Assembly: GCA_947074185.1 (NCBI GenBank)
Contig: CAMTOO010000003.1
Span: 1-64,000, forward strand
Direction: 5' to 3'
DNA length: 64,000 nucleotides
DNA from: an uncultured Negativicutes bacterium
GTDB taxonomy: Bacteria > Bacillota > Negativicutes > Acidaminococcales > Acidaminococcaceae
Positions within the stretch are counted from its first letter, which is position 1. Every line of letters begins with the position of its first letter. A program made the position numbers and the translations under genes. Below, piece by piece: positions 1 through 64,000 of this stretch. Under the pieces are notes generated by a model, which worked only from the letters and a program-made list of their open reading frames with translations, was not told where the DNA came from and made no database searches.

Positions 1-172
1 ATGTTCTGGTGTACATCACACCTAGAGCATTATTACAAGTAAGCTCGGGTGTAGAGCACACCTAGAGCATTAATACAAGTAAGCTCTTGTGTAGATCACA
101 CCCAGAGCATTATAACAAGTAATTTCTGGTGTAGATCACACTTAGAGCATTATAACAAGTAAGTTCTGGTGC
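1..172. repeat. 40-bp imperfect tandem repeat array
   Basis: Units with a 40-bp period run from the window edge: about 1-42, 43-82, 83-122, 123-162 and a partial unit 163-172. Each full unit carries a short imperfect palindrome (GGTGT, five bases, ACACC) followed by AGAGCATT and ACAAGTAA. Units differ by only a few substitutions. The whole unit is repeated, with no constant-repeat and variable-spacer layout, so this is not a CRISPR array. The period is not a multiple of three. The array may continue beyond the window start. Confidence 0.9.
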
Positions 173-432
173 TCATAACAAAGTGGTTCAAACGAATTAT
201 TGCAATAATCATTTTTCCAGGCATTATATACTATACATTTTATTTCATCATCATTTTTTTCAATATCTTCTTTCAACAAATTTATTAGTGTTGTTTTACC
301 TGTTCCCCATGGAGAATCAATTGCCATTATATACGACTTATTCTCATTGTCGCGTTTATAATTCTGCGAATTTTTTATTAAGTTTTTAATAAAATTAATA
401 TACGAACTACGATTCAATTTGTCTTCAATCAT
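142..432 (-). pseudogene. Truncated KAP-family P-loop NTPase (N-terminal fragment)
   Basis: This 96-residue reading frame begins like a KAP-family P-loop NTPase. A Walker A motif (SPWGTGKTT) lies at about residues 40-48, and NAWK then EPL at about residues 70-84 matches the region that normally continues as FEPL-YE in the family. KAP proteins are usually several hundred residues long. Here the recognisable part stops at about residue 86, where the sequence enters the 40-bp repeat array, and the frame closes inside that array. Promoter, ribosome-binding site (GGAGGGG) and start look intact, so the 5' end is that of a functional gene whose 3' part was lost or replaced. I infer a degraded gene. 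A genome-assembly collapse at the repeats is the main alternative. Confidence 0.7.
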
Positions 433-465
433 ATTTCCCCCTCCAAAATCTTTTTCACTAACGCA

Positions 466-474
466 ATTATACCA
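466..474 (-). promoter_or_regulatory. Extended -10 promoter of the KAP fragment
   Basis: On the minus strand the motif is TGG-TATAAT, an extended -10 element, about 35 bases upstream of the KAP start. The -35 region falls in the T-tract of the kptA terminator and is poor. The surrounding 30 bases nearly match the promoter upstream of the DUF2130 gene at 2724-2753. Confidence 0.65.
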
Positions 475-486
475 CTTTCCATAGAC

Positions 487-518
487 ATAAAAAAAGTGCC
501 TTGCGACACTTTTTTTAT
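487..518 (-). terminator. Rho-independent terminator of the kptA operon
   Basis: A perfect 10-bp stem (489-498 pairing with 507-516) with an 8-base loop and A/T-rich arms gives a T-run on either strand. It overlaps the kptA stop codon and ends the DUF2130-VOC-kptA transcript. Confidence 0.85.
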
Positions 519-1048
519 TCCTCTATTAAATACCTCACTGGCACTTCTTTAGTTAACCAAACTCCATTTTCTGAGCGATAAAAAACATATCCGCCTTTAT
601 ACATTTTCTTGCTTTCTACTCTGTAAACTATAGGATTTCCATGTCTAGTTCCTACAACGATTGCCGTTTCTCTATCTTCTGAAAGATGCACGTGTAATCT
701 CGTTCTAGGTTTTAGCCCTTCTTTATCAATAGATACCTTATATTTTTCGCCTGTGCCATGATATAAAATTTCTGGTGGTTCTATAATAGTTAGTTCAACA
801 TCCACGTCAATAGAATGCCCTTGATTTGCTCGTATTAATGTTTTATCATCGTTAAATGCAAAACGCTTCTTGCTATCTTTCGCAACTATTTCTTCAAGCA
901 ATTCCTGGTTTAAAACGTGCCTTTTGCTTACACCTTCTATTAACTTATCTACGGCTAACCAGCCATTTTCATTTAGTTCCACTCCAATTACTTCTGGCTT
1001 ATGCCTTAAAACCATACTTATATATTTACTTACTTTTATTCTATCCAT
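515..1048 (-). CDS. kptA: RNA 2'-phosphotransferase, Tpt1/KptA family
   Basis: The 177-residue protein has the full length and motif order of KptA/Tpt1. These enzymes move an internal RNA 2'-phosphate to NAD+, giving ADP-ribose 1'',2''-cyclic phosphate and nicotinamide. Visible motifs are the N-terminal SKYISMVLRHKP, IRANQGHS, the YHGT histidine motif, and LHVHLSEDRETA followed by RHG, which together carry the Arg-His-His-Arg catalytic set known for the family. It is the last gene of an operon after the VOC protein (15-bp gap) and ends in a strong terminator. The bacterial substrate is uncertain because bacteria lack the yeast-type tRNA splicing pathway. No RNA ligase or repair gene is adjacent. 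Family assignment is very secure; the physiological role is not. Confidence 0.95.
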   Translation of the reverse strand: MDRIKVSKYISMVLRHKPEVIGVELNENGWLAVDKLIEGVSKRHVLNQELLEEIVAKDSKKRFAFNDDKTLIRANQGHSIDVDVELTIIEPPEILYHGTGEKYKVSIDKEGLKPRTRLHVHLSEDRETAIVVGTRHGNPIVYRVESKKMYKGGYVFYRSENGVWLTKEVPVRYLIEE

Positions 1049-1063
1049 AACACTACTCTTTCA

Positions 1064-1456
1064 TTACTCGTAACTACAAAACTCAACCAAATTCCCATCT
1101 GGATCATTAAGGTATACAGAGGCCATCTTACCTTTTACTCCATGTCTGGTAACTGGTCCTTCTAAAATCTCTAGTTGCTCATTGGTTAGATGTTCAACAA
1201 ACATTTCCATTTCCACATCTAGCTCAATGCAAAAGTCAGCACTTCCTGTTTTAACATTTGTTGCATGCGGTTCTAACTCTTGTCCTAGATAGTGTACGTT
1301 TATTTTAAAGTTCCCTGCAAACATTTCATATCTACCACCAGAATCTTGTACGTCAAAACCAACTTTTTCATAAAATGCTATTGTCTTTTCCATGTTAGCG
1401 GTGGTGATTACAAAGTGGTCAACTGTTTTAAAAAAGTTTTTCTTATTCATCTTCAT
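1064..1456 (-). CDS. VOC-family (glyoxalase/dioxygenase fold) protein
   Basis: A protein of about 130 residues has the paired beta-alpha-beta-beta-beta layout of the vicinal oxygen chelate superfamily. It starts [25 protein letters not shown] and ends [13 protein letters not shown]. Candidate metal ligands are His in VDHF and the C-terminal Glu in LVEF. The frame can open at 1474, but a GGAG site fits the ATG at 1456 (or 1450), inside the end of the DUF2130 gene, which suggests translational coupling. It resembles the small VOC group often labelled virulence protein or lactoylglutathione-lyase-like. The substrate cannot be predicted. Confidence 0.85.
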
Positions 1457-2690
1457 TTTTCTCCAAATCGGCAAACTTTTTCGCCATGGTTGGATTGTTT
1501 CTCGTAAGCTTTTTAATACTTAAGTCTTGCGCTTTATCATTTGCAAGGCGCAAGTTATTTTCAGAACCAATTAGCTCTGCTTTTACTTTTTGTAAATGCT
1601 CAATAGTCTTATCTATCTCGCCTATTGCTTTTTGGAACTTATTGCTTGCAAGTTCATAGTTGCGTCCAAATTTCTCTTGGAAATCTACCATGTTTTGTTC
1701 AAAATTTGAAACGTCTATATTTTGATTTTTGATTTCCATTAACTGTTCTCTATAATCTACTGCGTTCATTGCAGCATTTCTAAGCAAGGTAATCATCGGG
1801 ATAAAGAACTGTGGACGAATAACATACATCTTAGGATATTTGTGAGACATATCTACAATCCCATTATTATATAGCTCGTTATCTGCTTCAAGTAGTGAAA
1901 CAAGCACCGCATATTCGCAATTCTTTTCTTTACGGTCTTTGTCTAACTCTTTTAAGAAATCTTCGTTTTTCTTTTTAGTTGCGGTAGTGTCCATTTCGTT
2001 TTTCATTTCGAACATGATAGAAATAAACTCTACTCCGCTATCTGTAGTTTCTTTAAAGATATAATCCCCTTTACTTCCGCTGGAGGAATCATTATCTTTT
2101 TCAAAATAAGCTTTTTGAAAACCTGTTGCACGCAAACGATTAAATTCTATTTCGCAATGCTGTTCTAAACTTTCTCCTAACATCTTAGTAGAAAGCTTTG
2201 TCTTAAGGTCTTTATAATATTCTATTGTTTCATTTTTCTCTTTTAATTTGCCTTCGTAATCTTCTTTTACTTTAGTGATTTCAAGTGTGGTATTAGTTTT
2301 AGATGTATCTAATTCAACTTGAAGCTTAGCAATTTCTTTTTCTTTTTCTACTAAAGCGTCTTTAGCTTTTGCTTCTTCTTCTTTAAGGGCAATTACTTTT
2401 TCTGCTTCTGCTGATTGCACAGTAGCTTTTAATTGTTCTATCTCTTGTTTAGAGGCAGAAAGTTGTTTTTCAAGCTCTGCTTTTGCATTTGCTTCTGCAA
2501 GTTTAAGTTCTGCTTTTGCCTGAGTTTCCGCAAGTTTAAGTTCTGTTGACTTTGCTTCTGTAAATAGTTTTTCTCGTTGTGCTAATTCTTTTTGGAACTC
2601 TGCATCTCGCACTTGGGCAACTATCGCTATATAACCTGATTCATCTACCGTAAATACTTCTCCGCACTTAGGACATTTTAATTCGCTCAT
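1443..2690 (-). CDS. DUF2130 domain protein with N-terminal coiled coil
   Basis: A 415-residue protein with a CPKCG knuckle at residues 6-10 (only one Cys pair). A long charged coiled coil follows, at about residues 30-185. It includes an Ala/Lys/Glu-rich stretch where ELKLAE-type segments repeat at about residues 49-78. A DUF2130 globular region occupies about residues 190-375 ([39 protein letters not shown]). The EMKNE segment recalls a nuclease-type core, but I cannot confirm catalysis. It is the first gene of the operon with the VOC protein and kptA, driven by the promoter at 2724-2732. Function is unknown. Confidence 0.9.
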
Positions 2691-2723
2691 CTTAAATACC
2701 CCCTAATGTAATATATCTTTATT

Positions 2724-2756
2724 ATTATACCACTTCACTTGGACATAAAAAAAGTT
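2724..2756 (-). promoter_or_regulatory. Promoter of the DUF2130-VOC-kptA operon
   Basis: On the minus strand an extended -10 (TGG-TATAAT, 2724-2732) lies 34 bases upstream of the start codon, with a T-run and TATGTCC further upstream. The whole module closely matches the promoter of the KAP fragment at 466-495. Confidence 0.65.
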
Positions 2757-2901
2757 ATTTATTTTTTCTTCACAAAATTATCTATTAATAATTGACTCCA
2801 TTCGCAAAAAACATTGCATTTATGTCAAAATGGTGTTACATTTAATATAGGTAGAATGCCTAGAAGTAATTAAAATTCTTTATCATTTAGGAGGTTATTG
2901 T

Positions 2902-3273
2902 ATGGGTAAATTTGTGATTAAAAAAGCAAAAAAAGGTCCTATGTTCAATCTTAAAGCTGGTAATGGTCAAATCATTCTAACTAGTGAAGTTTATTCTTCC
3001 GAAGCTGCTTGTAAAAACGGTATTAAAAGCGTAATTACAAATTCAGCAAAAGCAAAAATCGAAGATCAAACTGTAAAAGGATTTGCAGTAGAAAAAAATC
3101 CTAAGTTTGAAATCTATCTCGACAAACGTAAAGAAAACAGATTCCGTTTTAAAGCTAAAAACGGCGAAATCATTGGCACAAGCCAAGGTTATTCTTCTAA
3201 AACTGGTTGTAAAAATGGTATCAACAGTATTATTAAAAACTGTGTAGGTTCAGAAACCGTACACGAAAAATAA
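2902..3273 (+). CDS. YegP-like protein with two DUF1508 (UPF0339) domains
   Basis: The 123-residue protein contains two copies of the small DUF1508 fold. The first is at about residues 10-55 and the second at about residues 66-115. Each has the pattern F-x-L/F-KA-x-NG-x-I-I-x-(T/S)S-x-x-YSS-x-x-x-C-x-NGI-x-S. The second copy shows the classic KFEIYLDKRKENRFRFKAKNGEII start. A GGAGG site sits 7 bases before the ATG. It is monocistronic, convergent with the membrane-protein gene at 3315, and closed by a shared terminator. The family is widespread and functionally obscure. Confidence 0.92.
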   Translation: MGKFVIKKAKKGPMFNLKAGNGQIILTSEVYSSEAACKNGIKSVITNSAKAKIEDQTVKGFAVEKNPKFEIYLDKRKENRFRFKAKNGEIIGTSQGYSSKTGCKNGINSIIKNCVGSETVHEK

Positions 3274-3282
3274 ATTCAAAAT

Positions 3283-3312
3283 AAAAAAGTGCCTATTAAG
3301 GCACTTTTTTTA
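3283..3312. terminator. Bidirectional terminator
   Basis: An 11-bp perfect stem (3283-3293 with 3300-3310) and 6-base loop are flanked by A and T runs. It lies between convergent genes and can serve the YegP-like gene (+) and the membrane-protein gene (-). Confidence 0.9.
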
Positions 3313-3314
3313 TT

Positions 3315-4385
3315 TTAAAATGGATTCCAGCGTACATCGGCGCTGTTTACCCTTATATGCTTAAGTTGATTTTCTTCGTCAAAATCTACTTGAACATAAT
3401 AGTTTTGGAAAACAGCTGGTGTAGAGGCATTATTTATTCTTATGAAATAACTATTATAATCTTTTCTAAAATCCATCGTTCCAATGACCGAACTTTTAAC
3501 TTTTAGCAAGCTTGGAAATCTTGATTTATTTACACTAAAAATATGCTCAGTTGGAACTTTTTCTTCCATGAAGTTTTTATCCATAGCTTTAATGTTGTGA
3601 CCATCTATCTCATAAGTTACACTAGGAGCGAGCCTTAAAGTTCTATTACCAACTGTTTCAAAGCTAGTAATAATATTTTCTCTTAAAGGTATTTTCTTTG
3701 TAGCTTTTTTAGGATGTATTTTAATTCTGCCGACGATATTGCTATCTTTAACCACAAGTAAAGGTATAGTTGCTCTTTCTTCTACATCTATAAGAGTATT
3801 TGGTGCTACCTTTTGGAAGTGTTCACCTGTGCCTATATTGCCTTCTTCTGTTTGGTTATAGCCTGGGCCACCGCGTTCTGTTATATAAAGTTCGTAGCCG
3901 TTATCAATAATTGGTGCGACTGTGGTTTGTCCTACAGCAATGGCTACTTGATTTAATTTTAAAACTGGAGGTTCTGCCGGAAAGCCATATATTGTAACCC
4001 AGAAACTTGCGCCTATTATAAATGCCAAAGTACTTATCAAGAAGCTGTAGGCTGCTGGGTGTTTGTAGTTCATGCGCCAGATTCCTACAAGTGTCATAAG
4101 TATCAAAGAAGCAACAAATCGATTAGTGATCGGTACAATCAAAATGATGGCAATACCAACTAGCCATGCTAACAGCATCCACAAAGAATCTGTAATAGGA
4201 TTACGTTCTTCGATAATTTTATGTTGTACAACCTGCAAGCGCATGCCAAATTTATTAAGCCAATGATTTTCATTTTCTTGTAACTCTGTCTTTTTTGCAA
4301 CTATAATTGCCAAAACTACTACAGGTATAACCATTAGCATTAACATAAATATTGGTATTACTTCTTCCACTAAAAAACTATACAT
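3315..4385 (-). CDS. Conserved membrane protein of unknown function
   Basis: A 356-residue protein that I do not recognise. The N-terminal segment at about residues 8-30 is a membrane helix. A soluble stretch follows, then two or three more helices around residues 68-130 (LLAWLVGIAIILIV, FVASLILMTLVGI, FLISTLAFIIGASFWVTIYGF). Residues from about 140 onward form a beta-rich, probably extracytoplasmic, domain with SFETVGNRTLRLAPSV and RKDYNSYFIRI. It follows comM by 9 bp, so it is probably the last gene of the rnhB-yraN-comM group. No catalytic motif is visible. Confidence 0.75.
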   Translation of the reverse strand: MYSFLVEEVIPIFMLMLMVIPVVVLAIIVAKKTELQENENHWLNKFGMRLQVVQHKIIEERNPITDSLWMLLAWLVGIAIILIVPITNRFVASLILMTLVGIWRMNYKHPAAYSFLISTLAFIIGASFWVTIYGFPAEPPVLKLNQVAIAVGQTTVAPIIDNGYELYITERGGPGYNQTEEGNIGTGEHFQKVAPNTLIDVEERATIPLLVVKDSNIVGRIKIHPKKATKKIPLRENIITSFETVGNRTLRLAPSVTYEIDGHNIKAMDKNFMEEKVPTEHIFSVNKSRFPSLLKVKSSVIGTMDFRKDYNSYFIRINNASTPAVFQNYYVQVDFDEENQLKHIRVNSADVRWNPF

Positions 4386-4394
4386 AGCTACTCC

Positions 4395-5915
4395 TTATTT
4401 ATCGGTATTTGTTCTAAGCTGAATTGCTTCTGCTATATGTATTTTGTCTATCATATCACAACCAGCTAAATCTGCAATAGTACGAGCGACTTTAACTATA
4501 CGGTCATGACTTCGCGCACTTAAACCTAGGGCGCAAAAAGCTTTTTCTAATAGCTCTTTAGCTTCTTCTGTCATATTGCAAAACTTTTCTACTTCGGCAT
4601 GTGACATTTGAGAATTTGCATAGATTCCTAAATTTGCTAAACGTTTTAACTGAATATCACGTGCTTTGCAAACTCTTTCGCGAACTTCAGCTGAGGTTTC
4701 GCCTTTTTCTTTTGTTTTAAGATCGTTATAACTTACTCGTTGCACATATACTTGTAAATCTATTCTATCTATGAGCGGTCCAGATATTTTGCGTTTATAG
4801 CGTTCTATATCTCCTTGCTTACAAGTACATTCTTTTATATCGTCACCTTGATACCCGCAAGGACATGGATTCATTGCAGCGCACAAAAGAATCGATGCAG
4901 GAAATGCGTAAGTTCCATTTACTCTAGCAATAGTTACAAAACCATCTTCTAATGGTTGTCTAAGTACTTCTAGAGCCATACGAGAAAACTCTGGGAATTC
5001 GTCTAAGAACAATACCCCGTTGTGACTTAAAGTTACTTCTCCTGGTTTTGGAATGCTTCCTCCTCCAATCAACGCACTAAAAGACACTGTGTGATGCGGA
5101 CTTCGAAATGGTCGTTCTAAAATTATTTTACCCTTATCTCTTAAAAGTCCTGCGATACTATATATCTTAGTAACTTCTAAAGCTTCTTGTTCTGTCATCG
5201 GTGGCAAAATCGTAGATAATCTGCGTGCTAGCATTGTTTTACCAGAGCCTGGTGTTCCTACCATAAGAATATTATGCCCACCTGCTGCGGCAATTTCCAT
5301 TGCGCGTTTCACTACTATTTGTCCTCTAACATCTGAAAAGTCAACACTGACCTCGAGATTTTGCTTGAGAGTCAGTTTTTCTTTTGGCAAAGACGCTAAC
5401 TCTTCTTCGCCCTTTAGAGCCTTGAAAAGTTCTTTTAGAGAGTTTGGCGTATATACTTTTATTCCGTCTACCAGTTTACCTTCTTCTGCATTTCCTTTAG
5501 GAATATAAACTTCTTTAAACTCTCGCTCCTTGGCTTCTAAAATCATTGGCAAAATGCCGTTTCCTTCACGAATAATTCCTTCAAGGGAAAGTTCTCCAAT
5601 AAAGATTTTTCCTTGCACCTTCTCTTGAGGCAATAATCCACTACTTACTAAAATCCCAATTGCGATTGGTAAATCAAGTCCAGAACCATCTTTCTTAAAA
5701 TTTGCTGGAGCTAAATTAACCGTAATCTTTGTTTTCGGAAATGGGAATCCTGAGTTTTTAAGAGCTGTCTTCACTCTTTCTCGTGATTCTTTCACTGCCA
5801 TATCTGGCAATCCGACGATTTCAAACCCTGGCAAACCATTTGAGATATCTACCTCTACAATGATTATCTCACCGTTTAATCCTTTCGTAGTTTCACCACA
5901 GACTTTTGCATACAT
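4395..5915 (-). CDS. comM: ComM/YifB family Mg-chelatase-like AAA+ ATPase
   Basis: The 506-residue protein matches the full ComM architecture. An N-terminal Lon-like ribosomal S5 fold (about 1-170) precedes a Mg-chelatase AAA+ core with Walker A GTPGSGKTMLARRL at about 218-231 and Walker B LFLDEFPEF at about 300. A Cys cluster (CPCGYQ then ECTC) is followed by a C-terminal domain with SARSHDRIVKVARTIADL. In naturally transformable bacteria, ComM is a branch-migration helicase acting on incoming DNA. That role here is inferred from the family. A GGAGG site precedes the ATG; yraN lies 13 bp upstream. Confidence 0.95.
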   Translation of the reverse strand: MYAKVCGETTKGLNGEIIIVEVDISNGLPGFEIVGLPDMAVKESRERVKTALKNSGFPFPKTKITVNLAPANFKKDGSGLDLPIAIGILVSSGLLPQEKVQGKIFIGELSLEGIIREGNGILPMILEAKEREFKEVYIPKGNAEEGKLVDGIKVYTPNSLKELFKALKGEEELASLPKEKLTLKQNLEVSVDFSDVRGQIVVKRAMEIAAAGGHNILMVGTPGSGKTMLARRLSTILPPMTEQEALEVTKIYSIAGLLRDKGKIILERPFRSPHHTVSFSALIGGGSIPKPGEVTLSHNGVLFLDEFPEFSRMALEVLRQPLEDGFVTIARVNGTYAFPASILLCAAMNPCPCGYQGDDIKECTCKQGDIERYKRKISGPLIDRIDLQVYVQRVSYNDLKTKEKGETSAEVRERVCKARDIQLKRLANLGIYANSQMSHAEVEKFCNMTEEAKELLEKAFCALGLSARSHDRIVKVARTIADLAGCDMIDKIHIAEAIQLRTNTDK

Positions 5916-5928
5916 ATAAATTCCTCCT

Positions 5929-6282
5929 TTAAAAACAATTTGGTAACCAATGTAATTTGGCGGTATCGCCTGTTACCAATATTTCTATAACATCAAATGC
6001 TAATTCATTAGCATGGACATCTTGTGTTTGCAGATAATGCAGGGCGCAAGCACGTATCTTCTTTTGTTTTAAAGGGGTAACTGCCGCAGCAGGTATGTCG
6101 AAATTCAAATTTCGTCTTGTCTTGACTTCTACAAAGGATATTTGATCCTTTTTGCTGGCGATAATATCTATTTCGCCATAAGGACAGTGGTAATTGCGAG
6201 TTAGAATCGTAAAACCGTGACGTACTAGGAACTCTGCCGCTGCAGTTTCTCCTTTCTGTCCTAATTGTGCTCTTGCGTGCAC
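5929..6282 (-). CDS. yraN: YraN/UPF0102 endonuclease-like protein
   Basis: A 117-residue protein with the UPF0102 signature: LGQKGETAAAEFLVRHGFTIL, NYHCPYGEIDIIASKKDQISFVEVKTRRN, then KKIRACALHYLQ. The E-I-D and E-V-K residues are the predicted PD-(D/E)XK-like catalytic set. The frame opens at a GTG (6280-6282) with only a weak upstream GAAG. No in-frame ATG is nearby. It sits between rnhB and comM, the usual bacterial neighbourhood for this family. Biochemical activity is undetermined. Confidence 0.92.
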   Translation of the reverse strand: MHARAQLGQKGETAAAEFLVRHGFTILTRNYHCPYGEIDIIASKKDQISFVEVKTRRNLNFDIPAAAVTPLKQKKIRACALHYLQTQDVHANELAFDVIEILVTGDTAKLHWLPNCF

Positions 6283-6303
6283 ATAATCATCTTCTTTCTG
6301 AAA

Positions 6304-7137
6304 TTACCATATTTGTATTTTACCGTCTTCGCCTTTTGGAACAAAGAGGTGATTTTCTTTTACTCTTGCTGGGGCAATCTTCATACTTTTAATTGGTTCA
6401 TAACTGCGACGATGATACTCTGTTGCACCAATAGTCTTTAAAGCTTCCATGTGGTCTTTACTGCCATAACCTTTGTTAGATGCAAATCCATATTGCGGGA
6501 ACTTTTCATCTAAAAGTTTCATCATCTCATCTCTTGTTACTTTGGCAATAATCGATGCCGCTGCAATTGACGCGCTTTTGGCGTCACCTTTGATAATCGG
6601 CATGATTTCCATATCTTCTACCCCAGGACTCATTGCATCTACTAAAGCAACTTGTGGTTTAAGAGCAAGTCCATTTAAAACTTCTTCCATACCATGTTTT
6701 GTTGCTTGATATATATTTTGAGTATCTATGTTATGAATAGATACTACATTAACTGTTATAGCTAAAGCTTTTTCTAATACTTCGTTATAAAGGCTTTCAC
6801 GTTTCTTTTCGCTAAGCTTTTTACTGTCGTTCAATCCTTCAATAAAAACTTCTCTTGGCAAAACAACTGCTGCTATTACTAAAGGCCCTGCAAGTGGTCC
6901 TCTTCCAGCTTCGTCAACCCCTGCAATATATTTAACAGCAGGATTAGTATAATACTCTTTTTCAAACTCTAACATTTTTTCAAAACGAAGTTTTTCTTCT
7001 GCTTGCTTTTCAAGGCGTTTGTAATAAGCCTCTACTAGCTTTTGAATGCCTGCGCGAGAATCTTCTTTTAATATATTTAGTTGTTCAGGTGTTGGATTAC
7101 CTGCTAGAATTTCTTTTGCTTCTGCTATTTTAAACAT
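6304..7137 (-). CDS. rnhB: Ribonuclease HII
   Basis: A 277-residue RNase HII that removes ribonucleotides and RNA from RNA-DNA hybrids. The core begins at about residue 70 with AGVDEAGRGPLAGP, which carries the Asp-Glu pair. It continues with LNDSKKLSEKKRE, DA at about 167, and GDAKSASIAAASIIAKVTRDE with the further acidic ligand. The extra N-terminal helical region of about 65 residues is typical of Firmicute RnhB. It follows rbgA across a terminator (7153-7177), so its expression may depend on read-through or on a promoter not evident here. Confidence 0.97.
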   Translation of the reverse strand: MFKIAEAKEILAGNPTPEQLNILKEDSRAGIQKLVEAYYKRLEKQAEEKLRFEKMLEFEKEYYTNPAVKYIAGVDEAGRGPLAGPLVIAAVVLPREVFIEGLNDSKKLSEKKRESLYNEVLEKALAITVNVVSIHNIDTQNIYQATKHGMEEVLNGLALKPQVALVDAMSPGVEDMEIMPIIKGDAKSASIAAASIIAKVTRDEMMKLLDEKFPQYGFASNKGYGSKDHMEALKTIGATEYHRRSYEPIKSMKIAPARVKENHLFVPKGEDGKIQIW

Positions 7138-7152
7138 ACTTACTTCTCCTAT

Positions 7153-7178
7153 AAAAAAGGACCGCTAGTAGCGGTCCG
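7153..7178 (-). terminator. Terminator downstream of rbgA
   Basis: An 8-bp GC-rich stem (GGACCGCT pairing with AGCGGTCC) with a 3-base loop is followed on the minus strand by six T residues. It lies between rbgA and rnhB. Confidence 0.88.
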
Positions 7179-7183
7179 TATTA

Positions 7184-8041
7184 TTAAGGTTCGTCTAGAG
7201 TAAAGCGACCTAAGCGGGCTGTACGAAAATCTCTTAGTACTAATTGTACCACTTTGTTTAAATCTAAAACTCCTCCGGCTTTTATACAGCCTCTGAGAGT
7301 TCCAATCTTTTCCATTATAGCAATTGGGTCTGGTGTATCAAAATCGATTCCATAGAACTTTTTAAGCTGTTCTGGATAACGAGTTGCCAAACGTTCTACT
7401 AAAATTTCTACAGCATCGTTACGATCATATACATCTTCCTTAATTGCGCCTGTCATTGCAAGACAAAATCCAATTTCTGGATCATCAAACTTTGGCCAAA
7501 GTACACCTGGTGTATCTAAAAGTTCAAGGCCTTTAGCAATAGTTATCCATTGTTGACCTCTTGTAACACCTGGTCTATCAGAAGCTACAACTTTGTTCTT
7601 ACCAACTAAGCGATTTATTAAAGTAGATTTACCAACATTTGGAATACCTACAATCATAACGCGAATAGGTCTGTTTTTAACGCCTTTTTTAAGCCACTTA
7701 TCAATTACTGGCTTTGCTGCTTCTTGAATTGTAGTGATAAGTTGTTTTACGCCTTTACCAGTATTGCAATCAATCTTACAAACTGCTAAGCCATTATTTT
7801 TAAACTTTTGAATCCACAAATCTGTTTTAGCAGGGTCTGCCATATCTGTTTTGTTTAAAGCTACTACTTTAGGTTTGTTTTGCAAAACCTCTATTAACAT
7901 TGGATTTGTGCTAGATAACGGGATTCTAGAATCAAGCATTTCAACAACTACGTCTACTAGCTTAATTTGGGTTTCCATCATACGTCTAGCTTTGGTCATA
8001 TGCCCGGGAAACCACTGTATTTTAAAATCTTGTACGTCCAC
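7184..8041 (-). CDS. rbgA: Ribosome biogenesis GTPase RbgA (YlqF)
   Basis: The 285-residue protein is a circularly permuted GTPase needed for late 50S assembly in Firmicutes. G4 (NKTDMAD) at about 60 precedes G1 ([14 protein letters not shown]) at about 132 and G3 (DTPGVLWP) at about 176, the order expected for YlqF. The N-terminal [15 protein letters not shown] motif is also characteristic. The start is a GTG at 8041 with GGAGGT six bases upstream. It follows lepB by 19 bp and shares its promoter. Confidence 0.97.
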
Positions 8042-8060
8042 GTGCTGACCTCCTTTATTA

Positions 8061-8615
8061 CTAAGGCATCATTCTCGCATAGTCAAATGGCCAGAAAGAA
8101 AATGATGCTTTTCCTTTTACTAATTTCAAAGGAACAAAATCTACATCAGAAAAACGACTATCTTCAGAGTTGTTTCTATTGTCACCTAATACGAAGATGT
8201 GGTCTTGAGGAACAACTGATTTGCGATAATTAGAACGATTTGGTCCTTTTGGATCATCGATATAAGTATATTTTTCTTCAAGTGCTCTACCATTAACAAT
8301 TACTTTACCTTCACGCATTTCAATAGTGTCACCACCAATAGCAATTACGCGTTTAATAAAGTCGCGACTTTCATCTTTTGGATATCTAAATACGATTATT
8401 TCATTGCGTTTTGGATCTGAGAAATAATAAATGAATTTATTTACCACTAAACGTTCTTTGGTAATTAATGTTGGGAACATGGATGAACCTTCTACCATGT
8501 ATGGTTCAAAAACGAATGTACGTATGCAAAAAGCGAGTGCAACGGCTACAATAATCGATACCGTCCAGTCGCTAATAGTATCTTGAATAGATCTTCCAGT
8601 GTCTTTTCGACTCAT
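8061..8615 (-). CDS. lepB: Signal peptidase I
   Basis: Signal peptidase I, 184 residues from the preferred start. It has one N-terminal membrane helix ([20 protein letters not shown]), the catalytic serine in EGSSMFPTL, the catalytic lysine in [11 protein letters not shown], and the conserved [12 protein letters not shown] box near the C-terminus. It cleaves signal peptides of exported proteins at the outer membrane face. The frame can open at 8633, but the sequence there (ATGGAGG) is itself the ribosome-binding site of the ATG at 8615. Confidence 0.95.
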
Positions 8616-8656
8616 AATTTGGACTACCTCCATTAAATTTAAGAATTAACGTTTCT

Positions 8657-8665
8657 ATTTTACCA
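8657..8665 (-). promoter_or_regulatory. Extended -10 promoter of lepB-rbgA
   Basis: The minus strand reads TGG-TAAAAT about 42 bases before the lepB start codon. The -35 region is weak. It is similar to other TGG-preceded -10 elements in this window. Confidence 0.55.
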
Positions 8666-8707
8666 TACTTTTACGGATTAGTCTTTAGAAATTTTAATTT
8701 TTTCAAT

Positions 8708-8738
8708 AAAAAAAGGACTGCTAGTGCAGTCCTTAATT
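8708..8738 (-). terminator. Terminator of rplS
   Basis: A perfect 9-bp stem (8713-8721 with 8726-8734) and 4-base loop are followed by seven T residues on the minus strand, just after the rplS stop. Confidence 0.92.
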
Positions 8739-8744
8739 TTTGTA

Positions 8745-9086
8745 TTAGCGACGTTCTCTAATACGAGCAGCTTTACCTGTAAGGTTGCGCAAGTAATAGA
8801 GTTTTGCTCTACGAACGATACCACGACGAGCCACTTCGATTTTTTCCAATCTTGGGCTGTGTACTGGGAAAGATCTTTCCACGCCTACACCATAAGAGAT
8901 ACGACGTACAGTGAACATTTCACGAACGCCAGCACCGCTACGGGAGATTACAACGCCTTCAAATAACTGAACGCGTTCACGAGTACCTTCGACTACTTTT
9001 ACATAAACTTTTACAGTGTCTCCTGGGCGAAACTCAGGAATGTCAGAACGAAGTTGTTCTTGTTCTAATGCTTGAATAATATTCAT
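8745..9086 (-). CDS. rplS: 50S ribosomal protein L19
   Basis: 113 residues, normal L19 length, with [59 protein letters not shown] and the C-terminal [15 protein letters not shown]. It is a structural protein at the 30S/50S interface. It ends the ribosomal and SRP gene group but has its own promoter (9152-9180) and a leader of about 60 bases. A GGAGG site precedes the ATG. Confidence 0.98.
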
Positions 9087-9151
9087 AATTTCCTCCTAAT
9101 CATAGACGTTCATGTGTTCTAACAGCGGACCGCCCGTACTACATACAAAGT

Positions 9152-9180
9152 ATTTTAACACATTGTTACATATGTTGCAA
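9152..9180 (-). promoter_or_regulatory. rplS promoter with overlapping inverted repeat
   Basis: The minus strand has TTGCAA (9175-9180), a 17-base spacer and TAAAAT (9152-9157). An imperfect 18-bp inverted repeat centred on ACATATGT covers the -35 element and the spacer. The 128-bp gap after trmD holds this promoter and the rplS leader. Confidence 0.75.
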
Positions 9181-9214
9181 TACTTTTTTCTATAAAATCT
9201 AAAATATTTTTATT

Positions 9215-9964
9215 CTAGAGATTATCCTCGTTTTTAGCCGCAAGCTCTGCTTTAATTTCTTCAAGAAGTTTAGCATCGTTTTTGGTAAGTTCCCCTAGTA
9301 AATCAGGGCGTCTTAAATATGTTGCTCGAAGTGCTTCTTTTCTGCGATAGCGTTCGATGTGAGCATGATTTCCATTGCGTAATACTTCTGGTACAACCAT
9401 ACCTTCAAACTCTACAGGACGAGTATATTGCGGATACTCAAGTAATCCTGTGCTGAAAGAATCATCTTCTGCACTAACAAGTTTACCAAGCACTCCTGGT
9501 ATAAACCTTGCTACTGCATCCATTACTACTAATGCAGGAAGTTCCCCTCCTGTTAAAACGTAATCACCTATGGATAATTTCTCATCTACATAGGCAAAAA
9601 TTCTTTCGTCAAAGCCTTCATAGTGACCGCAAACAAAAATTAAATCTTGTTTTGAATCAACGTATTCACCAACAACACTTTGTTTTAAAGTGCGTCCTCC
9701 TGGGCACATTGCAATAACACGTCCATTCGGAAGTTTTTCTTTTGCTGCTTTAATCGCACAAACCATAGGTTCTGGTTTCAATACCATACCAGCGCCACCA
9801 CCAAAAGGTGTGTCGTCTACTGTTTTATGCTTATCTGTTGCAAAATCACGAGGATTGATGCAGCTTACGGTAATTAAACCTGCTTCCATCCCTCTTTTGA
9901 TTATGCTGTGATTAGCAGCTTGTTCTATTTGTTCTGGAAATAAAGTAATAAAAAGAAAATTCAT
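9215..9964 (-). CDS. trmD: tRNA (guanine-N1)-methyltransferase TrmD
   Basis: TrmD of 249 residues makes m1G37 in tRNAs with G36, using S-adenosylmethionine, and prevents +1 frameshifting. The SPOUT knot is visible: GGGAGMVLKPEPM, CGHYEGFDERI, and IGDYVLTGGELPALVVMDAVAR. The frame opens upstream at 9997, but the ATG at 9964 begins the conserved MNFLFITLFPEQ and lies 4 bp after the rimM stop, so that start is chosen. It is co-transcribed with rimM. Confidence 0.97.
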   Translation of the reverse strand: MNFLFITLFPEQIEQAANHSIIKRGMEAGLITVSCINPRDFATDKHKTVDDTPFGGGAGMVLKPEPMVCAIKAAKEKLPNGRVIAMCPGGRTLKQSVVGEYVDSKQDLIFVCGHYEGFDERIFAYVDEKLSIGDYVLTGGELPALVVMDAVARFIPGVLGKLVSAEDDSFSTGLLEYPQYTRPVEFEGMVVPEVLRNGNHAHIERYRRKEALRATYLRRPDLLGELTKNDAKLLEEIKAELAAKNEDNL

Positions 9965-9968
9965 TTCA

Positions 9969-10463
9969 TTAATCCCATTCTGGTAGACATACAACAATGC
10001 GTTTTTCTACCACATTAATCTCTTTAACATTTTCTTCTGTACATGGTATCAAGATTTCCTTACCTTCTGGATCGACGATAATGAACACATCTTTGCTACC
10101 TGTTTGAAGAGTGTCTTTAAATTTGCCTATTTCTGTACCGTCTTCAAGTACTGCAGGAAGTCCTACAAGATCTCTCACATAGAAACGTCCTTCTGGAAGT
10201 GGTGGTAAATCTTTTGTATAGATAGATACTTCTTGTCCACGCAATTTTTCTGCTTCGTCCATATTAGTGGACTCTGCAATTGTTGCGAGGATCATTCTTT
10301 TATGCATACGTGCACTTTTAAGCGTAAGTTTAGTACCATCTTTTAACAAAAGATATTTAAGTTTTAAAAATTGTTCTGGCGTTTCGGTCAAAGCCATAAT
10401 ACGAATATCGCCCCGCACACCATGCGGAGCGACAATTTTACCAATAACGGTTGTGTTATCCAT
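9969..10463 (-). CDS. rimM: 16S rRNA processing protein RimM
   Basis: 164 residues with the two RimM domains. The N-terminal barrel has IGKIVAPHGVRGDIRI and the C-terminal PRC barrel has FYVRDLVGLPAVLEDGTEIGKF, ending in IPCTEENVKEI. It assists maturation of the 30S head by binding S19. It lies 1 bp from ylqD and 4 bp from trmD in the standard Firmicute order. Confidence 0.97.
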   Translation of the reverse strand: MDNTTVIGKIVAPHGVRGDIRIMALTETPEQFLKLKYLLLKDGTKLTLKSARMHKRMILATIAESTNMDEAEKLRGQEVSIYTKDLPPLPEGRFYVRDLVGLPAVLEDGTEIGKFKDTLQTGSKDVFIIVDPEGKEILIPCTEENVKEINVVEKRIVVCLPEWD

Positions 10464-10464
10464 A

Positions 10465-10869
10465 TTATTCGCGGAAAGCGATTACTTTCCCATCTTCAGT
10501 AACAATTTCAGCACCCATAAGAGTTTCTAAATTTGTTCCAATTTCAACTTCAACAGTACGTTCTAAGGTACCATGACCGATTTCAGCACCTACAACCAAG
10601 TCTTCCGCACGTTTAAGCTTATCTTCAATTTCTGCTTTTGTTTCAACGCGTTTTGCACGTTCAGCATCAATTTGTTCACGTAAATGTGGAAGCATACTTA
10701 AATCATTTGCTGCTTTATTAAGAACTTGTTTAGCTTGAAATTCAAATCTTTCGATTTCTAAATCCATTTCTTTTATGGTTTCTTGGAGTTCTCCAATAAT
10801 TTTCAATTTTAAATCTTCTGTTACTTTTGCTTTTACTGCAACTGGTACTCTTACAAACATTTTATCCAT
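10465..10869 (-). CDS. ylqD: YlqD family protein
   Basis: 134 residues, mostly a charged helical segment (about residues 18-95, LKLKIIGELQETIKEMDLEIERFEFQAKQ) followed by a short beta-rich tail (VVGAEIGHGTLERTVEVEIG). Sequence and position between khpA and rimM match the YlqD family of Firmicutes. Function is not known. Location suggests a link to ribosome assembly or RNA metabolism, which is inference only. Confidence 0.88.
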   Translation of the reverse strand: MDKMFVRVPVAVKAKVTEDLKLKIIGELQETIKEMDLEIERFEFQAKQVLNKAANDLSMLPHLREQIDAERAKRVETKAEIEDKLKRAEDLVVGAEIGHGTLERTVEVEIGTNLETLMGAEIVTEDGKVIAFRE

Positions 10870-10910
10870 GTTTATTCCACCCTTTAAGATAGTTTATTTA
10901 CTACAACATT

Positions 10911-11138
10911 CTAAACGATTTCTACAATTACTTTCACATTCTCACGGGTTGCAACAGCTTTCATAACAGAACGAATCGCTTTAGCAATGCGCCCTTGTTT
11001 TCCAATTACTTTGCCCATATCTTCAGGAGCAACATGGAGGCGAAGAACTGTTGTAGTACCAGTTGTTTCTTCCTCCACAGCAACTGCAGACGGATTGCTA
11101 ACCAAAGCTTTGGCCATAATTTCTACCAATTCCTTCAT
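10911..11138 (-). CDS. khpA: KH-domain RNA-binding protein KhpA (YlqC)
   Basis: A 75-residue protein consisting of one type II KH domain. The RNA-binding GxxG loop is GKQG in VIGKQGRIAKAIRSVMKA. KhpA pairs with KhpB (Jag) in Gram-positives to bind small RNAs and affect cell division. It lies between rpsP and ylqD, the normal location. Confidence 0.95.
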   Translation of the reverse strand: MKELVEIMAKALVSNPSAVAVEEETTGTTTVLRLHVAPEDMGKVIGKQGRIAKAIRSVMKAVATRENVKVIVEIV

Positions 11139-11155
11139 GCAAACACGCCCCTTTA

Positions 11156-11428
11156 TTATTTCGCAGCTTTAGCATCTGCAAATTTTTTCATGATACCATC
11201 TTTACTGAATAAGTTTCTTACTGTATCAGTAGGTTGTGCACCTTTGTTCATCCATTCGATAGCTTTGTCTTCATCAATTTTAACATTAGCTGGTTGAGTT
11301 GTAGAATCATAGTAACCAATGCTTTCGATGATTTTGCCATCACGTGGAGAACGGGAGTCAGCAACAACAATACGGTAGAAAGGAGCTTTTTTAGCACCCA
11401 TACGTTTTAAACGAATTTTTACTGCCAT
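11156..11428 (-). CDS. rpsP: 30S ribosomal protein S16
   Basis: 90 residues with the S16 opening [31 protein letters not shown] and the typical GYYDSTTQP. It stabilises the 5' domain of 16S rRNA. An AGGAGGTGA site precedes the ATG, an unusually strong ribosome-binding site suited to a ribosomal protein. Downstream of ffh by 42 bp. Confidence 0.98.
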
Positions 11429-11470
11429 TTCAAATTCACCTCCTTAAATAGATTTCAATTAATTACAAAA

Positions 11471-12817
11471 TTATTTCATAAAGGGAAGTTTCATGCCACC
11501 CTTTGATGCAAACTTAGACATACCTTGCATTTTCTTCATCATCTTTTTGCTTTCTTCGAAATTCTTCAAAAGCTTATTAACATCTTGCACTCTCATACCG
11601 CAACCTGCTGCGATACGTTTACGTCTACTACCATTGATAACAGATGGATTACGACGTTCTTTTGGAGTCATAGATTTGATGATTGCTTCAACTCGATCAA
11701 CCTCTTTATCATCTACATTAGCTTCTTTTAACTTTTGGCTGATGTTCCCCATACCTGGGATAAGACCGAGAATAGTATCAAGTGAACCCATTTTCTTAAC
11801 TTGTTGCATTTGCTCTAAGAAATGTTCTAACGTAAATTCATTTTTACGTAATGTTTTTTCCATTTCTAAAGCTTTGTTTAAATCTGTTGTATCTTTGATT
11901 TTATCGATGAGGGATAAAATATCACCCATTCCTAAAATACGAGATGCCATACGATCTGGATAGAATGGTTCTAAAGCTTCAAGCTTTTCACCCATACCTA
12001 CAAATTTCACTGGACAACCAGTTACTTCTTTTACAGAAAGAACCGCACCACCACGAGCGTCACCGTCAAGCTTTGTAACAATAAGACCCGTTAAACCAAG
12101 TTCTTTGTTAAAAGCATCTGCAACATTTACTGCGTCTTGACCTGTCATAGCGTCAATAGTAAGTAAAATTTCGTGAGGATTTACTGCACTTTTAATATCT
12201 TTAAGCTCATTCATCAATTCTTCATTGATGTGCAAACGACCTGCGGTATCGATAATTACTGTATCGCACGCAAGAAATTTTGCTTTTTCAAGAGCTTGTT
12301 TAGCAATTTCTACAGGAGAAACTTTGTCTCCTAAAGCAAATACTGGAACGCCAACTTGTTCACCTAGAACTTCTAACTGAGTAATCGCAGCTGGACGATA
12401 TATGTCACCTGCAACAAGCAATGGTTTCTTGTTTTTCTTCTTCAAGGTCATTGCGAGCTTACCTACAGTAGTAGTTTTACCAGCACCTTGCAAACCAACT
12501 AACATAATAACAGTTGGTGGTGTTGGTGATACTTCAAGCTTAACTTGAGTGCCACCTAAAAGTGCTGTTAACTCTTCGTTTACTATCTTAATGATTTGTT
12601 GACTTGGTGAAAGACTTTCTTGAACTTCTGCGCCTAAAGCACGTTCTTTAATCTTCGCAACAAAATCTTTAACTACTTTAAAGTTAACATCGGCTTCTAG
12701 AAGTGCCATTCTAACTTCTTTTAAAGGAGCTTTTAAATCCTCTTCTGAGATTTTACCGCTACCTTTAAACATCTTTATTGCTTTTTGTAATCTTTCAGAT
12801 AAACTTTCAAAAGCCAT
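11471..12817 (-). CDS. ffh: Signal recognition particle protein Ffh
   Basis: 448 residues, full NG and M domains. The GTPase has GLQGAGKTTTVGKLA at about 107, DTAGRLHINEELM at about 188 and TKLDGDARGGAVLS at about 246. The methionine-rich M domain (about 300-440) includes PGMGNI, GCGMRVQDVNKLLKNF and KMMKKMQGM. It binds signal sequences and 4.5S/6S SRP RNA and docks to FtsY. It follows ylxM with a 2-bp gap. Confidence 0.98.
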   Translation of the reverse strand: MAFESLSERLQKAIKMFKGSGKISEEDLKAPLKEVRMALLEADVNFKVVKDFVAKIKERALGAEVQESLSPSQQIIKIVNEELTALLGGTQVKLEVSPTPPTVIMLVGLQGAGKTTTVGKLAMTLKKKNKKPLLVAGDIYRPAAITQLEVLGEQVGVPVFALGDKVSPVEIAKQALEKAKFLACDTVIIDTAGRLHINEELMNELKDIKSAVNPHEILLTIDAMTGQDAVNVADAFNKELGLTGLIVTKLDGDARGGAVLSVKEVTGCPVKFVGMGEKLEALEPFYPDRMASRILGMGDILSLIDKIKDTTDLNKALEMEKTLRKNEFTLEHFLEQMQQVKKMGSLDTILGLIPGMGNISQKLKEANVDDKEVDRVEAIIKSMTPKERRNPSVINGSRRKRIAAGCGMRVQDVNKLLKNFEESKKMMKKMQGMSKFASKGGMKLPFMK

Positions 12818-12819
12818 AA

Positions 12820-13185
12820 TTACCTACTTTCAATGCTTAGTCTCGATAATATTTTCTGCACCTTCGCTAAATCTTTAGTTGATTTAGTCTTTTGTGCTTC
12901 TTTTAAAAGGTCTTGTGCTTCCTGAACGAAAACTTCATTTGCTTCTTTCATTTGCAAAAAACCTAAGATTTCTTCATAGTGTTCGAGAGTTTGTTCTACT
13001 CTCTTTAAAAGATCGTGAATTGCTTGACGAGAAACGCTTAATTCGTCAGCGATTTCTCCTAAAGATAGGTCTTCACAAAAATATAATTCAAGGCATGCTC
13101 TTTGCTTTTTAGTAAGCAAGGCACCGTACATCTCATAGAGAGTAACAAATCTTATTCTTTGTTCAAATCCATTATCTTTTGCCAT
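12820..13185 (-). CDS. ylxM: YlxM helix-turn-helix SRP accessory protein
   Basis: A protein of about 121 residues with a sigma-70 region 4-like helix-turn-helix (LTKKQRACLELYFCEDLSLGEIADELSVSRQAIHDLLKRVE) and a helical tail. YlxM-type proteins are encoded before ffh in Firmicutes and are reported to associate with SRP. The frame is open to 13248, but GGAG before the ATG at 13185 and the promoter position select the shorter start. First gene of the ribosomal/SRP operon. Confidence 0.93.
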   Translation of the reverse strand: MAKDNGFEQRIRFVTLYEMYGALLTKKQRACLELYFCEDLSLGEIADELSVSRQAIHDLLKRVEQTLEHYEEILGFLQMKEANEVFVQEAQDLLKEAQKTKSTKDLAKVQKILSRLSIESR

Positions 13186-13219
13186 ATTTTCTCCAACCTT
13201 TTTATACTCAACACATTGA

Positions 13220-13248
13220 ATTATATCTAAAAAAAAGAAAGGTGTCAA
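13220..13248 (-). promoter_or_regulatory. Consensus promoter of ylxM-ffh, nested in the ftsY terminator
   Basis: On the minus strand TTGACA (13243-13248), a 17-base spacer and TATAAT (13220-13225) form a full-consensus sigma-70 type promoter. The -35 hexamer lies inside the 3' arm of the ftsY terminator stem and the T-tract is the spacer. Confidence 0.85.
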
Positions 13249-13268
13249 GTATTTTTACTTGACACCTT
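13229..13268 (-). terminator. Terminator of ftsY
   Basis: A 12-bp perfect stem (13240-13251 with 13256-13267) and 4-base loop are followed on the minus strand by TTTC and eight T residues, 12 bases after the ftsY stop. Confidence 0.93.
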
Positions 13269-13279
13269 GAAACATTTAT

Positions 13280-14197
13280 TTATTCGTCTTTTGCAAAAAG
13301 AGCATCTACGAATTTATCAGGTTCAAAAGGTCTGAAATCCATGATTCCTTCCCCTACTCCAATCCATTTTACTGGAAGTCCTAACTCTTCTTTTATAGCA
13401 ACCACTACACCGCCTTTTGCAGTACCATCAAGTTTTGTTAAAACAACACCTGTAACATTTGCTGTTTCTGCAAATACTTTTGCTTGGTTAATTGCATTTT
13501 GACCTGTAGTTGCATCAAGTACAAGAAAAGTTTCGTGAGGAGCATCTGGAATTTCTCTTTTAATAACGCGATGAATCTTTTCTAATTCGTTCATTAAATT
13601 TGTTTTGTTATGCAAACGTCCTGCAGTATCAATGAAAAGAATATCTACTTTTCTTGCTATTGCAGCTTTTACAGCATCAAAAACTACTGCTGCTGGATCT
13701 GCGCCTTCAGCATGACTAATTACTTCGCATTCAGCTCGTTCACCCCAAATTTTAAGTTGTTGGGATGCTGCTGCTCTAAAAGTATCGCCCGCTGCTAGCA
13801 TAACTTTATACTTGAACAGATGGAAGTAATTGGCAAGTTTACCAATGGTAGTTGTTTTACCAACGCCATTAACACCTACTACAAGGATAACTGTTGGTTT
13901 AGCACCAATTCTAGTTCTTTGGCCATCATCTTTAAGCATTTCTGATATTTGATTTTTTAGAAATGGCAAGACATCTTCTGTACTTGAAATTTCTTTTTTC
14001 TTTGCTGCTTGGCGTATGGAATCAATCAACTTTTCTGTTGTTACTCCTCCAACGTCTGCTGTCAAAAGAATCATTTCTAATTCTTCTAAAAAGTCTTCAT
14101 CTATTTCTACAGATAACCCTACTAATTCTTCAATACGATCTGTGAAATTATGTCTTGTTTTACTTAAGCCTTCTTTAAGACGATCAAAAAATCCCAT
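13280..14197 (-). CDS. ftsY: SRP receptor FtsY
   Basis: 305 residues: a short N-terminal helical region without the long acidic A domain, then the NG GTPase with GVNGVGKTTTIGKLA at about 110, DTAGRLHNKTNLMNEL at about 195 and LTKLDGTAKGGVVVAI at about 253. It receives ribosome-SRP complexes at the membrane. It follows smc by 17 bp with GGAGG before the ATG, a common Firmicute pair. Last gene of its operon. Confidence 0.98.
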   Translation of the reverse strand: MGFFDRLKEGLSKTRHNFTDRIEELVGLSVEIDEDFLEELEMILLTADVGGVTTEKLIDSIRQAAKKKEISSTEDVLPFLKNQISEMLKDDGQRTRIGAKPTVILVVGVNGVGKTTTIGKLANYFHLFKYKVMLAAGDTFRAAASQQLKIWGERAECEVISHAEGADPAAVVFDAVKAAIARKVDILFIDTAGRLHNKTNLMNELEKIHRVIKREIPDAPHETFLVLDATTGQNAINQAKVFAETANVTGVVLTKLDGTAKGGVVVAIKEELGLPVKWIGVGEGIMDFRPFEPDKFVDALFAKDE

Positions 14198-14214
14198 AGT
14201 TACCTCCTTTTCCT

Positions 14215-17200
14215 TTATTTTTCTGCATCACTCATTTTTACGGAAAGCACCTTAGATACACCGGACTCTTCCATGGTGATACCGTACATAATATTTGCTG
14301 ATTCCATCGTACCTTTACGATGAGTAATTACGATAAACTGACTGTTTGCTGCATAACTTGCTAAGAATTTAGCAAAGCGACCAATATTTGCATCATCAAG
14401 TGGTGCATCAATTTCGTCTAAAATACAGAACGGTGCTGGTTGATAACTTAAAAGCGCAAAAAGTAATGCGATTACTGTTAAGGCTCTTTCACCACCAGAT
14501 AATAAGAATAGACTTTGTAAACGTTTTCCAGGTGGTTGAACTTCAATATCAATACCAGATTCTAAAACATCATCTGGATTAGAAAGTCTTAGCACTGCTG
14601 TACCGCCACCAAAAAGTTGTACATAAGTTTCTGAGAAATGCTCATTGATCTTATTGAAAGCTTCTTTAAAGCGTTTAGCCATGCCTGTGTTTATTTCACT
14701 AATTACTGCTTCTAGATTACTTTTGGCTTCGCATAGGTCACTATATTGCTTTTCTAGGAACTCATAACGTTCGCTTACTGCTGCATATTGTTCAATAGCT
14801 GCGGCGTTAATAGGTCCAAGCTCACTAATTTGTCTATCCAACTTTAGTTCTAATTTACGTAAAGCTAAATCGTTTTCTTCACGTAAGAGTTCTTCTTCTT
14901 TCGCTTCTTCTAAAGTTAATTTGTATTCGTTATTTAACTGTTCTAGAGCATGTTCGTAGTCACTATCTAATTTAACTACATCCATTTCTCCTTGGCGAAC
15001 TTTGTTTTCAGCTAAAGTTTGTTCTTTTCTTAAAACTGCAAGTTTTTCATTTGCCACTGCTTGCTTTTCTGCAATAGCGATGCGTTTTTCACCAAACTCG
15101 TCTTTACCACTAAGTACTTCTTTAAGTTCTTCCATAAGTGCTTTAGACTTGTCTTCTAAACCATCTTTTTCTTCTCTACTTGTTTCAACAATATTAGCTA
15201 AATTTTCTTGTTCATTTTCATTGTTAGTGAATTCATCTTGCAAACGTCCCATATCTGTATCTATTTGACTAATACGTTCTTCAGTCATAGAACTACGAGC
15301 TGTTGCTGATTCGTTTTGTACCCTTGCATCTTGCAATTTATTGCGCAAAGTAATAAGAGCACTATTGTCACTACCAATTTGCTTTTGCAATTTATCAAGA
15401 CGTTCTTTAGTATCTACATCTTTTGCTTCAAGCTCTTCAAGTTTCGGCATTAACTCTGCAAGATCTTTACGTGCTGCCATATATTCTTCGGCAATTTCAT
15501 TACGATCATTAAGAGTTAATTCTAACCTTTTATTTTCCTGTTCAACTTCTGCTTTAGCGCGTTCTACATTAGCGCTTACTTCCGCTAAACGTACCTTTTT
15601 ATCTTGTACATCAGAGTTTATTTCTTCAAAACGTTTATTGTAGTTTTCTAAAGTATCTTCAAAAACTTCTCTTTCCTCTTGCTGAGCAAGAAGTTCTTTA
15701 TTTAGTTTCTTAAGCTCTGCTGTTTGTTCTTCGATAGCTTTATTACGAGATAAATAGCCAGCTTCTTTTTGCTGTCTGCTACCACCAGTCATAGAACCAC
15801 CAGCATTTACTACGTCACCTTGCAAAGTAACTGCTCTTAATCTAAAACCACTTTTACGTGAAGCAGCAAGAGCTGAATCTAAATCTTCTGCAATAAGCAC
15901 GCGACTTAAAAGGAATTTTACTGCTGGGCTAATTTCTTTATCGCAAGAAATCAAATCAGAAGCAAATCCTTTAATACCTTTATTCTTAGCTAATGCCTCG
16001 TCTTCACTGCGTCTATCTAATACTTTAAGAGTATCAAGTGGCAAGAAGGTTGCTCTACCACCATTTTTAGATTTTAAATCTGCAATAGCTTTTTTAGAAC
16101 TTTCAGCAGAACGCATAATAACATTTTGTGCTGTAGCTCCTAATGCTGTTTCAATAGCCACGACATATTCGTTAGGAACTTTAATAAGTTCTGCCACTAC
16201 GCCTAACACATCTTTACGCCAAGCTTCTTTAGAATTCATAACACTTTTGATACCGTAACCAAAACCATCATAGGATTCTTGCATGTTCTTAAGAATAGTT
16301 AAACGAGATTCTAGTGCAGTTATTTTATTTTGACATTCGTTATATTTAACAAGGACTTTATCAAGTTCGCCTTGTTCTTTAGCGATTGTTTCTTGGAGCT
16401 CTGCTGATTCCTTAGCATATTGATCAAGTACTTGTTCAATACGTGCTTGTTCATCAACAAGACCTTTACGATTAGCATTAAGACCATTTAAAACTTCTTC
16501 GATTTCCTCTAAAGTTTTCTTTAAAGCTTCACGTTTGCGCATACGCAATTCTTGTTCTTGTTCCATAGCACGAACTTGATTACGCATATTAACCATGTCT
16601 TGCATAGATTCAAATACGTTTCCATGCATTGTTTCAAGAAGTGTTTCGTTATCTTTAACTAATTTTTCCTTAGCTTCTTGTTCTTCAGTCAAACGTTCTA
16701 CTAATAGCGCAGAACCATGTCTTACTTCTTCTAACTTATCAAACTCTTCAACTAAAATTTTAAGTTGTTTATCTAATTCGTTAATTTGTTCTGTAAGTTT
16801 ATCATTGCGATCTTTTAAGCGAAGGGCATTTTTCTCGCTTTGACGCATACGTTCTTCAAGTACTGCATCTTGCCCTTTAACTTTTTCAATAGCAGTTTCT
16901 TTTTCTTTAATACCTTCTTGAAGTAAGTTGTACTCATCACTTAATTTATCTAATTCCATTTGATAAGTTGTACATTCGGCTTCTTGAGTGCTTACCGCTG
17001 TGCTTTTTTCAAGGAATTTATTATTAGCCACTTCTTGAGCAGCCAAAAGTTTTTGATTTTGTTCTTCAATAGTTTCAATCTTGCGCACAAATTGAGTTAA
17101 TTTGCAATTACGAAGCTCGCTATTGAACATATTAAATTTAGCAGTCTTTTCTGCTTCAATGCGTAAAGGTTCTACTTGCCCTTCTACTTCTGTTTTAATG

Positions 17201-17778
17201 TCATTAATACGAGTCAAGTTATTTGCTGTATCTTCAAGGCGTCTTGTAGCCTCTTTTTTACGCATACGATATTTCGCAATTCCTGCTGCTTCTTCAAAGA
17301 TAGCACGGCGATCTTCTGGTCTACTATTTAAGATTTCATCAATCTTGTTTTGCCCAATAATAGACATAGAGCCACGTCCAAGCCCTGTATCTGCGATAAG
17401 GTCAAGGATATCTTTTAAACGACAGTTCTTTTTATTAATAGCATACTCACTATCGCCAGATCTAAAAACGCGACGAGTAATAGACACTTCTTCAAAATCA
17501 ATTGGTAAAGTGCGATCACTATTATCAAAAACAAGATTTACTTCTGCTACACCTAAAGGACGTCTTTTGCTAGTACCAGAAAAAATAACATCTTCCATTT
17601 TGCTACCGCGCAAATACTTAGCACTTTGTTCGCCAAGTACCCATCTAACAGCATCGGAAACATTACTTTTACCAGAACCATTAGGCCCTACAATAGCAGT
17701 AATACCCTCATTAAACTCTAATTCAATTTTATCTGCAAATGATTTAAACCCATAGGTTGAAATCGATTTTAATAACAA
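14215..17778 (-). CDS. smc: Chromosome segregation protein SMC
   Basis: About 1187 residues with the canonical SMC layout. The N-terminal ATPase half has Walker A GPNGSGKSNV at about 31. Two long coiled coils flank a hinge at about 510-660 (YGFGYGIKSVMN, GGSMTGGS). The C-terminal half has the signature LLSGGERALTV and Walker B FCILDEIDAP. It condenses and segregates chromosomes with ScpAB. The frame opens with GTG at 17787, but a TTG at 17778 gives the family-like start M-LLKSIS-YGFKSFADK with GGTGG at a good distance. I prefer it, with moderate certainty. RNase III is not adjacent; an M20 amidase precedes it. Confidence 0.96.
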   Translation of the reverse strand: MLLKSISTYGFKSFADKIELEFNEGITAIVGPNGSGKSNVSDAVRWVLGEQSAKYLRGSKMEDVIFSGTSKRRPLGVAEVNLVFDNSDRTLPIDFEEVSITRRVFRSGDSEYAINKKNCRLKDILDLIADTGLGRGSMSIIGQNKIDEILNSRPEDRRAIFEEAAGIAKYRMRKKEATRRLEDTANNLTRINDIKTEVEGQVEPLRIEAEKTAKFNMFNSELRNCKLTQFVRKIETIEEQNQKLLAAQEVANNKFLEKSTAVSTQEAECTTYQMELDKLSDEYNLLQEGIKEKETAIEKVKGQDAVLEERMRQSEKNALRLKDRNDKLTEQINELDKQLKILVEEFDKLEEVRHGSALLVERLTEEQEAKEKLVKDNETLLETMHGNVFESMQDMVNMRNQVRAMEQEQELRMRKREALKKTLEEIEEVLNGLNANRKGLVDEQARIEQVLDQYAKESAELQETIAKEQGELDKVLVKYNECQNKITALESRLTILKNMQESYDGFGYGIKSVMNSKEAWRKDVLGVVAELIKVPNEYVVAIETALGATAQNVIMRSAESSKKAIADLKSKNGGRATFLPLDTLKVLDRRSEDEALAKNKGIKGFASDLISCDKEISPAVKFLLSRVLIAEDLDSALAASRKSGFRLRAVTLQGDVVNAGGSMTGGSRQQKEAGYLSRNKAIEEQTAELKKLNKELLAQQEEREVFEDTLENYNKRFEEINSDVQDKKVRLAEVSANVERAKAEVEQENKRLELTLNDRNEIAEEYMAARKDLAELMPKLEELEAKDVDTKERLDKLQKQIGSDNSALITLRNKLQDARVQNESATARSSMTEERISQIDTDMGRLQDEFTNNENEQENLANIVETSREEKDGLEDKSKALMEELKEVLSGKDEFGEKRIAIAEKQAVANEKLAVLRKEQTLAENKVRQGEMDVVKLDSDYEHALEQLNNEYKLTLEEAKEEELLREENDLALRKLELKLDRQISELGPINAAAIEQYAAVSERYEFLEKQYSDLCEAKSNLEAVISEINTGMAKRFKEAFNKINEHFSETYVQLFGGGTAVLRLSNPDDVLESGIDIEVQPPGKRLQSLFLLSGGERALTVIALLFALLSYQPAPFCILDEIDAPLDDANIGRFAKFLASYAANSQFIVITHRKGTMESANIMYGITMEESGVSKVLSVKMSDAEK

Positions 17779-17815
17779 ACGGACCACCCAATCTTAATTA
17801 TATTTTGGTAATTAT

Positions 17816-19087
17816 TTAAGCGTTAGCACGAATAAATACAGCTTCTGCCATAATATCAATACCCATTTTAATATCTTCTACTTCTGCATGTTCTGCTGGG
17901 TTATGGCTAATACCACCACGACAAGGTACAAAAAGCATGCTTGTTGGCACTAAATCCGCCATGTGCATTGCATCGTGACCTGCACCGCTATTCATATGCA
18001 TAAACTTCACTCCATCAGCTGGAAGGATGGAATCATCTAGTACCATACCATGTTCTAGGCAAACATTTTCGAGAAGTTGTGCTAAATCTTCAGACAAAGC
18101 AACTGGTTTATCTGCTGTAAGCATTTGCATAGTGACTTCAACTTTATCGTTATCTACAACGTCTTTAACTGCGTCATGAATACTTTGTAATGCAGTAGCA
18201 ATACTAGTTTCGTTAACACCGCGTAAATCTACCCATAAAGTAACTTGACCAGGAACAACATTGATAGAGCCTGGTTCTACGTCAACAACACCAACGGTTG
18301 CTACTGTACCATTTTCTTTCTCAGCTGTTGCAGCTTCTTCCACCGCCAAAATAAGTTTTGCTGCGCTTACCAAAGCGTCTTTTCTAAAGCCCATAGGAGT
18401 TGCACCAGAATGATCTGCCAAACCTTCTACAATGATTTTAAAACGCGTTGGTGCTGCAATATTATGAACAATACCTAAAGTAGTATTTGTTTCTTCTAAA
18501 ACTTTACCTTGCTCGATGTGAATTTCCCAGAAGCTATCGTAAGCGCCTTTTTGAATAATCGCATCTTTATATTTTGCTGGGTCACAACCCCATTTAGTAA
18601 GTGCTTCTTTAAAAGAGATATCGTCTTTGCGACCTGCAGTAGAAAACTGTTCAACGTCTCCTTTGCCTGCCATAAATTTGCTACCCATAGTTGCAAATCC
18701 AAAACGACTGGATTCTTCTGCTCTAAAAACAATTACTTCTAAAGCTCTTTTTAATTCCTTACCTTCAAGCAAACGCACTACTTCTAAAGCAGCAACTACG
18801 CCTACCATACCATCATAAGCCCCACCTTCGATAACTGTATCAAGGTGTGAACCCATTGCTACAGCTGGAAGTGAAGGATCAGTACCTTCTTTACGCAAGA
18901 ATAAATTACCTACAGCATCTTCACGCACTGCAAGATTTAAATCTTTAACTTGGTCTAATAACCAGTTTTGCGCTGCTCTATCTTCTTCAGAATATCCTAA
19001 TCTAGTTACTCCGCCTTTTTCTGTTGCACCGAATTTCGCAAGACCTGCAAGCAAATCTGCGATACGGGTAGTTTCTACGTTACTCAT
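17816..19087 (-). CDS. M20-family amidase/hydantoinase-type carbamoylase
   Basis: 423 residues of the Zn-dependent AllC/HyuC-like M20 amidase group (N-carbamoyl-amino-acid hydrolase, allantoate amidohydrolase, ureidoglycolate hydrolase). Metal-site motifs are GSHLDTVIEGGAYDGMVGV, RAEESSRFGFATMGS and the C-terminal SGAGHDAMHMA. The dimerisation domain begins near GLADHSGATPMGFRKDAL. These enzymes release ammonia and CO2 from N-carbamoyl compounds or ureides. The precise substrate cannot be read from sequence. The ATG overlaps the helicase stop by 4 bp, so it is translationally coupled, and smc follows 37 bp later. No purine or hydantoin genes are near. Confidence 0.9.
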   Translation of the reverse strand: MSNVETTRIADLLAGLAKFGATEKGGVTRLGYSEEDRAAQNWLLDQVKDLNLAVREDAVGNLFLRKEGTDPSLPAVAMGSHLDTVIEGGAYDGMVGVVAALEVVRLLEGKELKRALEVIVFRAEESSRFGFATMGSKFMAGKGDVEQFSTAGRKDDISFKEALTKWGCDPAKYKDAIIQKGAYDSFWEIHIEQGKVLEETNTTLGIVHNIAAPTRFKIIVEGLADHSGATPMGFRKDALVSAAKLILAVEEAATAEKENGTVATVGVVDVEPGSINVVPGQVTLWVDLRGVNETSIATALQSIHDAVKDVVDNDKVEVTMQMLTADKPVALSEDLAQLLENVCLEHGMVLDDSILPADGVKFMHMNSGAGHDAMHMADLVPTSMLFVPCRGGISHNPAEHAEVEDIKMGIDIMAEAVFIRANA

Positions 19088-20349
19088 TTTTTACCACCTT
19101 GTCTTCTATTAGAACCTAACTTAGGTCCTTTACGTTTATCTTTCACGCCGCTTTTACCACGTTTAGGACCTGTAGACTTAGTTTTGTTACCAGTTTTCTT
19201 CTTAGCTGATTCAATGCTACGTCTAGCAAGAGTTTTGCCTTCAAGATTTTGTTTTTCCATTTGAATTCCTAATTTGGATTCAATGTTTTTGAGCCATTTT
19301 ACTTCATCTGCAGTATATAAAGTTACTGCAATACCATCTCTACCTGCGCGACCAGTACGACCAATTCTATGTACATACCAATCAACATCACGAGGAATAT
19401 CATAGTTAATAACGTGAGTTACACCTTCAACATCAAGTCCACGAGCAGCAATATCACTTGCTACAAGGATTTGGAGTTTAGCATCACGGAAGTTCTTCAT
19501 AACTGTTTTGCGCTTTGCAGCACTCATTTCGCCATGGAGAACATCTACGTTATAACCAGCAGTACCAAGACGATCATTTAGTTCTTTTGCGCGTTCTTTA
19601 CTTACGCAAAAGATAATCATCAAGTACGGATTGTATTTATTGATAAGAGTAATTAATGCTTTATCTTTATATTCATCTGCTGTCTTAATACAGATTTGTT
19701 GAATCTTATCTACAACTGCCATATCAGGATTGATGTCGATAAGGGCGCAATTCTTAGTAAGTTTTTTACCAATTTTACGAACTTCTTCATTCAAGGTTGC
19801 AGAGCAAAGCATTGTTTGATGCTCAGGATTAATAAGAGCAATAAGCTCTAGTGCATCATCCATAAAACCTTGTAAAAGCATTTCATCAACTTCGTCTAAT
19901 ACTAAATAAGTAACACCACCTAAGTTAGTACTGCCTTTTCTAATATGATCCAAAAGACGTCCTGGCGTACCTACTAAAACATGAGCTTTACCATCTAACT
20001 TATTCTTTTGTTGTTCAAAGTCCCTACCACCTGTTACAGCAAGAACTTTAAGTTCGTTATCATCACCTAAAAGACGTTTCATTTCGGTTGCTACTTGTTG
20101 AGCAAGTTCTCTTGTAGGAGTGATAACTAAGGCTTGTACAAAACCTTTTTCTTTATCTAATCTTTGTGCTAATGGAACAAGAAAAGCAAGTGTTTTGCCA
20201 GTTCCAGTTTGCGCACGTGCAATAACATCTCTCCCTGCCATAAGTGCAGGAATAGCTTGTTCTTGTACAGGCATTGGTTTTATGATACCCATTTTTTTAA
20301 GTTTTTGGCAGGTTTCTTCACAAACCTTTAACTGTGCGAATGCTGACAT
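19084..20349 (-). CDS. DEAD-box family ATP-dependent RNA helicase
   Basis: 421 residues with all core helicase motifs: Q motif (PMPVQEQAIP), I (AQTGTGKT), Ia (TPTRELAQQ), GG, Ib (GTPGR), II, III (SAT), then domain 2 with ARGLDVEGVTHVINYD and HRIGRTGRAGR. Motif II reads DEVD rather than DEAD (VLDEVDEMLLQGF), a variant within the superfamily. The C-terminal 50 residues are very basic (KKKTGNKTKSTGPKRGKSG), probably an RNA-binding tail. It probably acts in ribosome assembly or RNA turnover. Gene order glycosylase, helicase, amidase, smc suggests one operon. Confidence 0.95.
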   Translation of the reverse strand: MSAFAQLKVCEETCQKLKKMGIIKPMPVQEQAIPALMAGRDVIARAQTGTGKTLAFLVPLAQRLDKEKGFVQALVITPTRELAQQVATEMKRLLGDDNELKVLAVTGGRDFEQQKNKLDGKAHVLVGTPGRLLDHIRKGSTNLGGVTYLVLDEVDEMLLQGFMDDALELIALINPEHQTMLCSATLNEEVRKIGKKLTKNCALIDINPDMAVVDKIQQICIKTADEYKDKALITLINKYNPYLMIIFCVSKERAKELNDRLGTAGYNVDVLHGEMSAAKRKTVMKNFRDAKLQILVASDIAARGLDVEGVTHVINYDIPRDVDWYVHRIGRTGRAGRDGIAVTLYTADEVKWLKNIESKLGIQMEKQNLEGKTLARRSIESAKKKTGNKTKSTGPKRGKSGVKDKRKGPKLGSNRRQGGKK

Positions 20350-20376
20350 TTATGCCACCTACTTTCTAATCCTCGA

Positions 20377-21006
20377 TTATTTATTTTCGTTTTTGCTTGC
20401 CGCGTTGGCCCATAAGTACCACACAACAAGACTTCTCCAAGGGCGGTATTTTTCAACTAGCTTAACTATTTGTCCGCGCTTTGGTAGTGTATCTAAATTA
20501 AACAATTGCTGGATTTCTTTCTTCAAGAGAAAATCATCACCAGGCAATATATCTGTTCTACATAGAGAAAGAAGCATAAACATTTCAATAGTCCATTGCC
20601 CAAGACCGCGTACAGTTAATAATTTTTTCATTATCTGTCCTTCAGTCATTTCAGCAAAACTACTAAAGTCTATTTCTTTATTTAAAACTAATTGAGCAAA
20701 GTTCTTAACGTATTCTATTTTTTGAGGTGCTAAACCACAAGCAATAAAATCTTCATCAGCAACTTTTGCAATACCTTCTGGATTTAAAGAGCCACCAGCA
20801 AGCTTAGCTAGTTTTCCCATAAGTTCTACACTTACTTCTGGTGGTAATTGTTGAGCAACAATACCAGTTAAAAGCACTCCGAAATATTTATCTTCACTAC
20901 TTGGAGTTAAAGTGCAAGGACTATACTTTTCTAAAAAAGGGATTAGCTCAGGCGCGTTTTCACGCAGATACTCGTCACCAAGTGACCAATCTGGGGTTTG
21001 TTGCAT
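20377..21006 (-). CDS. DNA-3-methyladenine glycosylase II-like (AlkA/HhH-GPD)
   Basis: 209 residues from the chosen start. It resembles the HhH-GPD superfamily of base-excision glycosylases, with TVRGLGQWTIEMFMLLSL (helix-hairpin-helix) followed by the catalytic aspartate region CRTDILPGDDFLLKKEI, and RPWRSLVVWYLW at the C-terminus as in AlkA. It excises alkylated bases. The frame opens at 21039, but that ATG would sit only about 2 bases from the expected transcription start. AAGGAG points to the ATG at 21006. No Cys-rich iron-sulfur loop is present. Confidence 0.92.
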   Translation of the reverse strand: MQQTPDWSLGDEYLRENAPELIPFLEKYSPCTLTPSSEDKYFGVLLTGIVAQQLPPEVSVELMGKLAKLAGGSLNPEGIAKVADEDFIACGLAPQKIEYVKNFAQLVLNKEIDFSSFAEMTEGQIMKKLLTVRGLGQWTIEMFMLLSLCRTDILPGDDFLLKKEIQQLFNLDTLPKRGQIVKLVEKYRPWRSLVVWYLWANAASKNENK

Positions 21007-21047
21007 AAGCATTCTCCTTATAAAATTATTTAATGACATACATACAT

Positions 21048-21076
21048 ATTATACGATAAATTCGCCATTTTGCATA
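21048..21076 (-). promoter_or_regulatory. Promoter of the alkA-helicase-amidase-smc-ftsY group
   Basis: The minus strand has TATGCA (21071-21076), a 17-base spacer and a perfect TATAAT (21048-21053), about 45 bases upstream of the glycosylase ATG. The -35 is weak. Confidence 0.55.
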
Positions 21077-21120
21077 GGAATTTATTATAGTTTTTCAGTA
21101 TATTTTACGGTTATTTAACT

Positions 21121-21156
21121 AGAAAAGCACCCTGCCTAAGCAAAGTGCTTTTTTTA
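21121..21156 (-). terminator. Probable terminator of the DUF2085 gene
   Basis: Complementary arms AAAAGCAC and GTGCTTTT flank a 14-base loop just after the DUF2085 stop. The minus-strand U-tract is short, so termination may be weak. Confidence 0.5.
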
Positions 21157-21549
21157 TGAAACTAATGCTTTTATTAAGTCGTACAAAAACACATAAAAAT
21201 ATAGATAAACATAAGTCCAGCCAAATCCGCCTATGAATCCTGTAACAAATCTTCTAGTATTAGTAGATTCTTTGATCCCAAGATATTGGATGCCCCAATC
21301 AATAAGCATGACAGAACTTAAGGCAAGAGCTATATAAATATTTAGCTTATACACCATAAATAATGGTATAGCAATTAGTGCTGCTAAAATGACACCAGTA
21401 CATCTTGCACATACTGGGAACTGATAATTATTATAAAAAAAGCTACGAGCTGGCATTTGATGACAACCAAAAAAATTGCCTATTCGCATCGCTTTTATCC
21501 ATTTGGCAGAGTAGCGGTCTCCAGAACCGTTCGTTGTCGAATCATTCAT
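21154..21549 (-). CDS. DUF2085 family membrane protein
   Basis: 131 residues with the DUF2085 pattern: CHQMPARSFFYNNYQFPVCARCTGVILAAL, where Cys, His and the CxRC pair are family hallmarks. Three hydrophobic helices follow (about residues 50-70, 75-92, 100-125). It is preceded by 2 bp after the zinc-ribbon protein gene and is likely co-transcribed with it. Function is unknown; the Cys/His pattern suggests metal binding. Confidence 0.85.
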   Translation of the reverse strand: MNDSTTNGSGDRYSAKWIKAMRIGNFFGCHQMPARSFFYNNYQFPVCARCTGVILAALIAIPLFMVYKLNIYIALALSSVMLIDWGIQYLGIKESTNTRRFVTGFIGGFGWTYVYLYFYVFLYDLIKALVS

Positions 21550-21551
21550 AA

Positions 21552-21761
21552 TTAAACTTTTATCTTAGCTCCACAATCATGACATAACCAATAATTAGTG
21601 CTATTTGTAGTTTTTCCTTTACCACATAAACCACATATTAAACCAACAGGTCCTAATAAAAGAGCACCACAAATACCTTTGCCTGCGCTAAAATCTTTTC
21701 CTTCAGTTTTAGTTTCACTAATAACTGTTAAATTTTCTCCATGACATTTTGGACATTCCAT
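21552..21761 (-). CDS. Small zinc-ribbon protein
   Basis: 69 residues with a CPKCHG knuckle at the N-terminus and CHDCGAK at the C-terminus, likely forming one split zinc ribbon. A hydrophobic Gly-rich stretch with two more Cys (GICGALLLGPVGLICGLCGKG) lies between them. The frame opens at 21776, but that ATG lies in the GGAGGG ribosome-binding site of the ATG at 21761. It forms a two-gene unit with the DUF2085 membrane protein. Function is unknown. Confidence 0.8.
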   Translation of the reverse strand: MECPKCHGENLTVISETKTEGKDFSAGKGICGALLLGPVGLICGLCGKGKTTNSTNYWLCHDCGAKIKV

Positions 21762-21796
21762 ATTGTATCCCTCCAATTATCTCTAAATATACTAAA

Positions 21797-21805
21797 AATT
21801 ATACC
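21797..21805 (-). promoter_or_regulatory. Extended -10 promoter of the zinc-ribbon/DUF2085 unit
   Basis: The minus strand reads GTGG-TATAAT about 36 bases upstream of the zinc-ribbon ATG, the same extended -10 form seen at 466 and 2724. Confidence 0.6.
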
Positions 21806-21860
21806 ACTATTGTTTTAATATTTCTACTTTCTTTTTCTTTTAGCAAATATTTGGGCAAAT

Positions 21861-21895
21861 AAAAACCGTCAAGACATTGTCTTGACGGTTTTTTT
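21861..21895 (-). terminator. Terminator of the tRNA operon
   Basis: A long stem (ACCGTCAAGAC with GTCTTGACGGT, plus A/T extension) and small loop have U-tracts on both strands. It lies immediately after tRNA-Trp and ends the eight-gene tRNA transcript. Confidence 0.92.
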
Positions 21896-21900
21896 GTTTT

Positions 21901-21976
21901 TGGCAGGGGCAGTAGGAATCGAACCCACAACCAACGGTTTTGGAGACCGCTACTCTACCAGTTGAGCTATACCCCT
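21901..21976 (-). tRNA. tRNA-Trp (CCA anticodon)
   Basis: A 76-base cloverleaf read on the minus strand, with acceptor AGGGGTA/TGCCCCT, anticodon loop CTCCAAA, T-loop GTTCGATTC and encoded CCA end (21901-21903). Last tRNA of the cluster. It is the cognate partner of the trp T-box at 60894-61184. Confidence 0.97.
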
Positions 21977-22003
21977 ATGTACTGGTTTTCGCGGAGCCTT
22001 TTG

Positions 22004-22029
22004 TCCGCAGGATTAATAAGTGGAGCGGA
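22004..22029. repeat. Copy of the tRNA-Gly 3' end and flank
   Basis: These 26 bases are identical to 22119-22144, which includes the final bases and CCA end of tRNA-Gly. The copies are 115 bp apart. The DNA between (22030-22118) holds several hairpins, e.g. CTGC/GCAG with GCGCT/AGCGC around 22038-22061, and GTTAC/GTAAC around 22068-22087. No gene is visible in 21977-22135. Confidence 0.85.
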
Positions 22030-22135
22030 TGCATGAGCTGCTAGCGCTTTAGCGCGTGCAGATCAGTAGTTACAAGCTTGCGCGTAACTTCCGCTATCGT
22101 TTTTTGCGGAACGTTTAATCCGCAGGATTAATAAG

Positions 22136-22210
<75 letters not shown>

Positions 22211-22216
22211 ATATAT

Positions 22217-22293
22217 TGGCGACCCGGAAGGGACTCGAACCCTCGACCTCCGCCGTGACAGGGCGGCATTCTAACCAACTGAACCACCGGGCC
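22217..22293 (-). tRNA. tRNA-Asp (GTC anticodon), copy 1
   Basis: A 77-base minus-strand tRNA with acceptor GGCCCGG, anticodon loop CTGTCAC, T-loop GTTCGAGTC and encoded CCA. Sequence is the same as the copy at 22774-22850. Confidence 0.97.
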
Positions 22294-22334
22294 GTATTCA
22301 GTTATGTGTTGTAATTATGTGCAAAAATAAAAAA

Positions 22335-22423
22335 TGGTGCCGAGGACCGGAATCGAACCGGTACGGGGATCACTCCCCGAGGGATTTTAAGTCCCTTGCG
22401 TCTGCCAGTTCCGCCACCCCGGC
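22335..22423 (-). tRNA. tRNA-Leu (TAA anticodon)
   Basis: An 89-base class II tRNA on the minus strand with acceptor GCCGGGG, anticodon loop CTTAAAA, a long variable arm (CGGGGAGTGATCCCCG) and encoded CCA. Confidence 0.97.
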
Positions 22424-22436
22424 ACATAATCAATAG

Positions 22437-22510
<74 letters not shown>

Positions 22511-22518
22511 TTTTATTA

Positions 22519-22547
22519 TAAAAAGAACTCTGGCAAGTGTTCTTCCT
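22519..22547 (-). other. Hairpin between tRNA-Gly and tRNA-Cys
   Basis: On the minus strand AAGAAC and GTTCTT arms, with an A-A mismatch and inner CT/AG pairs, enclose a small loop and are followed by TTTTAT. It could be an internal weak terminator or a processing hairpin within the tRNA transcript. Confidence 0.45.
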
Positions 22548-22614
22548 ATATGCAATTGTGTGTGTTGCCGTTCACAAGCAACATTTTCTCTTACGCATAA
22601 ACTAAGATGAAAAT

Positions 22615-22689
<75 letters not shown>

Positions 22690-22692
22690 AAA

Positions 22693-22768
22693 TGGTGCCT
22701 CAGCACAGAATCGAACTGTGGACACAAGGATTTTCAGTCCTTTGCTCTACCAACTGAGCTACCGAGGC
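22693..22768 (-). tRNA. tRNA-Phe (GAA anticodon)
   Basis: A 76-base minus-strand tRNA with acceptor GCCTCGG, anticodon loop CTGAAAA, T-loop GTTCGATTC and encoded CCA. Confidence 0.97.
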
Positions 22769-22773
22769 ATAAA

Positions 22774-22850
22774 TGGCGACCCGGAAGGGACTCGAACCCT
22801 CGACCTCCGCCGTGACAGGGCGGCATTCTAACCAACTGAACCACCGGGCC
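22774..22850 (-). tRNA. tRNA-Asp (GTC anticodon), copy 2
   Basis: A 77-base minus-strand tRNA with anticodon loop CTGTCAC and encoded CCA. It is the first gene of the tRNA operon, 22 bases downstream of the -10 element. Confidence 0.97.
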
Positions 22851-22872
22851 ATTTAATCAGTGAACAATTGAT

Positions 22873-22901
22873 ATTATATGACATAAATATATATATGTCA
22901 A
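22873..22901 (-). promoter_or_regulatory. Full-consensus promoter of the tRNA operon
   Basis: The minus strand carries TTGACA (22896-22901), exactly 17 bases, then TATAAT (22873-22878), a perfect housekeeping promoter directly upstream of tRNA-Asp. It suits a highly expressed stable-RNA unit in the order Asp-Phe-Gly-Cys-Leu-Asp-Gly-Trp. Confidence 0.92.
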
Positions 22902-22920
22902 GGGTATTTTATAAGTTTTT

Positions 22921-23586
22921 TTAATTGATTTTTTCTAGATACTCTTTCAAGTTATTTTCTAAAAGTTTTTCTAGTTGCTCTAAAGTTTCACAATCGAAAT
23001 CATGTACTGTTATTGGGGTAAAATGTTTCTTAATTTCTGCAAAAAAACACTCTTTATAATAATTGTATATAATCATTAACTGATTGCCATTTTCAAAGTC
23101 ACTATAATCGATAAACACTATCGATCCATTGATGAATTCTACTGGTTTCCGCGGGTTGATAAACAATTGATAACTGCCTATTTGAGGCTCTAATTTCGCA
23201 CCATATTCCCAGTTTTTCAAACCAATTTCTTCAACAGCAAATTTATCATTTACATCTGTATTAACATCTATTTCGGTTAAAAGTTTTGATAAATCTTCTA
23301 ACATGTTTTTTTCAAAAATTTCTTTATCTCTAGTGAAATATTTAATATCTCTAAAAGAATGTAGGCCTACTTCTTTAACAGGAAAATAATCTTCAGTTTC
23401 TTTTGTATATACAAAATGCAAGCTACGTTTATTTTCTTCATTAACATAAGAACAAAGCTTTATGAGATTGCCTTCTATTGCGCCACCTTCTTTATAGGTA
23501 AATCCATTAATTTCTTGTGGCAATTCTTGCAGAAGCGCCCATTCTCCTAAAGTAGCTTTGACCATTTCAAGTTTTTCGTCAGACAT
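22921..23586 (-). CDS. Hypothetical cytoplasmic protein
   Basis: A 221-residue, acidic protein with no signal peptide, membrane segment or catalytic motif that I recognise. Mixed alpha/beta composition; notable segments are LGEWALLQELPQEINGF near the N-terminus and a helical C-terminus (LEQLEKLLENNLKEYLEK). It lies 13 bp after the TlpA gene and so is probably the last gene of that redox operon, although its own link to redox work is unsupported. It ends about 20 bases before the tRNA promoter and no terminator is evident. Confidence 0.75.
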   Translation of the reverse strand: MSDEKLEMVKATLGEWALLQELPQEINGFTYKEGGAIEGNLIKLCSYVNEENKRSLHFVYTKETEDYFPVKEVGLHSFRDIKYFTRDKEIFEKNMLEDLSKLLTEIDVNTDVNDKFAVEEIGLKNWEYGAKLEPQIGSYQLFINPRKPVEFINGSIVFIDYSDFENGNQLMIIYNYYKECFFAEIKKHFTPITVHDFDCETLEQLEKLLENNLKEYLEKIN

Positions 23587-23599
23587 ACTGATCCCCTTT

Positions 23600-24130
23600 T
23601 TATTTTTTTGCTTTGCTTAAAAACTCTAGAAATTGCTCTTTTGTCATTCCGCCTAAATGCATATTAAGAATCTTTCCATCTTCACCAATCAAAATAGATG
23701 TTGGAATTGCTTGAATAGAGTAAACTTTAGACGCTGCTTTTCCATTATCCCAGAAAAATGGCATAGTATATCCTTTTTCTTTAATAAATTCAACTGCTTT
23801 TGATTTATCAGTATCAGTACTTACAATAAGAAATTGGATTTTATCTTTGTATTCTGGATAAACAGCTTCGAACTCAGGCAATTCACCTACGCATGGTGGA
23901 CACCAAGTAGCCCAGAAATTTACAAATACTGTCTTTCCTTTATAATCAGATAGTTTAACTTGTTTACCGTCCATTGTTTCTACAACAAAGTCATCCGCTT
24001 GTGTGCCTATTTTGCTTGCTGCCTCACTTATACCCTCACTTTGACTATAATAAATATATCCAAAAAATCCTGCTACACCTACTGCTACAACCACTACTAA
24101 AATTCCAATAATTTTTAAAAGTGTTTTCAT
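23600..24130 (-). CDS. TlpA/ResA-like membrane-anchored thioredoxin
   Basis: 176 residues: an N-terminal signal anchor (about residues 5-28, IIGILVVVVAVGVAGFFGYIYY), then a TlpA/ResA-type thioredoxin fold facing outside. It has VFVNFWATWCPPCVGELPEF, where WCPPC is the active-site disulfide, and a cis-proline loop in AIPTSILIG. Such proteins reduce or shuffle disulfides outside the membrane, for example in cytochrome c maturation or protein repair. It follows the polyferredoxin gene, so electrons may be supplied by that membrane protein. This is inference from context. Confidence 0.93.
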   Translation of the reverse strand: MKTLLKIIGILVVVVAVGVAGFFGYIYYSQSEGISEAASKIGTQADDFVVETMDGKQVKLSDYKGKTVFVNFWATWCPPCVGELPEFEAVYPEYKDKIQFLIVSTDTDKSKAVEFIKEKGYTMPFFWDNGKAASKVYSIQAIPTSILIGEDGKILNMHLGGMTKEQFLEFLSKAKK

Positions 24131-24148
24131 TATAATATCACTCCTTTA

Positions 24149-24964
24149 CTATTTCTTACCAATACTAATTGCACCAAACTTACAAGTTTTGGCACACTCA
24201 CCACAATTAATACATTCTTTATCGCCAACGCATTTTACATCCATCTTACAAGTTCTTATACATTGCTTGCAGTCAGTACATTTTAATGCATCTACTTTCA
24301 CACCAAAGAAAGATATCTTATTAAAGAAACCATAAAAGGCGCCCAAAGGACATATAAATCTACAGAAAGGTCGATACATAACTATCGATGTTATTACGAC
24401 AACAGCAAGCACTAAAGCCTTCCAGCCAAACATAAGGCCTATTGTGTTTCTTACATATTCATTACCTATTGCTAAAGGTATACCTGCCTCTAAAGTTCCA
24501 GCAGGGCAAATAAATTTACAAAAAGCAGGCGACCCTACTCCATTTGCAAGACAATAGTAAATCGGTAAAAGTATAACAAATACGATTCCTATAACATACT
24601 TTAACGAAGTTAATTTGCGAGTAAAATCGCTTTTACTAATTTTTGGGGTTGGAATTTTGTAGAGTAACTCTTGAACTAATCCAAACGGACACATCCAGCC
24701 GCAAATTAGGCGGCCTAACAAGATTCCAAAAAGGGTTATCAAACCTAGTACATAGAAAGGTATTTTTAATGCCGTCCCTGCCATTGTTGCTTGAAAAGAG
24801 CCAATTGGGCATGCACCAAGAGCACCAGGACATGAATAACAATTAAGTCCAGGTACGCAAACACTTTTAGGCTGATTTTGCCAAATTTCGCCTTTAACAA
24901 AACCGCTTAAATTCCCATTATATAGTAATGTTGTAATAAGCTGTACTATTTTACGCTTAGCCAA
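24149..24964 (-). CDS. NapH-like membrane polyferredoxin (4Fe-4S)
   Basis: 271 residues with several membrane helices and Cys motifs of the NapH/CcoG group. They are CYSCPGALGACPIG, GRLICGWMCPFGL, FCKFICPAGTLEAG and RFICPLGAFYG, followed by a C-terminal ferredoxin domain with CTDCKQCIRTCK and CINCGECAKTCK (two 4Fe-4S clusters). The start is TTG at 24964, overlapping the end of the CXXC microprotein gene. It is likely an electron conduit across the membrane for the TlpA protein encoded downstream. Confidence 0.92.
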   Translation of the reverse strand: MAKRKIVQLITTLLYNGNLSGFVKGEIWQNQPKSVCVPGLNCYSCPGALGACPIGSFQATMAGTALKIPFYVLGLITLFGILLGRLICGWMCPFGLVQELLYKIPTPKISKSDFTRKLTSLKYVIGIVFVILLPIYYCLANGVGSPAFCKFICPAGTLEAGIPLAIGNEYVRNTIGLMFGWKALVLAVVVITSIVMYRPFCRFICPLGAFYGFFNKISFFGVKVDALKCTDCKQCIRTCKMDVKCVGDKECINCGECAKTCKFGAISIGKK

Positions 24965-25085
24965 TTCCTATACACTCCAAACATATCATTATTGCTTTAT
25001 TAAGCACTTCTAATTGTTGTTCATCCATGAGTCCATAGGCTATTGCCAAACCTGCAATTCCAAGAATCACATATTTCATATTCAT
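24957..25085 (-). CDS. 42-aa CXXC microprotein (CD1871A-like)
   Basis: A 43-codon frame starting ATG at 25085 (or the in-frame ATG at 25079) and ending TAA at 24957. It encodes 42 residues: a hydrophobic helix (VILGIAGLAIAYGLM), a short helical middle, and a C-terminal CLECIGIG. The last two Cys form a CXXC motif followed by a hydrophobic Gly-rich end. This matches my memory of the CD1871A family of CXXC-containing small proteins found beside NapH-like ferredoxins and TlpA proteins in anaerobes. An AAAGGTG site precedes the start, a promoter lies at 25114, and the next gene overlaps it by 8 bp. Confidence 0.8.
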   Translation of the reverse strand: MNMKYVILGIAGLAIAYGLMDEQQLEVLNKAIMICLECIGIG

Positions 25086-25113
25086 GTCACCTTTACTTAA
25101 AGTTATACATTAA

Positions 25114-25122
25114 ATTATAGCA
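25114..25122 (-). promoter_or_regulatory. Extended -10 promoter of the redox operon
   Basis: The minus strand reads TGC-TATAAT about 30 bases before the microprotein start, with no good -35. It lies downstream of the pyrE terminator and drives the microprotein, polyferredoxin and TlpA genes. Confidence 0.6.
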
Positions 25123-25150
25123 TATTACTATTCTTTTTGCTTAATTTTTC

Positions 25151-25186
25151 ATAAAAAAAGTCGTATCAAATTAATGATACGACTTC
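25151..25186 (-). terminator. Terminator of the pyr operon
   Basis: An 11-bp perfect stem (25158-25168 with 25175-25185), 6-base loop and seven T residues on the minus strand lie just after pyrE. Confidence 0.92.
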
Positions 25187-25195
25187 TTAATTTTC

Positions 25196-25774
25196 TTATT
25201 TTTTACCGGTACTACCGCGTTTTGTAAGTTCTTTACCTTCTTTACAAAGTGGGCATTCTTCTGGTTTGTAAGCTTTTACATCTAGTTTTAATAAAGCTTC
25301 AGTGCGTACACCAAAATCAACTTTACCACCACTACGATCAACTAAAAGTCCTACACCTACGATGTCGCCGCCATGTTCTCTAACTACGTCCATAACTTCT
25401 ACAACGCTACCACCAGTAGTTACAATATCTTCTACAACTAGAACTTTGCAACCTTCTGGAATTTGGAAACCACGTTTAAGAGTCATTTTGCCGTTATCTC
25501 TTTCAGTGAAAATAGCACGTGTACCGAGTTCTTTACCTACTTCATGAGCAAGTAAAATGCCGCCAGTTACAGGTCCAACTACAAGCTCTACACCTGCATC
25601 TTTATAGCGTCTTGCTAATTCTTTACATAGTTTTTCTGTATATAAAGGATGTTGCAAAACATTAAATTTTTCTACATACATTGGACTATGTAATCCGCTT
25701 GTAAGCAAGAAATGTCCGTGTAATACTGCTTCTGTTTCTTCTAAAAGTTTCATTACTTCTTGTTCAGTTAACAT
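25196..25774 (-). CDS. pyrE: Orotate phosphoribosyltransferase
   Basis: 192 residues, type I phosphoribosyltransferase fold. The PRPP loop is VLVVEDIVTTGGSVVEV; substrate residues include the HGHFLLTSGLHSPMYVEKF start. It joins orotate to PRPP to make OMP. The C-terminus has an extra CPLCKEG pair with a basic tail (about residues 170-192), as in longer PyrE forms. Last gene of the pyr operon, 9 bp after pyrF. Confidence 0.97.
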   Translation of the reverse strand: MLTEQEVMKLLEETEAVLHGHFLLTSGLHSPMYVEKFNVLQHPLYTEKLCKELARRYKDAGVELVVGPVTGGILLAHEVGKELGTRAIFTERDNGKMTLKRGFQIPEGCKVLVVEDIVTTGGSVVEVMDVVREHGGDIVGVGLLVDRSGGKVDFGVRTEALLKLDVKAYKPEECPLCKEGKELTKRGSTGKK

Positions 25775-25783
25775 TTTGCACCT

Positions 25784-26500
25784 CTAATTTCCATTCATTT
25801 CCGCAACAATCGCTTGTGCAGCTTCTGTTTTATTTTCAGCTTTTGTAATAGGTCTGCCTACTACAAGATGTGTAGAACCATTTGCTAAAGCACCTGCTGG
25901 AGTTGCAATGCGACTTTGATCATCTACTGCTGCACCTACTGGACGAACCCCAGGTGTAACAATCAAAAATCCTTCGCCACAAGCTTCTCTAATTGCTGCT
26001 GCCTCGTTAGGAGATGCTACAACACCATCCATACCTGCTTCTTTTGCAAGTTTAGCTAGGCTTACTACTTGTTCTGAAATAGTTGTTTTATAGTTAAGAC
26101 CATTAAACTGTTCTTCATCCATGCTAGTTAAGATAGTTACAGCAATAAGTTTTGGTGTTGCAATGCCAAGCTTTTCTGCTTCTGCACGTACTGCCTCTAC
26201 TGCTTCACTCATCATCTTTTTACCGCCTACTGCATGTACGTTCATCATATCGGTACCAAGAGCAGTTAAAACTTTTAGTGCACTTGCAACAGTATTAGGA
26301 ATATCTTGTAATTTTAAATCTAGAAAGACTTGCTTTTTATTTTCTTTTAAAAAGTTAATCATTTCATTTCCTGCTGCATAATATAGTTCCATACCAACTT
26401 TGTAGTAAGTAACTGCATCGCCTATTTCAAGCACTGCTTTTTTTGCTAAGTCTGCGGTAGGAAAATCTAAAGCTACTATTAAACGATTATCATTTTGCAT
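25784..26500 (-). CDS. pyrF: Orotidine 5'-phosphate decarboxylase
   Basis: About 238 residues with the OMP decarboxylase signature: LIVALDFPTAD, then VFLDLKLQDIPNTVASAL containing the catalytic Asp-Lys-Asp array, and the C-terminal PGVRPVGA and LVVGRPITKA phosphate-binding loops. It makes UMP from OMP. The frame opens at 26512, but GTGAGGT places the start at 26500. It lies between pyrD and pyrE. Confidence 0.97.
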   Translation of the reverse strand: MQNDNRLIVALDFPTADLAKKAVLEIGDAVTYYKVGMELYYAAGNEMINFLKENKKQVFLDLKLQDIPNTVASALKVLTALGTDMMNVHAVGGKKMMSEAVEAVRAEAEKLGIATPKLIAVTILTSMDEEQFNGLNYKTTISEQVVSLAKLAKEAGMDGVVASPNEAAAIREACGEGFLIVTPGVRPVGAAVDDQSRIATPAGALANGSTHLVVGRPITKAENKTEAAQAIVAEMNGN

Positions 26501-26518
26501 ATTGTACCTCACAGTAAA

Positions 26519-27466
26519 TTATTTTGTAGGTAATTTGCCTTCTGGCAAGGCTGCACCAATCATATCACTAAGTTTCTTAATCTTATGGTCATCCATATAT
26601 TCTAGAATCCCGTGACAAATTGTTTCTGCAATTGTTGGATCAACAAAGTTTGCTGTCCCTACTGCAACTGCAGAAGCTCCAGCTAAGAAAAATTCTATCG
26701 CATCCTCAGCGTTCATAATTCCGCCCATACCGATGATTGGAACTTTTACCACTTGGGCTACGTCATAACACATTTTCACGGCTACAGGACGAACACAAGG
26801 GCCGCTAAGACCACCTGTAATATTGCCTAATACTGGTTTTTGTCTATGAATGTCAATCTTCACACCTATCAAAGTATTAATCAGAGAAATAGCATCTGTT
26901 CCAGCTGCTTCTACTGCTAGTGCCATCTCTGTTACGCTGGTAACATTTGGAGATAACTTTGTAATAACAACTTTAGAAGTATTTTTCTTTACTTGCTCAA
27001 CAACTTCTGCTGCGCTTTCTGGACAGGTTCCAAAAGCGATACCGCCATGTTTAACATTTGGGCAAGAGATGTTTATTTCTAACGCATCTACGCCTTTTAC
27101 ATCTAACTTAGCAGCAAGCTCGCCATATTCTTCTGGTGAAGAGCCTGCAATATTAACAATTACAGGTACTTTATATTTTTTCAATTCTGGTAAAGTTTCT
27201 TTTAGAAAGTAATCTGAACCAGGATTTTCAAGTCCGATACAATTAAGCATTCCTGCTGGTGTTTCAACTGCACGTTGACCTTTATTACCTGCACGAGGTT
27301 CTAAAGTTGTACCCTTAGTAGTAACTGCACCAACTTTTTCAAGATCAAGAAAATCTGTAAATTCTAAACCAAAACCGAAAGTTCCTGATGCTGTAGTAAT
27401 TGGTGTTTTCATTTTAAGTCCAGCAATATTGGTGTTCAAACGGTTGTCATATAATCCTTTTACCAT
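26519..27466 (-). CDS. pyrD: Dihydroorotate dehydrogenase B, catalytic subunit
   Basis: About 315 residues, class 1B PyrD (PyrDB). The FMN barrel has TTASGTFGFGLEF, NCIGLENPG, the active-site loop EINISCPNVKHGG with the catalytic Cys of class 1 enzymes, and IGMGGIMNAEDAIEF. It oxidises dihydroorotate and passes electrons to PyrK and NAD+. The ATG at 27466 overlaps the end of pyrK with GGAGGT upstream; the longer opening at 27508 lies inside pyrK. Confidence 0.96.
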   Translation of the reverse strand: MVKGLYDNRLNTNIAGLKMKTPITTASGTFGFGLEFTDFLDLEKVGAVTTKGTTLEPRAGNKGQRAVETPAGMLNCIGLENPGSDYFLKETLPELKKYKVPVIVNIAGSSPEEYGELAAKLDVKGVDALEINISCPNVKHGGIAFGTCPESAAEVVEQVKKNTSKVVITKLSPNVTSVTEMALAVEAAGTDAISLINTLIGVKIDIHRQKPVLGNITGGLSGPCVRPVAVKMCYDVAQVVKVPIIGMGGIMNAEDAIEFFLAGASAVAVGTANFVDPTIAETICHGILEYMDDHKIKKLSDMIGAALPEGKLPTK

Positions 27467-28230
27467 TCTCCTACCTCCTCTGCCCAGAACACAGGCCCAT
27501 CGGTACATACTTTAATACGTTCACCTATACCTTCACAAGAACAGGATAAACAAGCACCTAAACCACAAGCCATATATTTTTCTAAAGATACTTGGCATTT
27601 GATTTTTTGTTTCATGCATTCTGCTGCTACAGCTTTCATCATTGGTTCTGGTCCGCAAACATATACACAATCATATTTATTTGCAGCAAGAAGTTTTGGC
27701 AATACTGCCATAACTGTACCTTTAATCCCCATTGAACCATCGTCTGTAGTTACATAAACATTATTACTTATAGGTGCGAAGTAATCAGTCCAAAACATAT
27801 CATCTTCACAACGTCCACCCATAAGAACATCTGCTTTTTTGCCTTCCATTCCTTCTGCTAAAGAAAGTAATGGTGCAAGACCTAAGCCCCCGCCTACGAT
27901 AAGAGGTTTTTTTGCTTTTAAATCAAAGCCTTTGCCCAATGGTCCTACAATACTTATTTCATCGCCACTGCACACATCTCGCAAAATTTTTGTACCGTCA
28001 CCAAGAATACGATAAATCATGGTAATTATACCAGTTTCTTTATTAACTGAAGCAATACCAAAAGGTCTTCTTAGGAGAGGTGAATTTCTTTTAGATACCT
28101 GTACATTGACAAATTGCCCCGGAACTGCACTTTGTGCAATTTCCGGAGCTTTTACGTCTATTTGTTTCGTTGTAATATTAAGAACGTGTTGTCCAATAAC
28201 TTTTCCTTCTACTACTACTTTTTTAGCCAT
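27460..28230 (-). CDS. pyrK: Dihydroorotate dehydrogenase electron-transfer subunit
   Basis: 256 residues of a ferredoxin-reductase-type flavoprotein: FAD-binding domain with SPLLRRPFGIA, an NAD-binding region with GGGLGLAPLLSLAEG, and a C-terminal 2Fe-2S site (CGLGACLSCSCEG and CTDGPVF). It channels electrons from PyrD to NAD+. Its end overlaps pyrD by 7 bp and the start follows carB by 3 bp, so the complex subunits are translationally coupled. Confidence 0.97.
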   Translation of the reverse strand: MAKKVVVEGKVIGQHVLNITTKQIDVKAPEIAQSAVPGQFVNVQVSKRNSPLLRRPFGIASVNKETGIITMIYRILGDGTKILRDVCSGDEISIVGPLGKGFDLKAKKPLIVGGGLGLAPLLSLAEGMEGKKADVLMGGRCEDDMFWTDYFAPISNNVYVTTDDGSMGIKGTVMAVLPKLLAANKYDCVYVCGPEPMMKAVAAECMKQKIKCQVSLEKYMACGLGACLSCSCEGIGERIKVCTDGPVFWAEEVGEW

Positions 28231-28233
28231 GGC

Positions 28234-31200
28234 TTATTCCTCCCAAGCTAAATCTTGCAATGCTACTACACTTACAACACGACGACGACGCATTGCAGAC
28301 ATAACTCTTTGCAATTCACGTGCTGTGTCCATTGAAGTTAAGCACGCAATAGCATGTTCAACAGTAGCACGTCTAATTTTAAATCCATCACGTTCTGCAT
28401 CTTTACCATGGTTAGTAGTGTTTATAACCATGCTGATGCGACCTTCTTTAATATCATCAAGAATATCATGTTCATTATCGCTAAGTTTATTAGCAACTTC
28501 TACATTGATACCTTTTTCTTTAAGATATGCTGCAGTACCACCAGTGGCCATGATTTGGTAACCAAGCTCTTCAAAACCTGCTGCAATTTCTGCTGCTTCT
28601 GGTTTATCTTGATCAGCAACAGTAATAAGGATTGAACCTTCATGTGGTACATTAAGTCCTGAGGCAATACATGCTTTATACAAAGCTCGAGAGTATTGAT
28701 AATCTACACACATTACTTCGCCAGTAGATTTCATTTCTGGTCCTAAAGTAATATCAACGTTACTCATTTTGTTAAAGCTGAATACTGGTGCTTTTACAGC
28801 ATAGTAATCCGGGAAGTAGCCAAGACCTGGTTTAAAACCTTGTTCTTTTATGGATACGCCCATTGCAGCTTTAGTTGCTACGTTAATCATTGGTATAGTT
28901 GTAACCTTACTTAAGAAAGGTACTGTACGAGATGAACGTGGATTTACTTCAATTACATACACTTCACTGCCACGAACGATGTATTGGATATTAATCATAC
29001 CTTTTACTTCTAGTCCTAAAGCAAGTTTGTTTGTGTAGTTGATAATTGTTTTGATAACATGTTCAGAAATAGTTTGTGGTGGATATACAGCGATGGAGTC
29101 ACCGGAGTGAACACCTGCGCGTTCGATATGTTCCATAATACCAGGAATAAGCACATCTGTTCCATCACAAATAGCGTCTACTTCAACTTCTGTACCTTGT
29201 AAATAGTGATCTACAAGTACTGGATGTTCTTTAGAAGCTTTTACTGCATGAGACATGTAGTATTTTAATTCGTCAACATTATATACGATTTCCATCGCAC
29301 GACCACCAAGCACATAAGAAGGACGTACCATTACTGGATAGCCAACTGTTTCAGCAGCTTTAACTGCGCCATCTGTATCAAATACAGTAAAGCCTTGTGG
29401 ACGAGGAATATCGCATTCTGTAAGCAATTGATCAAAACGTTCTCTATCTTCTGCTTTATCAATGCTATCTACTGTTGAACCAAGGATTTTAATGCCAGCT
29501 GCTGCAAGTGGTCCAGCAAGATTAATTGCTGTTTGTCCACCAAACTGTACAATAACGCCTTCTGGTTGCTCTTTGTCTAAGATATTTAAAACATCTTCAA
29601 GAGTAAGTGGTTCGAAGTAAAGTCTATCTGCTGTATCAAAGTCGGTACTTACTGTTTCAGGGTTGTTGTTGATAATGATTGTTTCATAACCAAGTTCTTT
29701 AAGCGCCCATACAGAATGTACAGAGCAATAGTCGAACTCTACCCCTTGACCGATACGGATTGGACCGGAACCTAGTACGCAAACTTTCTTTTTATCTGTT
29801 ACTAATACTTCATCTTCTTGTCCGTAAGTTGAATAGTAGTAAGGCGTTTCTGCTTCGAATTCTGCTGCGCAAGTATCAACCATCTTGAAGGTTGGCATAA
29901 TGCCCATTTCTTTACGCATAGCACGAATTTCCATTGCTTCTTTACCAACCAATTGACCGATAGTAATATCTGCAAAGCCCATTCTTTTCGCTTTACGCAT
30001 TATTGTTTCGCTTAATGGATGAGTTTTAATAACTTCTTCCATTTTAACGATGTTCATTACTTTTTGTAAGAACCAACGATCTATTTTAGTGATCTCATGA
30101 ACGAATTCTATTGTAGTACCACGGCGGAATGCTTCTGCGATTACAAAAAGTCTTTCGTCATCAATCTTAGAGATTCTATCTCTTAAATCTGCATCGCAAA
30201 CATCTCTTAGTTCTGGCATATCTAAGTGAATAAGCCCGATTTCTAAAGAGCGAATCGCTTTAAGCATTGCAGCTTCTAAGTTACGTTCAATTGCCATAAC
30301 TTCGCCAGTTGCTTTCATTTGCGTGCCAAGAGTTTTATCTGCTGTCACGAATTTATCAAATGGCCAACGTGGGAATTTCAATACAACATAGTCTAAAGAT
30401 GGTTCAAAACATGCTGTAGTTTTCTTAGTTACTGCATTTTGAATTTCATCTAAGGTATAACCTACTGCAATTTTACTTGCTACTTTTGCAATCGGATAAC
30501 CAGTTGCTTTAGATGCAAGCGCAGAGGAACGACTTACACGAGGATTTACTTCAATTACATAATAACGTTCAGAATATGGATCAAGTGCTAATTGTACGTT
30601 ACAACCACCGCATACTTCAAGTTCTCTTACGATATCGATAGAAGCTTGACGTAAAAGTTGTACTTCTCTATCTGTAAGAGTTTGTGCTGGTGCAGCTACA
30701 ATAGAGTCACCTGTATGTACGCCTACTGGGTCTAAGTTTTCCATAGAACAAACTGTAATACAGTTATCATCAGCATCGCGTAATACTTCATATTCAATTT
30801 CTTTCCAACCTGCCACAGATCTTTCAATAAGAGCTTGTCCAATAAGACTGTATTTCAAGCCTTTATTTACGATTTCATCAAGTTCTTCTTCAGATTCTGC
30901 AATACCGCCGCCTGTACCACCTAAGGTATAAGCTGGGCGTACGATAAGTGGAAAACCTACTTCTTTAGCAAATTCTTTTGCTGCAGAAATTGTTTCTACT
31001 ATAGTACTTTCTGGTATTGGTTGGTTAATTTTTTCCATTGTTTCTTTGAACAATTCACGGTCTTCAGCGCGCTTAATACTGCGAATTTGTGTTCCAAGAA
31101 GTTTTACATTATATTCTCTAAGAATGCCTTTATCTTCTAGTTCTAACGCTAAGTTAAGGCCTACTTGTCCACCAAGGGTTGCAAGCATAGAATCAGGACG

Positions 31201-31443
31201 TTCTTTTCTAATTATGTTTTCGATAAATTCTACATTTACTGGTTCAATATAAACTCTGTCAGCAATATGAACATCAGTCATGATGGTAGCAGGATTACTG
31301 TTTACTAAAACAACTTCTAATCCTTCTTCTTTTAATGCACGACAAGCTTGTGTACCAGCATAGTCAAACTCTGCAGCTTGACCGATGATGATAGGACCTG
31401 AACCGATTACAAGTACTTTTTTAATATTCTCAAGTTTCGGCAT
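28234..31443 (-). CDS. carB: Carbamoyl-phosphate synthase, large subunit
   Basis: 1069 residues with two homologous ATP-grasp halves. The first half has [21 protein letters not shown] and [11 protein letters not shown]; the second half begins near residue 555 with [20 protein letters not shown] and [15 protein letters not shown]. An oligomerisation segment lies between them and a C-terminal MGS-like allosteric domain (about 935-1069) contains [16 protein letters not shown] and [10 protein letters not shown]. It makes carbamoyl phosphate from bicarbonate, ammonia and 2 ATP. It follows carA with no gap, within the pyr operon. Confidence 0.98.
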
Positions 31444-32523
31444 TTACTTTTGTCCTCCCATCATTTTTACAAATCTTTCGAATAAATATTCATGGCCACC
31501 AGGTCCTGGACAAGCCTCAGGATGGTATTGTACTGCGAAAGTTGGGTGGTCTAAATATTTGATACCTTCTATTGTTCCATCATTTAAAGAAACGTTTGTA
31601 ACTTCGGCATTGATTTTCTTTAAGGATTCTTCTTCTACTGCGTAACCATGATTTTGAGAAGATATACATACTTTATGTTCTACTAAGTCTTTAACTGGAT
31701 GGTTGATACCACGATGACCAAACTTTAATTTGTAAGTATCTGCACCATTTGCTAATGCAAGAAGTTGATGACCTAAGCAGATTCCAAAAATTGGTTTCTT
31801 GCCTAAGAATTTCTTAATGTTTTCGATTACTTCTGTTAAATCTTTTGGATCTCCAGGTCCGTTGGACAAGAATATTCCATCTGGGTTAGAAGCTAATACT
31901 TCCTCTGCACTTGTAAATGCTGGATATACGGTTAAATTACAACCGAAACTTACTAGGTATTCAAGGATATTGCGTTTGATACCATAGTCCATTACAGCAA
32001 CATTAAATTTACCGTCGCCCATTTTATAGATTTTTTTAGTAGTAACTTTTTCTACTTGATCGTGAACATCTGGCGTAGCAAGAAGTTTATCAACTTCTTC
32101 TTGAGGCATTTCGCTTGGAACGATAACGCCTTGAATTACACCATAGTTTCTTAAACGTCGTGTAATTGCTCTTGTATCTACACCAACTAAAGTTGGAATA
32201 TCTTGTTCATCTAAAAATTCTTCTAAAGATTTTTCATTTGTCCAGTTACTTGGATGATCGCATAATTCGCTAATTACATAACCTTGGAAAAAGCATCTGT
32301 CCCCTTGATTAAACATAGGGTTTATTCCATAGTTACCAACTAACGGATATGTCATTACAACGATTTGGTCGCAGAAAGATGGGTCAGTTAATGTTTCTTG
32401 ATAACCACTCATGCCTGTAGTGAATACTACTTCACCCACTGCGTTGCGTTTGCCATATAACTCACCTTCGTACACGCTGCCATCTTTTAATACTAGTTTA
32501 CCTTTTCGCGCTATTTTGTGCAT
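31444..32523 (-). CDS. carA: Carbamoyl-phosphate synthase, small subunit
   Basis: 359 residues: an N-terminal CarA domain (DGSVYEGELYG, EVVFTTGMSGYQETLTDPS) and a C-terminal class I glutamine amidotransferase with GICLGHQLLALA (nucleophile Cys) and the His-Glu pair in VQYHPEACPGPGGH. It supplies ammonia to CarB. The ATG overlaps the end of pyrC by 13 bp. Absence of an arginine gene nearby suggests this synthase serves pyrimidines. Confidence 0.98.
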   Translation of the reverse strand: MHKIARKGKLVLKDGSVYEGELYGKRNAVGEVVFTTGMSGYQETLTDPSFCDQIVVMTYPLVGNYGINPMFNQGDRCFFQGYVISELCDHPSNWTNEKSLEEFLDEQDIPTLVGVDTRAITRRLRNYGVIQGVIVPSEMPQEEVDKLLATPDVHDQVEKVTTKKIYKMGDGKFNVAVMDYGIKRNILEYLVSFGCNLTVYPAFTSAEEVLASNPDGIFLSNGPGDPKDLTEVIENIKKFLGKKPIFGICLGHQLLALANGADTYKLKFGHRGINHPVKDLVEHKVCISSQNHGYAVEEESLKKINAEVTNVSLNDGTIEGIKYLDHPTFAVQYHPEACPGPGGHEYLFERFVKMMGGQK

Positions 32524-33803
32524 AATACACCATCTCTCATAACAATTTCACCAGCTACTATAGTTGCTACCGCTTTGCCTTTGCATTTTTTTCCTTCAAA
32601 AGGCGTTACTTTTCCTTTTGTATAAAATTGCATGCTTTCAACTATCCATTCTTTGTCAAGGTCGATAATTGTCACATCCGCAGGAGAACCAACTTTTAAA
32701 TTTCCACTTTTTAGTGCAAAAATATTCGCAGGCGCTGTACTCATTTTATCAACAATTTCATTAATTGTGAAGAGTTTTTTATGAAAAAGTTCTGTTAAAA
32801 TTACACCAACTGATGTTTCAAGCCCACAGAATCCACATGGAGCGTTTCTGAACTCAACATCTTTTTCTTCTGGAGCATGTGGTGCATGGTCAGTTACGAT
32901 AGCATCAATTGTGCCATCTTTTAAACCTTCACGTAATGCATCTACATGGTCTTGAGAACGTAATGGTGGTGAAACTCTTGTTGCTGGACTATAACTAGCA
33001 CAAGCTTCATCAGTAAGAGTTATATGATGTACAGCAGTTTCTGCTGTAACTTTTACGCCACGAGCTTTTGCTTGACGAATGATTTCTACTGCGCCTTTAG
33101 ATGCAACGTGTGCAATATGCACTTTAGCACCTGTGTATTCTGCGATAATGCAATCTCTTGATACTGCAATATCTTCTGAAATTGCTGGGATTCCCGGTAC
33201 ACCAATGCGTGCGGAAACTGCACCTTCATGCATATATCCTTCGCCACCAAGTTCATGGTCGATTGCGTGAGAAATTAATACTTTATCAAAAGGTGCAATA
33301 TATTTAGCTGCCATAGTAAATAAGCGAGAGCTTTTTACATAGTGACCGTCATCAGAAAATGCCATTGCGCCTTTTTCTGTCATGTCGATCATTTCTGCAA
33401 GTTCTTTGCTTTCTTCGCCTTTACTTATAGCACCAATAACTTCTACATTAACATAACCTTCGCGTGCTGCACGTTCTTTAATACCAGATACGATAATTGA
33501 ATTATCAATAATTGGTTTTGTATTTGGCATACATGCGATTGTTGTAATACCGCCTGATGCTGCTGCTTTAGTTCCAGATACGATGTCTTCTTTTGCTTCA
33601 AGACCTGGTTCGCGCAAATGTGTGTGTACATCGATAAAGCCTGGTGCTACAACTAATCCTTTAGCATCAAAAGTTTCGTCTACTTTTGTTTTTATTTCTT
33701 TTGCTACTTCTTTTACTAGACCGTCTTCTAAAAGTACGTCCATTACTGCATCTAATTTTTGGGAAGGATCTACAACCCTACCACCTTTAATCAATAGTTT
33801 CAA
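32511..33803 (-). CDS. pyrC: Dihydroorotase (class I)
   Basis: 430 residues of an amidohydrolase-fold dihydroorotase. Zn ligands occur in DVHTHLREPG, the HAIDHE and HIAHVASKGAVEII segments, and the catalytic Asp in VTDHAPHAPEEK. It cyclises carbamoyl aspartate. The start is TTG at 33803, which overlaps pyrB by 17 bp and is preceded by GGGGGT, so translational coupling is likely. Confidence 0.97.
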   Translation of the reverse strand: MKLLIKGGRVVDPSQKLDAVMDVLLEDGLVKEVAKEIKTKVDETFDAKGLVVAPGFIDVHTHLREPGLEAKEDIVSGTKAAASGGITTIACMPNTKPIIDNSIIVSGIKERAAREGYVNVEVIGAISKGEESKELAEMIDMTEKGAMAFSDDGHYVKSSRLFTMAAKYIAPFDKVLISHAIDHELGGEGYMHEGAVSARIGVPGIPAISEDIAVSRDCIIAEYTGAKVHIAHVASKGAVEIIRQAKARGVKVTAETAVHHITLTDEACASYSPATRVSPPLRSQDHVDALREGLKDGTIDAIVTDHAPHAPEEKDVEFRNAPCGFCGLETSVGVILTELFHKKLFTINEIVDKMSTAPANIFALKSGNLKVGSPADVTIIDLDKEWIVESMQFYTKGKVTPFEGKKCKGKAVATIVAGEIVMRDGVLCTK

Positions 33804-34743
33804 TTTGCTTACCCCCTGTCAAAGTTAAGAATAACAAGGCCATGCGTACTGCTACGCCATTTTGAACTTCGTCACGAATTTTTGCTTGATCGCAATAACC
33901 AACTTCGAATGAAATTTCAAGACCTCTGTTCATTGGACCTGGATGTAATACTATTGCATCTTCTTTTGCAAGTGCAAGGCGTTTTTCATTCACACCAAAA
34001 ATACGTGCATATTCACGTGGTGATGGGAAAAGACCTGATTTTTGTCTTTCCAATTGAATACGTAAAATGTCTACAACATCTGCGCCTTCAAGAGCATCTT
34101 CAACGCGAGTATGAACAGTTACACCTAGTGCTTCAATGTCGTGTGGCATCAAAGTCATCGGACCTGCAACATGTACATCTGCACCCATTTTTTTCCAAGC
34201 TGCAATATTCGTTCTTGCAACACGGCTATATAAAACATCTCCAAGTATTGCCATTTTAAGACCTTTGAAATCTTTTCCAGCTTCTCGGATTGTAAACATA
34301 TCTAAGAATCCTTGTGAAGGATGAGCGTGCGCACCATCTCCAGCATTAATGATTACTGGATCCGCGATTTCTGCTGCATAAGCTGCTGCCCCTTCAATTG
34401 GATGACGCATAACTACTGCATCGCATTCCATAGCTTGAACCGTTAAGATTGTATCTCTTAAACATTCACCTTTTACAACACTAGAGCTTGCTGTAGTAAT
34501 ATTTACAACATCTGCGCCTAGATATTTACCTGCAAGTTCAAAGGAAGTTCTAGTTCTTGTACTTGGTTCGTAGAACAAATTAATGATTGATTTACCTCGT
34601 AAAGATGGGACTTTCTTAATATCCCTTTTCATAATTTTTTTCATCTCTACTGCAGTTTGAAGTACTAATTCAACTTCCTCAACACTTAAACTCTCAATGT
34701 CGAGAATATCTCTGCCTGCAAGAGATACATTTGATTTTGCCAT
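33787..34743 (-). CDS. pyrB: Aspartate carbamoyltransferase, catalytic subunit
   Basis: 318 residues with NLFYEPSTRTRTSFELAGK (carbamoyl-phosphate binding), MRHPIEGAA, NAGDGAHAHPSQ and HPGPMNRGLEI. It condenses carbamoyl phosphate with aspartate. First gene of the operon; no regulatory pyrI is present, consistent with control at transcription by the PyrR attenuator upstream. GGGAGGT precedes the ATG. Confidence 0.98.
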   Translation of the reverse strand: MAKSNVSLAGRDILDIESLSVEEVELVLQTAVEMKKIMKRDIKKVPSLRGKSIINLFYEPSTRTRTSFELAGKYLGADVVNITTASSSVVKGECLRDTILTVQAMECDAVVMRHPIEGAAAYAAEIADPVIINAGDGAHAHPSQGFLDMFTIREAGKDFKGLKMAILGDVLYSRVARTNIAAWKKMGADVHVAGPMTLMPHDIEALGVTVHTRVEDALEGADVVDILRIQLERQKSGLFPSPREYARIFGVNEKRLALAKEDAIVLHPGPMNRGLEISFEVGYCDQAKIRDEVQNGVAVRMALLFLTLTGGKQIETID

Positions 34744-34768
34744 TGTTCTACCTCCCTAATTTTTCATA

Positions 34769-34866
34769 TAAAAAAAGCCTTCTTGTCCTAAAAAGGGCGC
34801 AAGAAGGCTTAGTGCTTCATCATCACAAAGTCTACCTTACAGCCTCTCTGGACCGCTTTAAAGGTA
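34769..34866 (-). promoter_or_regulatory. PyrR-binding attenuator leader of the pyr operon
   Basis: On the minus strand the anti-antiterminator hairpin (34833-34866) has the TACCTT/AAGGTA stem and the conserved TCCAGAGAGGCT loop of PyrR sites. It is followed by a terminator (34775-34785 pairing with 34800-34810) and seven T residues. With UMP-bound PyrR, transcription should stop before pyrB. No pyrR gene is in this window. Confidence 0.92.
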
Positions 34867-34883
34867 AGATTTTTACTGAAATC

Positions 34884-34913
34884 ATTATACCATTATTTTT
34901 CTATTTTCGTCAA
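34884..34913 (-). promoter_or_regulatory. pyr operon promoter
   Basis: The minus strand has TTGACG (34908-34913), an 18-base spacer ending TGG, then TATAAT (34884-34889). Transcription would start about 10 bases upstream of the PyrR hairpin. Confidence 0.85.
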
Positions 34914-34927
34914 TGTAAGATTTTAAT

Positions 34928-36301
34928 TTAAGTAATATTTTTTAATACTTCTTTTTGAACATCAGTTAATACCGATGGTTCAACAATATCTTTCATATAT
35001 TCCCATTGTTTTTTAGATGCAATCATCTGTGTTGAATGCCAGTAAAGTGCTGTCATCTGCACAAAAGCACGCACCATCTCTTGACGTTTTTCGTTGTCGC
35101 CAATTGATTTCAACCAGAGTTTGAGCCACTCATGATAAATTTCATATTCTTCTCTCATAGTAGCACGAGCAACGCCAGTTACTAGGTCTCGTTTTACACG
35201 AATTATGAATTGCATTATATACTCTTGATCTGATTTAGTTCTAGTAGAAACTAAAGCGATATCAAATAAGAATAACATAAATTTATGCCATGGTTGGTAC
35301 AACTCATATGTGCGTTCAAATCCGTCTTTACGGGCATGCATTTGGAAATGCATAGAAAAATCATTAATTACTGCTTTAGTTAAAATTGGATCTTTTTCTT
35401 TAACAAGGAAGCGGCAAATACCATTTAGAAGTAATTTGGTTACATCTGCCCAATCTCTATTTGCCATTTGCGCTGTTAATATGCACCATTCATGTAAGAA
35501 TTTTTGCTTATCAGCTATGGTGAGCTTTTTATCTCTAATAATATGTAAAGATATCCATTTAAGCATAGGTAATGCATCTATATATCTTCTATCTGATGCA
35601 ATAAATAGTAAATCTAAAACAAAAGACATCATCGTAGTACCTACGAGCACTCTTTTTTCTGTAGCATAATGTATTGCAACTTTAGATATTACTGTAGCAA
35701 AGGCATTATAGTTTTTCATTCGTGCTGCCATACCTGCAATTTGTTGCAACATTGTTAATGAAGTCTTTTCTACTTCTTCATCAGCATCTATTACTAAATC
35801 GCAAGTTAAGTAATTGATGGAATCAGCACAATAAAATGCCAAATCATCTAAATCACTTTTAAGCGCTACACAAGCAATCATCCCTAAAAGTTCTAAGGTA
35901 TGTATTCTTTTTTCTTTATGTTGCCAGGCAATATTCTTCAATGCTTCAAGTGTATTGCTAGCTGCTTCAATATTTTTTCTGCGTAAGTAAAAAATAGCAG
36001 CATCTTTTACACTCTCACAAGCTCCATCTACATAAACACCGTTATTGGTTAATACAGACATTTTTTCTATACAGGTATTTGTAGCTTCACCTATACTGTG
36101 TTTGACTGTTCTTGTCATTACTGTATCAACTTGCATTTCTTGCAACATTTGTAAATTATTTATTAGTGATCGAAGTATTTCTTCATCTTCAACTGAATAA
36201 GCTGTAGATTCACTATCAACTACTTTTGCAAGACGTTTAACGTCATCAAGTGTTTTTTGGAGAGTCGGCGCATGTATTACCTTTAATGAATCGTCTACCA
36301 T
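34928..36301 (-). CDS. Unknown all-helical protein
   Basis: A 457-residue soluble protein that I do not recognise. It is almost wholly alpha-helical, with many leucine-rich amphipathic segments that suggest a helical-repeat scaffold (TPR-like or HEAT-like), e.g. KNIEAASNTLEALKNIA, DDLAFYCADSINYL and YHEWLKLWLKSIGDNEKR. No signal peptide, membrane helix or catalytic signature is seen. It is 18 bp after pyk and probably the last gene of etfB-etfA-pyk. It ends directly before the pyr promoter and no terminator is evident. Confidence 0.8.
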   Translation of the reverse strand: MVDDSLKVIHAPTLQKTLDDVKRLAKVVDSESTAYSVEDEEILRSLINNLQMLQEMQVDTVMTRTVKHSIGEATNTCIEKMSVLTNNGVYVDGACESVKDAAIFYLRRKNIEAASNTLEALKNIAWQHKEKRIHTLELLGMIACVALKSDLDDLAFYCADSINYLTCDLVIDADEEVEKTSLTMLQQIAGMAARMKNYNAFATVISKVAIHYATEKRVLVGTTMMSFVLDLLFIASDRRYIDALPMLKWISLHIIRDKKLTIADKQKFLHEWCILTAQMANRDWADVTKLLLNGICRFLVKEKDPILTKAVINDFSMHFQMHARKDGFERTYELYQPWHKFMLFLFDIALVSTRTKSDQEYIMQFIIRVKRDLVTGVARATMREEYEIYHEWLKLWLKSIGDNEKRQEMVRAFVQMTALYWHSTQMIASKKQWEYMKDIVEPSVLTDVQKEVLKNIT

Positions 36302-36319
36302 AACGAACTCCCTTTTATA

Positions 36320-38071
36320 TTATTGTATATTTATTATTCCCTCATAAACAATACCGGCTACTGTATCAACAGTTATATCTGATCCATCTGGTATTGCAAT
36401 AGTTGCATTAGATGCACCTACTATTACAGGTATACCGAAGTTGACTCCTACAATCGCAACAGAAGATGTTAAACCACCTTCTTCGGCAACGATAGCAGAC
36501 GCTTTGGTTGCATATTTTACAGCCTCGTCATTTAAAACATCTACAACAAGGATCATGCCTTCTTTAAATTTAGTTTCAAAATCTTCTTGTGTGAGACATA
36601 CGCAAGCTTTGCCTGTAATAGGTTTTTTGCCGATACCCATGCCTGTAATTAAGTTTTTACCCAATGTAACCACCTTTATTAAATTTGTACTACCTGGTAC
36701 CCCTATTGGTACACCAGCTGTAACAATAATTGTATCACCTTGCTTGCAAAGCTCTTTTCCTACTGCTGCTTTAATAGATAAATCTATCATTTCATCTGTA
36801 TTCTTAGAATATGGTCCTAAGATTGGTACTACACCCCAAAAAAGTTGCATAGCCTTTACTTTTTCCGGCACTCTTGTTACTGCTATAACCTTGCAAGAAG
36901 GTCTATACTTAGCAATCATTCGTGCAGTTTCGCCAGATTCAGTTATTGTAAGAATAGCATCAGCATTAATTTCTTCTGCAACTTGTACGCAAGCATGACT
37001 AATTGCTTCTGTACTACCTGCACGATTTCTAATGCCTTTACTTTCAAAAATTTCTTTATAATTTAGTGCCCCTTCGGTTGTTTGCGCAATAGTTGCCATT
37101 GTTCTAACAGCTTCTAAAGGATATTTACCTGATGCAGTTTCACCACTCAACATGATGTTATCTGTTCCATCGAATATTGCATTAGCAACGTCGCTTGTTT
37201 CTGCCCTTGTAGCACGATAACTATTTACCATACTTTCTAGCATTTGCGTTGCGGTAATAACAGGTTTCCCTGCTAAATTACATTCTTTAATAATTTCTTT
37301 TTGTGCTAGAGGAATTGATTCCGCAGGCATTTCTACCCCTAAATCTCCTCTTGCTACCATAATACCTTCACTAACTTCAATTATTTCTTGGATATTTCTA
37401 ACACCAGCAGCATTTTCTATTTTTGGAATAATTCCCATCTTAGAACCATGAGATTCTAATACTTTTCTTATAGACATTACATCTTCTGCTTTTTGCACGA
37501 AAGATGCTGCTACATATTCCATATTATTTTTTATCGCAAACAAAAGATCTTTTTCATCTTGTTCTGATAAAAATGGTAATTGGAGTTCTATACCTGGACA
37601 AGCAACTCTTTTACGTGAAGAGAGTACTCCGCCATGAATAACTTTAGTATAAATTTTAGGGCCATCTATTTTTTCTACTTCTAAAGCTAAAAGTCCATCG
37701 GATAATAAAATAGTATCTCCTGGTTTAACTTCATTAGGTAGACCTAAATAATTAACCTGAGATATCTCTTTAGTTCCTTCTATTTCTTCTGTAGTAAGAC
37801 AGAACTTGTCACCATCAACAAGTGTTACACTTCCATCTTTAAAGATACCTAAACGCATTTCTGGACCTTTGGTATCTGCAAGCAAAGCAACTGGTTTGTT
37901 GGCTTTTGCAGAAGCTTCACGAACTAAATCAATTCGTACTTGATGATCTTCATGTGTACCATGGGAAAAATTGAAGCGAGCTATATCCATACCCGCTTCA
38001 ATCATTTTAGTTAAAAGTTCTAAATTATCAGTACTTGGTCCTACGGTGCAAATAATCTTCGTTTTTTTCAT
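36320..38071 (-). CDS. pyk: Pyruvate kinase with C-terminal PEP-utilizer domain
   Basis: 583 residues. The catalytic barrel (about 1-340) has KIICTVGPSTDN, RFNFSHGTHEDH, the Mg/K motif IPKIENAAGVRNIQEI and MVARGDLGVEMP. The C-terminal allosteric domain follows to about 470. An extra PEP-utilizer mobile domain (about 480-583), typical of Firmicute enzymes, ends the protein. In this domain the usual TSHAA histidine region reads GGLTSSVAIVGV, so the phosphorylatable His is replaced by Ser. It converts PEP and ADP to pyruvate and ATP, and lies downstream of etfA by 45 bp. Confidence 0.97.
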   Translation of the reverse strand: MKKTKIICTVGPSTDNLELLTKMIEAGMDIARFNFSHGTHEDHQVRIDLVREASAKANKPVALLADTKGPEMRLGIFKDGSVTLVDGDKFCLTTEEIEGTKEISQVNYLGLPNEVKPGDTILLSDGLLALEVEKIDGPKIYTKVIHGGVLSSRKRVACPGIELQLPFLSEQDEKDLLFAIKNNMEYVAASFVQKAEDVMSIRKVLESHGSKMGIIPKIENAAGVRNIQEIIEVSEGIMVARGDLGVEMPAESIPLAQKEIIKECNLAGKPVITATQMLESMVNSYRATRAETSDVANAIFDGTDNIMLSGETASGKYPLEAVRTMATIAQTTEGALNYKEIFESKGIRNRAGSTEAISHACVQVAEEINADAILTITESGETARMIAKYRPSCKVIAVTRVPEKVKAMQLFWGVVPILGPYSKNTDEMIDLSIKAAVGKELCKQGDTIIVTAGVPIGVPGSTNLIKVVTLGKNLITGMGIGKKPITGKACVCLTQEDFETKFKEGMILVVDVLNDEAVKYATKASAIVAEEGGLTSSVAIVGVNFGIPVIVGASNATIAIPDGSDITVDTVAGIVYEGIINIQ

Positions 38072-38116
38072 TACACTTACACCCCACTAATTTTAGTTAT
38101 TCTGACTGCTTGTTAT

Positions 38117-39310
38117 TTATGCTTCTTTATATGCTTTGATTTTTGCAATTAGTTTAGGCAAAATCACATTAGCATCGCCAACAATACCATATTGAGCAAC
38201 ACTAAAGATTGGTGCATTTGCATCTTTATTAATAGCAATAACAACATCTGCATCTTTCATGCCAGCTAAATGTTGAATAGCGCCAGATACACCAAGTACA
38301 AAGTAGACTTTAGGCGCAACAGTTTTACCTGATTGACCTACTTGGCTAACGTGACTAATCCAGCTTTCATCTACCGCTGCACGAGAACCAGCTACTGCAC
38401 TATTTTCAAAAAGTGCTGCCAATTCTTCTAATACTTTAAATTTATCTAGGTCACCCATACCGCGACCACCACAACAGATAACTTCAGCATCTTCAATTTT
38501 AATGCCATTACCTGAAGTTAAATTTTCTTTTTTAACAATAGTAACTTTTGGTGTGATTGCATTTTTCACTTGATAGTTTACTACTTCGCCTGTACGGGAA
38601 GCATCTGGTTCTAAACCTTTGAAAACTTTAGGTCTAACAGATCCCATTTGTGGGCGATGTTCGTCACAAATAATAGTTGCCAAAATATTGCCACCTAATG
38701 CCGGACGAGTCCATTCAACAATTTTGCTGTCAGTAATATCAAGAGCTGTACAATCTGCACAAAGTCCTGTGTGTAAACGAGCAGCCACGCGAGGTGCTAA
38801 ATCACGACCATCTACAGTTGCTCCGAAAAGTACTGCATTTGGTTTGTATTCATTTGCTAATTCACAAAAAGCATTTGTATATAATTCGTTGTTGTAATCT
38901 GCATATTCTGCGCCACTAACTACGTATACTTTATCAGCACCTGCTGCAATCAATTCTTGAGGAATGCTACCTGCATCGCCTGCAATAAGAACTGCGCAAC
39001 ATTTTTCGTTAGCTTTTTTAGAAAGTTCTTGAGCTACACTTAGGAGTTCAAAAGAAACGCCCATTGGTTTACCTTCTTCAAGTTCAACCATAACCCAAAT
39101 ATCGCTACCTTCATTATTACTTACTTCACGAGTTACTTCTTTTTTAGAAATAGCTTCTACTGGGCACTCGCTAATACAAGCGCCACAAACAACACAACTA
39201 TCTTGATTTATAATTGCTTTACCAGCATCCATTGTAAGCGCGCCCGTTGGGCATACTGCGATGCAAGATTCACAACCAATACATTTATCTTTATCTACAT
39301 TAATTGCCAT
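38117..39310 (-). CDS. etfA: Electron transfer flavoprotein alpha subunit with ferredoxin domain
   Basis: About 397 residues. The N-terminus has a two-cluster ferredoxin domain, CIGCESCIAVCPTGAL and CVVCGACISECPVEAI. A short linker is followed by the ETF alpha/beta domain and the FAD-binding C-terminal domain (ICCGGRGMGDLDKF, GSRAAVDESWISHVSQVGQSG, VYFVLGVSGAIQHLAGM). Such ferredoxin-fused EtfA subunits occur in electron-bifurcating ETF complexes of anaerobes. The start at 39310 is chosen for its GAGGTG spacing; the frame opens at 39319. No acyl-CoA or lactate dehydrogenase gene is adjacent, so the partner is unknown. Confidence 0.95.
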   Translation of the reverse strand: MAINVDKDKCIGCESCIAVCPTGALTMDAGKAIINQDSCVVCGACISECPVEAISKKEVTREVSNNEGSDIWVMVELEEGKPMGVSFELLSVAQELSKKANEKCCAVLIAGDAGSIPQELIAAGADKVYVVSGAEYADYNNELYTNAFCELANEYKPNAVLFGATVDGRDLAPRVAARLHTGLCADCTALDITDSKIVEWTRPALGGNILATIICDEHRPQMGSVRPKVFKGLEPDASRTGEVVNYQVKNAITPKVTIVKKENLTSGNGIKIEDAEVICCGGRGMGDLDKFKVLEELAALFENSAVAGSRAAVDESWISHVSQVGQSGKTVAPKVYFVLGVSGAIQHLAGMKDADVVIAINKDANAPIFSVAQYGIVGDANVILPKLIAKIKAYKEA

Positions 39311-39320
39311 ATCATTCACC

Positions 39321-40115
39321 TCAGCGTGTAATTATTTGAGCGCCAACAAGTTTTTCAACTAACATGTCTACTGCTTTGTCTGCGTCTTCTTCGTTAATGA
39401 TTTCACTTTCGATTTTCGCAACTTGAGGAGTAAATACTTTTACTACTTTAGTTGGAGAACCTGCAAGACCTACTGTCTTTTCATCTACAGCAACATCTGC
39501 ACCAGTTAAAACAGGAATTTCTGTTTTACGAGCTTTCATTTTGCCTTTGATACTAGCAAAACGTGGTTCTTTTTCTGCTCTTGTTACTGTTACAAGTACT
39601 GGTCCTGCAACCGCTAAGGTTTGAGCTGTACTTTCGTTTTCACGTTCTACTAAGAATTTACCATCTTCAAACGCTACCTTCATTGCACAAGTAACTTGTG
39701 GAATGCCAAGTAGTTCTGCGATTTCTGGACCAACTTGTGCAGTATCGCCGTCAATAGCTTGCTTACCACAAAGGATTAAATCATATTCCCCTGCTGCTTT
39801 AATTGCATTTGCTAAAGCGATACTAGTTGCTAAGGTATCAGAACCTGCAAATACACGATCGCTTAAAAGTACTGCTTCGTCTGCTCCAAGAGCAATTGCA
39901 TCTTTTAAAACATCTTTTGCTTGTTCTGGTCCCATTGATACAACCTTTACGTTAGCTCCTGTTGCATCTTTTAGAATAAGAGCTGTTTCAAGAGCTTGTG
40001 CATCATATGGATTCATGATGTTTTCTACACCATCACGGATAAGTGTATTTGTTTCTGGATTAAGTTTTACTTTTTCAGTATCTGGTACTTGTTTTACACA
40101 TACTATAATATTCAT
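39321..40115 (-). CDS. etfB: Electron transfer flavoprotein beta subunit
   Basis: 264 residues with the EtfB signature: IIVCVKQVPDTEKVKL, NPYDAQALETALILKD, VVSMGP, LCGKQAIDGDTAQVGPEIAELLGIP and RFASIKGKMKARK. It holds AMP or, in bifurcating ETFs, a second FAD. Precedes etfA, behind a promoter at 40149-40178. Confidence 0.97.
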   Translation of the reverse strand: MNIIVCVKQVPDTEKVKLNPETNTLIRDGVENIMNPYDAQALETALILKDATGANVKVVSMGPEQAKDVLKDAIALGADEAVLLSDRVFAGSDTLATSIALANAIKAAGEYDLILCGKQAIDGDTAQVGPEIAELLGIPQVTCAMKVAFEDGKFLVERENESTAQTLAVAGPVLVTVTRAEKEPRFASIKGKMKARKTEIPVLTGADVAVDEKTVGLAGSPTKVVKVFTPQVAKIESEIINEEDADKAVDMLVEKLVGAQIITR

Positions 40116-40148
40116 TCCAGTCCTCCTCGTTTAAAACATATTCATAAT

Positions 40149-40178
40149 ATAATAACATTTTTCGCTACTTTCTTGCAA
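40149..40178 (-). promoter_or_regulatory. etfBA promoter
   Basis: The minus strand has TTGCAA (40173-40178), an 18-base spacer, then TATTAT (40149-40154), about 33 bases upstream of the etfB start. Confidence 0.65.
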
Positions 40179-40203
40179 GATTTCTTTCTTATTTATATAA
40201 GTT

Positions 40204-43200
40204 TTATTTCACAATGACAGAGTTTTCTCCTAAAAGTTTTTCTAAATCCAATTTAAGTTGAGGATTTTCAGCATCTACAGCAAACCCATCATTAACACGA
40301 ATAGATTTTTTTGTAGCCATTAAATGCATAACGATCGGAGTATCTCCCTTATAGCGTTTGAATACTTCTGCTAATTGCTTTTGCATCTCAGAAGTTTCTG
40401 CTGCTTCAAGTATTTTTAAATGCAGCAATTTACCTGAATATGCTTTTTGTGATTCTTTAGACTTTTGATCACCTGTGTTTACTTCTTGATAGTAAGTTTC
40501 TGTTTTAGGTTTTCCTTTAGGCTTACCATGTAAAGCATCAAGGGCAGCAAGTTCTGCAGGTGTAAGATTTTCATCTTCTACTAAAGCTTCAATCTTAAGT
40601 GCATTAATGCGACGTTCTCTTTCATTAATCATAAAACGTCCATTAATGCTAATAACTTGATTTTCTGACATATAACGTGCATATTCTGTGTAAGTTCTTG
40701 GAAAAACTAAAACTTCTATCTTACCTGTAAAGTCTTCTAAGGTAAGAACTGCCATAGAATCACCTTTTTTTGTAACCATGTTTTTACAAGCAGAAATAAT
40801 CCCTGCAACATTAACAAATTCACCATCTTCTACTTCTGGAGTTTCTTCCATAAATGTATATAAAGGAGTGTATTTAGTAATAGATTTTTTATAATCATCT
40901 AATGGATGTCCCGTAACATAGAAACCAATTAAATCTTTTTCGTTTTGCAAAATAAGTTTCTTTGGCATTTCGTCTAAAACAGGTAATTCCACTGTATTCA
41001 CTTCTTCAAAACTATCATCTGCAAAAAGCCCCATTTGACCGCTATTACTATCTTTTTGGTGGCGCAACCCTAAATCCAAAACATTTTCATGAATAGCGAG
41101 CAATTGAGAACGCTTTGCGCCAAGTGAATCAAAAGCACCACACTTAATTAAATTCTCAATAACGCGTTTGTTCAAACCAGCTTTATTAACGCGTTTGCAA
41201 AAATCAAGGAGTGATTTAAATACGCCATCTTTTTTACGAGCAGCAACAATAGACTCAATCGTGCCATCTCCTACACTTTTTATTCCTGCAAAGCCAAAAC
41301 GTATTGCACCTTCTTCAACTGAAAAATCTGCAACACTTTTATTTACATCTGGCGCTAGAACTTTAATGCCTCTTTCGCGGCAAACAGCGATATACCAACT
41401 CATTTTACCAACATCGCCAGATATGCTGCTTAGAAAAGCTGCAAAAAACTCTGCTGGATAATGTGCTTTTAAATACGCGGTTTGATATGCAACTAAAGCA
41501 TAAGCAACAGAGTGAGATTTGTTAAAACCATAACCAGCAAAATGTTGGAGCAAACCAAATATTTTTTCACTTTGTTCTTCTGGAATATTATGGAGTTTCT
41601 TAGCACCCTCAATGAATTTTTCTTTCATAGAGTCTAGTTCTTTAGCTTTTTTCTTACCCATCGCACGTCTTAAAATATCTGCTTCACCAAGGCTAAAGCC
41701 TGCTAAAACAGAAGTTGTTTTCATTACTTGTTCTTGGTAAAGCACTACGCCGTAAGTATCTGCTAAAACTTCATCTAAAAGAGGATGCATAGATTCTGCT
41801 GTTTTATGTCCATGACGACCTTGAATAAAGTCGTCTGCCATGCCTGTTCCAAGCGGACCAGGTCTATAAAGCGCAACTAATGGAATTAAATCTTTAAAAT
41901 CTTCCGGTCCTAAATCTACAACTAGTTTAGTCATGCCGCTACTTTCAAGCTGGAATACACCTTGAGTATCACCTTTTGCTAGCATTTCACAAGTAGCTTT
42001 ATCATCTAGAGGAATATCATCAATGTCAATTTCAACTCCAGAATTTTCTTTGATAAATTTAAGAGTATCACCAATAACTGTTAAAGTTCTAAGACCTAAA
42101 AAGTCCATCTTTAACAAGCCCATTTCATCTACTTTATCTTTATCGTATTGAGTCGTTATCATACGACCAATTACTTCATCTTCATCTGCTGCCAATTGCA
42201 ACGGAACGTAATTTTTTAAATCTTGTGGTGCAATAACTACCCCAGCAGCATGAGTTCCACTGTTTCGTGGCAATCCCTCAACACTTTTTGCAATGTCGAT
42301 TAAGCGTTGTACTTCTGGATCATTATCATACATTTCTTTTAAGTCTTTAGTCATAGTTAAAGCACGTTCAAGGGTAATCCCTAGTTCACGCGGAACTGCT
42401 TTAGCTATCATATCAACTTTTGGTAATGGAATATCAAGTGCACGCCCTACATCTCTTACTGCTGCACGCGCTTGCAAAGTACCAAAGGTAATAATAAGCG
42501 CAACATGATCACTACCATATTTATCAATAACATATCTAATAACTTCTATCCGGCGCTTATAACAGAAGTCCGTATCAATATCAGGCATACTTACTCTTTC
42601 AGGATTTAAGAAACGTTCAAAAAGCAAATCATATTTTGTTGGTTCAACATTAGTGATATGTAATAAATATGCTACGATACTTCCTGCTGCAGAGCCACGT
42701 CCTGGTCCAACAGGAATTTGAATTTCTGGTAAACGACAGAAGTTAATGAAATCCCATACTATTAAAAAGTATGCTGCATATCCCATTGTTTTAATAATAT
42801 CTAACTCATAGTCAATACGTTCAAAAAGTTCTTTTTCCTTTGCCTTGCGCAATTCGGCATCTTCAATTGCATCTAAATCTTTTGCATAACGAGCTTTAAA
42901 ACTTTCCATACATAGGAAACGTAAATATTCATCTGCATTATTATTGAAACCTTCTGGAATCGGAAATTCCGGTAACAAAAGATTTCCAAAAGAAAGTTCT
43001 ACATTACAACGAGCTGCGATTTCATTAGTAACTTCTAAAGCAGCTAAATCATTAGGAAACCGTTCTGCCATTTCTTCATAGCTTTTCAAATAAAAATGAT
43101 CATTTGCAAATTTCATGCGAGCTGGATCATCTACTGTTTTAGCCATTTGAATACACATCAAAACATCTTGTGCTTCTGCGTCTTCTTTTTTTACATAATG

Positions 43201-43815
43201 TAAGTCATTAGTTGCAACTAATCTAACACCATATTTTTCGCTATATTTTTTTAATTGTTCTCTAACAATTTTTTCTTCGTCTAGATCGTGATGCTGAATT
43301 TCAAAGAAGTAGTTTTCTTTACCGAATATATCTATATATTCTTCAATTAAACGTTCTGCTTTTGGAAAATCCCCTTGCAATATAGCTACTGGAACTTCGC
43401 CAGCAATACACGCACTAAGACAAATAAGTCCTTTGCTGTATTGGCGCAAAAGGTCCTTATCTACACGTGGTTTATAATAAAACCCTTCTGTATAACCTAA
43501 AGATACTATTTTCATTAAATTATGATAACCTTCTTCATTTTCCGCTAACAAAATTAAATGATACATACCTTCTTTATTGTCTCTGTTAAACCTTGATTCA
43601 CTTGCTACATATATTTCGCAACCGATAATAGGTTTAATACCTTGTTTTTTTGCTTCTTGATAGAAACTGATAACCCCATACATGTTTCCGTGGTCAGTAA
43701 TAGCGATGCTGTCCATACCTAACTCTTTTGCACGTGCAATGAGTTCTGCTGGTTTGGAAGCACCGTCTAATAGACTATATTGAGTATGAACATGTAAATG
43801 AGTAAATTTATTCAT
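40204..43815 (-). CDS. dnaE: DNA polymerase III alpha subunit DnaE
   Basis: 1203 residues. N-terminal PHP domain (FTHLHVHTQYSLLDGASK, ITDHGNMYG), polymerase core with VGPGRGSAAGSIVAYLL and the catalytic PDIDTDFC, finger region (VYQEQVM, RRAMGKKK), helix-hairpin-helix and an OB-fold domain (VNVAGIISACKNMVTKKGDSMAVLTLEDFTGKIEVLVFP). It extends primers and replicates DNA. Located 6 bp after the SSS symporter gene, with which it may be co-transcribed. Confidence 0.97.
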   Translation of the reverse strand: MNKFTHLHVHTQYSLLDGASKPAELIARAKELGMDSIAITDHGNMYGVISFYQEAKKQGIKPIIGCEIYVASESRFNRDNKEGMYHLILLAENEEGYHNLMKIVSLGYTEGFYYKPRVDKDLLRQYSKGLICLSACIAGEVPVAILQGDFPKAERLIEEYIDIFGKENYFFEIQHHDLDEEKIVREQLKKYSEKYGVRLVATNDLHYVKKEDAEAQDVLMCIQMAKTVDDPARMKFANDHFYLKSYEEMAERFPNDLAALEVTNEIAARCNVELSFGNLLLPEFPIPEGFNNNADEYLRFLCMESFKARYAKDLDAIEDAELRKAKEKELFERIDYELDIIKTMGYAAYFLIVWDFINFCRLPEIQIPVGPGRGSAAGSIVAYLLHITNVEPTKYDLLFERFLNPERVSMPDIDTDFCYKRRIEVIRYVIDKYGSDHVALIITFGTLQARAAVRDVGRALDIPLPKVDMIAKAVPRELGITLERALTMTKDLKEMYDNDPEVQRLIDIAKSVEGLPRNSGTHAAGVVIAPQDLKNYVPLQLAADEDEVIGRMITTQYDKDKVDEMGLLKMDFLGLRTLTVIGDTLKFIKENSGVEIDIDDIPLDDKATCEMLAKGDTQGVFQLESSGMTKLVVDLGPEDFKDLIPLVALYRPGPLGTGMADDFIQGRHGHKTAESMHPLLDEVLADTYGVVLYQEQVMKTTSVLAGFSLGEADILRRAMGKKKAKELDSMKEKFIEGAKKLHNIPEEQSEKIFGLLQHFAGYGFNKSHSVAYALVAYQTAYLKAHYPAEFFAAFLSSISGDVGKMSWYIAVCRERGIKVLAPDVNKSVADFSVEEGAIRFGFAGIKSVGDGTIESIVAARKKDGVFKSLLDFCKRVNKAGLNKRVIENLIKCGAFDSLGAKRSQLLAIHENVLDLGLRHQKDSNSGQMGLFADDSFEEVNTVELPVLDEMPKKLILQNEKDLIGFYVTGHPLDDYKKSITKYTPLYTFMEETPEVEDGEFVNVAGIISACKNMVTKKGDSMAVLTLEDFTGKIEVLVFPRTYTEYARYMSENQVISINGRFMINERERRINALKIEALVEDENLTPAELAALDALHGKPKGKPKTETYYQEVNTGDQKSKESQKAYSGKLLHLKILEAAETSEMQKQLAEVFKRYKGDTPIVMHLMATKKSIRVNDGFAVDAENPQLKLDLEKLLGENSVIVK

Positions 43816-43821
43816 TAACTA

Positions 43822-45222
43822 TTAAGACCTTTCTACATTACTATCTTTTTTTAATATACCATAAAGTAATCCTGGAACTAAAAATATTAAGTTAAAAGCT
43901 AAACTTGGAAATAGAGTGTTCTGTGCTGTAGGCACTATTAACTTCCAACCTAATGCAACAACTACACCTATTAGCATAGCCAAAAATCCAATTTTAGGTG
44001 GAACCTTACCTTTAGCAAAGACCGCAAAACTTAATGGTAAGAATATACCTGCACCTCTTAAAGCCATTGATAAATAATTCCATTCTAAAACTAAAGAATT
44101 TAGGTGATGGAATACAAAAACTATTGCACCTACTGTTGCTAGAATAACACATATTCTATTAATCCATAAAAGTTTTTTGCTATCTGCAATACCTATGATT
44201 GCCCCAAAGATATCATTTGCTATCATTGTAGCAATACCTAAAGAAAGTCCTGCCATTGATCCTATTGCCGAAAGTAATAATGCAGCAATACCAATACCTC
44301 CTAACCAATCAGGTAGATATGTTAATAAAAACATAGGCAATGCTTCAATAGCTGTCATTTCTGGATGATGTAATTTCATATACATTCCAATAACCACAGA
44401 AGGTAATCCTATTGGTATCGTAATTAAAGCAGCAGTCATACACCCTACTTGAGCAGTTTTGCTGTCTTTGGCAGAAAACAATGCTTGGATATAAGTTTGA
44501 GTTGAAATAACACCTATAATCATTGAAAAGAATGTATATAAGGTTTTCTGCATACCACCACCAACTAAGCTAAACCAAAAATCTTCTGGAAAAGCTTGAT
44601 GCATGCCTTCTAACCCACCCATGTCATTAAATGCGTAAATACTGCCTGCAAATATACTTGCTACTATTAATATTATTTTAAAAAGTCCTGATAAACCAGA
44701 TCCACTAATTCCGCCAAAAAATACAAAAGCAGCTACTATAATAACCATCGTTATCGCTGAACTGACTAGTGATAAATTAAATACCGCTGCTACTAAATGA
44801 ATTGCCGTTAAAGTACTTGCAACAACACTGAAAAATATTCCTGCTGTAGAAGATATACTTGCTACTGGCCCTGCACCTTTTCCATAATTTATAACTAGAA
44901 ATTCAGATATTGTAGTTAATTTACTATCTCTTAATGGTTTAGAATAAAAAATAGCCATAGTAAATAAAGCAATCCCGCTCCCTAGCGTGAACCACCAAGC
45001 ACTTAGCCCTACTGTAAATCCTAATTGAGCTGTGCCAATTGTGGCTGCGCCACCAATCATTGTTCCGAGGATTGCACCACTTACCATAGCTGTTCCAGCT
45101 TTACGTCCACCTATACTATAATCATCTGCAGACTTTACTTTTCGAGCTGCTATAACACCAGGTAGAATCGTAATTATTAATGTTATTAATAAACTTATTA
45201 ATTGTATATGAGAAAGTTTCAT
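43822..45222 (-). CDS. Sodium:solute symporter (SSS family)
   Basis: 466 residues with about 13 hydrophobic helices and the SSS features ADDYSIGGRKAGTAMVSGAILGTMIGGAATIGTAQLGFTVG near the N-terminus. The frame opens at 45285, but GAAAGG with proper spacing supports the ATG at 45222, giving the normal short N-terminal helix. Substrate is unknown; the sequence is divergent from PanF encoded at 50733. Driven by the promoter at 45257. Confidence 0.88.
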   Translation of the reverse strand: MKLSHIQLISLLITLIITILPGVIAARKVKSADDYSIGGRKAGTAMVSGAILGTMIGGAATIGTAQLGFTVGLSAWWFTLGSGIALFTMAIFYSKPLRDSKLTTISEFLVINYGKGAGPVASISSTAGIFFSVVASTLTAIHLVAAVFNLSLVSSAITMVIIVAAFVFFGGISGSGLSGLFKIILIVASIFAGSIYAFNDMGGLEGMHQAFPEDFWFSLVGGGMQKTLYTFFSMIIGVISTQTYIQALFSAKDSKTAQVGCMTAALITIPIGLPSVVIGMYMKLHHPEMTAIEALPMFLLTYLPDWLGGIGIAALLLSAIGSMAGLSLGIATMIANDIFGAIIGIADSKKLLWINRICVILATVGAIVFVFHHLNSLVLEWNYLSMALRGAGIFLPLSFAVFAKGKVPPKIGFLAMLIGVVVALGWKLIVPTAQNTLFPSLAFNLIFLVPGLLYGILKKDSNVERS

Positions 45223-45256
45223 AATGTACCTTTCTTTAATAACCTTTATAAAAATA

Positions 45257-45285
45257 ATTTTACCATATTCCCCTAATACGGACAA
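45257..45285 (-). promoter_or_regulatory. SSS-dnaE promoter
   Basis: The minus strand has TTGTCC (45280-45285), a 17-base spacer ending TGG, then TAAAAT (45257-45262), about 35 bases before the symporter ATG. The rest of the 415-bp divergent gap (45223-45637) holds the livK-1 leader and otherwise only AT-rich sequence. Confidence 0.65.
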
Positions 45286-45456
45286 GAAATATCAAAATTT
45301 TAAAAAAAGCTATAACTTTATTTTAGAAATTTATATTAATATCTTCAATGCTCATCATTTTTTGCTTTAGTTTAAGATAAAAATCACTTTTTTTGTATAT
45401 AAGTTTACACTTTTTGTGGTTTTTTGATATTTTTATATAAAAATTATAAATTTCAC

Positions 45457-45485
45457 TTGCGCTTTTTTTACATTTGTATTATTCT
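45457..45485 (+). promoter_or_regulatory. Candidate promoter of livK-1
   Basis: TTGCGC (45457-45462), 17 bases, then TATTCT (45480-45485). An overlapping TATTAT is also possible. The call is tentative because the region is very AT-rich. Confidence 0.4.
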
Positions 45486-45537
45486 AACTTTGTAAAACAG
45501 AAAAAATAATATTCCATTCTCAAACAATGGTGTTAGG

Positions 45538-45570
45538 GAAGTCGTACCTGTATGGGTTGACTTCTTTTTT
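45538..45570 (+). terminator. Leader terminator upstream of livK-1 (possible attenuator)
   Basis: A GAAGTC/GACTTC stem, extended by a G-U pair, a short internal loop and CC/GG, is followed by TTTTTT. It lies about 70 bases upstream of the livK-1 start. Another hairpin (CCATT/AATGG, 45514-45530) precedes it and GCAAAAAC/GTTTTTGC (45593-45612) follows, near the ribosome-binding site. Confidence 0.7.
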
Positions 45571-45637
45571 GTTTCTGTTTTTTACCTTAATCGCAAAAAC
45601 ATGAGTTTTTGCAAAAAAATTTAGAGGGGGAATCTGA

Positions 45638-46825
45638 ATGAAACTCAACAAGAAAAAATTAGCTTTAGCCGTTAGTGGTGCACTGCTCTCAATGTCAATG
45701 TTAGTTGCAGGCTGCGGTGGCGGTGGCGAAAAGAAAGCTGCTGATAGCGGAGATATCAAAATTGGTATCGTTGCTGAAATGACTGGTGGTAATGCCACAT
45801 ATGGTACTTCCATGGTTAATGGTATGAAACTTGCTCTCAAAGAAGTAAATGACAAAGGCGGCGTAATGGGTAAAAAATTAGACCTTGTTATCGCTGATAG
45901 TAAATCTGAACCAGCTGAAGCTGCTAATGCAATGAGTAAACTTATCAACCAAGATAAAACTCCTATCGTTAGTGGTATCTTCACTAGTTCTAGTGCAATT
46001 GCTGCTTGTAATGTAAGTGAAACTTCAAAAATTCCTTTCCTTGCAATCGGCGCTACAAATCCTAAAGTAACTTTAGACGACAAAACTGGTAAAGCTAAAC
46101 CAAATACTTTCCGCGTTTGCTTTATCGATCCATTCCAAGGTACTGTAGGTGCTAACTTCGTATTAGACACTCTTCAACTTAAAAAAGCTGTTATCTTTGT
46201 TGACAACAGCAGTGACTATTCTAAAGGTTTAGCTTCATTCTTTAAAGAAGCTTATCTTAAAAAAGGTGGCGAAATCGTTGGTGAAGAAGCTTATCTCCAA
46301 AAAGATGCTGACTTCAAAGCTGTCTTAACAAAAATCAAAACTTTAAACCCAGATGTACTTTATGTTCCTGGTTACTATGAAGAAGTTGGTAAAATTGTAA
46401 AACAAGCTCGTGAACTTGGTATCGACATCCCTGTTGTTGGTGGCGATGGTTGGGATAGCCCTAAACTTGCTGAAATCGCAGGTGCTGGTCCTCTTAACAA
46501 CACTTTCTTCACAAATCACTATTCTCCAGAGGCTGACAATGCTGAATCTAAAGCATTCGTAGCAGCATATGAAAAAGAATACAAATCCAAACCTGATGCT
46601 CCTGCAGTACTTGGCTATGATGGTATTAAACTTCTAGCTGATTCTATTACTCGTGCAGGTGGTGCTGATTCAGCAAAAGTTACAGCTGCTCTAGCTGCAA
46701 CAAAAGACTTCCCTGCAGTAACAGGCAAAACCTCTTTGGATGCTAACCATGATGCAGTGAAAAGTGCTGTAATTATCGAATTCAAAGATGGCAACCAAAC
46801 GTACAAAGCAACTGTTAATCCTTGA
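45638..46825 (+). CDS. LivK-like ABC transporter substrate-binding lipoprotein 1
   Basis: 395 residues. Lipoprotein signal peptide with lipobox LVAGC (Cys at about 26) and a Gly-rich spacer. The mature part is a type I periplasmic-binding protein of the branched-chain amino acid (LivK/Leu-Ile-Val) family: IGIVAEMTGGNATYGTSMVNGMKLA, AEAANAMSKLINQDKTPIVSG and DNSSDYSKGLASFFKEAY. It is very similar to the second copy at 47288. No permease or ATPase genes are nearby, so it probably works with a transporter encoded elsewhere. GGGGG precedes the ATG. Confidence 0.93.
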   Translation: MKLNKKKLALAVSGALLSMSMLVAGCGGGGEKKAADSGDIKIGIVAEMTGGNATYGTSMVNGMKLALKEVNDKGGVMGKKLDLVIADSKSEPAEAANAMSKLINQDKTPIVSGIFTSSSAIAACNVSETSKIPFLAIGATNPKVTLDDKTGKAKPNTFRVCFIDPFQGTVGANFVLDTLQLKKAVIFVDNSSDYSKGLASFFKEAYLKKGGEIVGEEAYLQKDADFKAVLTKIKTLNPDVLYVPGYYEEVGKIVKQARELGIDIPVVGGDGWDSPKLAEIAGAGPLNNTFFTNHYSPEADNAESKAFVAAYEKEYKSKPDAPAVLGYDGIKLLADSITRAGGADSAKVTAALAATKDFPAVTGKTSLDANHDAVKSAVIIEFKDGNQTYKATVNP

Positions 46826-46849
46826 TTAACGTGCTTTTGCCCTCTCTCT

Positions 46850-46887
46850 AAAGGAGATACCTTCGGGTATCTCCTTTACTCTTTTTT
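46850..46887 (+). terminator. Terminator of livK-1
   Basis: A 12-bp perfect stem with a TTCG tetraloop (46850-46861 with 46866-46877) is followed by ACTCTTTTTT. Confidence 0.95.
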
Positions 46888-46903
46888 ATAAACAAGTTTT
46901 CTC

Positions 46904-46932
46904 TTGCTTTGTAATTTTTAGTGTGCTATACT
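46904..46932 (+). promoter_or_regulatory. livK-2 promoter
   Basis: TTGCTT (46904-46909), 17 bases, then TATACT (46927-46932) with TGC just before it (extended -10). It lies about 30 bases before the glycine riboswitch. Confidence 0.75.
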
Positions 46933-46961
46933 TAAAAACATCAAAAGTGAATATAGTGTGG

Positions 46962-47124
46962 ATGAAGTATACGGGAGAAGACAATGTCTACCGAAGGAGC
47001 TAAACTCTCAGGTATCTAATTTAGATGGGACCGCATATGGACACAACTCTGGAGAGCCTCTTTATGAGCGCCGAAGGTGCAGGGGTATTTTATACTCTAA
47101 TCTCTCAGGCAAAAGGACAGAGCG
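46962..47124 (+). ncRNA. Tandem glycine riboswitch
   Basis: Two glycine aptamers in series. The first (about 46962-47020) has GGGAGAAGAC, ACCGAAGGAGCTAAA and CTCTCAGG. The second (about 47046-47123) has CTCTGGAGAG, GCCGAAGGTGCAGGGG and CTCTCAGGCAAAAGGACAGAG. These are conserved glycine-riboswitch cores, joined by the usual short linker. A spurious 98-codon frame crosses the region and is ignored. The RNA is transcribed from 46927 and leads into livK-2, so the gene is under glycine control. Confidence 0.95.
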
Positions 47125-47199
47125 AAATCAATTAATTTACATGTATCTATATGTTTTTTTATATTTGTATGTCAATTTTTTGTTACGTTATTATCTATT

Positions 47200-47236
47200 C
47201 TCCAGAGAAAATATTTCTCTGGAGATATTTTATTTT
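47200..47236 (+). terminator. Expression-platform terminator of the glycine riboswitch
   Basis: A perfect 11-bp stem (47200-47210 with 47214-47224) and 3-base loop are followed by ATATTTTATTTTA. Its 5' arm (CTCCAGAG) is complementary to CTCTGGAG in the second aptamer (47047-47054). Binding of glycine could therefore decide which pairing forms. Confidence 0.75.
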
Positions 47237-47287
47237 AGGATACTTTGTTTGTGAGAGGGCAAAAGTAATCAAGGAGGAATTGTTAAA

Positions 47288-48454
47288 ATGAATGTTAAAA
47301 AAATTTTATGCGGTGCGTTAGTTGCTACTATGGGTCTTGGACTTTTAAGTGGTTGTGGCAACGAAAAAAAGAATGAAAATATTATTAAAATCGGTCTTAT
47401 TTCTGAACTAACTGGTAACAATGCAACTTATGGTACGTCCATTGTAAATGGTGCTAAACTTGCAGCAAAAGAAATAAATGCTAAAGGTGGTGTATTGGGC
47501 AAACAAGTAGAATTCGCTACTGCTGATACTAAATCTGAACCAGCTGAAGCTGCTAATGCTATGAGTAAATTAGTTAACCAAGATAAAACAGCTTCCGTAA
47601 TTGGTCTTTTTGCTTCCTCTGGAGCAATTGCTGCTTCTAATGTAAGTGAAGCTTCTAAAATACCTTTTGTATCTGCTGGTGCAACTAATCCTAAATTAAC
47701 TGTTGATGAAAAATCCGGTAAAGTTAAACAAAATACTTTCCGCGTTTGCTTCATTGATCCATTCCAAGGTACTGTTGGTGCTAACTTCATTGCAGATACC
47801 CTTCAACTTAAAAAAGCTGTTATTTTAATTGACAATAGCAGTGATTATTCTAAAGGTCTTGCTGACTTCTTCAAAAAAGCTTTCATTGCTAAAGGCGGCG
47901 AAGTTATTGACGAAGAATCTTATTTACAAAAAGATGCTGATTTTAAAGCTGTTTTAACTAAAATTGCTGCTCTTAAACCAGATGTAATATATGTTCCTGG
48001 TTATTATGAAGAAGTTGGTAAAATCGTAAAACAAGCTCGTGAAATTGGTATTGATGTTCCTTTTGTTGGTGGCGATGGCTGGGATAGCCCTAAACTTGTT
48101 GAAATCGCAGGTGCTGCTCCACTTAACAATACCTTCTTTACTAATCACTATTCTGCAGAAGCTGACAACGCTGAATCTAAAGCATTTGTTGCTAATTATG
48201 AAAAAGAATATAAACAAAAACCTGATGCATGTGCAGTTTTAGGTTATGATGCAGCTAAAATTGTTTTTGATGCAATCACTCGTGCAGGTGCAAATGACCC
48301 AGCTAAAATTTCTAAAGCTTTAGCTGAAACTAAAAACTTTGCAGCAGTAACTGGTTCCGTTTCTCTAAACGAAAATCATGATGCTGTAAAAAGTGCTGTA
48401 ATCATCGAATTTAAAGATGGCAAGCAAGCTTTCAAAGCAACTGTTACTCCTTAA
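47288..48454 (+). CDS. LivK-like ABC transporter substrate-binding lipoprotein 2
   Basis: 388 residues, a close paralogue of the protein at 45638. It has a signal peptide with lipobox LLSGC and the type I periplasmic-binding fold: IGLISELTGNNATYGTSIVNGAKLA, SEPAEAANAMSKLVNQDKT, YVPGYYEEVGKIVKQ and GGDGWDSPKL. Most ligand-region residues are shared with copy 1. Control by a glycine riboswitch suggests that it handles glycine or a glycine-linked amino acid, which is inference. GGAGG precedes the ATG. Confidence 0.93.
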   Translation: MNVKKILCGALVATMGLGLLSGCGNEKKNENIIKIGLISELTGNNATYGTSIVNGAKLAAKEINAKGGVLGKQVEFATADTKSEPAEAANAMSKLVNQDKTASVIGLFASSGAIAASNVSEASKIPFVSAGATNPKLTVDEKSGKVKQNTFRVCFIDPFQGTVGANFIADTLQLKKAVILIDNSSDYSKGLADFFKKAFIAKGGEVIDEESYLQKDADFKAVLTKIAALKPDVIYVPGYYEEVGKIVKQAREIGIDVPFVGGDGWDSPKLVEIAGAAPLNNTFFTNHYSAEADNAESKAFVANYEKEYKQKPDACAVLGYDAAKIVFDAITRAGANDPAKISKALAETKNFAAVTGSVSLNENHDAVKSAVIIEFKDGKQAFKATVTP

Positions 48455-48462
48455 GCATAAGT

Positions 48463-48498
48463 AAAAGCAGGTTTGCATCTAGCAAACCTGCTTTTTTT
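48463..48498. terminator. Terminator of livK-2 and of the iron-sulfur protein gene
   Basis: A 14-bp perfect stem (48463-48476 with 48482-48495) and 5-base loop are followed by T residues on the plus strand and on the minus strand, serving convergent genes. Confidence 0.93.
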
Positions 48499-49198
48499 AA
48501 TCATCTAATATTTCACCATTTATTGAGATAGTTACTACTTGCCAAGGAATTAACTTATCGGAATTTCGTAAAGCATTTTTTACTGCATCCTCTAACCCAC
48601 CACAACAAGGTACTTCCATTCTAATAATTGTGAGTGATTTAATATTATTTCCTTTTAAGATAGCAGTTAGTTTTTCTTGATAATCTACTTGATCAAGTTT
48701 AGGACATCCAATAATCGTAATTTTATTTTTTATATAATCTGTATGAAAATTACCATAGGCAAAGGCAGTACAATCTGCTGCAACTAAAAGGTTAGCATTT
48801 TCAAAATATGGTGCTGTTTCTGGTACCAATTGAATTTGAATAGGCCACTGTCTAAGTTGACTTGGTATTTTCTCACTTATATTTGAACTAGAATTACTAT
48901 TATTGTTTTGGATAACCTGTGCAGCAGTCCCTGGACAACCAGTAGGCGCTTGCTCTTTTTTACGAGCTTTATGAGCTTTAACTTCTTCTTTATCATAAGC
49001 TTTTGCTTCACGTTCTTCAAAAGAAATAGCTCCTGTAGGACAAACTGGCAAACAATTTCCTAACCCGTCACAATAATCATCTCTAATCAATTTTGCTTTA
49101 CCATTAACAAGCTCTATTGCTTTTTCATGACAAGCATTGGTACATAAACCACAACCTACACATTTATCTTCATCTATCTTTATTATTTTACGAAGCAT
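48497..49198 (-). CDS. Two-cluster ferredoxin-domain protein with a Cys-rich C-terminal domain
   Basis: 233 residues from the ATG at 49198, which has GGGAG upstream (the frame opens at 49219). The N-terminus has CVGCGLCTNACHEKAI and then CDGLGNCLPVCPTGAI, a bacterial two-cluster ferredoxin arrangement with longer second spacing. A low-complexity Asn/Ser linker (about 98-112) leads to a C-terminal domain containing DCTAFAYGNFH, GCPKLD and MEVPCCGGLE, a Cys pattern that suggests another metal or sulfur site. I infer an electron-transfer protein. Its partner is unknown. Confidence 0.8.
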   Translation of the reverse strand: MLRKIIKIDEDKCVGCGLCTNACHEKAIELVNGKAKLIRDDYCDGLGNCLPVCPTGAISFEEREAKAYDKEEVKAHKARKKEQAPTGCPGTAAQVIQNNNSNSSSNISEKIPSQLRQWPIQIQLVPETAPYFENANLLVAADCTAFAYGNFHTDYIKNKITIIGCPKLDQVDYQEKLTAILKGNNIKSLTIIRMEVPCCGGLEDAVKNALRNSDKLIPWQVVTISINGEILDD

Positions 49199-49224
49199 GT
49201 TAATAATCTCCCTTCTCAAAATTA

Positions 49225-50349
49225 TTATTTAGTTGCTGCTGTTTTAATAATCTCTACAACTAATTTTGTTAAATCAAATAGATCTTCTTCTTCTAAAAAT
49301 TCTTCTGTAGTATGAACTTTTTCCATACCTGTAGCTAAAACTACCATTGGTAAGCCATGGCCATTAAAGAAGTTTGCATCACTGCAACCACCAGTACCTT
49401 GAAGTCCTGTATTTAGGCCTAATTTATTACTAGCTTCCAAAACTACTTCAACAACTTTAGAATTCTTATCAATATAAATAGCTGGACAGTTTTCAACAAC
49501 ATTTATTTCAATTACGCCACCACCCTGCTCTACAGCAGTAGTTAATACTTGCTTGGTAGCTTCGATTAACTGATCTAGTTTTTCATTTTTAGGACAACGC
49601 ATATCAATAACAAAACTAGTTTCTTCTGCTACGATATTAGGAGCTAAGCCTCCATTTATTTTACCAACATTTAAAGTTGTTTCTTCATCTAATCTTCCAT
49701 ATTGCGGAATTGCTGCCAAAGCTTGAGCTGCTAACATGATTGAATTAATCCCTTTTTCAGGTTCGATTCCAGCATGGGCAGACTTGCCTATTACTTTTAC
49801 TTCTAGTTCAACTAAGCGTGGAGCAGCATTAAAAACTAGTCCTGGTTTTCCACCACCATCAAGAGAGTAACCAATATCTGCTTTAATGAGATTTTTATCT
49901 AGGAACTTTGCTCCTAAGCAACCTATTTCTTCAGCTACCGTAAAACAAACTTGAATATCTCCATGTGGAATATTATTTTCTTTGATTACACGCAAAGCCT
50001 CAAAAATAGCTACTATTCCTGCTTTATCGTCACCACCTAGGGTAGTAGTTCCATCTGAGTATAAAATTCCATTTTTTCGTATTACAGTTGTTCCTGTAGT
50101 CGGTGCAACTGAATCCATATGTGCTTCAAAAAATACAGCTGGTACATTTTCTAAATTACCTTTTAAAATCCCCCATACATTACCTACGCTACTGCCTACT
50201 TGAGCTGCAACTTCATCTATTTGAGGATTCATGCCTAACTCTTGTAGTTTTCTATAAATAATATCTGCTTCCATGCGTTCATCTTTACTTGGACATGGAA
50301 CAGCAACTAATTCGGTAAACTCCGCTATAATGCGTTCTTCATTAATCAT
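49225..50349 (-). CDS. M20-family metallopeptidase (PepT-like)
   Basis: 374 residues of the M20 peptidase group, resembling tripeptidase T-like enzymes. The dinuclear zinc site shows AHMDSV, TTLGGDDKAG, TVAEEIGCLGA and SLDGG, with a dimerisation domain around GKSAHAGIEPEKGIN. The C-terminal HTTEE completes the site. It is expected to cleave short peptides in the cytoplasm. Precise specificity is not visible. It precedes the iron-sulfur protein gene and may be co-transcribed with it. Confidence 0.88.
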   Translation of the reverse strand: MINEERIIAEFTELVAVPCPSKDERMEADIIYRKLQELGMNPQIDEVAAQVGSSVGNVWGILKGNLENVPAVFFEAHMDSVAPTTGTTVIRKNGILYSDGTTTLGGDDKAGIVAIFEALRVIKENNIPHGDIQVCFTVAEEIGCLGAKFLDKNLIKADIGYSLDGGGKPGLVFNAAPRLVELEVKVIGKSAHAGIEPEKGINSIMLAAQALAAIPQYGRLDEETTLNVGKINGGLAPNIVAEETSFVIDMRCPKNEKLDQLIEATKQVLTTAVEQGGGVIEINVVENCPAIYIDKNSKVVEVVLEASNKLGLNTGLQGTGGCSDANFFNGHGLPMVVLATGMEKVHTTEEFLEEEDLFDLTKLVVEIIKTAATK

Positions 50350-50482
50350 TTTGCACCTCTTTATATATTGATTTTACAATACAAATATATCACATTTTTT
50401 CTTATAGTACTACTAGTAAAAATATGATAAAATATTAATTGTTATATTTTTAATCAGTCGTTTAAAAACTAGGAGGATTTAT

Positions 50483-50740
50483 ATGAAATACAGCGATAAA
50501 TTTCGCCAAGCAAATAAGGAAGCTAAGGCTACTGTTATAGCTACTGCAGCTGTTATTATATTTTGGTGTCTTGCAGGCTTTGGCCTTGCAGATAGTAAAA
50601 CCACTATCTTTAGCACACCTATTTGGGTTATTGGTGGTTGTATAGGAACATGGCTCTTTGCTATTGCCGTTTCTATTTACCTCGCAAAATTTGTGTTTAA
50701 AGATATGAGCTTAGATGAGGAGGATGACTCCAATGTTTAA
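50483..50740 (+). CDS. yhdT: YhdT-like small membrane protein
   Basis: 85 residues with two predicted membrane helices (about 18-38 and 48-70) and an acidic C-terminus. Its sequence and its position directly before panF fit the YhdT/DUF997 family, which is commonly coupled to SSS symporters. It overlaps panF by 8 bp. AGGAGG precedes the ATG. The gap 50350-50482 is AT-rich divergent promoter DNA without other visible features. Confidence 0.9.
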   Translation: MKYSDKFRQANKEAKATVIATAAVIIFWCLAGFGLADSKTTIFSTPIWVIGGCIGTWLFAIAVSIYLAKFVFKDMSLDEEDDSNV

Positions 50741-52238
50741 TGCAAATATTATGAATTTAATGCCTGTACTTGGTTTCTTAGTGTTTATGCTATTTATAAG
50801 TTACATGGTTAAGCGCGCAGCTACTGCTGACCGTGCTCAAAACTTTGCTAAAGATTATTTTATCGGCGGCCGTACATTAGGCGGCTTCGTCCTTGCAATG
50901 ACTACTGTAGCAACTTATAGCTCAGTAAGTACTTTCGTTGGTGGCCCTGGTATGGCGTGGCTTATTGGTTACGGTTGGCTTTATATGGCTATCGTACAAG
51001 TAGTAGTAGTTTTCTTAGTATTAGGAGTTTTTGGTAAAAAAATCGCATTAATCGCTCGCAAAATAGATGCGGTTACTGTTATAGATATTATCCGTAAACG
51101 TTATCAATCAGATATTTTAGCTAACTTATCTGCTATTTTTATCGTCGCCTTCTTCTGCGCAACGATGGTAGCACAATTTGTTGGGGCGGCTAAACTGTTT
51201 GAAGCAGTTACTGGTTTTTCCTATATTACAGGTTTAAGCCTTTTTGGTTTAATAGTTGTTTTCTATACTACTATTGGTGGTTTTAGAGGTGTTGCTATTA
51301 CTGATGCGATCTGTGCATTTGCTATGATTATCGGTATGAGTATTTTGTTCTATTCAATGATGGAAACAGCTGGTGGCTATGATGCAATCATGACTCACAT
51401 TTCTACCACTAACCCTGCTATGTTAGAACCATTTTCAGCGGGCAAAATGCCTATGTCGCTCTATATCAGTCAATGGCTTTTAGTTGGTATTTGTACTTTG
51501 GCATTACCTCAATCTATCGTTCGTAGCATTAGTTATAAAGATACTAAAGCACTTCACAACGCAATGATTGTTGGTACTGTTGTAATTGGTGCAATGACTA
51601 TTATTGCTACTTGGGTTGGTGTATTATCTAAAGGCATTTTAACTGATCCTTCTCTTGCTGCTTATGGTGGTAGTGTTGATAATATTACCCCTCTTACTAT
51701 CGTTAAAAGTATGGATCCATTTTGGGCTGGTATAACTATCATCGGTCCTATTGCTGCTACTATTTCAACAGTATCTTCCTTGCTTCTTTCCTCATCATCT
51801 TCAATTATTAAAGATGTATATATGAGACAAATTGAGAAAAACGGACGTACCGTTGATAATAATAATGTAAAAATGTTCAGTATGATTACCACTATCATTC
51901 TTGGCTTTGGCATTTATTTTATCGCCATAGCACCACCTAGTGTTATTTGGCAAATTAATATGTTCGCTTTCGGCGGACTACAAACTGCCTTTTTCTGGGT
52001 AATGATTCTAGGCCTCTTCTGGTCTAACGCAAATAGTACTGGCGCTGTTTGGGCAATGTTTGGCGGTGTGTTAGCCTACTGCTCAACGATGGCTCTCAAA
52101 ATTAAAATCTTCGATTTACATCAAATCGTAATTGGTATCAGTGTTTCCTTTATTCTCTTTATGATCGGTAACAAAATCGGAAAAAGAAATGATGACGAAA
52201 CTTTAAAAATATTCTTCCCTGAGGAATATGATAAATAA
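50733..52238 (+). CDS. panF: Sodium/pantothenate symporter PanF
   Basis: About 501 residues with 13 hydrophobic helices. It carries SSS-family motifs (AKDYFIGGRTLGGFVLAMTTVATYSSVSTFVGGPGMAW, FYTTIGGFRGVAITDAICA, ALPQSIVRSISYKD) and closely resembles pantothenate symporters. The frame opens at 50715, but GAGGAGG indicates the ATG at 50733, inside yhdT. It imports pantothenate with sodium, supplying coenzyme A. The pairing with YhdT supports the PanF call. Confidence 0.93.
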   Translation: MFNANIMNLMPVLGFLVFMLFISYMVKRAATADRAQNFAKDYFIGGRTLGGFVLAMTTVATYSSVSTFVGGPGMAWLIGYGWLYMAIVQVVVVFLVLGVFGKKIALIARKIDAVTVIDIIRKRYQSDILANLSAIFIVAFFCATMVAQFVGAAKLFEAVTGFSYITGLSLFGLIVVFYTTIGGFRGVAITDAICAFAMIIGMSILFYSMMETAGGYDAIMTHISTTNPAMLEPFSAGKMPMSLYISQWLLVGICTLALPQSIVRSISYKDTKALHNAMIVGTVVIGAMTIIATWVGVLSKGILTDPSLAAYGGSVDNITPLTIVKSMDPFWAGITIIGPIAATISTVSSLLLSSSSSIIKDVYMRQIEKNGRTVDNNNVKMFSMITTIILGFGIYFIAIAPPSVIWQINMFAFGGLQTAFFWVMILGLFWSNANSTGAVWAMFGGVLAYCSTMALKIKIFDLHQIVIGISVSFILFMIGNKIGKRNDDETLKIFFPEEYDK

Positions 52239-52262
52239 ATTTTAGAATTAAGGTGTTTGGTT

Positions 52263-53351
52263 TTGCAAAAACAGAAAGACATAGTAGAAAGAATTTTAGA
52301 ATTAGAAAAAAGAATAATTCGTGAAAACAAAGAAAAAATTATTGAAGATAATCGAAAACACTTGATTATTATCTTGGCAATCAGTTTATTAGCTTATGTA
52401 GTTAATTTGTTTATAACAGTAATCCATGTTCATTTGGATGGAATACCAGGTATGCTACACAAAAACTATTTAGTTTTTATTTGCATGATAATTTTCTTTA
52501 TTTCTACGCTACATTTTAGAAAAAAACAGTTCTCAACGAAATATATCTATCTAGTTTATTTTGTTGGTATTACCTATGCAGCAAATATAAGCGCTTTTGA
52601 TTATCCTAACATCGTTACTACTAGCATTCTTGCATTTTTAGTACAAATACCAATTTTCTTTATCGATAGATCCTGGAAAATTGTTTTAGCAACAAGTTTG
52701 TTTGCTATTTTCTATCTTTGCTTTATTTTTCCATTCAAAAATCCAAATATATATATGTTTGAATTCACTAATGTAGTTTCTTTTACAATTACATCACTTC
52801 TTATAGGATTTTTCATTCGTAAAAACAAGCTGGAAAATTATGCCATTAGAAAACTTCTTTTCAATTCTTCATATGTTGACGAATTAACAAATCTTCCTAA
52901 CAGACGAAAGCTCTTTGTAGATTTCAAACACGAACGTATTGACGCTATAGCCATACTCGATATTGATTTTTTCAAAACCTATAATGATACCTTTGGACAT
53001 GCTGAAGGTGATGCTTGTCTTGTAAATTTATCCAATAAATTTATAGAGCTTTCAAAAAAATATTCAATAGATTTTTATCGCTACGGCGGAGAAGAATTTG
53101 TTTGCCTATTTAGTAAGTACTCTCGCGAAGAAATTCTAGATGTTTGTAATGAAATTAAAGTATCAGCTAATACAATTACTACACCTAATATTACTGATAC
53201 TATTACGATAAGTTTAGGCATATGCTTCTGTGAAGATTTTTCAGATAGCAATCTTAAGCAACTCATACACTTAGCTGACAAAGCTCTTTATGATGCTAAG
53301 CACTCTGGTCGTAATCAACTTAAAATAGTAAATAAAAAAGACAAGGATTAA
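52263..53351 (+). CDS. Membrane diguanylate cyclase (GGDEF)
   Basis: 362 residues. The N-terminal half has a coiled-coil start and six membrane helices (about 35-200). The C-terminal GGDEF domain includes VDELTNLPNRRKL, LDIDFFKTYNDTFGHAEGDACL and the active-site RYGGEEF, so cyclic-di-GMP synthesis is predicted. No RxxD inhibitory I-site is seen before GGEEF. The start is TTG; 52263 is preferred over 52257 because AAGGTG then has normal spacing. It follows panF by 24 bp and may be read with it. Confidence 0.92.
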   Translation: MQKQKDIVERILELEKRIIRENKEKIIEDNRKHLIIILAISLLAYVVNLFITVIHVHLDGIPGMLHKNYLVFICMIIFFISTLHFRKKQFSTKYIYLVYFVGITYAANISAFDYPNIVTTSILAFLVQIPIFFIDRSWKIVLATSLFAIFYLCFIFPFKNPNIYMFEFTNVVSFTITSLLIGFFIRKNKLENYAIRKLLFNSSYVDELTNLPNRRKLFVDFKHERIDAIAILDIDFFKTYNDTFGHAEGDACLVNLSNKFIELSKKYSIDFYRYGGEEFVCLFSKYSREEILDVCNEIKVSANTITTPNITDTITISLGICFCEDFSDSNLKQLIHLADKALYDAKHSGRNQLKIVNKKDKD

Positions 53352-53368
53352 AATCCTCGTCTTTTTTA
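53334..53368. terminator. Bidirectional terminator
   Basis: A long stem (AAAAAAGAC-A-AGGATT with AATCCT-C-GTCTTTTTT) separates convergent genes and has U-tracts on both strands. Confidence 0.92.
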
Positions 53369-53369
53369 T

Positions 53370-54269
53370 TTAATCTACATCGAAAATAATTGTACTATTT
53401 CTTGAACTACCCAATAATTGCGCATTTACAATATTGTTTGAAGGTATTTTATCAACTGGAACATCGCTTGTATCATATTTTTGTGATTCAGATTCTACCT
53501 TTATGAGTTTTAAATATACAGCTAAGTCCTCTGTCCATTCACCCGGAAGATGAACTAACATTCCTGAAACCAATGCTGCATTTAAACTTATAAAAAAACC
53601 CTTTTCTGCTTCACTGCTTTTCGTGTAAACATTATCCGAATTTTTTATTCTTTCACTTATAGAGCCTACCCTACGCCCAACTTGACGTATAAAATCGGCA
53701 TCAGTTCTATATTCTTCATCTAAGGTAAAAATTGCATAACCAATCTTTTTTAAATCCTTAACAGTAAAGTAGTCTACATAAGCTACAATCGGAGTTTTAA
53801 TAGTTGCATGATCTAGTAAGATTTTATTTTTAACTAATCTTTCACCATTTAAATCTTCTAAGCCATCAATTTCACAAGCAACTCCATTAGCAACCAAGTA
53901 TTTTTGAAGCTTTAATGCAGTATTGAGAAATAATATTTCATCAGTATGCATTGTTATTCTTTGATTATAATAACTTCCATCAAACATATATTTCATACTT
54001 TTATTGCCATTTTTTAGTATAACGCGCGCTGTTCCCATATAGTTCATTCCCCTACCAATGGAGTAAGATATCACAACTTTATCAATTGTATCTATTGGAA
54101 ATTTTTTATTAAAAAGATTATTTATGGTTAGTATTCCATCTTTTGCAATAAAAACATTATATTTTTCTCCTGGGTCTGGGTGGGAATATAATTTTTTTAT
54201 AAATAAAAACGCAATGGCAATTAGTACTAGCACTAACAATAACATTCCGCCCATCATCAACTCTATCAT
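53370..54269 (-). CDS. Hypothetical membrane-anchored protein
   Basis: About 299 residues with one N-terminal membrane helix (MIELMMGGMLLLVLVLIAIAFLFI) and a cytoplasmic, mixed alpha/beta remainder. Residues about 40-120 are beta-rich (DGILTINNLFNKKFPIDTIDKVVISY). A helix-rich part follows (TDADFIRQVGRRVGSISERI). The first in-frame codon, TTG at 54281, abuts AAAGGAG, so the ATG at 54269 is used. I do not recognise the family. Confidence 0.75.
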   Translation of the reverse strand: MIELMMGGMLLLVLVLIAIAFLFIKKLYSHPDPGEKYNVFIAKDGILTINNLFNKKFPIDTIDKVVISYSIGRGMNYMGTARVILKNGNKSMKYMFDGSYYNQRITMHTDEILFLNTALKLQKYLVANGVACEIDGLEDLNGERLVKNKILLDHATIKTPIVAYVDYFTVKDLKKIGYAIFTLDEEYRTDADFIRQVGRRVGSISERIKNSDNVYTKSSEAEKGFFISLNAALVSGMLVHLPGEWTEDLAVYLKLIKVESESQKYDTSDVPVDKIPSNNIVNAQLLGSSRNSTIIFDVD

Positions 54270-54329
54270 AATTAAATACAACTCCTTTAGTTTTCAACAT
54301 TATATCACAGCCAATATTTTCTAACAAAC

Positions 54330-54366
54330 AAAAAGACTTAATGCCTAAGGCATTAAGTCTTTTTTT
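54330..54366 (-). terminator. Terminator of the trp operon
   Basis: A 15-bp perfect stem (54331-54345 with 54349-54363) and 3-base loop have T-runs on the minus strand, right after trpG. Confidence 0.93.
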
Positions 54367-54931
54367 ACATGTTTAAAAAATTCTTGATAATCTCCATTCC
54401 CTTTGGTGTAAGAATAGATTCAGGATGAAATTGTACTCCGTAGATCGGATATTCTTTATGTTCTACAGCCATTATTTCGCCGTCTGTAGTAGTTGCGATT
54501 ACTTTTAGCTCTTCTGGTAAGGTGTCAGCTACTGCTGCTAGAGAATGATATCTTGCTGCTTTAATATGTTCTGGCATATTAGCAAATAACTTAGAATCTG
54601 TAGTTAACTTCATTTCAGACTGTTTGCCATGCATTAGACACTTAGCATGTGTAACAGTAGCTCCAAAAGCCTCGCAAATCGCTTGATGACCTAAACAAAC
54701 TCCAAGTAGTGGTATTTGCTGCCCTACTGCTTTAACAGCTTCTACGCAAACTCCTGCAGCTTTTGGATAACCTGGACCTGGTGATAAAACAACTTTTTCT
54801 GGTTTTAAAGCTAATATCTCTTCAATTGTTAATTCATCATTACGCACAACCTTAATATCAGGGTTAATCGTTCCTAAAAATTGATAAAGGTTATAAGAAA
54901 AACTATCATAATTATCTATTAATAAAATCAT
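54365..54931 (-). CDS. trpG: Anthranilate synthase, glutamine amidotransferase subunit
   Basis: 188 residues of a class I glutamine amidotransferase: ILLIDNYDSFSYNLYQ, GPGYPKAAG, LGVCLGHQAICEAFG with the nucleophile Cys, and GVQFHPESILT with the His-Glu pair. It feeds ammonia to TrpE. The ATG overlaps the trpE stop by 1 base. It may also serve folate (PabA-like) because no separate pabA is visible here. Confidence 0.96.
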   Translation of the reverse strand: MILLIDNYDSFSYNLYQFLGTINPDIKVVRNDELTIEEILALKPEKVVLSPGPGYPKAAGVCVEAVKAVGQQIPLLGVCLGHQAICEAFGATVTHAKCLMHGKQSEMKLTTDSKLFANMPEHIKAARYHSLAAVADTLPEELKVIATTTDGEIMAVEHKEYPIYGVQFHPESILTPKGMEIIKNFLNM

Positions 54932-56406
54932 TATTCTAGCCCTCCTTGCGCTATTTCTAATGCTTTCACTACTGCTCGTGCTTTATTTATGCATTCTTCA
55001 TATTCTTTAATAGGTACGCTATCTGCTACAATCCCTGCGCCGCTACGAATAAACACTTTACCGTTTTTCTTAAAAGCAAGGCGTATAGCGATACATGTAT
55101 CAAGGTTTCCTGAAAAATCAATATAGCCTATTGCACCACCATAAATACCACGTTTATTATTTTCTAATTCGTTAATGATTTGGCAAGCACGAATTTTCGG
55201 CGCCCCTGAAAGAGTTCCTGCTGGCAAAATTGCATCGATAGCATCTAACGCATCCTTATCTTTGCAAATATCGCCAATAACAGTAGAGCCTATATGCATA
55301 ACATGTGAGTAACGTTCAATACTCATATATTTATCTACCTCTACGCTACCAAAATCACTAATTTTACCAATATCATTACGACCTAAGTCTACTAGCATAT
55401 TATGTTCTGCACATTCCTTTTCATCTGCCAAAAGATCTTTTTCGTTCTGTAAATCTTCTGCTTCAGTTTTACCTCTTGGTTTAGTGCCTGCTAACGGAAA
55501 TGTATAAAGTTTTCCATTTTCTAACTTCACTAATGTTTCTGGTGATGCCCCTGCTATTTCCACATCATCACTAGAAAAGTAAAACATGTATGGAGATGGA
55601 TTGATTGTTCTTAACACTCTGTAAGTATTTAATAGGCTTCCTTCAAAAGGAGCTTCTAAACGATTAGATAAAACCACTTGAAATATATCGCCATCTACAA
55701 TATATTCTTTCGCACGCTCTACCATTGAACAATATTTTTCTTGATCAAAAAGCGCTTTTGGTTCACTAAGCATTCTACCAGGATCTGCTGGACAAAGCTC
55801 GCCTTGTAAAAGAATTGCTTTCATTGCTTCAAGCTGGATACGCGCATTTTCATACTCTGCAACAATGTTAGTGCAAGGCACATTGGCGATTAAAATTATC
55901 TTTTGACGAAAATTATCAAAAGCAATGACTTTATCAAAAAGCATTACATCTACATCTTTAAAGCCTTCAGTATCTTCTGCATCAAGAGTTAAAGTAGGTT
56001 CAGCGTACTTAATGTAATCATAAGAAAAATAACCTACTAAACCACCTGTGAAAGAAGGTAGATAGTCAAAACGCGGACTTTTATTTTCCTTTAAAATTTC
56101 TCTAATAATCATATTAGGATGTTTGGTTTCGGAGGTAATCTTATTCCCATTTGTGATAGTTACTTGCCCATCTGTACAAGTAATTTCAGTTTTAGGCTCG
56201 AAACCAAGAAAAGTATATCTGCCCCATTTATTATTATCTTCAACTGATTCTAATAAATAGCAATGCTTACTCACATTTTTTAATTTTCTTAGCGCTTCAA
56301 TCGGCGTAAGGGTATCTGCGTATAATTCACAACTAATAGGAATTATCTTATATTGTCCCTCTAGTGCTTGCGCCTCTTTTAGACTTGGTTTCATTTCCAG
56401 TGTCAT
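54931..56406 (-). CDS. trpE: Anthranilate synthase component I
   Basis: About 491 residues of the chorismate-binding family. It has LLESVEDNNKWGRYTFLGF, FDYLPSFTGGLVGYFSYD, the catalytic GDIFQVVLSNR, ETLVKLENGKLYTFPLAGTKPRGKT, and LPAGTLSGAPKIRACQIINELEN. The start at 56406 is chosen because AAGGAG precedes it and the longer frame (56430) runs into trpA. It makes anthranilate from chorismate. It lies near the end of the operon. Confidence 0.96.
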   Translation of the reverse strand: MTLEMKPSLKEAQALEGQYKIIPISCELYADTLTPIEALRKLKNVSKHCYLLESVEDNNKWGRYTFLGFEPKTEITCTDGQVTITNGNKITSETKHPNMIIREILKENKSPRFDYLPSFTGGLVGYFSYDYIKYAEPTLTLDAEDTEGFKDVDVMLFDKVIAFDNFRQKIILIANVPCTNIVAEYENARIQLEAMKAILLQGELCPADPGRMLSEPKALFDQEKYCSMVERAKEYIVDGDIFQVVLSNRLEAPFEGSLLNTYRVLRTINPSPYMFYFSSDDVEIAGASPETLVKLENGKLYTFPLAGTKPRGKTEAEDLQNEKDLLADEKECAEHNMLVDLGRNDIGKISDFGSVEVDKYMSIERYSHVMHIGSTVIGDICKDKDALDAIDAILPAGTLSGAPKIRACQIINELENNKRGIYGGAIGYIDFSGNLDTCIAIRLAFKKNGKVFIRSGAGIVADSVPIKEYEECINKARAVVKALEIAQGGLE

Positions 56407-56407
56407 A

Positions 56408-57187
56408 TTATACTCCTTCAACAGCTGCAACCATTTGCTTTACATATTCACGTACTGGTTCAACAGAATCTTTACCATGTTCTCCTACGATTTTTACGAT
56501 AGCACTACCAACAATTGCGCCGTCACTAACTTTAGCCATGGCAGCTGCTTGCTCAGGTGTGGAAATACCAAACCCTATTGCTACTGGCGTGTCCGTAACT
56601 TCGCGAATTTGTTCTACGATAGCACCTATATCAGTTGTGATATTAGAACGCACCCCTGTTACGCCAAGACTAGATACTACATAAACATAGCCTGTAGCTT
56701 CTTTCGCAATCATTTTTATACGAGCATCAGAAGTTGGTGCTATAAGAGAAATAATATCTACACCGTGCTTAGTTGCAGCTTCTAACAATTCTGCTTTTTC
56801 TTCAAAAGGTACATCTGGAACAATAGTTCCATAAACACCTACTTCTTCGCATTTTGTGTAGAACTTTTCTACCCCATAAGTGAATATCGGATTTACATAA
56901 GTTAAAAATACTAATGGTACATCAGTTAATGTTCGTACTTCTTTAATCATGTCAAAAATTTTATCTGTAGTACAACCTTTGCTTAAAGCACGCATATTTG
57001 CAGCTTGGATAACTTCACCTTCTGCAACAGGATCACTAAATGGTATGCCTAACTCTACTACTGCAGCTCCTGCTTCTGCCATTGCTACGATAAGTTTTTT
57101 CGTTGTTTCTAAATCCGGATCACCGGAAGTTATAAATGGAATAAAAGCTTTTGGATGCTTTTGAAATGCTTCTTTTATCTTATTCAT
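56408..57187 (-). CDS. trpA: Tryptophan synthase alpha subunit
   Basis: 259 residues with [59 protein letters not shown] and [13 protein letters not shown]. It splits indole-3-glycerol phosphate to indole and passes it to TrpB. The ATG at 57187 overlaps the end of trpB, with GGGGGT as its ribosome-binding site. Confidence 0.97.
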
Positions 57188-58364
57188 GTAAGTTGACCCC
57201 CTTATATCTAGCAATAGCTGCTACGTCTTTATCACCGCGTCCAGAAAGATTTACAACAATAATTTTATCTTTACTGAGAGTAGGCGCTAATTTCATAGCA
57301 TAACTTAATGCATGAGCGCTTTCTACTGCTGGGATAATACCTTCCATTCTTGATAAATATTCAAAAGCTTCTACTGATTCATCATCTGTACAAGGAACAT
57401 ATTTTGCTCTGCCAATATCATGCAAATAAGCATGTTCTGGTCCAATACCTGGATAATCTAACCCTGCAGAAATCGAATATACTGGTGCAATTTGACCATA
57501 TTCATCTTGCATAAAGTATGATTTCATGCCGTGGAAAATACCTTCACTTCCACGAGCAATTGTTGCTGCAGTTTCTGCTGTATTTACACCGCGACCTGCT
57601 GCTTCTACACCAATAAGCTCTACTTCTTCATCAGGAATAAAATCATAAAATAACCCCATCGCATTAGATCCACCACCTACACAAGCAATTACTGCATCTG
57701 GTAAGCGACCTTCTTTTGCAAGCATTTGTTCTTTCACTTCTTTACCGATTACTTTTTGAAAATCTCTTACCATTTCAGGATAAGGATGTGGACCCATAAC
57801 AGAACCTAATACATAGAATGTATCTTCAACTTGTGCAGTCCATACACGCATTGCTTCATTAACTGCATCTTTTAATGTTTGTGTTCCAGACTCAACTGCA
57901 ACAACTTTTGCGCCTAAAAGTTCCATTCTAAAAACGTTTAGTGCTTGGCGCTCTGTATCTTCTTTACCCATATATACTACGCAATCCATACCCATCAAAG
58001 CTGCTACTGTTGCTGTAGCAACCCCATGTTGTCCTGCGCCTGTTTCTGCTATAACACGCTTTTTGCCCATCTTTTTGGCTAGTAAGCATTGTCCTAATAC
58101 ATTATTGATTTTATGTGCACCTGTGTGATTTAAATCTTCGCGTTTAAGATAGATTTTTGCACCGCCTAAGTCATTAGTCATCTTTTCTGCATAATAAAGT
58201 AAGCTTGGACGATTTGCATATTCCCTATATAATGCTTGCAATTCGTTTAAAAATTCCGGATCATTTTTATAAAACTCATAAGCCTTTTCTAATTCCAAAA
58301 CTGCATTCATTAAAGTTTCTGGAATATATTGTCCACCGTGTATGCCGTATCTTCCCTTAGTCAT
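57180..58364 (-). CDS. trpB: Tryptophan synthase beta subunit
   Basis: 394 residues, PLP enzyme, with the lysine motif [25 protein letters not shown], and GGGSNAMG; the normal [15 protein letters not shown] start is present. It condenses indole and serine. Its start overlaps the end of trpF by 8 bp. Confidence 0.98.
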
Positions 58365-58995
58365 TGTTCATACCTCTCACTTCATTTATAAATTTTTCTA
58401 TCTTCAAACTATCTTTAATTCCATTTGTTTCTACACCACTAGAAATATCTACACCGCAGAATAAATCTTTATGTTTAGATACTTTTACTTTATCTATTAT
58501 CTCAGTAACGTTTTCAGGAGTTAATCCACCTGCAACAAAGAATGGTTTATTAATTTCTAGATTATCTAATAATTGCAAATCAAAAGTTTTACCTGTTCCT
58601 CCAGCTTCTTTTTCACTAAAGGTATCTAGCAAATATTTATCTACGTTATTAGGAACACCTTCTTCGCTACCACCCACGCTAACCGACTTAATTATTTCAT
58701 TGGACATATTTTGTCTAAGCTTTTCAATGTACTCTTCGTCTTCATTACCATGTAATTGAACTACATCAATTATATTAGCTCCTACTATCTCTATTATTTC
58801 TGCATGACTTTCATTAACAAAAACTCCTACTGTTTTAATACTTGGATCTAAGAGAGCTTTTAACACCATCGCTAATTGTTTCGTTACTTTCCGTGAACTC
58901 TTCGCAAATACAAAGCCAACATATTCTGGTTTTAAATTATTGACTACAGCTATATCTTCCGGTTTTGATAACCCACAAATTTTAATTTGTTTCAT
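58357..58995 (-). CDS. trpF: Phosphoribosylanthranilate isomerase
   Basis: 212 residues, TIM barrel with [39 protein letters not shown] and [13 protein letters not shown] then [10 protein letters not shown]. It isomerises phosphoribosylanthranilate. Lies between trpC and trpB with short gaps. Confidence 0.96.
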
Positions 58996-59004
58996 CGCTA
59001 TCCT

Positions 59005-59796
59005 CTACTTTCCTCGTAATACTTTTAAAGCTTCTGCAATATTAGCACTACGCATAAGAGTTTCACCGATAAGTACTGCATTTGTGCCATTGTTTTCTAG
59101 CATTTCAATATCCTCTCTAGTTTTAATGCCACTTTCAGAAACAAAGAGAACATCTTGCGGAACAAGTTTTCTTAATCTAATACTGTTGTTAATATCTACT
59201 GTAAAATCTTTTAAGTTTCTATTATTTACACCTATTATTTTGGCCTCTGCTTTTAAAGCAGATTCTATTTCATATTCATCATGTACTTCTACTAATACAT
59301 CAAGCCCTAAAGATTCACTTATTGCTAAGTATTCTTTCAGTTCTTCGGTGGGCAGAAGCGCGCATATTAGTAAAATCGCGCTCGCCCCCAAAGCTCTTGC
59401 TTCATATATTTGATAGTCAGAGACAGTGAAATCCTTTCGCAGAACAGGAATACTTACTTTTTTCGCTATCTCCTCTAAGTATCTGTCACTTCCCAAGAAA
59501 AATTTTGGTTCAGTCAAACAAGATACAGCAGCAGCTCCAGCAGCCTCATATTCACTCGCAATCTGCAATGGATTAAAAGTTTCCGCAATAACACCTTTAG
59601 ATGGAGAAGCTTTTTTTACTTCACAGATAAAGTTCATGCCCGGATTGCCAATCGCCCCTGCAAAAGTCCCGTAGTCATTCGCGAACTCACCCTTCACTAA
59701 AGATTCGGCTTCACTTCTTACCGTTTCCAGACTTTTTTGCTTTTGTAAATTCGCTACTCTTACTTTAGTAGCATCTGCAATTTTTTGTAGAATCAT
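59005..59796 (-). CDS. trpC: Indole-3-glycerol phosphate synthase
   Basis: About 263 residues: ICEVKKASPSKGVIAE (catalytic Lys), AAAVSCLTEPKFFLGS, LRKDFTVSDYQIYEAR, GVNNRNLKDFTVD and VSESGIKTREDI. It closes the indole ring. The second of two adjacent ATGs (59796) has the better spacing from GAGGT. Confidence 0.97.
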   Translation of the reverse strand: MILQKIADATKVRVANLQKQKSLETVRSEAESLVKGEFANDYGTFAGAIGNPGMNFICEVKKASPSKGVIAETFNPLQIASEYEAAGAAAVSCLTEPKFFLGSDRYLEEIAKKVSIPVLRKDFTVSDYQIYEARALGASAILLICALLPTEELKEYLAISESLGLDVLVEVHDEYEIESALKAEAKIIGVNNRNLKDFTVDINNSIRLRKLVPQDVLFVSESGIKTREDIEMLENNGTNAVLIGETLMRSANIAEALKVLRGK

Positions 59797-59834
59797 CATA
59801 ACCTCGATTGTTGTATTTTATGAGTTGTTGTATT

Positions 59835-60845
59835 TTATGAGTTGCTGCATTTTATAAATTCTTCTAATTTAGCTATCGCTTTACCGCCATCTAATAACTC
59901 TTTAGCTTTTGCAATACCTTCTTCAATAGTAGCTACTTTTTCTGTTAGATATAAGCACACTGCTGAATTCATAAGTACTGCATTTCTTTTAGCACCTTGC
60001 TCTTTACCACTTAGGATGTTACGAGTGATTTCAGCATTTTCTGCTGGGCCACCACCCACTAAATCTTCTTTTTTACAATATTCAATACCGTAATCTTTTG
60101 GATCTAAAATATATTCGGTGATTTCACCATCTTTAATTTCTGCTACTGTGTTAGTATCAGAAACTGTAATTTCATCTATCCCATCATTGCCATATACTAC
60201 CATACCTCTTTTAACTCCAAGGTTTTTTAGAACTTCTGCAAGAGGCCTTACTAACGCTTTGTCATAAACACCTAGAAGCTGAATATTTGCAAAAGCTGGA
60301 TTAGATAATGGTCCAATAATATTAAACACTGTTCTAATGCCAATTTCTTTTCTTACTGGACCTGCAAAACGCATTGATGAATGATACATTTGCGCAAACA
60401 AGAAACAAATGTTAATTTGCTCAAGCATCTCTGCACTTTTTTCTGCTGGAATATCAATCTTTACCCCTAAAGCTTCTAGAACATCTGCTGCACCGCATTT
60501 GCTTGATACACTGCGATTGCCATGCTTTGCAACATTAACACCCGCTGCGGCTACAACTATAGAACTTGTAGTAGAGATGTTAAAAGTGTTTGCACAATCT
60601 CCCCCTGTACCAACAATTTCTAAGGTATCACTTGTAGGTATGATGCGAATACATTTTTCTCTTAATACATTTGCACAAGCTGTTATTTCTTCAATAGTTT
60701 CGCCCTTCATACGAAGTGCTGTGATAAATGCTGCGATTTGCGCTGATGGTGCATCACCATTCATGATTTCACGCATTGCGCCTGTTGTTTCCATAGCTGT
60801 TAAATCTTGAGTTTCTGTTAATTTGCTAATTGCTTGTTGAATCAT
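59835..60845 (-). CDS. trpD: Anthranilate phosphoribosyltransferase
   Basis: About 336 residues: GDAPSAQIAAFITALRMKGET, EIVGTGGDCANTFNISTTSSI, VAKHGNRSVSSKCGAADVLEALGV and the C-terminal nucleoside phosphorylase-like fold. It joins anthranilate to PRPP. ATGs at 60851 and 60845 are both in frame; the second has better spacing from AAGGAG. First gene of the operon, after the T-box. Confidence 0.97.
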   Translation of the reverse strand: MIQQAISKLTETQDLTAMETTGAMREIMNGDAPSAQIAAFITALRMKGETIEEITACANVLREKCIRIIPTSDTLEIVGTGGDCANTFNISTTSSIVVAAAGVNVAKHGNRSVSSKCGAADVLEALGVKIDIPAEKSAEMLEQINICFLFAQMYHSSMRFAGPVRKEIGIRTVFNIIGPLSNPAFANIQLLGVYDKALVRPLAEVLKNLGVKRGMVVYGNDGIDEITVSDTNTVAEIKDGEITEYILDPKDYGIEYCKKEDLVGGGPAENAEITRNILSGKEQGAKRNAVLMNSAVCLYLTEKVATIEEGIAKAKELLDGGKAIAKLEEFIKCSNS

Positions 60846-60893
60846 TTTCATTTCTCCTTTTCTTTACATTGTTGGTAAGTGGTCAGGACAAAT

Positions 60894-61184
60894 AAAAAAA
60901 CCTGTCCTTGAAATATATACAAGGACAGGATTATAAACAAATAAACCTGCGGTACCACCTTGATTCACGAATATTCGTGCTCTTTAGCAGAGTGCCAACA
61001 CACCCCTCACCCTTAACGCTGGTGTTACGTTATGCAGTACTCTCACAAAGTGATTTCAACATACCCTCAACGGTCCATTTACTAAACAGCATCTCTGTTT
61101 GGTTCCCAGCATCCCAAACTCTCTGTAAGCGCTTTTTTTAGCTTGATCTCCGTCTCAACGGTTTTGTGGTCAATATTTAATTCT
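60894..61184 (-). ncRNA. T-box leader of the trp operon (Trp specifier)
   Basis: The minus-strand RNA contains the T-box sequence GGTGGTACCGCAGG (60946-60959) followed by a terminator hairpin (60901-60910 with 60920-60929) and seven T residues. The stem I region (about 61060-61140) has GA-rich segments and a specifier loop, where TGG (61075-61077) precedes ACC, matching the Trp codon. Uncharged tRNA-Trp should promote antitermination and trp expression. This accounts for the 340-bp gap before trpD. Confidence 0.93.
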
Positions 61185-61190
61185 AAATGC

Positions 61191-61219
61191 AATATAACAT
61201 CGTTTTTTTTATTCGTCAA
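61191..61219 (-). promoter_or_regulatory. trp operon promoter
   Basis: The minus strand has TTGACG (61214-61219), 17 bases, then TATATT (61191-61196), just upstream of the T-box leader. Confidence 0.8.
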
Positions 61220-61274
61220 ATACTTTTTTACACATTTTTTCTTTTTTTGTAAAAGTGTAAACTTTGTTATACTT

Positions 61275-62006
61275 TTATTTCTTTTCTTCATAAGTTACGA
61301 TAATCTTCGTAACTGCACAATCATGGTTTACATAGAAATCTAAACCATCTTTGGATTTTTCCTGCCCTCCAAAATTGTAACCGTAAATAAATGATTCCTT
61401 GGTAGGATCTTTAGGATAAGTTATTCTTGCTGGCATACCATATTGCCCCAATACTCTTGGCGCTAAATCGCCTACACCAACGCCGCGCATAGTATAAAGT
61501 GTATCCAAAGTAGATTCTATAGAAATAAGCTTTTTGGTTTTTTCATCTACTAAAACTCTTACTTTTTCAAAAGTATAAGTTGTAATATTCCTTTTGGTTG
61601 TTTTTTCAAACTTATCACCAAGTTCTTCTTTTATACCTGTAAAATCAAACACACTATTAACATGCACATCACCTACTATTTCATCTTCAGCAACGAGAGT
61701 TTCGGTAGGAGGATTAATATTAGTGAACTCTTTAAGCACAAAACCTTCCTCACCATACCAATCAACCTTTAACCATTTTCCGCTTTCACCTAATACTTTA
61801 AATAAACTATGACGAGGTAAAGTGCGTAATATTTCTCCCTCTGGTGCTTTACGGAAGTTTACATCATCACCAGTTAAAAGTGCAAAGTTACCTTTTTTAT
61901 AGCCAGGTATTTCTGTTCCCATATAAAATTCTTCAGCAAATGCTGTAGCATTTAAAACTAAAAGCAAAGCCATAGCCAATGCTACGGTAATTCTTTTTAA
62001 AAACAT
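61275..62006 (-). CDS. Exported SH3-domain protein
   Basis: About 243 residues. The start at 62006 (AGGGGTG upstream; the frame opens at 62099) gives a clear signal peptide (FLKRITVALAMALLLVLNATAFA). The mature protein begins with an SH3b-like domain (about 40-95, LLTGDDVNFRKAPEGEILRTLPRHSLFKVLGESGKWLKVDWYGEEGFVL) likely to bind cell wall. The C-terminal half has no recognised domain. It has its own promoter and ends near the trp promoter region. Confidence 0.85.
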   Translation of the reverse strand: MFLKRITVALAMALLLVLNATAFAEEFYMGTEIPGYKKGNFALLTGDDVNFRKAPEGEILRTLPRHSLFKVLGESGKWLKVDWYGEEGFVLKEFTNINPPTETLVAEDEIVGDVHVNSVFDFTGIKEELGDKFEKTTKRNITTYTFEKVRVLVDEKTKKLISIESTLDTLYTMRGVGVGDLAPRVLGQYGMPARITYPKDPTKESFIYGYNFGGQEKSKDGLDFYVNHDCAVTKIIVTYEEKK

Positions 62007-62034
62007 AGTTTCACCCCTAAAAATTGATAACTTA

Positions 62035-62063
62035 ATTATATCATATATTATATTTTCTGTATC
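62035..62063 (-). promoter_or_regulatory. Promoter of the SH3 protein gene
   Basis: The minus strand has TATAAT (62035-62040), a 17-base spacer, and GATACA (62058-62063). The -10 is perfect and the -35 is partial. Confidence 0.6.
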
Positions 62064-62079
62064 GATATAATTTATATAT

Positions 62080-62120
62080 GAAAAAAGCGCTATTCTCATC
62101 AGCTGAAAATAGCGCTTTCA
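62080..62120 (-). terminator. Terminator of the tiny-peptide unit
   Basis: An 11-bp stem (AAAGCGCTATT with AATAGCGCTTT) and 13-base loop are followed on the minus strand by six T residues. It overlaps the stop codon of the 7-codon frame. Confidence 0.88.
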
Positions 62121-62141
62121 ATGTTTGTCTTCATTTAACAT
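62118..62141 (-). CDS. 7-codon reading frame with strong ribosome-binding site
   Basis: MLNEDKH, preceded by AAAGGAGA at good spacing, directly before the terminator. Too short for a familiar protein. It may be translated, or it may mark ribosome traffic next to the terminator. No homologue is recognised. Confidence 0.4.
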   Translation of the reverse strand: MLNEDKH

Positions 62142-62179
62142 TGGTAATCTCCTTTGATTATTAATATTAATTTAACTTC

Positions 62180-62239
62180 TTAGTGAACCATGTAAAATTT
62201 TAAAGAACACATTGCTTTTACGAATTTTTGAATAGTCAT
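62180..62239 (-). CDS. 19-residue peptide gene
   Basis: MTIQKFVKAMCSLKFYMVH is encoded on the minus strand with TAGGAGGAAACAATC before its ATG, a near-ideal ribosome-binding site. The peptide is basic and has one Cys. A promoter (62291-62319) and a terminator (62080-62120) bound a unit of about 200 bases that holds only this frame and the 7-codon frame. A small hairpin (AAGATT/AATCTT) sits in the 5' leader. I recognise no family. It could be a signalling peptide, a leader peptide, a membrane-active micropeptide, or a regulatory RNA with an incidental frame. The remaining gap DNA between the SH3 gene and dinB shows no other gene. Confidence 0.6.
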   Translation of the reverse strand: MTIQKFVKAMCSLKFYMVH

Positions 62240-62290
62240 GATTGTTTCCTCCTATACATAAATTTAAGATTTTCTAATCTTTATGTGCCT

Positions 62291-62319
62291 AGTATAACAC
62301 AGTGGTTTTATTTTGTCCA
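62291..62319 (-). promoter_or_regulatory. Promoter of the tiny-peptide unit
   Basis: The minus strand has TGGACA (62314-62319), exactly 17 bases, then TATACT (62291-62296). The start site would lie about 45 bases before the 19-residue frame. Confidence 0.75.
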
Positions 62320-62356
62320 GTAGGGCTTTCATTTGTCCCGCTTGTTGTTTTTGAAA

Positions 62357-62389
62357 GCCTAACCCTTGATAAACACTAAGGTTAGGATA
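62357..62389 (-). terminator. Possible terminator after dinB
   Basis: CCTAACC/GGTTAGG arms (extended by TT/AA with one bulged C) enclose a loop of about 10 bases. The following minus-strand bases are only weakly T-rich, so function as a terminator is uncertain. Confidence 0.45.
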
Positions 62390-62437
62390 CTTGTTATTTT
62401 TCCCTTAATTTCAACAAAAAAAATTTTTTTATTTTTT

Positions 62438-63598
62438 TTAAAATTTTTTATCATTATTTTTGGTTACTCCACGTTTAATTATTTTTTCACCAAATTTCAT
62501 TTTCAAAGCATCAACTGTTTTATTTCGCTCTCTTAGTTTCTGATTCTCTAAGAAGTCTAATGTTTCTGTTTCATCGAAAACGCTTAGATTACTTACTGTT
62601 ACCCCTAACAAGCGCACGCCTTCTTTTAAGTTGATATTTTTTAAAGTACTATCTGCCATGTTAAAAATTTCTTCATCCCAAGTAAAATGACTATGGCTGC
62701 TAACACTGCGTGTAATAGATTTAAAATCAGCATATTTTACTTTAACAGTAACTGTATCAGAAGCAAGTCCTTGCCTACGTAATCTAAACCCTACTTGCCC
62801 ACTAAGTTCTAAAAGCACCTCACGCAAACTCTCATAATCTGTATAGTCCCTAGAGAAAGTTACTTCTTTACCAATTGATTTAGTTGTGTCTTCTGGCTCT
62901 ACTGGGCGATGATCAATTCCATTTGCTAAGTCTCTAATCATACTAGCATTGATACCAAAAACTTTTTCTAAAATCTTAAGATCAGTTTTTGCTATATGTT
63001 CTATTTTAGTTATTCCAAATTCTTGCAGTTTTTCTTCGGCCTTTTTACCAATACCAAAAATTTTACGAACAGATAAAGGTGCTAAAAGCTCGGCTACGCC
63101 TTCTTCTTTTATTACAACAAAACCATGAGGCTTATCCATATCAGAAGCTAATTTAGCTAAATATTTATTAGGCGCTAAACCAATTGAAGCTGTTATCCCT
63201 ACCTCATCAGTAATTCGCTTTTGCAACTTCCTAGCAAGTTCTTCAACATTTCCAAGTTTATCCATACCTGTAAAATCTAGAAACGCTTCATCTATTGATA
63301 ACTGCTCCACAACTGGTGAAGAATCCTTGAAAATATTCATTATTTGTTCTGATACTTCTAAATAACGTTCCATTCTACCGTTAACATAAATACCCTTAGG
63401 GCATAGTTTCCTTGCTTGAAACAAAGGCATTGCAGAATGCACTCCTAATTTACGTGCTTCATATGAACATGTAGAAACCACTCCCCTAGCAGATGTTCCG
63501 CCAACAATAACTGGGAGTCCACGATATTCAGGATTATCTAATTGTTCTACTGATGCAAAAAAAGCATCCATATCAACATGTAAAATTTGTCGTTTCAT
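62438..63598 (-). CDS. dinB: DNA polymerase IV (Y-family)
   Basis: 386 residues: ILHVDMDAFFASVEQLDNPEYRGLPVIVGG, SYEARKLGVHSAMP, SIDEAFLDFTG with the catalytic Asp-Glu, the thumb domain (FGIGKKAEEKLQEFGI), and a little-finger domain, TKSIGKEVTFSRDY onward. It carries out error-prone translesion synthesis. The basic C-terminus lacks the clear beta-clamp consensus in the last residues I can read. Promoter at 63627-63656. Confidence 0.97.
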   Translation of the reverse strand: MKRQILHVDMDAFFASVEQLDNPEYRGLPVIVGGTSARGVVSTCSYEARKLGVHSAMPLFQARKLCPKGIYVNGRMERYLEVSEQIMNIFKDSSPVVEQLSIDEAFLDFTGMDKLGNVEELARKLQKRITDEVGITASIGLAPNKYLAKLASDMDKPHGFVVIKEEGVAELLAPLSVRKIFGIGKKAEEKLQEFGITKIEHIAKTDLKILEKVFGINASMIRDLANGIDHRPVEPEDTTKSIGKEVTFSRDYTDYESLREVLLELSGQVGFRLRRQGLASDTVTVKVKYADFKSITRSVSSHSHFTWDEEIFNMADSTLKNINLKEGVRLLGVTVSNLSVFDETETLDFLENQKLRERNKTVDALKMKFGEKIIKRGVTKNNDKKF

Positions 63599-63626
63599 AT
63601 ACTTAATTCCTTTACTTTATATAACT

Positions 63627-63656
63627 ATTATAACACTTTCCTAATAATTTCTTCAA
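63627..63656 (-). promoter_or_regulatory. dinB promoter
   Basis: The minus strand has TTGAAG (63651-63656), 18 bases, then TATAAT (63627-63632), about 30 bases before the dinB ATG. No LexA-type box is evident. Confidence 0.7.
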
Positions 63657-63734
63657 AGATATTTATTTAATTTGTATAGCTATAATTTTTTTGATAGAAT
63701 GATTATATATGCTAAATTAGGAAGGAGTTACGAA

Positions 63735-64000
63735 ATGCAAAAACTAAAAAACGGCTTGCTTTTCCCGCTCCTTATTTTATTGAGTTGGTATTTGATTAGC
63801 CAAGCTGGTATCTTCAGCCCATATCTATTACCATCACCAAGCATCGTTTGGTCTTCCTTTCAGGAACTTCTAGCAGACGGTGTTTTAATGACTCATTTAT
63901 TAGTAAGTTTAAAACGAGTATTCTTCGGCTTTGCAATTTCCATGCTTTGCGCAATACCACTAGGAATTCTCTGTGGTCAAAGTAAAATATTTCATTCTTA
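63735..64000 (+). CDS. ABC transporter permease, SsuC/TauC type (partial)
   Basis: The first 88 codons run off the window edge. The N-terminus has a membrane helix (LLFPLLILLSWYLISQAG), then FSPYLLPSPSIVWSSFQELLADGVLMTHLLVSLKRVFFGFAISMLCAIPLGILCG. This is typical of permeases for sulfonates, taurine, nitrate or riboflavin/thiamine precursors (binding-protein-dependent transport inner membrane component). AAGGAG precedes the ATG. The substrate cannot be inferred without the rest of the operon. Confidence 0.88.
   Translation, partial: MQKLKNGLLFPLLILLSWYLISQAGIFSPYLLPSPSIVWSSFQELLADGVLMTHLLVSLKRVFFGFAISMLCAIPLGILCGQSKIFHS

Follow-up and report, generated by a model that had tools for sequence, protein, structure and literature searches.

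The window examined, a stretch of 64,000 nucleotides, carries on its minus strand a mini-operon of about 260 bases (62339 to 62079), with dinB (Pfam IMS) upstream and a gene for a secreted SH3_3 protein downstream. The unit begins with an operator (62303..62339, GGGACAAATGAAAGCCCTACTGGACAAAATAAAACCA) made up of two dyads, GGGAC-N7-(A)GCCC at 62339-62323 and, 20 bp further on, TGGAC-N7-ACCA at 62319-62303, the second of which overlaps the -35. It was recognised from the positions invariant in 27 aligned sites and from a match to model R1 (E=1.3e-5, whole genome). A sigma-70-type promoter, TGGACA-N17-TATACT, lies at 62291..62319; its hexamers TGGACA (62319-62314) and TATACT (62296-62291) are 17 nt apart and the -10 is extended (TGtTATACT). 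Behind a ribosome-binding site AGGAGG (62248..62253), seen in the sequence, a frame of 19 codons plus stop starts at an ATG at 62239 (62180..62239) and encodes the micropeptide MTIQKFVKAMCSLKFYMVH, for which the evidence is a leave-one-out profile and purifying selection across the family. A second site, AAGGAG (62149..62154), likewise read from the sequence, precedes a mini-frame of seven codons plus stop (62118..62141, ATG at 62141) encoding MLNEDKH, with equivalents in most related units. Its stop codon overlaps the first base of the stem of an intrinsic terminator, AAAGCGCTATTTTCA-GCTGA-TGAGAATAGCGCTTT-TTT (62079..62118), consisting of a 15-bp stem with one G.U pair, a 5-nt loop and a T run. 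The hairpin was found by direct stem search and as a self-complementary match, and was absent from the list returned by a generic terminator scan.

The initial annotation had described the promoter, both ribosome-binding sites and the 19- and 7-codon frames at this place on the minus strand, between dinB and an exported SH3 gene, and all of this was borne out. The unit was correctly positioned but was started too far downstream, since the operator begins at 62339; the terminator stem, called perfect, has the stem and T run but is not strictly perfect owing to its G.U pair. A hairpin reported in the leader proved weak and was not conserved in relatives. Two other RNA elements were recorded in the window: a T-box leader barely above the gathering score (60918-61167, minus strand), upstream of trp genes, and a glycine riboswitch (47039-47130, plus strand) annotated as one aptamer.

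A search of 61 relatives at the DNA level returned genomes of the same family, Acidaminococcaceae (Negativicutes), in which the same promoter was followed by a frame of 18-19 codons. A pattern derived from three promoters matched eight genomes, every one of which encodes such a peptide (8/8). A profile of the peptide matched 16 of the 59 family genomes with E values from 1e-10 to 1e-5 (next best 0.03) and recovered units that the promoter pattern had missed; three further genomes carry a divergent peptide beneath the same operator. The peptides of genus g13 are more divergent (MLERIVAFLSEIEILPLE), again under the same operator. In all, the 18-19-aa micropeptide family, with the consensus MTFxKFxxALxxxxFYxxH, occurs in 19/59 family genomes and 11/18 genera, with one peptide copy per unit or a tandem pair (a 19-mer then an 18-mer, or two 18-mers). 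Most of the genomes are metagenome-assembled, and the window's genus is represented by one genome.

When the profile was built without the window peptide, that peptide was still found in the six-frame translation of the window (E=1e-8, next best 0.04). In 18/19 peptide-bearing genomes the unit stands behind almost the same operator-promoter, [GGGAC-N7-GTCC]-N4-TGGACA-N17-TATAnT, whose -10 is extended, and it nearly always closes with a hairpin; the exception is G002, one of the 16 positive with the profile. The element TGnTATAnT was also seen at the same spacing in seven units found through the peptide only. A lack of conservation of frames or signals in relatives had been set beforehand as a refuting observation, and both are conserved; with the leave-one-out match and the 18 conserved operator-promoters, the order of signals is not a product of chance. 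The single cysteine is no hallmark of the family, since most relatives lack Cys and have at position 11 C, Y, I or another residue, and the basic charge is not general.

An exact scan for the operator-promoter over 84,980 species gave 19 stretches, 18 of them with such a peptide. The peptide-bearing records were named Phascolarctobacterium, Acidaminococcaceae, Selenomonadales and similar, with one Selenomonas ruminantium. Two records named Acholeplasmataceae (JAAYVM010000143.1 and JAAYIB010000047.1) also carry the unit and match Acidaminococcaceae genomes; they appear to be mislabelled in the public record. The remaining stretch, from Clostridium, was set aside as chance: it has no micropeptide, and a cyclophilin-like gene comes next. 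No credible relative of the peptide outside the family turned up among 380 Negativicutes genomes. Three weak class-level matches (L099-L101) lacked the operator and were rejected, two lying within other frames and one being an AT-rich short frame. Annotation length cut-offs usually exclude peptides of fewer than 20 residues. The initial annotation had recognised no matching family, and a literature search likewise found no description of this micropeptide family. Frames of 30 bases or more are admitted to global small-ORF catalogues (PMC11364881), so single members may be listed in them.

Substitutions were counted in 12 near pairs. Synonymous sites had changed far more often than non-synonymous sites (68/118 vs 39/511; Fisher 2e-31); in six frames of genus g17, pS was 0.74 and pN 0.03, and pN/pS is about 0.04-0.45. 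The coding signal is decisive: the frames are selected at the amino-acid level and are probably translated. That weighs against reading the transcript as a small regulatory RNA in which the frames are incidental or secondary. The unit is indeed short, free-standing and terminated, and there are precedents for RNAs of dual function that contain tiny frames, such as RybA of E. coli, within which MntS lies (PMC4361602). What is conserved, however, is the peptide sequence and not the leader or its hairpin: a common RNA structure was sought across relatives in the leader, which is 27-75 nt long, and none was found, nor did the unit give an Rfam match at gathering level. A small RNA as the main product, one of the initial suggestions, is therefore very improbable.

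The peptide has an aromatic end and no signal sequence, full membrane span or fixed charge (range -3 to +3). Its helical hydrophobic moment exceeds that of column permutations, a modest signal (p=0.035). Short, partly amphipathic and aromatic peptides, in tandem as in phenol-soluble modulin operons, could be membrane-active toxins, antimicrobials or type I toxins. Against this, the charge varies, the peptide is too short to span a membrane, and no convincing antisense promoter covers the frame, the one plus-strand match (62024-62051) being within chance numbers. The locus is moreover chromosomal, single-copy and vertical in pattern, and no mobile or phage copy was detected: viral contigs contained no exact operator match and phages gave short weak matches only. 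A toxin is thus an unlikely identity for the product.

The closing mini-frames contain 5-12 codons and usually end at the foot of the terminator. Their sequence varies between units, the equivalents of MLNEDKH including MKTKYKI, MKIGYKK, MDSNWIK, MKQDFKN and MKTDFKK as well as shorter and longer ones. The 7-codon frame is nevertheless a recurring feature, since a strict test found mini-frames in 10/19 units against a shuffle mean of 0.28 and a maximum of 3 in 500 shuffles. Stops close to the terminator are usual in bacteria in which transcription outruns translation and the two are uncoupled (PMC7858274), and the mini-frame therefore looks like a true last frame of the message, which in the window unit would perhaps give a 7-aa peptide.

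The genes flanking the peptide units are unlinked, with at least three settings and no constant neighbour: a lon-engB-abrB side (g10, g16, g17), yitT-rsmA (g5, g7, g9, g14, with yitT also in g3) and the dinB/trp region (g1, g18, with a trp region also near the g13 units). No genome has a regulator gene beside the peptide unit. These two observations point to a unit that works in trans or on itself. Another possibility is that the frames act in cis only, as an attenuator or leader peptide through which ribosome movement sets read-through into downstream genes. The mini-frame stop at the terminator foot in most units would suit such a role, as would the trp operon lying further downstream in the window, in G017 and in g13 relatives. 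However, the downstream genes differ (rsmA, which is convergent, glycerol kinase, the trp region, a B12-riboswitch-like region), the stop position is the one usual under uncoupling, and a codon-dependent attenuator does not fit with selection on amino acids alongside nearly unconstrained synonymous sites. We regard a purely cis role as improbable. A free-standing transcription unit with a conserved micropeptide, as first proposed, is the description that the comparison supports: as far as sequence can establish it, the operator-promoter would drive an mRNA of ~200 nt with the peptide frame or frames, usually the mini-frame, and an intrinsic terminator.

Scanning the 16 positive genomes with the pattern located a second operator site, in the leader of an ABC importer operon. 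This operon encodes a substrate-binding protein and a double permease, whose closest families are phnS2 and PhnU2 with scores under the curated cut-offs, together with an ATPase, and is nearly universal in the family (57/59 genomes). Its usual neighbours are an FkbM-type methyltransferase gene, a divergent MntR/DtxR-like gene and a CbiK-like gene. With a 37-bp operator model over the 59 genomes, strong matches occurred almost only at the peptide units and the importer. Because this model had included importer sites, the test was repeated with a matrix made from peptide promoters only, each genome being left out in turn. The background was about 361,000 positions from the window and six loci, with real sites set aside, and its best score was 4.4. 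The importer leader site exceeded the best background in 17/19 peptide-bearing genomes. In the window genome (G000) it scored 13.0 vs 4.4; the importer operator of this genome is among the weaker ones, TGGTC replacing GGGAC. The site was recognisable in G004 (score 3.3), and G020 failed the test.

Among genomes without the peptide, the importer operator was found in 9/25 tested, mostly in genus g2; since g2 and a few others carry it without a detectable peptide, the importer does not need the peptide. Within g13, peptide and full importer site occur together in G012, G036 and G078, and the other genomes have neither, except for a decayed importer site in G073. A trans regulator whose weakening or loss went along with that of its sites would best explain this distribution. 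As the same operator precedes both, micropeptide and importer probably share that regulator, and the link between them is to be read as one of apparent co-regulation only.

Several side observations were made at the importer and with the operator model. The importer leader is ~200 nt long (G000:C48, L151:3373-3600; ~30 relatives) and contains, besides the operator, the conserved blocks GTGGTGGAATGTCT..GTGACA and ..TGTAAGCAGGA; in G000 it gave no Rfam match, and a cis element not yet described may lie in it. The CbiK-like chelatase has an apparent signal peptide (L258:4561-5509, G000:C48) and lies in the importer/MntR-like neighbourhood in several relatives, a hint of metal or tetrapyrrole handling. 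Operator-like sites were seen once each upstream of a glycerophosphodiesterase gene (G027, L150 C17:35877-35911), an iron alcohol dehydrogenase gene (G017, L144 C6) and an HdrB-like gene (G069, L188 C39). These three genes are possible extra regulon members and were excluded from the regulon count, while low-scoring single matches within genes (L196-L199) were discarded.

Two candidate regulators were considered. An MntR/DtxR-like gene adjoins the importer in most genomes. Tested by occurrence, it was also present where the operator has been lost, and its helix FSKPSVSRAM is the same in G012, with the operator, and G024, without it; its occurrence thus gave no support for this gene as the regulator. 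To our knowledge, GGGAC-N7-GTCC is not a known MntR-type site. A regulator of the Rgg/ComR type, the first guess from the operator, was rejected: the Rgg C-terminal domain (TIGR01716) was found in 0/59 family genomes, with a positive control in Lactococcus lactis, by a search that could miss a diverged ComR-like TPR protein.

The latter result bears on the main rival reading, in which the peptide is a pheromone, exported or processed, or else binds the shared regulator inside the cell, with feedback to its own promoter and to the importer in the manner of ComS/XIP acting through ComR in streptococci. The layout invites it: a tiny frame without signal peptide stands straight behind an inverted-repeat operator that has a second target, as with comS and comX (PMC5131891), and tandem copies and fast divergence from genus to genus would be in keeping with a specific signal. 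Beyond the missing Rgg domain, however, the half-sites are spaced by N7 and not by the N6 of the ComR-box, and no regulator gene adjoins the unit. Importer operators also exist where the peptide is absent, and the importer looks like those for phosphonates or polyamines, not like oligopeptide ones. We consider a signal or ligand unlikely on balance, while giving it more weight than a toxin, a cis-acting frame or a small RNA.

The reading that we favour, tentatively, is that of an intracellular amphipathic micropeptide, made by a regulated mini-operon, that adjusts the importer. A dimeric regulator acting in trans would control the peptide unit and the importer. Because dyad 2 covers the -35 of a near-consensus promoter, a ligand-released dimeric repressor is the simplest mode, and repression lifted by ligand would be the likeliest. 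One and the same condition would then lead to production of both micropeptide and importer; the peptide would remain in the cell and, with the regulon switched on, adjust the importer or the membrane around it. Its role on the importer may be peripheral to the membrane or protein-binding, in analogy to what is proposed for MntS and SgrT and their transporters in E. coli (PMC4361602).

The product is probably a regulatory micropeptide that has not been described before. Taken jointly, we think it rather likely that these 18-19-aa micropeptides, single or tandem and accompanied by a 5-12-codon mini-peptide, under a two-dyad GGGAC-N7-GTCC operator common to an ABC importer, form a new class, and that this class either tunes a transporter or represents the first peptide signal in Negativicutes. 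The family becomes visible only when operator, frame and terminator are joined across genomes. It brings with it a candidate regulon, micropeptide and ABC importer, in bacteria common in gut and rumen, and offers a way to approach both a candidate transcription factor and the means by which uptake might be tuned by a product of 19 aa.

Known systems resemble the unit in part. Unlike a leader peptide or attenuator, it has no constant downstream gene and occupies at least three genomic settings. Like the staphylococcal phenol-soluble modulin operons, it places very short amphipathic peptides, in some cases several, in one small unit, but the sequence is different, the amphipathicity weaker, the charge inconsistent and the copy usually single. 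The ComR-box is a 20-bp element with a GACA/TGTC repeat and N6 between GAC and GTC (PMC5131891). As in ComRS, a short frame without signal peptide follows a GAC/GTC-type inverted repeat that recurs at another target; here, however, the element is GAC-N7-GTC in two tandem dyads with a near-consensus -35, in a family without an Rgg-type regulator and with none adjoining the gene. MntS, with 42 aa (PMC4361602), is unrelated in sequence and longer than the 18-19-aa peptides, which often stand in tandem and are followed by a closing mini-frame; here, moreover, the MntR-like gene is found even in genomes that have lost the operator. What the unit has in common with MntS and SgrT is a transcription unit of its own for a small protein, a regulator that would be common with a transporter, and a DtxR/MntR-like gene near the importer.
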